The notes below the pieces were generated by a model. That model did not search any database. It was given only the letters and a program-made list of their open reading frames with translations, and was not told the origin of the DNA. This document shows, piece by piece, positions 1 through 20,745 of a DNA stretch of 20,745 bases (the stretch's first letter is position 1; every line of letters starts with the position of its first letter). Position numbers and translations under genes: made by a program. Source of the DNA: a virus; the IMG/VR virus record IMGVR_UViG_3300046694_000279, positions 1-20,745 of that record; one strand, given 5' to 3'.

Positions 1-263
1 CCCGTGCTGATCGAGCAATGCTCTTAAGACAGTTGAAACGTTGCGTTTTTGCATAACACGCATAGTGCTTGTTCTTATCGAAGAAAACAAATGCAGAATT
101 GCATAGTCGACGCATAACATGTTTTTTACATCGTAAAGGATGCCATCCGACCGTGGTGCCTGCGTCGAGAAGAGCGCCCATGGTAACCTTGCGCCCATCG
201 CGGAAAAGCCCGGCCGTTGCCCCGCTTTTGCCCCACCTCTTTCAACGAGCTTCCTGACAATCC
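1..263. other. Left flank upstream of the mutS fragment, no gene recognised
   Basis: No convincing coding region is visible on either strand. Short open frames at the extreme left run in from outside and stop within about 55 bases, so they could be the last codons of an upstream gene, but I do not recognise them. The stretch around 51-120 is AT-rich and holds four GCATA-type motifs: GCATAACA at 51, GCATAG at 60, GCATAG at 101 and GCATAACA at 112. A TTGCCCC doublet lies at 217-235 and is annotated separately. The stretch immediately before 264 would be the native mutS leader if the left side is host DNA. It could instead belong to another integrated element. Confidence 0.4.
217..235 (+). repeat. 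Putative integrase arm-type repeat, left copy
   Basis: The sequence TTGCCCCGCTTTTGCCCCA is two TTGCCCC heptamers with an 11-bp period. A copy of the same length and orientation, differing at two positions, lies at 426-444. The pair brackets the mutS fragment and terminator. Paired short direct repeats flanking a crossover site are typical of arm-type binding sites of tyrosine recombinases, which is my inference here. No integrase gene is in the window. Confidence 0.4.
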
Positions 264-320
264 GATGAATAAAGCCGTCTCCGACCTGTCCTCCCACACC
301 CCGATTGTGTTGGAGTACTA
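264..320 (+). pseudogene. mutS: mutS 5' fragment (18 codons), interrupted at a probable prophage attachment site
   Basis: An ATG-started frame reads MNKAVSDLSSHTPIVLEY and then TAG. The first 13 residues match the N-terminus of Pseudomonas MutS as I remember it (MNKA-SDLSSHTP followed by MMQQYW). MutS is the mismatch-recognition ATPase of about 860 residues, so only its first turn is present. After HTP the sequence departs, but the DNA still resembles mutS: AGTACT with TAG stands where the gene should have AGTACTGG. That is what an element carrying an imperfect copy of its target would leave. A strong terminator follows five bases later, so the native mutS start leads nowhere here. An intact mutS, with a 5' end rebuilt by the element, is expected beyond the other end. 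The MutS match is from memory and was not aligned. Confidence 0.7.
296..320 (+). other. Putative attachment-site core region
   Basis: The likely crossover lies in or just before the stretch where identity to mutS stops, around CACACCCC at 296-303. The next bases still resemble mutS codons 13 to 18 but contain several substitutions and a stop. The flanks carry matching arm-like repeats at 217-235 and 426-444. The exact core cannot be fixed without the opposite end of the element. Confidence 0.4.
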
Positions 321-324
321 GCGT

Positions 325-370
325 AAAAAAGCCCTACAACCCCAAAAACAAAGGGCTGTAGGGCTTTTTT
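325..370. terminator. Strong bidirectional Rho-independent terminator
   Basis: A perfect 14-bp inverted repeat pairs 325-338 (A-tract then GCCCTACA) with 357-370 (TGTAGGGC then a T-tract), with an 18-base loop. The A-run on one side and T-run on the other let it work in both directions. It stops transcription coming from the truncated mutS and insulates the element from the flank. Confidence 0.85.
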
Positions 371-394
371 GACAAATCGTAAGCACTGTTCATT

Positions 395-422
395 TGGCAT
401 TAAATGGCATTAGTTGGCGTAC
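395..422 (+). repeat. Three 10-bp-spaced TGGCATTA repeats next to the attachment region
   Basis: TGGCATTA occurs at 395-402 and 405-412, and a degenerate third unit, TGGCGTAC, lies at 415-422. The spacing is exactly 10 bp, about one helical turn, so a protein could bind all three on one face of the DNA. The place, between the terminator and the TTGCCCC doublet, suggests integrase or excisionase sites. That is an inference from position only. Confidence 0.35.
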
Positions 423-425
423 GAT

Positions 426-444
426 TTGCCCCATTTTTGCCCCA
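426..444 (+). repeat. Putative integrase arm-type repeat, right copy
   Basis: The sequence TTGCCCCATTTTTGCCCCA has two TTGCCCC units with an 11-bp period. It matches the copy at 217-235 at 17 of 19 positions and has the same orientation. It lies directly after the TGGCATTA repeats, inside the element. Confidence 0.4.
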
Positions 445-445
445 T

Positions 446-782
446 AGAATTTTAGAGAACAGCACCTCGCCACCTTCCACTTGCTCGCTAGATACCCAAT
501 CTTTTTCCGAATCATCCCTGCGTTTTGTCGGTCGATCACCCCATCGTAGACTGCACACCACCGAAACTCTGTTACGACAGTGCAATCCGCTTCAAACCAG
601 AACAACGGACGTTCCGCCCTTTCCCTATGATGTTCTGCGGACTGAAGCGGCCTCGGATTTGCCCTGAATTTCCACCGCGCATTGTAAAACCGCTGTCGCA
701 TTCAAAAATGATTCATCTCTGCTTTCACCAACGCCTAAATCTGTGATCTTCTTGAGCAAGTCAATCTCAAGGCTCTCCAATC
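446..782. other. Leader of the cargo operon; no confident gene
   Basis: A minus-strand open frame of 103 codons at 390-701 and two overlapping plus-strand frames cover this stretch. None shows a recognisable domain. The minus-strand frame also reads straight through the attachment repeats, so I do not call it a gene. No clear promoter is visible. The only Shine-Dalgarno-like sequence before the gene at 783 is AAGG at 769-772, which is weak. Confidence 0.3.
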
Positions 783-1709
783 ATGGATGTGTTTCATCTC
801 GTCATCGACACGAGCATGCTGCGTCAACTGCATTTCCAGCATCCAGATTTCGAGCGCCTGTTGCGCCAGTCGCAAATGGGCAAGCTCAAGATCTACATCC
901 CGCAGATTGTCATGGAGGAAGAGCGAACCGCAAAGCTTGCGGAGCATAGGAGGCTTGTCGATGAAATAAATACGAGATTTGACAAAATACGACGTGGCAT
1001 GCTTGGCATGATTGTGGAGGACCTTGCTGAACCTCACCTGGAATTATGGGATGCAGAAGATGTGGAGCGCAGTTCGAAGGTGGCTTTCACACGGTTTGTG
1101 ACTAACAACAAGATCGAGGTGATTGAGATTTCGATGGAGCACGCTGCCAAGGCATGGGGCAGATATTTCAAAGTAGAGCCGCCGTTCAACCCTAGAGAAG
1201 AGCGTGAAGCCAGGCGTAAGGATATACCGGACTCGTGGATACTTGAGGCTGGGATTGAGATTAAACCTAGAAAGGGGCTGCATTGTGCTTTGGTTGGCGA
1301 TGGCAAACTCGCCGGGGCCTTTCAGGCAGAGGGCTTTAAGGTCTACAGGGAAGTCCAGGCATTGCTCGATGACATCGAACGATCTACCGCTGTGGTCCCC
1401 ATTCGAGAGCCCGCCGCCGAGGACCAAAATGTTTCTCTCGATCAACTTCGCAGTCCAGACTTCAAGGACATGGATGTTATCGTGATGGGCTTGATCGAGG
1501 TACTTGGCGCTCCCTCCAAGGTTGATCTGCTCGCAGCAATATCAAAGGCAGGGCTGAATGCGAATATTGCTGAGCATGAAGCCCGTACGATGGTGCTGTC
1601 CGGCAGACTCACCGACACCGGCACACATTTCATTCCGACGAGTCGTGCTGTCGCCCAACAAGCGGCGGAGACGGATGCAGTGACCAATGTGCTTCTGAGG
1701 ATAGTCTGA
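783..1709 (+). CDS. PIN-domain nuclease with C-terminal winged-helix-like region
   Basis: This 308-residue protein begins with the strand and Asp of a PIN ribonuclease fold: VIDTS with D9, then the IPQIVMEEE segment with E45 and E46. A basic and acidic block, RRKDIPD (D147 and D150), and a later strand, ALVGDGKLA (D173), follow. These acids sit where PIN proteins, particularly the DUF4935 type, place their metal-binding residues, so the nuclease centre looks intact. Residues of about 205-308 form a separate region rich in short helices, with a winged-helix-like pattern that could bind nucleic acid or the partner. Length exceeds that of a VapC toxin (about 130 residues), and there is no VapB-like antitoxin. 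The stop overlaps the next start by one base (TGATG), so the two genes are almost certainly co-translated. Base composition is visibly lower in GC than in the tail genes, suggesting separate acquisition. The substrate is unknown. Confidence 0.7.
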   Translation: MDVFHLVIDTSMLRQLHFQHPDFERLLRQSQMGKLKIYIPQIVMEEERTAKLAEHRRLVDEINTRFDKIRRGMLGMIVEDLAEPHLELWDAEDVERSSKVAFTRFVTNNKIEVIEISMEHAAKAWGRYFKVEPPFNPREEREARRKDIPDSWILEAGIEIKPRKGLHCALVGDGKLAGAFQAEGFKVYREVQALLDDIERSTAVVPIREPAAEDQNVSLDQLRSPDFKDMDVIVMGLIEVLGAPSKVDLLAAISKAGLNANIAEHEARTMVLSGRLTDTGTHFIPTSRAVAQQAAETDAVTNVLLRIV

Positions 1710-4123
1710 TGAGCCAACTCGACCTGCGCTTGGCGGCGCTTTCAAAACTGGTGGACATCAAATCGGCGGCGGTGGATCAACGCCTGAGCGAAGAATTTAA
1801 CCGCATCGAGCGCATCTTCCAAAACAGTAACGAATACGATGAACTATCAGATGCATTGAAAACGCTTTCAGTGTTGGTACCTAGGTTTCATATGGCAACG
1901 TTACCGTTGCTGGAAACTTTCGTACAATCTTTACCGAGCAGAACTCTGACCAAAAGCGGTTCTCCAATCACCAGTGCCCGGCATCGCTACCGCTCCAATG
2001 AGAGTCTGCTTCGCGAAACAATCGACGTCGTAGAAAATATTCGGTTTTTGCACACTGAGCAGGTGGTGAGCTTCCTATTGGAGATAGCGCGAGCCTCTGA
2101 TAAAGATGTCAAAGCCAAGGCTGAGGGAGTGCTTGAGGCACTTGCCACGTTCGACCTAGATGTATTCTATGGCGACCGAGCCTTGGGTGCTGAACCGCAG
2201 GCTCGAATGGTTGCCCACTTCGCAGGGCTTCAAAACGATGAATTGCTAACCAACGCGGACATCATTCTCCGAGTGCTAAGCACTGTGTTATCGCCCAGTA
2301 TGGAAGGTCACTCTTGGTCATACGATAGTGTCACCATTCGTAGAGGCTCAATAGGTAGTGGCGGTGGCATTGCCGCCTTGCGTTCCGAAGCCATCACTCT
2401 AGCGAAGCGGATTTACAGTCTAGACAGGTCGGTTGAACATAGACGACATGTGTTGCAAACCCTTGTCTCTGCCACACGCCAAGAGACTCCCACTAGCGAT
2501 GAAGAAACGTCCGCCATGTTCGAGCGGGACGCGATTGTAGTGTTGGAGTTTATGCGTGACCTATTGGCAACTGAGGCTCTGCCACTGATTCAAAAAATCG
2601 AACACCAAAGCTACTGGATCTATTTCCACGGAGCGACCCCGGCGATTAAAAACAAAGCATTGGAAATACGCGATGCTGTGGATGCGCATGCCGAGTATCA
2701 GATTTACAAGCAGCTCATCGGCTTCGAAGGCATCTTCGGAAAATGGGAAGACTTAAGCCGCTCCGAAGCAGCATGGGATTATAGTGACAACAAGCGTCGT
2801 GAAGCTGCTCGCATGTACCTTGAGGAAATCGATGACACTAGCTACACCACATGGTTTAACAGGATCCTCAATTTCTCACATACCAGATCAAACGATCTAG
2901 CTGCGTTCCCGGTTTATTACGATTTCCTGAAGTCGATCGGCGAGAAACACCCACGATTCGCTTTGGACCTTTTGTCCAATCACGAAGAGCTCATGAAACC
3001 ATTCCTCATAGCTCTATTGAATGGTCTTTGGATCAGTGCGAACCAGTCCGATGTCGAATCGCTCGTCAAATGCTGGATTGTGAGTGGGCGAAACCTGGCA
3101 TCTGTTGCCAAATCACTGTACCAAGTTGGAACGTCGCGATTGGACGTACTTGCGTCGGTAGTCGAACGCGCTACCGAGGTCCATGATCGAGAAGCTCTCA
3201 TACAAGCTATGAGCGTTGCCGCAAACCTATTTCTAGCAGGCGCTTCAGACTCGAAAGCAATTTTCATGCGATCGTTGCGTGAAATGTCCAAGCGTGATGA
3301 TACTAGCTGGACCAACACTATCTGGCTAAATAGGGATTTCCAAGCCCTGATAGATGCGATGGAGGTCGAAGAGCGATCCGAACTGCTCGCCACTATGACA
3401 CTGCTGCCGGAACTGAATTACCAAACCGAAGAACTTCTCTATGCAATTGCGAAGCACGACCTACAGGCTGTTCTCGACTTTTTAGTCGGCCGGTTACAGC
3501 ATGCCAGGGCGTTAGCGAAGCGAACCCGTGAAACCGGCAAGAATGAAACTGACCGATTTGAGGCTATCCCCTACCAACTCAATAAGCTGAACGAAATTCT
3601 CGCGCGGGCGCCTGACGCGTTACTGTCAGCCCTGCGGCGTGATTTCGACGGGGAATCCAGCACCATGTTCAGCTATCGCGGCGCGCGAATTATCAAATCA
3701 ACGTTCCCCGAATTTGACGACTCGCTCGAAATTCTGCTGCTGAAGTACATCGAGAGCGGAGACGAACTTGATATTGAATTTGTCCTCGGTATTTTGCGCA
3801 CATACGACGGCTCACCTAAAATCCAAAATGTCTGCAAAACAATTATTAAAACAGTGCCAGAACGCTCACAAACTTGGAACGAAGTTGCCGCAGCACTTGA
3901 GTCCACTGGTGTCGTGCGGGGCGAATACGGTATGGTTGAAGCGTATGAGAGCAAGGTATTGGAACTATCAAGCTGGGTGAATGATGACGACGAGCGCGTT
4001 CGAACATTTGCAGAATGGCTTATAGGAAGCTTGCAGAGTTTAATCGCACAAGAGCGTCAGCGTACTGATCAAAATTTGGCCCTTCGCAAATATCAGTACG
4101 GTATTGGCAAGGACGAGAGTTAA
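1709..4123 (+). CDS. Large all-helical protein of unknown function, partner of the PIN nuclease
   Basis: I do not recognise this 804-residue protein. It reads as almost continuous amphipathic helices with leucine-rich heptad spacing and no transmembrane segment or signal peptide. No Walker A, helicase or other catalytic motif is apparent. The pattern suggests a HEAT/ARM-like solenoid, a fold often used as a sensor or scaffold. A glycine-rich loop near residues 210-222 (RRGSIGSGGG) interrupts the helices but lacks the Lys-Ser/Thr of a P-loop. The start overlaps the stop of the PIN gene, and TGAGGA lies about eight bases upstream as a ribosome site. It ends 27 bp before the convergent umuC. The pairing of a small nuclease with a large helical protein at a prophage edge resembles the layout of several phage-defence modules. 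That role is inferred from context, not from homology. Confidence 0.65.
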   Translation: MSQLDLRLAALSKLVDIKSAAVDQRLSEEFNRIERIFQNSNEYDELSDALKTLSVLVPRFHMATLPLLETFVQSLPSRTLTKSGSPITSARHRYRSNESLLRETIDVVENIRFLHTEQVVSFLLEIARASDKDVKAKAEGVLEALATFDLDVFYGDRALGAEPQARMVAHFAGLQNDELLTNADIILRVLSTVLSPSMEGHSWSYDSVTIRRGSIGSGGGIAALRSEAITLAKRIYSLDRSVEHRRHVLQTLVSATRQETPTSDEETSAMFERDAIVVLEFMRDLLATEALPLIQKIEHQSYWIYFHGATPAIKNKALEIRDAVDAHAEYQIYKQLIGFEGIFGKWEDLSRSEAAWDYSDNKRREAARMYLEEIDDTSYTTWFNRILNFSHTRSNDLAAFPVYYDFLKSIGEKHPRFALDLLSNHEELMKPFLIALLNGLWISANQSDVESLVKCWIVSGRNLASVAKSLYQVGTSRLDVLASVVERATEVHDREALIQAMSVAANLFLAGASDSKAIFMRSLREMSKRDDTSWTNTIWLNRDFQALIDAMEVEERSELLATMTLLPELNYQTEELLYAIAKHDLQAVLDFLVGRLQHARALAKRTRETGKNETDRFEAIPYQLNKLNEILARAPDALLSALRRDFDGESSTMFSYRGARIIKSTFPEFDDSLEILLLKYIESGDELDIEFVLGILRTYDGSPKIQNVCKTIIKTVPERSQTWNEVAAALESTGVVRGEYGMVEAYESKVLELSSWVNDDDERVRTFAEWLIGSLQSLIAQERQRTDQNLALRKYQYGIGKDES

Positions 4124-4134
4124 GTTGCGAAATT

Positions 4135-4165
4135 GTGCACTGAAAGATTACTACTTGCAGTGCAC
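4135..4165. terminator. Inverted repeat between convergent genes, possible weak terminator
   Basis: GTGCACTG at 4135-4142 pairs perfectly with CAGTGCAC at 4158-4165 across a 15-base loop. It overlaps the last codons of umuC and sits between two converging genes. Neither side has a T-run, so it is at best a weak or Rho-assisted stop. Confidence 0.3.
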
Positions 4166-5428
4166 CACCCATAATTGATTGATGTTAGTAGTGAAGCTCT
4201 GACTCATCATTTCGCGGCGCATGGCCCAATCCGGATGGCTCGGTACGCTAGCTGCACGGAGCGTGCCTCTGCCCCAACGGTCGTTGATCTGATCCAGCAC
4301 TGCCATCACCTTACTGGCTGAAGCCGGTTGAGATGTGGCGAACAGGTCGTCAGTGTATTCGCCGGGTTGGCACAGATTCAGTAGCAGCACTTCCGCTTTG
4401 CTGTAGGCGAATCCCGGACGGAAAATTCGATCAAGGGCGTCGACGGCCGCCCTAGTCAGTAGACGCACATCATCTGTTGGATATGGCAGGTCCACCACAA
4501 CACCGTTGGCATATTTGGCTTCCTCGGGATTAAACATGCCGGTGCGGATACTGACCCTGATCTTCTTGCACAAAGAATTCTGAGCCCGAAGCTTTTCAGA
4601 TGCCCGCATCATGTAGGTTGCCACGGCCTCTTTGATGGGAGGCAGCTCCGTTAATCGCTTGCCGAACATTCGGCTGCAACAGATCTCCTGTTTCGGCGGG
4701 TCTGGCTCATCAAGCTCCAGACACGGCGTGCCGGCCAGTTCCCGGGCCGTCTTCTCGATCACCACGCTGAAGTGCTTACGCAGAGACCAGGCATCCGCCT
4801 TGGCCAGGTCCATGGCTGACTTGATGCCCAGTGCATTCAGGTGCATTTTCATGCGCCTGCCCACGCCCCACACCTCACCCACGTCGGTGTTGCGAAGCAC
4901 CCAGTCACGTTTTACCTGGTCGCAAATATTCACAACACCGCCAGTCTGGGCCTGCAACCGTTTAGCCGTGTGGTTGGCCAGCTTGGCCAAGGTTTTAGTC
5001 GGGGCGATACCAACCCCGACCGGAATACCCGTGCACCGCAACACCTGACTGCGAATTTGTCGGCCGAGTTCGTCCAGCCCTTCGATACCGGTCAAGTCGG
5101 CAAAAGCCTCATCGATGCTGTACACCTCGACCGCCGGAACCAACGACTCGATCAGCGTCATCACCCGCTCGCTCATATCGCCATACAGGGCATAGTTCGA
5201 CGAGAACGCAACGATGCCCTGCTGCCGAAGCTTGTTCTTTATCTGGAAATACGGCTCGCCCATTTTCACGAAAGGTTTCGCGTCGTAGCTGCGCGCGATG
5301 ACGCAACCATCGTTGTTCGAGAGAACTACGATCGGGACCCTGGCCAAGTCCGGGCGAAACACCCGCTCGCAACTGGCATAGAAGCTGTTGCAATCAATCA
5401 GGCCGAAAACCGGCATTGGCTCAGACAT
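4151..5428 (-). CDS. umuC: DNA polymerase V catalytic subunit UmuC (Y-family)
   Basis: This 425-residue protein, close to the 422 of E. coli UmuC, is the translesion polymerase that copies past damaged bases together with processed UmuD. The palm motifs are intact: FGLIDCNSFYASCE with metal ligand D12, and YSIDEAFADLTG with D106 and E107. The little-finger domain and the UmuC-specific C-terminal region follow. A TDDLF segment late in the protein may be the clamp-binding peptide. The start overlaps the umuD stop by eight bases, so the two are one operon under the LexA box at 5865-5880. Such copies on mobile elements raise damage tolerance and mutation in the host. Confidence 0.95.
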   Translation of the reverse strand: MSEPMPVFGLIDCNSFYASCERVFRPDLARVPIVVLSNNDGCVIARSYDAKPFVKMGEPYFQIKNKLRQQGIVAFSSNYALYGDMSERVMTLIESLVPAVEVYSIDEAFADLTGIEGLDELGRQIRSQVLRCTGIPVGVGIAPTKTLAKLANHTAKRLQAQTGGVVNICDQVKRDWVLRNTDVGEVWGVGRRMKMHLNALGIKSAMDLAKADAWSLRKHFSVVIEKTARELAGTPCLELDEPDPPKQEICCSRMFGKRLTELPPIKEAVATYMMRASEKLRAQNSLCKKIRVSIRTGMFNPEEAKYANGVVVDLPYPTDDVRLLTRAAVDALDRIFRPGFAYSKAEVLLLNLCQPGEYTDDLFATSQPASASKVMAVLDQINDRWGRGTLRAASVPSHPDWAMRREMMSQSFTTNINQLWVVHCK

Positions 5429-5846
5429 GACTGCGCACGCTGCCCGTGATTACACCCCAGATCGACAGCTCGTCACTCTCCAAAACATAGCGCGGCGGGT
5501 ATTTTGGGTTTTCCGACAGTAGGATCACGTCCTTGCCTCGAATGCACAGCCGCTTGCAGACCGGATCGTTGTTCAGCAAAGCCACAACAATATGGCCGTG
5601 GGTCGGCTCAAGGGAGCGGTCCACTACCGCCAAATCTCCCTCAAAAATTCCCGCGCCTTGCATGCTTTCCCCGGTGATCGACACGAGGTAGACGTGTGGT
5701 GCACGGATATTCAGCACCTCATCGAGCGAGATGTGAGACTCGATGTGGTCCGCTGCTGGCGATGGGAATCCTGCCGGCACCTGGAACAGGCAGAGTGGTA
5801 GTTTCAGACCGCCCTGGGCAATAGGTCCTAACATTGAAAAGCTCAT
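5421..5846 (-). CDS. umuD: UmuD, self-cleaving SOS mutagenesis protein
   Basis: This 141-residue protein has the LexA/UmuD serine-lysine peptidase fold. The cleavage site AGFPSPAAD gives cutting between A25 and G26. The nucleophile lies in GESM (S61), and the general base is K98 in VCKRL. RecA filaments trigger cleavage, and the UmuD' dimer then joins UmuC to form Pol V. There is no DNA-binding domain, so it is UmuD rather than LexA. The ATG at 5846 is preceded by AGGAAG on the minus strand at suitable spacing. umuC follows with an eight-base overlap. Confidence 0.93.
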   Translation of the reverse strand: MSFSMLGPIAQGGLKLPLCLFQVPAGFPSPAADHIESHISLDEVLNIRAPHVYLVSITGESMQGAGIFEGDLAVVDRSLEPTHGHIVVALLNNDPVCKRLCIRGKDVILLSENPKYPPRYVLESDELSIWGVITGSVRSHV

Positions 5847-5864
5847 AACGCACGACTTCCTGCA

Positions 5865-5880
5865 CTGTACGAATATACAG
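5865..5880. promoter_or_regulatory. LexA (SOS) box upstream of umuDC
   Basis: CTGTACGAATATACAG matches the LexA consensus CTG-N10-CAG with a near-palindromic AT-rich centre. It lies 19 bp upstream of the umuD start and overlaps the end of the predicted -10 element. It is also 63 bp upstream of the divergent yedK start, so it may control both directions. Confidence 0.9.
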
Positions 5881-5907
5881 TTAACTTTCAGAAAGCTTTG
5901 CAGTCAA
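5879..5907 (-). promoter_or_regulatory. Predicted sigma-70 promoter of umuDC
   Basis: On the minus strand TTGACT (5902-5907) and TTAACT (5879-5884) are separated by 17 bp. The LexA box begins within the -10 element, so bound LexA would block initiation. The elements are good but not perfect matches, and no transcript start is known. Confidence 0.5.
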
Positions 5908-5943
5908 TTTTTTTGTAGGAGAAATCTGATAGGCGGGTGAGTT

Positions 5944-6657
5944 ATGTGTGGACGACTTTCGCAGTACAGCGGCATCCACGACTTCGTGGCGGCGCTGAGC
6001 ATGCCCAACGCGCTGGTCAACACTACCGGTGATCAAGCGTTCGAGCGCTATAACGCTGCACCATCGACGCAACTCGCCCTGTTCCATCAAGAAGGTCGCT
6101 ACCTGCACGCCGACATGGTGCGCTGGGGCTGGCGACCGCACTGGGCGAAGGATCGCGCCGCGCCGATCAATGCCAGGGTTGAGAAAGTCGCCCACGGCCC
6201 CTTCTTCCGCGCGATCTGGCCGCACCGAGCAATCATCGCGATCAACAACTGGTTCGAGTGGGTGGATGAAGACGAACCGAAAAAGCAGCCCTACCTCATT
6301 CGACACAGGGATCAATCACCAATCCTGTGCGCTGCGATTGGTCAGTACCCAAATGTCGAGCAAGAACCGAGCGAACACGACGGGTTTTTGATCATTACCG
6401 CCGATAGTGCCGGTGGCATGGTGGATATCCACGACCGGCGGCCGGTGACATTGTCACCAGAACTGGCAAGGGAATGGTTGGAGCCGGTCACCCCCAAGGA
6501 ACGCGCCGAACAGATGGTGCTGTTCCAGGGAGAGCCGACCGAGGCATTCGAATGGTTCAAGGTTGACCGGGCCATTGGCAACGTACGAAATCAAGGCCCC
6601 GAGTTAATTGAGCCTATCGGGCAAATCACTGGAGGTGACGAAAAGGGACCCCCCTGA
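5944..6657 (+). CDS. yedK: YedK/HMCES-type SRAP abasic-site protein
   Basis: This 237-residue SOS-response-associated peptidase-like protein would bind single-stranded DNA at abasic sites and form a thiazolidine crosslink through its N-terminal Cys2. All expected residues are visible: MCGR at the start with C2 exposed after Met removal, N37 in YNAAPS, N76 to E80 in INARVEK, E105 in WFEWV, and H163 in IHDRRP. Length and order fit the family. It is transcribed divergently from umuDC across the region holding the LexA box, which links it to the damage response as its family name implies. GGGTGAG just before ATG 5944 is a weak ribosome site. The octamer array begins 97 bp after the stop. Confidence 0.92.
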   Translation: MCGRLSQYSGIHDFVAALSMPNALVNTTGDQAFERYNAAPSTQLALFHQEGRYLHADMVRWGWRPHWAKDRAAPINARVEKVAHGPFFRAIWPHRAIIAINNWFEWVDEDEPKKQPYLIRHRDQSPILCAAIGQYPNVEQEPSEHDGFLIITADSAGGMVDIHDRRPVTLSPELAREWLEPVTPKERAEQMVLFQGEPTEAFEWFKVDRAIGNVRNQGPELIEPIGQITGGDEKGPP

Positions 6658-6754
6658 TCGATACCACGGCCAGGAAATGTAATTGCCTTCAAGTGGGACC
6701 ATGAGAATCGCCATTTTTCAAGGTACTTCCCAGCAGCATTATAAACGTCGAACT

Positions 6755-7034
6755 CGTCATTACGTCATTACGTCATTACGTCATTACGTCATTGCGTCAT
6801 TACGTCATTGCGTTCTTACGTCATTACGTCATTACGTCATTACGTCATTACGTCATTACGTCATTGCGTCATTGCGTCATTACGTCATTACGTCATTACG
6901 TCATTACGTCATTGCGTCATTACGTCATTACGTCATTACGTCATTACGTCATTGCGTCATTACGTCATTACGTCATTACGTCATTGCGTCATTGCGTCAT
7001 TGCGTCATTACGTCATTACGTCATTGCGTCATTG
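6755..7034. repeat. Octamer tandem array, block 1 (CGTCATTR x 35)
   Basis: Thirty-five consecutive octamers run without a single phase break. Thirty-four are CGTCATTA or CGTCATTG. The exception is CGTTCTTA at 6811-6818. A-type and G-type units alternate irregularly, with a 40-bp higher-order unit (four A then one G) repeated at 6875-6954. On the opposite strand the unit reads as a TGACGTAA-like near-palindrome. The unit length is not a multiple of three, so all three plus frames stay open and would encode an eight-residue repeat. That is a by-product of the array rather than evidence of a gene. Such arrays expand and contract by slippage. No function is evident. Confidence 0.95.
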
Positions 7035-7106
7035 CGTTAATGCGTTATATCGCTAATTCGCTAATTCGTTAATTCGTTAATTCGTTAATTCGTTAATTCG
7101 TTAATT
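7035..7106. repeat. Octamer tandem array, block 2 (CGTTAATT type x 9)
   Basis: Nine further octamers continue in exact phase with block 1: CGTTAATG, CGTTATAT, CGCTAATT twice, then CGTTAATT five times. A degenerate unit, CGCTACTG, follows at 7107-7114. The first units are intermediate between the two types, so both blocks probably descend from one octamer, with separate later expansions. Block 2 is far more AT-rich. Confidence 0.9.
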
Positions 7107-7373
7107 CGCTACTGAATGAATACCTTCAGATTTCCGAAGCTCTCCGTGCCTAAAAAAATCTACCCATACACCCGCAGCCCTTGATCCTGCCTCCCGCATA
7201 CACCCTTGCCCCAATCCCCAAGAAACGGGCGCCCCGGCATATACCCATAAGCCGAGGGCAGACTATGCAGCGGACTCCAAAACCATTCATTGATAGTCTT
7301 TACAATAAACTATTGACGAATAGCCACTGGAACATTTAGTTTAAATAACGTTCTACTTAACCCCCTCAGGTCC
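7107..7373. other. Spacer after the octamer array, no gene recognised
   Basis: No supported coding region is seen. The stretch holds pyrimidine-rich runs around 7150-7230 and turns AT-rich from about 7280. A possible promoter at 7313-7341 and a hairpin at 7374-7404 are listed separately. Confidence 0.4.
7313..7341 (+). promoter_or_regulatory. Possible promoter ahead of a short transcript
   Basis: TTGACG (7313-7318) and TTAGTT (7336-7341) are 17 bp apart in AT-rich DNA. The -35 is good and the -10 is poor. A terminator hairpin follows within about 35 bp, so any transcript would be very short or attenuated. Confidence 0.25.
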
Positions 7374-7404
7374 ACCGCGCCATTTAGCGCGGTATGTTTT
7401 TTTT
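7374..7404 (+). terminator. Rho-independent terminator
   Basis: ACCGCGC (7374-7380) pairs with GCGCGGT (7387-7393) around a six-base loop, CATTTA. Eight T residues follow at 7397-7404. It is oriented to stop plus-strand transcription, either read-through from yedK and the array or a short local RNA. Confidence 0.75.
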
Positions 7405-7416
7405 GCGAGAATAAAA

Positions 7417-7521
7417 ATGAATGTGCTATTTCTTTTGATGGCGACCGTTGAGTTCCTGATCAAACTCACTGAACTATTGAGGCTATGGGGTATCGGGTGC
7501 CCTGGATTCACTTCATTGTGA
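7417..7521 (+). CDS. Possible 34-residue hydrophobic peptide
   Basis: An ATG-started frame encodes 34 residues. The first 15 or so (MNVLFLLMATVEFLI) could span or lie in a membrane, followed by a Lys/Arg-containing amphipathic stretch. Size and character resemble small membrane peptides, including type I toxins, but I recognise no family. It starts 13 bases after the T-run of the terminator and ends one base before the convergent methyltransferase stop. A ribosome site is weak (GAGA). It may be chance. Confidence 0.22.
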   Translation: MNVLFLLMATVEFLIKLTELLRLWGIGCPGFTSL

Positions 7522-7522
7522 A

Positions 7523-8317
7523 TCAGAACAAACCTCCTAATGCCGAGGGCTCCCAATTCATGATCACAAGCTCGCCACTGACCTCGGCCTTTCCCTGCCG
7601 CTGGTTTGTAGTGGTGTATCGAATATCCAGTGTCTCGAAGTGAAAGCCGTCAAAGACCCGTCGAATATCCGGATGGTCATTGATGCTGACCATCACTTTG
7701 CCTTTACAGCGACGCATGAACTCGGCCATCCGCTCATAGTTCTCAAACAGAAAATCCACCCCATACCCTGCGGTCTGCCAATACGGCGGGTCCATGTAAT
7801 GGAAGGTGTGGGGCCGGTCATACCGTTCTGCGCATTCGAGCCAGGGCAGGTTCTCGACGTAGGTGCCGGACAAGCGTTGCCAGGCGGCCGAGAGGTTTTC
7901 CTCGATCCGCAGCAGGTTGATGGCCGGGCCAGTGGTCGCGGTACCGAACGTTTGCCCGGTGACCTTGCCGGCGAAGGCATGGTGCTGCAGGTAGAAAAAT
8001 CGGGCGGCACGCTGGATGTCGGTTAGGGTTTCGGGGCGGGTCATCTTCTGCCACTCGAACACCTGACGCGAACTGAGCGCCCATTTGAACTGGCGCACGA
8101 ACTCTTCGAGGTGGTTCTGCACGACGCGGTAGAGCGTGACCAGGTCGCCGTTGATGTCATTGAGGACTTCAACGGGCGCAGCCTGGGGCCGCATGAAGTA
8201 CAGCGCGGCGCCGCCGGCAAAGACTTCGACGTAGCACTCGTGCGGTGGGAAGAGCGGAATGAGACGGTCGGCCAGGCGGCGTTTGCCGCCCATCCAAGGG
8301 ATGATGGGTGTGGACAT
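7523..8317 (-). CDS. dam: DNA adenine methyltransferase (D12 class, Dam-like)
   Basis: This 264-residue enzyme would transfer a methyl group from S-adenosylmethionine to N6 of adenine. It has the D12-class order: PWMGGKRRL near the start, motif I EVFAGGAAL (about residues 31-39) for the cofactor, and catalytic DPPY at 176-179. The GATC target of Dam is the family expectation but is not shown. The ATG at 8317 is preferred over an upstream TTG at 8326 because AAAGG on the minus strand suits it better and homology starts nearby. Phage copies can protect phage DNA from restriction or alter gene control. A LexA-like box lies 18 bp upstream. The gene is downstream of the lysis genes but separated by a long hairpin. 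Confidence 0.88.
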   Translation of the reverse strand: MSTPIIPWMGGKRRLADRLIPLFPPHECYVEVFAGGAALYFMRPQAAPVEVLNDINGDLVTLYRVVQNHLEEFVRQFKWALSSRQVFEWQKMTRPETLTDIQRAARFFYLQHHAFAGKVTGQTFGTATTGPAINLLRIEENLSAAWQRLSGTYVENLPWLECAERYDRPHTFHYMDPPYWQTAGYGVDFLFENYERMAEFMRRCKGKVMVSINDHPDIRRVFDGFHFETLDIRYTTTNQRQGKAEVSGELVIMNWEPSALGGLF

Positions 8318-8334
8318 AAATAGCAAGACCTTTA

Positions 8335-8350
8335 CTGTATGGATAAACAG
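8335..8350. promoter_or_regulatory. LexA-like (SOS) box upstream of the methyltransferase
   Basis: CTGTATGGATAAACAG keeps the CTG-N10-CAG frame and matches CTGTATATATATACAG at 13 of 16 positions. It also has the TA flank on the left. It sits 18 bp before the ATG at 8317, where a bound repressor would block transcription. No strong -35 and -10 pair could be assigned. Confidence 0.75.
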
Positions 8351-8400
8351 GTGCTAGGCTCGCCGCGCTTCGTGCACGGAGTAAGAGCCTTGGCTGGACT

Positions 8401-8422
8401 TGCAGGGACCATCTGCAGGGAC
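8401..8422 (+). repeat. Short direct repeat
   Basis: TGCAGGGAC occurs at 8401-8409 and 8414-8422, separated by four bases, just left of the long hairpin. No role is evident. Confidence 0.5.
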
Positions 8423-8423
8423 G

Positions 8424-8461
8424 GCGACCGGGTTGGATGTTGACGCATCCAACCCGGTCGC
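8424..8461. terminator. Perfect 16-bp hairpin between the lysis genes and the methyltransferase
   Basis: Bases 8424-8439 pair without mismatch with 8446-8461, with a six-base loop, TTGACG. The hairpin begins five bases after the Rz stop on the minus strand, so it may end or protect the late transcript. The T-rich run (TCTTTT) lies on the plus-strand side, so as a classical terminator it points the other way. It could work as a barrier in both directions. Confidence 0.6.
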
Positions 8462-8466
8462 TCTTT

Positions 8467-9009
8467 TCACTTCGGTGTTGAGATTTCTTTGGCGTAGGCC
8501 TGACAGGCCGCGAGGGCGATCAGTCCTTGGTCACCGGACTCGGTGATGCCGATAATTCGTTGAGCATGCGCTGGGTCAAGTTGGGCTCTTGTGGGGCCAT
8601 GAACCACGCCGCCGGTGGCGGGGGTGGCTGACATTGCGCAGCCGCCGGCTGAATCGGTGGCGTCGAGTAGGACTGACAGGCGCAGATCAGCAGTGGCAAG
8701 GCGGTCGCGCAGGCGACTTTGATCACGTTGGGCATCGCTCAGGACTCGGTAATGGGTTTGTTCACTGGCGGAAAGCCGTTGCTCCAGGGCCAGACGTTTG
8801 TCTTGTTCGGCACGCTGTTGCGCGGCCGCGGCCAAGGCCAGTTGGTTGAGCGTGTCGGTGTGCATTTGGGCCTGCTCCGCGAGTTGCTTACCGTAGCGCC
8901 AAGCCTGGGCCTGCCAAGCCAGTGCGGCAGATCCACCCGCGATTGCAAACAGTAAACCGCCGACAGCGACCACTCGATACGGCACAGGGATCAGGTCGAC
9001 GAGACGCAT
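8467..9009 (-). CDS. Rz: Rz-like i-spanin (lysis protein)
   Basis: This 180-residue inner-membrane spanin has an N-terminal transmembrane segment (VVAVGGLLFAIAGGSAALAW) followed by a long periplasmic coiled coil rich in Ala, Gln, Glu and Arg. With its outer-membrane partner Rz1 it fuses the two membranes in the last step of lysis. I take ATG 9009 (MRLVDLIP) as the start because a GAGG ribosome site precedes it. A longer frame begins at 9033. It overlaps the endolysin end by 19 bases. The o-spanin gene is embedded in another frame. Confidence 0.85.
   Translation of the reverse strand: MRLVDLIPVPYRVVAVGGLLFAIAGGSAALAWQAQAWRYGKQLAEQAQMHTDTLNQLALAAAAQQRAEQDKRLALEQRLSASEQTHYRVLSDAQRDQSRLRDRLATADLRLSVLLDATDSAGGCAMSATPATGGVVHGPTRAQLDPAHAQRIIGITESGDQGLIALAACQAYAKEISTPK
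8520..8735 (-). CDS. Rz1: Rz1-like o-spanin lipoprotein, embedded in Rz
   Basis: This 71-residue frame lies wholly inside Rz in a different frame, the classical Rz/Rz1 arrangement. The N-terminus is a lipoprotein signal, with hydrophobic ATALPLLICA before the lipidated Cys (about C20). A proline-rich mature part follows, including a PPPPP run, as in lambda Rz1. It would anchor in the outer membrane and bind the Rz coiled coil. Start ATG at 8735. Confidence 0.82.
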   Translation of the reverse strand: MPNVIKVACATALPLLICACQSYSTPPIQPAAAQCQPPPPPAAWFMAPQEPNLTQRMLNELSASPSPVTKD

Positions 9010-9554
9010 AACACCGCCCTCGCCCGCTCCCACAGCTGCAGCCGATCCGCGAGACCATTGAGGCCGCCGTTGATCTTGCGGGTGATCGCCTCGAACTCGT
9101 TCCGATCCGCCAGCGCGTTCAGTTCACGTACCCACCAGAACCACGCGGCGGACTCGGCCGCCCATTGCGGCAGCTCGAGCAGCTCAGGGGTGCGCAGCAG
9201 GCGCTCGTCACCGAACAGCGCCAGACTGCAGCGCAGGTAGTTACTGTGGCCGGTGATTTGGATCAGGCCGCGACCGCGATAGCGCTGGCCATCACCATCC
9301 GCTTCCGGGGTGTTGCCCAGCCTGACGGCCAGATTGCCGGTGTCGTATTTGCTTAGGTACTGATCACCGCCCAGTTCACATACGTACTGCAATTGACCGG
9401 ATTCGTGCCCGACCTGCGCGAGGAACGCCGCCTGGCGTTTCGGCGTGTTGATTTGCCGGTGGACCATGGCGGCATTGAGCGCGGATACAAAAACGCCCGC
9501 TTGGTGGCGGGCGTTGGGCATGATGCGTTGGAGTTGTTGCTCAGTTAACGGCAT
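8991..9554 (-). CDS. Phage endolysin, glycoside hydrolase family 19
   Basis: This 187-residue chitinase-like lysozyme would cut the glycan strands of peptidoglycan to release particles. The catalytic acids are in GHESGQ (E51) and VCELGG (E60), followed by the family signature YRGRGLIQITGHSNY at about 92-106. There is no signal peptide or membrane segment, so it needs a holin, and none is seen in the window. An AGGAG ribosome site precedes ATG 9554. It lies 34 bp after gene D and overlaps Rz, forming a lysis cassette at the end of the tail operon. Confidence 0.92.
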   Translation of the reverse strand: MPLTEQQLQRIMPNARHQAGVFVSALNAAMVHRQINTPKRQAAFLAQVGHESGQLQYVCELGGDQYLSKYDTGNLAVRLGNTPEADGDGQRYRGRGLIQITGHSNYLRCSLALFGDERLLRTPELLELPQWAAESAAWFWWVRELNALADRNEFEAITRKINGGLNGLADRLQLWERARAVLCVSST

Positions 9555-9588
9555 TCGCTTGCTCCTATTGCTGTGACGGAGGACGCTG

Positions 9589-10638
9589 CTATTGATTCAG
9601 CAGCACCACTTTCAGGTCTTGTGGTGGTTTTTTCTTCTTGCCCTTGGCCTTGGCCTTACCCTGCTTACCGCCGTTGCACTCCACGGTGGTCGACCAACCG
9701 GACTGGGTGTAAACCTGCTCGACCGAATCCGTCAGGTACTCGCCATCGAGCCCCTCCTTGAAGCCCTGGGCATTGATCGAGCGCTCGGCGAAGATGTCCG
9801 TGCGCCCGGGCATCTCCAAACGCACACCGGCACCGGAGCGATTGAACGCGGCCAAGCGGGCCTTGGCCGCCGCCTCGGCAGCGGTTTTGTTGGGGTAGAT
9901 ATGTCGATCGGTGTGTACCGCCGGCAAGCCATCGGGCACGTCATCATTGTCCAGGGAGACCACCACCAGCTTCCCGTTTTTCTTGTCCTGATGTTTGGTC
10001 GCCACTGCCTTGTGTGCGTTGCGATCGCCCAGACGAAACTGCCAGCGGCTGACATCGCTTCGCGTCAGGGTGATGACGCCGAAAGCCTTGCCGCTAGCGC
10101 TCTGGCCACCTTGGCGTGGCATCACCAGCAACTTGCCCTCGGCCACCTTGGCGGTGCAGTCGTACTGCTTGGCCAGCCGGGTGAGGAAGTTAAAATCGGA
10201 CTCGTTGAGCTGATCCGCCCGGATCACTTTGGTGGACACCGGACACCCCGGCTGCCAGCCATTGCGTGCAGCAATGTCGGTCACGATGGTCGACAGCGGC
10301 ACGTTTTCCCAACTGCCACTGCGGATGGTCTTGCCGGTGCCGCGCATGTCACTGGCCTTGCCCTTGATCACCAGCGTGTCCGGCGGTCCCGAGATCTCGA
10401 CCTCGTCGACCACGTAACGCCCCATGCGGGCCAGTGATGTTTCGGCGTAGCCGAGGTAGACCTCGATGGCACTGCCGCGTGACGGCAACGTCACCTGACC
10501 ATCGCGATCATCGATGCGCAATTCGAACTCATCGGATTCCATCCCGGGCTTGTCCACGGTGCGCAGCTGGATCAGCCGATCATTGATCAAGGCCGTGATG
10601 TCGGCGCCATTGGCGACGATGCGAAACCTGGGGGTCAT
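9589..10638 (-). CDS. D: P2 gpD-like late control/baseplate hub protein
   Basis: This 349-residue protein matches the P2 gpD family, the hub of the tail spike complex related to gp27 and VgrG. The N-terminus (RFRIVANGADITALI) and the DRDGQVTLPSRGSAIEVYLG segment are typical. The C-terminus ends in a Lys-rich stretch (GKAKAKGKKKK). I chose ATG 10638 over the longer frame from 10701 because the family begins at this point and the upstream part crosses a terminator. P2 gpD is 387 residues, so length fits. GGAA is a modest ribosome site. Confidence 0.9.
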   Translation of the reverse strand: MTPRFRIVANGADITALINDRLIQLRTVDKPGMESDEFELRIDDRDGQVTLPSRGSAIEVYLGYAETSLARMGRYVVDEVEISGPPDTLVIKGKASDMRGTGKTIRSGSWENVPLSTIVTDIAARNGWQPGCPVSTKVIRADQLNESDFNFLTRLAKQYDCTAKVAEGKLLVMPRQGGQSASGKAFGVITLTRSDVSRWQFRLGDRNAHKAVATKHQDKKNGKLVVVSLDNDDVPDGLPAVHTDRHIYPNKTAAEAAAKARLAAFNRSGAGVRLEMPGRTDIFAERSINAQGFKEGLDGEYLTDSVEQVYTQSGWSTTVECNGGKQGKAKAKGKKKKPPQDLKVVLLNQ

Positions 10639-10649
10639 GGATTTTTTCC

Positions 10650-10673
10650 AAAAAAAACCCGCACAAGGCGGGT
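10650..10673 (-). terminator. Rho-independent terminator between X and D
   Basis: On the minus strand ACCCGC pairs with GCGGGT (six bp, five-base loop), followed by eight U residues (10650-10657). It lies 12 bp before the D start, so D and the lysis genes depend on read-through, antitermination or a promoter not recognised here. Confidence 0.75.
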
Positions 10674-10720
10674 ATGAAAGTAAGGAGCTTGGGGGTACCA
10701 AGCGACACGAGTGTAGACCA

Positions 10721-10927
10721 TCAATCCCACAGCGTGACCTGTGCCTGTACAGGCGCCGCCAGCTCCGGCAGGGTGATCACCACACCAGCGCGATAGGGTT
10801 GCGGCTCGTCGGCCAAGCCCTGATTGGCATCCAGCACCGCTTCGACACTGCCCACCAGGTGGCCATAAAAGTCATGGCAGATGGTGTCCAGCAGATCCCC
10901 GTTAGACGTTCTGCATGTCGTCGCCAT
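10721..10927 (-). CDS. X: P2 gpX-like tail protein
   Basis: This 68-residue protein has a LysM-like fold typical of gpX: TSNGDLLDTICHDFYG at the start and ITLPEL near the end. It is a small tail-completion or baseplate-associated protein. ATG 10927 lies inside the end of gene U, giving a 26-base overlap. A slightly longer in-frame start at 10936 is possible. Confidence 0.85.
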   Translation of the reverse strand: MATTCRTSNGDLLDTICHDFYGHLVGSVEAVLDANQGLADEPQPYRAGVVITLPELAAPVQAQVTLWD

Positions 10928-11747
10928 AGCGCACAAACTCCAGAGTGAACCCTTGTTTACGCGGAATCCCGCCGTGCATCAGTGCGCCCTGCTCTTCCGC
11001 GATGGTCTTCAGGCACCAGGTGCCCATGACATCGCCGTAGCCTGTGGTCAGGGTTAACGGCTTCAGTTGAGCGCCAATGCTGCGCAAGGTGTCGAGCTGC
11101 TTAAGCCCGCCCTTGAAGCCCGGGTAAATCGTGCCCTTCAGGGTGATTTTCTCTTCACCGATGCCCACTGCCTGCTGCGCCGGTCGACGTGACAGACGCT
11201 CTTGCGAGGCCCAGCGGAACTCGGTCGAACGCGACAGTTCGTCAAAGGCCGCCGTGTCCAGATTGAAGTAGTACGGTGGCGCCTTGGGATCCTGTGGCTG
11301 AATGATCAGCAAGTGCGGAAACGGTTTTACTGCTTCCGGCGCCGGCGTGGCATCGGTGGCAAACACACTGGTGGGCACGATGTTGGCCAGCGACGGGCTG
11401 ACCTGGCCGGCGATCTTGTTGATCGCCGTTGTCGCCTTGCCCGCCTGTTCCTTCAGCGTCCCCATGCGTTCCTGCACCTCGGCGGCGGCGCGGGTGGCCC
11501 GCCCGTAGGTGGCCACCACCTGGCCGACCTTGGCCTGTGCCGCATTCACGCCGCGCATCACCCGCTGCAGCTTGGCGCCGATTGCCGGCCCCACGAACGG
11601 GATATTCTCCAGCTCGGACGCGGCACCGGTAATTTCCCGGATCGCACCATTGACCGGGCCGAGCATGCCGTCCGCACTGCGGCGTCCGGACTCCCCGGCC
11701 TCGACCAGGTACTTGAGGCCTGCCTGCAATTGCTCCATGTAGGCCAT
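10902..11747 (-). CDS. U: P2 gpU-like tail protein with N-terminal extension
   Basis: The C-terminal part, about residues 141-281, matches gpU: an RWASQERL-type segment, the GEEKITLKGTIYPGFKGG strand pair, and GDVMGTWCLKTI. gpU is a tail-completion protein of about 159 residues in P2. Here about 140 helical, Ala-rich residues precede it, making 281 in all. A clear AGGAG site precedes ATG 11747, and no start near residue 140 looks better, so the extension seems real. The stop of T overlaps the ribosome site. Confidence 0.85.
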   Translation of the reverse strand: MAYMEQLQAGLKYLVEAGESGRRSADGMLGPVNGAIREITGAASELENIPFVGPAIGAKLQRVMRGVNAAQAKVGQVVATYGRATRAAAEVQERMGTLKEQAGKATTAINKIAGQVSPSLANIVPTSVFATDATPAPEAVKPFPHLLIIQPQDPKAPPYYFNLDTAAFDELSRSTEFRWASQERLSRRPAQQAVGIGEEKITLKGTIYPGFKGGLKQLDTLRSIGAQLKPLTLTTGYGDVMGTWCLKTIAEEQGALMHGGIPRKQGFTLEFVRYGDDMQNV

Positions 11748-11756
11748 GGGTTCTCC

Positions 11757-14700
11757 TTACAAGTGAGGTTCATCATACAACTGGCTCGACGCGCTCTGCT
11801 TCGCGGCATCGGCCATCATTCGCTGCATGTGCGGCATCAGGTCCTGGGCCAAACGTTGCGGATCCTTGACGTCACCTTGCACCGTGACTGGCATGCTCAG
11901 GGAGTACTGGAACTTCTGATCCACTTTGGTGGGTACCGGTTTTTCTGGCACTTTGGGCTGGATCACCACCGGCGCCGGTTTGACCGGCGCCGGTGTCGCC
12001 AGTGCGCGGGCGACATCACCCAAGGCTGGGTTGGGAGGTGCGGAACTGGACGCCATCAGTAGCGCGCCGGGCTCGTTCGCCCCATTCAAAGATCGTCCCA
12101 TGCTGGCCAAGCTCGGCACCACCGGTCCCGGTCGGGGCGCCACCAACAATGGCGTTGCCGGTGCAGCAAGCTTTGCTTCTTCGCCGCCAAACCACGATTT
12201 GCCTACGACTCCACCCAGTGCGGTGCCGCCCATGCTGCCCAAGTACGCACCGACCAAGCCGCCAATCGCGGTACCAATGATGGGCACCACCGAACCGATG
12301 GCCGCCCCGGCAGCAGCGCCGGCCATGGTGCCGGCCAGCGAACCCGCTGCCGCTCCGTAACCTTCGGCTTTTTGATCTTTCGTCTCGGCATTCAGGTAAG
12401 TGTCGACGGCCATGCTTCCCGCCTCCAACAACGAACCGCCCGGGATCACTTTGCCCACCTTGCCGACCTTCCCCACCACTCCCGCCACCGCCGCCACCTT
12501 GGCCAGCGTCCCACCGGTTGGCGGCAGCGGTACAGGAGGACGCGGCAAGGGAACCGCTGGCCGGGGCAAACGCATCGGCGCTGGAGCCACAGGCACCGGA
12601 GGTCGCAGCGCTGGCCCGCGTGTAGGTGTCGCCTGGGCTTGGAATAAGACCGTTGGTCGAGGTGCAGTTACCGGCGCCCGAGGCACAGACATCGGCGGTC
12701 GCGGCATTGGTGTGGCCGGCCGAGGCGTGGGCACCGATGGACGTAACGGACCTCTCGGCCTTGGCGGCGTGGCAACCCGACGCCGCCGCGAGGCATTGCG
12801 GGGAGCCCCGCGACCCCGGCGCCGATTCTCAAGCGCCCCCCCGCTACCGCCGCCCATAGCCGCCGCGTTCACCACAAACACCTTCCGGATGCTGCCGTCT
12901 TCCAGACCGGCTTGCACATCACCGTCGCCGGTGGCCTCTTTGGCGAGCGACACCACCTTGAGCCCGGTCGCCACCAGATCGAAACTACCGGATTTTTTGC
13001 CCTCCTGGCCGTCAGCGCTTTCGCTGGGCTCGGGCGATCCCTTGAAGGCCGCGACAGTCTTCAGCCCCGCCTCGACCAGGGCCAAGGCTTTACCCGTTTT
13101 GCCCTTGGGCTCTGCCCCCGTGCCAGCACTGTCTCCGTCCAACGAGTTGGTGACAAAAACCTTCTGCACCTCGCCGGACTTGCCCTTGCCCAGTGTCCCG
13201 CGTGCCAGGTTGAACAATCCCTTGCCGATCTTGAACGAGCTGACTGCCGTCTGCAGCGCGAGTAATCCACCCCCGACCGCCGCAATGCCGGTGACCACAC
13301 CAGGAGAACTGTCCGCCAGCGCGGTGATGCCCTTGGTAATTTTGGTCAGTACTTCCGCCAGGGTGTCCGTCACCGGCCGCAGGGCATCACCGACGCTGCG
13401 CATGGCATCGTCCATCGACTGCGCCATTTCAGCCCATTTCTGTGACGACGATTCACGCCGCTCGGCCAGGTTTTTGTCGAGGATGCCCGAGGCTTCGCGC
13501 GAATCGTTTTTCAGCTGGCTGTACAGTGCCTTGTTCTGCAGGTAGGCCGACAGCGCGGCCTTGACCTGCATGTCGGCAAACAGGTCGCCGGTGAGCAAGG
13601 CTTCCTCCAGCGACGCCATCATGGCCTTGGCCTTTTCCGGATCCGCCTCCTGGCTGATCTTCGACGTGGCTTCGGCCATCAACGCCGCCCGCTTGGGGTC
13701 GGTGGCCTGGATATACTTCTGCGCCAACGCCATGCTCGATTCCAGCGTCGACATGCCGTTCTGCAAACCGGTCTGCATCGAACCCTTGTAATCGATGCCG
13801 GCCTTTTTGTAGGCCTCCACGGTGTCGGTCGAACCGATCTTGCCCATCCAGTTTTTCAGGTTGTTCGCCGCCTCGTCCGCACCGCCGGCGGTTTTCATCT
13901 GCACCTGCAGCATGGCGCCCAGCTGCGTCACCGCGTCCATGCCGGTGATATTCAAGTTGCCCATGTTCGACAGCAGCTCAGGAAACCAGCGAGCCATGTC
14001 GACCGCCTCGAAGCTGCCGGCCTGGCCCTGATAAGCGATGGCTTCGAGCGCCTGCTGCATCTGTTTGGCATCGGTGATCTTGGCGTTCTGCCCCAGCGCG
14101 CTGATCATCTTCGCCGTGTCGGCGCCGTTCGAGCCCTGGCCCACGGCAAACTTTGCCGCGACCGGTGCATATTCCAGCGCCTTGGCCAGGTCCATCCCGG
14201 CCCCTACCAGTTGGTTGACCACGTCGGCGACGTCATTGCGCGCCATGCCGGTGTCGCGCGAAGTCTCGATGATCTTCTGCGACACCTGCTTTTCTTTCGG
14301 ATCGTTGGCAATCCCGGCCTTGATCGCGATGTCACGGACAATGGCGCCGAAGTCGGCACTGACCTTGGTCGCAATGCCCACCGTCGCCACCCCGGCCACG
14401 GCCTGACCGACCGTGCTTCTCATCCCGGCCTTGCCCGCATCGATCTGCTGGTAACCCTTGGCCTTGAGTTCCGCCTTGTTCGCAGTCTGCCCCAAAGAGC
14501 GGTACGCCTTGTCCAGCCGACCGACCTCGATGCCCTGTTTCTTCAGGCTGTCGAGGTTGGAATTCAGGCGCCCCAGCAGTTTGGACGCCCCAGCGGCACC
14601 GCTGTCGTGGGCCTTTTTCCACTCATCGCGTAGGCGAATGGTGTCGCCAATGGTGCGCTGCAGCACCCGTGCCTTGTTGCCTTCCGCTTCCAGGCGCTTG

Positions 14701-14789
14701 ATGCGCCCGGTGACCTCATTGAACGCGGTGCCGACCGTAGGACTGACGGCCCCGCCGATCACCAACCCGAGGGAGAGTTTGTTCGCCAT
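11757..14789 (-). CDS. T: Tail tape measure protein (P2 gpT-like)
   Basis: This 1010-residue protein sets tail length and is packed inside the tube. The N-terminal half is helical, with the tape-measure signature region around residues 110-330. Residues of about 650-758 are an extreme Pro/Arg/Ala stretch with many RPPxP-like units and a basic start (RRGRGAP, RRRR). A VGKVGKVGKV run and a Gly/Ala-rich, zipper-like hydrophobic segment at about 797-860 follow, the latter suited to membrane insertion during injection. A strong AGGGGAA ribosome site precedes ATG 14789. Confidence 0.92.
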   Translation of the reverse strand: MANKLSLGLVIGGAVSPTVGTAFNEVTGRIKRLEAEGNKARVLQRTIGDTIRLRDEWKKAHDSGAAGASKLLGRLNSNLDSLKKQGIEVGRLDKAYRSLGQTANKAELKAKGYQQIDAGKAGMRSTVGQAVAGVATVGIATKVSADFGAIVRDIAIKAGIANDPKEKQVSQKIIETSRDTGMARNDVADVVNQLVGAGMDLAKALEYAPVAAKFAVGQGSNGADTAKMISALGQNAKITDAKQMQQALEAIAYQGQAGSFEAVDMARWFPELLSNMGNLNITGMDAVTQLGAMLQVQMKTAGGADEAANNLKNWMGKIGSTDTVEAYKKAGIDYKGSMQTGLQNGMSTLESSMALAQKYIQATDPKRAALMAEATSKISQEADPEKAKAMMASLEEALLTGDLFADMQVKAALSAYLQNKALYSQLKNDSREASGILDKNLAERRESSSQKWAEMAQSMDDAMRSVGDALRPVTDTLAEVLTKITKGITALADSSPGVVTGIAAVGGGLLALQTAVSSFKIGKGLFNLARGTLGKGKSGEVQKVFVTNSLDGDSAGTGAEPKGKTGKALALVEAGLKTVAAFKGSPEPSESADGQEGKKSGSFDLVATGLKVVSLAKEATGDGDVQAGLEDGSIRKVFVVNAAAMGGGSGGALENRRRGRGAPRNASRRRRVATPPRPRGPLRPSVPTPRPATPMPRPPMSVPRAPVTAPRPTVLFQAQATPTRGPALRPPVPVAPAPMRLPRPAVPLPRPPVPLPPTGGTLAKVAAVAGVVGKVGKVGKVIPGGSLLEAGSMAVDTYLNAETKDQKAEGYGAAAGSLAGTMAGAAAGAAIGSVVPIIGTAIGGLVGAYLGSMGGTALGGVVGKSWFGGEEAKLAAPATPLLVAPRPGPVVPSLASMGRSLNGANEPGALLMASSSAPPNPALGDVARALATPAPVKPAPVVIQPKVPEKPVPTKVDQKFQYSLSMPVTVQGDVKDPQRLAQDLMPHMQRMMADAAKQSASSQLYDEPHL

Positions 14790-14827
14790 ATCATGGTTCC
14801 CCTGTGCAGAGCATTACCGGAAGCGGC

Positions 14828-14929
14828 TCATTCCGTGAGCCACCAGACCATCTCGGAAAACGGCATCGACTGAATCTCGGCGGCGGAAAATCCGGTGTCC
14901 GCCGCGAGACGTCTCGCCACCATTTTCAT
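14828..14929 (-). CDS. GpE/E'-like tail assembly protein, possible frameshift extension of E
   Basis: This is a 33-residue frame starting MKMVARRLAADTG and ending in MPFSEMVWWLTE. The last part resembles the GpE family pattern (hydrophobic-Pro-Leu-x-Glu-Leu/Met then Trp). It lies between E and T, exactly where P2 makes E' by frameshifting. The same frame stays open upstream to 15004, overlapping the end of E in the +1 (equivalently -2) frame. A fused product could arise from a shift at 14940-15004. UUU C at about 14966-14969 and GGG GUU UGA at the E stop are candidate sites. The short form could also start independently at 14929, where GGGGGTG precedes the ATG. Confidence 0.6.
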   Translation of the reverse strand: MKMVARRLAADTGFSAAEIQSMPFSEMVWWLTE

Positions 14930-14939
14930 CACCCCCGGA

Positions 14940-15539
14940 TCAAACCCCGTCGTCTTGCTCCAGGCGAAAATAGCCGGCCTGCAAGCGGTTGTAGTCCACC
15001 ACCTTCAGGCCCTCCAGATCGGCGATTGCTGCGCCCGCCAGTTCGGCGAACAGCACCAGTTCGCGCTGCTCGTCGTCACCGCTGGCCGCCCGATCCGCGG
15101 CCCGCACTTCGCGTACCGTGGGCGAGCGCAGGGTCAGTGTGTCGATCTGCACGCCGTTGACCTCACTCGGGCGCGACAGGCTGACCACGGCGTTTTCTGC
15201 GGTGACCGATAACCAGGTGGGAAGCGATTTCAAATAGTCGGCGTGCGGCACCAGGCTCGAATAGGCCGCCTGCAGGCGGCGATAGTCCACCACCTTCAGG
15301 CTCTCCAGATCCTTGAGGCCCGCCTCCGCTAGGCTGGCGAACAGCTGCAGCTCGCGCAGCTCGTCATCGTCACCGGCAGCGCGGTCGGCGGCGCGGACTT
15401 CGCGCACCAGCGGCGCACGCAGCACCAGCGTATCGACCTTCACCCCATTGACCTCGCTCGGGCGCGAGAGGGTAATCACCGCACGGTCAGTGTCGATCGA
15501 CAGCCAGGCCGGCAGCTTATTTGCAGTTTGCATGGTCAT
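14940..15539 (-). CDS. E: P2 gpE-like tail assembly chaperone, internally duplicated
   Basis: This 199-residue protein contains two copies of a tail assembly chaperone domain of about 97 residues. Each copy has LPxWLS at its start, SRPSEVNGV in the middle, VREVRAADRAA, and VVDYxRLQA near its end. P2 gpE has about 91 residues and a single copy. Chaperones of this kind bind the tape measure and recruit tube subunits. It lies between tail tube and tape measure genes, as expected. The extra copy may change tape binding or be redundant. Confidence 0.85.
   Translation of the reverse strand: MTMQTANKLPAWLSIDTDRAVITLSRPSEVNGVKVDTLVLRAPLVREVRAADRAAGDDDELRELQLFASLAEAGLKDLESLKVVDYRRLQAAYSSLVPHADYLKSLPTWLSVTAENAVVSLSRPSEVNGVQIDTLTLRSPTVREVRAADRAASGDDEQRELVLFAELAGAAIADLEGLKVVDYNRLQAGYFRLEQDDGV
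14943..15515 (-). repeat. In-frame tandem duplication inside gene E (291-bp unit)
   Basis: Matching landmarks recur at a constant 291-nucleotide (97-codon) offset. TAGTCCACCACCTTCAGG is at 14992 and again at 15283, and CCTC(A/G)CTCGGGCGCG at 15161 and 15452. No insertion or deletion separates the copies at these points. Copy 1 covers about residues 9-105 and copy 2 about 106-199. Confidence 0.9.
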
Positions 15540-15553
15540 CCGGATCTATTCCC

Positions 15554-16057
15554 TTAGAGGCCGAGTGCGGAGCGCACTTCGGCGAGTTGGTCTACGCCAT
15601 CGATCACCTGAATACCGGCGATCATGTCGATTTCGTACATCACGCGGCCGTCGATTTCGAGCTTGTAGTACACCGGCGCGATGGCGTGTTTGATCTCCGC
15701 CGGATCACCGGCTTTCCAATCACCGAGGTCGACCTCTTTCAGCAGACCACGCAAGGTCGCCACGACCGCCGTGACCGTGCCTTTGTGGCCACGGAAGGCA
15801 CCCCGGAACGACGCGTTGAACGCCGAGCCATCGGCCAGACCGAAGTGCTTCAGCGACTCGCGACGCACACCCTTGGTGACAAAGGTCGCTTCCATCTTTT
15901 CCAGGCCCTGGGCCATCTCGATGGCACCGGCCATGCCGCCGCCCCGGTACTCGTCAGTTTTGGTGGTTAGCTTGGGCAAGGTCAGGCTTGGCACGTCGCC
16001 GGCAAAGTTCACTCCGTCGACGAACAGGTTGGTGTTAAACAAGGTTTGAGGAATCAT
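15554..16057 (-). CDS. FII: Major tail tube protein (P2 FII-like)
   Basis: This 167-residue protein forms the inner tube of the contractile tail. The start (MIPQTLFNTNLFVDGVNFAG) and KLTTKTDEYRGGGMAGAIE are characteristic of FII, and P2 FII has 172 residues. It begins 12 bases after the sheath stop, consistent with coupled expression of sheath and tube in the order FI, FII, E. Confidence 0.95.
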   Translation of the reverse strand: MIPQTLFNTNLFVDGVNFAGDVPSLTLPKLTTKTDEYRGGGMAGAIEMAQGLEKMEATFVTKGVRRESLKHFGLADGSAFNASFRGAFRGHKGTVTAVVATLRGLLKEVDLGDWKAGDPAEIKHAIAPVYYKLEIDGRVMYEIDMIAGIQVIDGVDQLAEVRSALGL

Positions 16058-16069
16058 TTAGCGCGCTCC

Positions 16070-17245
16070 TTAAGCGTCGAGGACTTCGGTCAGCCACTGG
16101 TTGGTGACTTCGATCAGGAAGTTCGGGTTTTCCGCCGGCGGCACGTCGGTGAAGCGGATGCGCCAATACACCTTGCCCTGCTCGATCTGACTGGCGGTGT
16201 TGAGCTCGGTGTCGGCGAACACTTCGAAGTTGATGATCGCGCCGGCGTTTTTCTGATCGCGCATGAACGCGTCCAGGCCTTCGGTCACTTCCTTGACGTA
16301 GGTCTTGGTGATCGAGCGGTCGACCGCCCATTTGTGCCCCGCCTGGATCGCATCCATCAGGATGTCGCAGGTGCGTACACGGGTGACGAACGACCATTTC
16401 GGGTCGCTGGACAGCGTGCGGTTGCCCCACAGGCGATAACCACCGTCACGAATGATCGTGGCGATGAACGCGTTGTTCAGCAGGTTGGCCCGGCAGGTCT
16501 CGTCGCCGTCCAGGTACTCGATCGGCCGCGTGGTGCCGGTGATGCCGACAAACTCTTTGTTCGACGGCGACGCCCAGTAGCCGTAATTGGCATCGGTCCA
16601 GGCGAACAACCCAGCGACCCAGGCCGAGCCCGGGGCATCCACCGTCGCATCCGCCCCGGTGTCCCAGAACTGCACCCCCGGATCGACCATGTAGATGCGC
16701 TTGCTGCCGAAGCTCTCGGCATATTCCATCGCCGCCTCATCGGTGGTGTTCGGACCATCCACGATGGCAAGCGCGCGCAGCTTGCCGGCCAGAGCATCCA
16801 TGGCCGTTGCCACCGCTTGGGTGGCGGAATGCCCCGGGGCGATCAACAGTTTCGGCTGGGCGTTGTGCTTGCTCTTGCCGTCCAGCAGCGCTTGCAGACC
16901 GGTACGCTGGCCGGAGGCCAACACGCCACCGATGATGGCCGAGGTTTGCAGCGCCTCGTCTTCCAGTTTGGCCACGCCCACCGCGACGATCACCGCCTTG
17001 GCGCGCACATAGATGGCCGCTGCCGCCTTGGCGATCGCCGAACCCGCACCGAACGCGGCAATGGCTTCGCGCTCAGACGTGAGCAACACCAGGTCGCCAG
17101 CCTTGGCCGTGCCGCCGCCGAGCACGCCCGGGGTGAAGGTGTCGCACAGGCCGATGATCGAGGACGACGGCAGCGAAATAGTGCGCGCCCCCGTCTCGAT
17201 CAGAGAGGTCGTGACGCCGTGAAAAAAAGAACCACTCATAGTCAA
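16070..17245 (-). CDS. FI: Contractile tail sheath protein (P2 FI-like)
   Basis: This 391-residue protein, close to the 396 of P2 FI, forms the sheath that contracts to drive the tube through the envelope. Typical features are the early TFTPGVLGGGTAKAGD segment, VDPGVQFWDTG in the middle, and the C-terminal IRFTDVPPAENPNFLIEV strand region used for inter-subunit linking. A good ribosome site, GGAG, precedes ATG 17245. Two terminators lie just upstream, so this gene probably starts its own transcription unit or needs antitermination. Confidence 0.96.
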   Translation of the reverse strand: MTMSGSFFHGVTTSLIETGARTISLPSSSIIGLCDTFTPGVLGGGTAKAGDLVLLTSEREAIAAFGAGSAIAKAAAAIYVRAKAVIVAVGVAKLEDEALQTSAIIGGVLASGQRTGLQALLDGKSKHNAQPKLLIAPGHSATQAVATAMDALAGKLRALAIVDGPNTTDEAAMEYAESFGSKRIYMVDPGVQFWDTGADATVDAPGSAWVAGLFAWTDANYGYWASPSNKEFVGITGTTRPIEYLDGDETCRANLLNNAFIATIIRDGGYRLWGNRTLSSDPKWSFVTRVRTCDILMDAIQAGHKWAVDRSITKTYVKEVTEGLDAFMRDQKNAGAIINFEVFADTELNTASQIEQGKVYWRIRFTDVPPAENPNFLIEVTNQWLTEVLDA

Positions 17246-17257
17246 TCTCCAGAAACG

Positions 17258-17280
17258 AAAAAGCCCCGCATGAGCGAGGC
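17258..17280 (-). terminator. Terminator-like hairpin before the sheath gene
   Basis: On the minus strand GCCTCGC pairs with GCGGGGC (one G-U pair) around a four-base loop, followed by five U residues. It is the second of two hairpins between the fibre assembly gene and FI. Confidence 0.65.
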
Positions 17281-17310
17281 TGTGAGGGGGGATCGTGTGT
17301 CGCGTAACGG

Positions 17311-17338
17311 AAAAGAAAATGCCCCGTCAGTGCGGGGC
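17311..17338 (-). terminator. Terminator after the fibre assembly gene
   Basis: GCCCCG pairs with CGGGGC around a six-base loop (17321-17338). On the minus strand it is followed by ATTTTCTTTT. It starts two bases after the stop of the fibre assembly gene and should end the J-I-fibre transcript. Confidence 0.75.
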
Positions 17339-17340
17339 GT

Positions 17341-17802
17341 TTATTGGGTTTGCTCGGCCAGCCAAGGCGGCGCGATCGGGCGATGATCCACCAGGGGAAA
17401 CTCCGCGCCTTGCGGCCAGTCGCGCAACTGCCGGCGATACGCCAACAATTCGCTGTACTGCTCAGCCGTGAGCGTGGTTGCGGCGCCTTCCTCCACCTCG
17501 TCACGGTGCCGGGTCACGACGCCATCCGTCGCCGACAACAGCGCGTCACGCCAGGCGCGTTCGGTGGCGGCCTGTTCCTCCGGCGACGGGGGCGGCGGAT
17601 CGATCAGTACCGGGAAACCATCGGCGCCCGGGTAGACCAGCTTGTTATCATCCCGGGGCGCCGTTAACTCGGCATACTGCTCATCCGTAAGCTCTTTTGC
17701 ACCCTCCGGAATGGTGCAATCAGGGCTGCCGATTTCACCGTGGGAATTCGTATCAAAAAACCCGCCCCGTGTTTCGTTGACGCGACAGTAATACATGGTC
17801 AT
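17341..17802 (-). CDS. Tail fibre assembly protein/chaperone
   Basis: This 153-residue protein begins MTMYYCRVNETRGGFFD and carries the ELTDEQYAEL and TLTAEQYSELL motifs seen in fibre assembly chaperones. A Trp- and Pro-rich C-terminus (RDWPQ, RPIAPPWL) fits the same family. It is needed to fold or attach the fibre and normally sits directly downstream of it. Here it starts three bases after the fibre stop. The dual EQY motifs suggest a duplicated helical segment. Confidence 0.8.
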   Translation of the reverse strand: MTMYYCRVNETRGGFFDTNSHGEIGSPDCTIPEGAKELTDEQYAELTAPRDDNKLVYPGADGFPVLIDPPPPSPEEQAATERAWRDALLSATDGVVTRHRDEVEEGAATTLTAEQYSELLAYRRQLRDWPQGAEFPLVDHRPIAPPWLAEQTQ

Positions 17803-17805
17803 TTA

Positions 17806-19749
17806 TTAATACCCTATAGCCACATAATCGAACTGATAGTTGGCATTGGCGCCCCTTAAAACCGTAGCCCCCGTCTTATCTCTCCCTTGATGGCTGTATA
17901 CCGAAGTCGCCCCGGTTGCCGGGGTAATGATCAGGCCGACACAGGCCACCGGGAAGGCGACGGGCAGCGTCAAAGGAACTGAGGCAGCCGTCGAGCCGTT
18001 GCTGAAACTGCCAACTTTGATCGACAGACCAGGGAGTTGCTGGCTTGAATACGTCGCCCCAAGAAGAGAGATGAAATCGGCGTTACCCCCTAGACCACAT
18101 GTCGACGATACAACCTGCCAACCATTGCCGCCGATCACCGACAGCCTCAGGCTTTGCCCCGTAAGAAGCGCAACAGAGCTAACGGTCCCGTTGACGTGGT
18201 TAAGCGTTGCACCAGCACCCGGCACAATCGCCATAGAGTTACTCGTCGCGAAAACTTCAATCGCGGTTCCTTGTGGAAGCCCAAGGCTCACGGGCGTCGG
18301 AAGCGTGAACGTCATCCCGGCACCCGCAACAAACAAGAGCTTTCCGGCATCCGCAACCGTGGCGGATCGAGAGGCAGCTATCGCGGTAAAACCGCTGTAG
18401 CCGCCTTTTTCACCCATTACGAACTCACAGGTGGCAAGGGACTTATTGCCGGTGAACTGCGGCTGCGTGAGCCAGTTTGCCCCGGCCATTACCGCCGAAT
18501 ATTTGAGGGCCATGGACCCGCCACGCAAGCGCCAGGCGCCCGACACTTTTACGAACGCGGCGTTATCCCCCATCCCCAAGACGACCGGTATCACCCCCGC
18601 GACCGGAGAGGTCAACACATCCAATCCAGCCGCCAGCACAGTGACGGCGCCTGCCCCAGCGTTCGCCACCTCAACCGTCGCCCCATCAGGCACCCCGGCG
18701 GTGGGCGGCAATGTGATGTTGATCGGTGTTGCGGATGTACCAACGACAACGCCGCCAATGCTTGATGCGCCCAGCGCCGTACTGGCCGTTAGCGGGGCGA
18801 AGCCTGAATACTCAACGCCCATCCGCTTGGCGAAGGCGGTGTTCACCAGTCTGAGCGAGCTGTCGAACTGGGGCGGTGTCAGTGCCGTTGGAGCGCCCAA
18901 AAAGGCCGGCGAGTTGATCGGCGCATAGCCCTGAGTGACGTCCTGAAACGTCAGGGCCGTGGTGCCCAGGACAATCACCCCATCGGTGACCAACTGCCAA
19001 CGAGAGTCGGCCAGGGTAGCGCCCTGCTCAACCGATACCACCAGCGCCGAAGTGACCTCGGCATTGGTGTTGGCATCCGGCGCCCGCGTCCAGACCGCTG
19101 CCGCCGCCAGGTAAATGCCATTGTCCTTGGCCACGGCTTGGTTTTTTACCAGCACGCGGTCACCGGCCACCAGGACCACACCGTCCACCGTCTGAAGCCC
19201 GGCCAACGCAATGTTGGCTGTGGTCGCGACCCGTACCGATTGCTTGTTGTCGAGCTTGTTCAGCTCTTCCACGATCCGCAGATCAACGTATTCGCGGGTT
19301 GCCAACACCACCGCCGGGTCAATCTTCAGCGTGATGTTGCCGGTGCTGGCCACGATGAAATTCATCCGCACCACTTGCGTGCGGCCCGAGCCTTGCGACA
19401 GCACCGGCTTGAAGCTCGGCGCGCAGTTGGCCACCGCCACCAGATCGCCGTCCGCGTCGTAGAGGCCGATTTCGCGAATCCACCATCCGCCCTCATCGGC
19501 CGGGATAATCTGCTCGGCGATGATCACCGCCGCGTTGTTCGGGTCGACCTTCACCTGATTCAGCGGCCGGCGCCGGCGCTCATTGATCAGGCTGGTTTGC
19601 GCCGCGCTGGGCATCGGGTCGGTGCCGTTGGCATCGCCCACGCCCATTTGGGCAAACGTCCAGGCAATGCCGAGCGCGGTAGCGTTTGCCTGCTTGGCCA
19701 TCCCCACATTCGTGAGGATCGCAAAAAACTGCGAATTCGCATCAATCAT
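17806..19749 (-). CDS. Tail fibre (P2 gpH-like), receptor-binding protein
   Basis: This 647-residue protein binds the host surface. Residues 1 to about 160 are the conserved tail-collar attachment region (FFAILTNVGMAKQANA, GWWIREIGLYDADGDL). Residues of about 170-270 form a module common in fibres (DGVVLVAGDRVLVKNQ, DNGIY, W). Two similar modules follow, each with TLP, PxGT/DGA and strand pairs. The C-terminal 90 residues (VPLTLPVAFPVACVGL, ending FDYVAIGY) look like a gp53-type receptor-binding tip. It overlaps gene I by eight bases. Specificity cannot be read from sequence. Confidence 0.9.
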   Translation of the reverse strand: MIDANSQFFAILTNVGMAKQANATALGIAWTFAQMGVGDANGTDPMPSAAQTSLINERRRRPLNQVKVDPNNAAVIIAEQIIPADEGGWWIREIGLYDADGDLVAVANCAPSFKPVLSQGSGRTQVVRMNFIVASTGNITLKIDPAVVLATREYVDLRIVEELNKLDNKQSVRVATTANIALAGLQTVDGVVLVAGDRVLVKNQAVAKDNGIYLAAAAVWTRAPDANTNAEVTSALVVSVEQGATLADSRWQLVTDGVIVLGTTALTFQDVTQGYAPINSPAFLGAPTALTPPQFDSSLRLVNTAFAKRMGVEYSGFAPLTASTALGASSIGGVVVGTSATPINITLPPTAGVPDGATVEVANAGAGAVTVLAAGLDVLTSPVAGVIPVVLGMGDNAAFVKVSGAWRLRGGSMALKYSAVMAGANWLTQPQFTGNKSLATCEFVMGEKGGYSGFTAIAASRSATVADAGKLLFVAGAGMTFTLPTPVSLGLPQGTAIEVFATSNSMAIVPGAGATLNHVNGTVSSVALLTGQSLRLSVIGGNGWQVVSSTCGLGGNADFISLLGATYSSQQLPGLSIKVGSFSNGSTAASVPLTLPVAFPVACVGLIITPATGATSVYSHQGRDKTGATVLRGANANYQFDYVAIGY

Positions 19750-20350
19750 AATAAACGTCCAGGGAGTCTATGGAATGTTCACGGCCGACCACACCGAGGG
19801 TGCCGCTGACCTCGATGTCACGCGCAACCGGCGGATAAACGTCGATTTCGTCGCCTTCGTACACGCTGACTGCGACGTTCAAAACGCCTTGGCTTTCCAG
19901 ACTGATCGCCAGCCCCGTCAGGTGCCGGGTCACCGGCTTGGCGTCGTCAATCAGACGCTCAAGCTCCTGATACATTTCCTCGGTGATCCCGGTGTCCAGC
20001 ACGCCGACCTTGATCGCGAAGGTGCCCGGCACCCCCTCCGGCACCGTGTTGAACCACTCGACAATTTCGATCAGGTAGCCCAGGGGCTCGACCACCCGGC
20101 GCAAGGCGCCGATGGTGCCCTTGCGGGCATGAATGTAATAGGACGCCTTGATGGCCGCGCGCTTGGTCGCCTCGCTCCAGCGGTAATCCCAACGATCGAC
20201 CGACCAGGCCCACGCCAGATGCGGCAACAAATGCACTGGGCAGGTGTCGGCGTTGTAGAGTGTGCGCAGCGGGACAATCGTCTTTTCGAAGAACGACGCC
20301 TCCAGGGCGCGCTCCAGTTGCGTGCTATTGCTCGGCAGTAGGCTGTTCAT
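19742..20350 (-). CDS. I: P2 gpI-like baseplate/tail protein
   Basis: This 202-residue protein is the gpI family baseplate wedge component. It has the typical HLLPHLAWAWSVDRWDYRWSE block and the YYIHARKGTIGALRRVVEPLGY segment. It begins one base after the J stop and its end overlaps the fibre start by eight bases, so J, I and the fibre are translated in sequence. P2 gpI is of similar size (176). Confidence 0.95.
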   Translation of the reverse strand: MNSLLPSNSTQLERALEASFFEKTIVPLRTLYNADTCPVHLLPHLAWAWSVDRWDYRWSEATKRAAIKASYYIHARKGTIGALRRVVEPLGYLIEIVEWFNTVPEGVPGTFAIKVGVLDTGITEEMYQELERLIDDAKPVTRHLTGLAISLESQGVLNVAVSVYEGDEIDVYPPVARDIEVSGTLGVVGREHSIDSLDVYYD

Positions 20351-20351
20351 G

Positions 20352-20745
20352 TCAGCCCGCCAGATTCACGATGACTTCGGTGCAGAAAGCCGCCTGCGCC
20401 TTGGTCGGGGCCAGATCCACCCAGCCGACCAGCTCAACCCGAGACACGCCGGCGATATGCAGTTGCGCATCCACAGCCGAACGCGCCACCTCGACCCCGA
20501 GTCGCTTGCGTGGATTGATCCAGGCGTTAATGCGGCTTTTGGCCTCGGCCAGACTGGCATCCGCCTCAGGCCCGACACTGCTCATGTGCAAAATGGCATC
20601 GATGCGGTAGTCGATAATCTGCGCGCTCTGCACCGTCAGACGATCCCCCACCGGCCTGACGTCCTCGTCATTCAGCGCCGCCTTGACCGTGGCCAGCAGC
20701 TCAGGACTGGCCACGCCTTTGCCCTCGGAACTCAGCACCGTGACC
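20352..20745 (-). CDS. J: P2 gpJ-like baseplate assembly protein, 3' part
   Basis: Only the C-terminal 130 or so residues are in the window. The frame is open to the right edge. VLSSEGKGVASPELL, NDEDVRPVGDRLTVQSAQIIDY and INPRKRLGVEVARS are characteristic of gpJ/gp47 baseplate proteins. P2 gpJ has 302 residues, so more than half lies outside. Baseplate genes W and V would be expected next. Confidence 0.93.
   Translation of the reverse strand, partial: VTVLSSEGKGVASPELLATVKAALNDEDVRPVGDRLTVQSAQIIDYRIDAILHMSSVGPEADASLAEAKSRINAWINPRKRLGVEVARSAVDAQLHIAGVSRVELVGWVDLAPTKAQAAFCTEVIVNLAG

Follow-up and report, generated by a model that had tools for sequence, protein, structure and literature searches.

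Overall organization of the locus

The window, i.e. the whole 20,745-nucleotide stretch of viral DNA analyzed here, carries a pair of genes near its left end, encoding a putative nuclease effector (gene 1) and a long helical protein (gene 2). The stop codon TGA of gene 1 (1707-1709) and the start codon ATG of gene 2 (1709-1711) overlap by one base. The pair lies on the + strand and the phage tail genes on the - strand, and the GC content of the pair (~0.48-0.55) is lower than that of the tail genes (~0.55-0.69). An earlier note on this DNA had described the same open reading frames, overlap, strand, and GC content, all of which we recover. A promoter scan finds no sigma-70-like site upstream of gene 1, and the counts of the scan do not exceed those of shuffled sequences.

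Table 1 Features of the gene pair and its surroundings in the window.
Feature	Position	Strand	Basis
Host chromosome, upstream of mutS and its first ~13 codons; element edge	1..323		
Interval with the pair, absent from locus L099	446..4198		
Effector gene (gene 1), PIN_12 nuclease and C-terminal adapter, 308 aa	783..1709	+	ORF, Pfam, AF2 model
Predicted PIN nuclease domain, residues 1-204, acidic center D9/E46/D150/D173	783..1394	+	
Winged-helix-like adapter, residues 219-308, common to otherwise different effectors	1437..1706	+	
HEAT/ARM-like alpha-solenoid (gene 2), 804 aa, proposed sensor/scaffold	1709..4123	+	

Gene 1 encodes a predicted PIN_12 nuclease

Gene 1 matches the Pfam family PIN_12 (PF16289) with an E-value of 2.8e-13 and 51.1 bits, above the cut-off of 32. 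The AF2 model, made from an alignment of 21 effectors, has a pLDDT of 87.7 and consists of a PIN domain and a winged helix connected by a disordered linker (residues 205-218). The top 50 VIA-align structural matches are all PIN-type proteins, many of them VapC toxins, and cover the PIN part; the best has a Z-score of 12.8 and 3.0 Å over 144 residues. In accordance, the PIN assignment of the earlier note stands. Its acidic center stands in most positions: E46 and D150 are conserved in 21 of 21 relatives, as is E155, and E45 and D173 in 20 of 21, while D9 is kept in 20 and is E in the other one. Only D147 is weaker (18/21). In L002 and L040 (loci of relatives are numbered with L), glutamate replaces the first PIN aspartate. 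Gene 1 is, as judged from sequence and model, a PIN_12 nuclease with an intact acidic metal-binding center and predicted nuclease activity.

Both its score and its acidic residues place the nuclease domain in PIN_12/DUF4935. Pfam assigns no function to this domain family, which one open-licence paper mentions as the uncharacterised DUF4935; both the winged-helix adapter and the solenoid partner lie outside it. The tail of gene 1, already suspected to be winged-helix-like, is indeed modeled as a winged helix; rows 32-50 of its Foldseek matches include MarR/IdeR/DtxR-type folds over ~75 aa.

Gene 2 encodes a predicted HEAT/ARM-like solenoid

The AF2 model of gene 2, made from 46 aligned sequences, has a pLDDT of 88.9 and shows a nearly all-helical HEAT/ARM-like alpha-solenoid. 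Gene 2 has no match in Pfam, NCBIfam, or PADLOC, in line with the earlier description of a long, possibly HEAT-like protein without a recognized motif. In particular, no NTPase family, as looked for in STAND/Avs systems, matches it at E up to 1 in these three collections, and no model of PADLOC 2.0.0, Dsr2 included, matches either protein at E up to 1. A PHROGs search gives nothing convincing, and no gene 2 homologue is found in phage records. The top structural matches are CAND1, Integrator, and importins, with Z-scores of 14.3 or lower. We reject these identities, as such Z-scores are within the range for any helical repeat and support only the general fold. DSR2 is not among the top structural matches, which excludes nothing. 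Sequence searches of solved structures return only designed repeat proteins and chance matches. The predicted fold, confidently modeled, is therefore called HEAT/ARM-like in the sense of a general resemblance only. The most conserved blocks are residues 326-350, 376-400, and 726-750, and the conservation profile contains no clear hypervariable sensing patch along the solenoid.

The solenoid is constantly paired with exchangeable effectors

Scans of viral contigs with the single proteins give no matches, and relatives were reached only by alignment query. We find gene 2 homologues in plasmid records (4), further IMG/VR records (6), and bacterial genomes (39). On plasmids, the solenoid lies behind a PIN_12 gene in Legionella and Pseudanabaena and is fused behind RelA_SpoT in Sphingobium and Rhizobium. 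The earlier note had called for a survey of homologous pairs and had named homologues standing apart in housekeeping contexts as evidence against the pair. The survey finds no such homologues: all 37 two-gene loci, among them that of the window, have the solenoid gene directly downstream of an effector gene, and the pairing is constant. The spacing between the two genes is -26 to +8 nt where the starts of the open reading frames could be set automatically; the effector of L027, where the solenoid frame was over-extended, was identified separately.

The effectors belong to several classes. PIN_12 effectors form clade A, to which that of the window belongs, and clade B, and a third PIN form occurs in L034 and L042. 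The effector of L029 is a DUF4365 protein (E 5.7e-25). That of L008 is PD-(D/E)XK-like as judged by eye, Pfam giving only a weak HTH match. In L038, the effector slot (8123-8929) is taken by a helical protein that matches nothing in Pfam and may represent a new effector fold. L034, a Bacteroidota MAG, and L042, a Smithella genome of another phylum, have an identical effector and an identical shared part of the solenoid, owing to either recent transfer or mis-binning.

Otherwise different effectors have a C-terminal domain of ~90 residues in common. When the last 95 residues of 16 PIN effectors are the sole input to an HMM, it detects the C-termini of all remaining two-gene effectors but one, with domain E-values of 1.5e-17 to 1.4e-5 (values being stronger for sequences used in its building); the effector of L038 gives no match at its C-terminus. 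By class, the E-values are 1.5e-17 to 5e-11 for PIN clade B, 1.5e-6 for the third PIN form, 6.8e-8 for the PD-(D/E)XK-like effector, and 1.4e-5 for DUF4365; the best value among 2428 background ORFs of the same loci is 0.25. In 21 whole genomes, a profile of the full PIN effector matches only beside the solenoid. In the genomes with DUF4365 and clade B effectors, the match is confined to profile positions from ~213 on, i.e. to the adapter, and five genomes with synthetase fusions have no match. Therefore, the adapter travels with the solenoid while the catalytic domain changes. From its sequence distribution, we propose that the C-terminal domain acts like an adapter between effectors and solenoid.

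The solenoid is also fused to a RelA/SpoT synthetase domain

At 17 loci, a single protein combines the solenoid with a RelA/SpoT alarmone-synthetase domain (Pfam E to 1.5e-11); one of these fusions is truncated (L045), and 4 of the 17 come from the wider genome searches. The synthetase motifs RxK, D-x-x-G-x-R, and E-[IV]-Q...H...E..HD..Y are conserved in the fusions. The window pair has no RelA/SpoT synthetase domain in Pfam.

One protein of a Rhizobium plasmid (L004, 6653-10585) consists of RelA_SpoT, the solenoid, and a C-terminal poly-gamma-glutamate hydrolase domain (PF05908). Its gene adjoins SIR2/DSR2-type and caspase-family genes.

Effectors have been replaced within a rare and mobile family

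In the tree of the solenoid, the seven effector classes require six label changes, the minimum for this number. The clade A PIN rows need five changes, and other classes are nested among them, indicating that effector replacement happened within the family. L038 is sister to the Pseudanabaena PIN row (support 100/99), and PIN clade B groups with three clade A rows (98/95). The branch between the two-gene set and the synthetase fusions is weakly supported (83/66).

The solenoid family is rare, patchy, and single-copy, and it occurs on mobile elements and beside known defense genes. Each of 21 carrier genomes has one copy. Beyond the genomes used as centers of the search, the family is present in 1 of 368 genomes in the class of L012, in 3 of 384 in the class of L029, and in 0 of 291 in the phylum of the Pseudanabaena genome. 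We find no DNA-level relative among 5,426 complete E. coli genomes; this would help to explain why screens centered on E. coli have missed the family. The relatives lie on plasmids, integrase islands, and chromosomes of several phyla, most without nearby tail genes, and integrases are found near several of their loci. In Legionella (L002 and L039), the pair can lie beside rpoD-dnaG, and an integrase gene adjoins it in L002.

We scanned up to six flanking ORFs per locus with PADLOC. The neighbors give 88 family matches in 121 ORFs and 199 in 134 ORFs, compared with 39 in a control set of 122 ORFs taken far from the loci in some of these genomes. Overlapping models are counted more than once in these figures, and type I RM and helicase models account for much of the 199, so strong individual matches weigh more. 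The nearest relative, L012, has HamA immediately downstream (E 1.2e-153). Other defense neighbors are a DSR2-type SIR2 protein, AbiEii, a type I RM specificity subunit, SngA, and PDC-S73.

These loci bear on the possibility that the pair is a toxin-antitoxin-like addiction module that stabilizes a mobile element, with the solenoid as a large antitoxin and phage defense absent or secondary. PIN domains are the toxins of VapBC modules, in which VapC cleaves tRNA or rRNA. Gene 1 has the PIN fold and acidic center in common with VapC, many VapC proteins are among its closest solved folds, and the one-base gene overlap and the plasmids and integrase-bearing elements of the relatives would fit as well. 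However, gene 1 is larger than VapC and has its own adapter, and in place of a small upstream DNA-binding antitoxin there is an 804-aa downstream solenoid without a Pfam match; the winged helix is on the effector instead. Moreover, the large protein is constant while the toxins swap, and defense genes are frequent neighbors. The size and position of the partner, and the toxin being the variable part, weaken the addiction reading, which we consider unlikely.

The pair is exchangeable cargo at a tailocin hot spot

Positions 1-323 of the window are Pseudomonas chromosome and contain the first codons of mutS (MNKAVSDLSSHTP...). Matches to the window are found in 135 of 249 Pseudomonas genomes, most of which match parts or all of this region in the chromosome. 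The element ends at ~323, which leaves ~460 bp to the start of gene 1. L089 and L091 are empty sites, with an intact mutS beginning at the same point, and in L094 recA, cinA, and a regulator lie on the other side. The interval from mutS to cinA/recA is a known tailocin hot spot (PMC7815802). The element of the window sits in this tailocin/prophage hot spot, with the pair at its left end. More precisely, the "prophage edge" of the earlier note, which is close to the pair, is the mutS-proximal end of an element with a contractile tail. Over the tail sheath/tube stretch, this element shares 76% identity with phage PS17. A prophage and an R-tailocin both fit, as the window stops before any capsid genes would show.

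L096 and L097 share the left end and, at 81% identity, the dam-lysis-tail stretch, but the genes in between differ. In L099, the equivalent of 294-445 is only ~50 bp from umuC; umuD, umuC, and SRAP are present and the pair is absent. Therefore, the pair is exchangeable cargo. In L087, L090, L094, and L097, other uncharacterised genes occupy the mutS-proximal cargo position and are candidate defense cargo. A second cargo block of the window (4151-6657) contains umuC, umuD, and SRAP (YedK-type), and the same block is present in L099. Between SRAP and dam (6755-7108) are 8-base tandem repeats, ~35 copies of CGTCATTA followed by ~9 copies of CGTTAATT.

The pair shares its inserted element with the tail genes and could provide an RNA-processing or counter-defense function for the tail cluster, for example in tailocin production, rather than host protection. 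We regard this as very improbable, as the relatives on islands, plasmids, and chromosomes of several phyla mostly lack tail genes, and different cargo occupies the same place beside similar tail modules.

The nearest neighbors of the window pair are SOS genes rather than defense genes. Exact LexA-type boxes lie at 5865-5880, between the divergent umuD and SRAP, and at 8335-8350, before the dam, lysis, and tail genes, which suggests SOS control of both gene sets; the total of near-matches to the box in the window is not above chance. The pair might accordingly belong to a stress-response module of the element or host rather than an immune device, reacting for example to damaged DNA; the effector would then remodel RNA, with umuDC, SRAP, and dam as partners of the module. 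The adjacency of umuDC and SRAP and the two boxes would fit this reading, as would L005, which adjoins imuA, a Y-family polymerase gene, and error-prone polymerase genes. However, umuDC and SRAP occupy the same junction without the pair in L099, SOS-type genes are uncommon near the relatives, and the LexA-box scan of the window finds no exact box upstream of gene 1. It is also hard to accommodate several unrelated effector chemistries in one stress pathway. We consider a stress-response module distinctly improbable.

Proposed function

A large scaffold that stays conserved while its toxic enzymes are exchanged follows the pattern of sensor-effector immune systems. On this basis, the pair is probably a two-component cassette of the abortive-infection type, in which the solenoid would sense infection and release an interchangeable toxic enzyme. 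From the observed architecture and effector swapping, we infer a physical complex, inhibition, a trigger, a substrate, toxicity, and protection, as follows. The winged-helix adapter would dock the PIN effector onto the HEAT-like solenoid, which would keep it inactive until a phage product or an infection-caused change appears. Once triggered, the solenoid would free or activate the effector, which would cleave RNA, most likely tRNA, rRNA, or mRNA; translation would stop and the phage would not be multiplied. Because the solenoid is used with several other effectors, it would be the constant sensing or regulating part, and the enzyme (PIN, DUF4365, PD-(D/E)XK-like, or fused RelA/SpoT) the exchangeable output.

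Several known systems resemble parts of this arrangement, and the pair has no close characterized homologue. The closest tested systems are DefensePredictor DS-3 and DS-5, whose phage defense is validated and PIN-dependent (PMC13092281). Like the window pair, DS-5 has two genes; its partner is required and is not an antitoxin (PMC13092281). However, DS-3 comprises one protein only, its PIN domain being split, and the DS-5 partner has DUF5830 and an AcrIF4-like domain (PMC13092281). No solenoid or swapped effector is described for either system, and gene 2, lacking any Pfam match at E up to 1, shows neither of these partner domains. ToxSAS enzymes, which have been linked to phage immunity, transfer pyrophosphate to tRNA (PMC11559606). 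As in CapRel/toxSAS, the fused relatives join a RelA/SpoT synthetase to a proposed sensing part, but this part would be a HEAT-like solenoid of ~700-800 aa that is common to nuclease effectors. DSR2, triggered by the phage tail tube protein (PMC11263360), combines a SIR2 enzyme with a large helical HEAT-like receptor, comparable to effector plus solenoid. In contrast, the window effector is encoded by a separate gene and is exchangeable, and neither window protein has a SIR2 match in Pfam or PADLOC.

PIN domains, HEAT-like repeats, and RelA/SpoT domains are known; the solenoid family, its adapter, and the swapping were not found in the databases or open-licence papers searched, and searches of the open-licence literature for PIN, RelA/SpoT, HEAT, and defense in combination yield no description of the solenoid family. 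There is about an even chance that the family is an undescribed group of modular immune receptors, in which a conserved solenoid senses infection and drives interchangeable toxic outputs through a shared adapter or a RelA/SpoT fusion; the fused output would then be either tRNA-modifying or alarmone-making. That unrelated enzymes are swapped behind one scaffold suggests that this scaffold is what senses infection. If so, chimeras should exchange output yet keep trigger specificity, and the adapter provides a sequence handle for finding further effectors.
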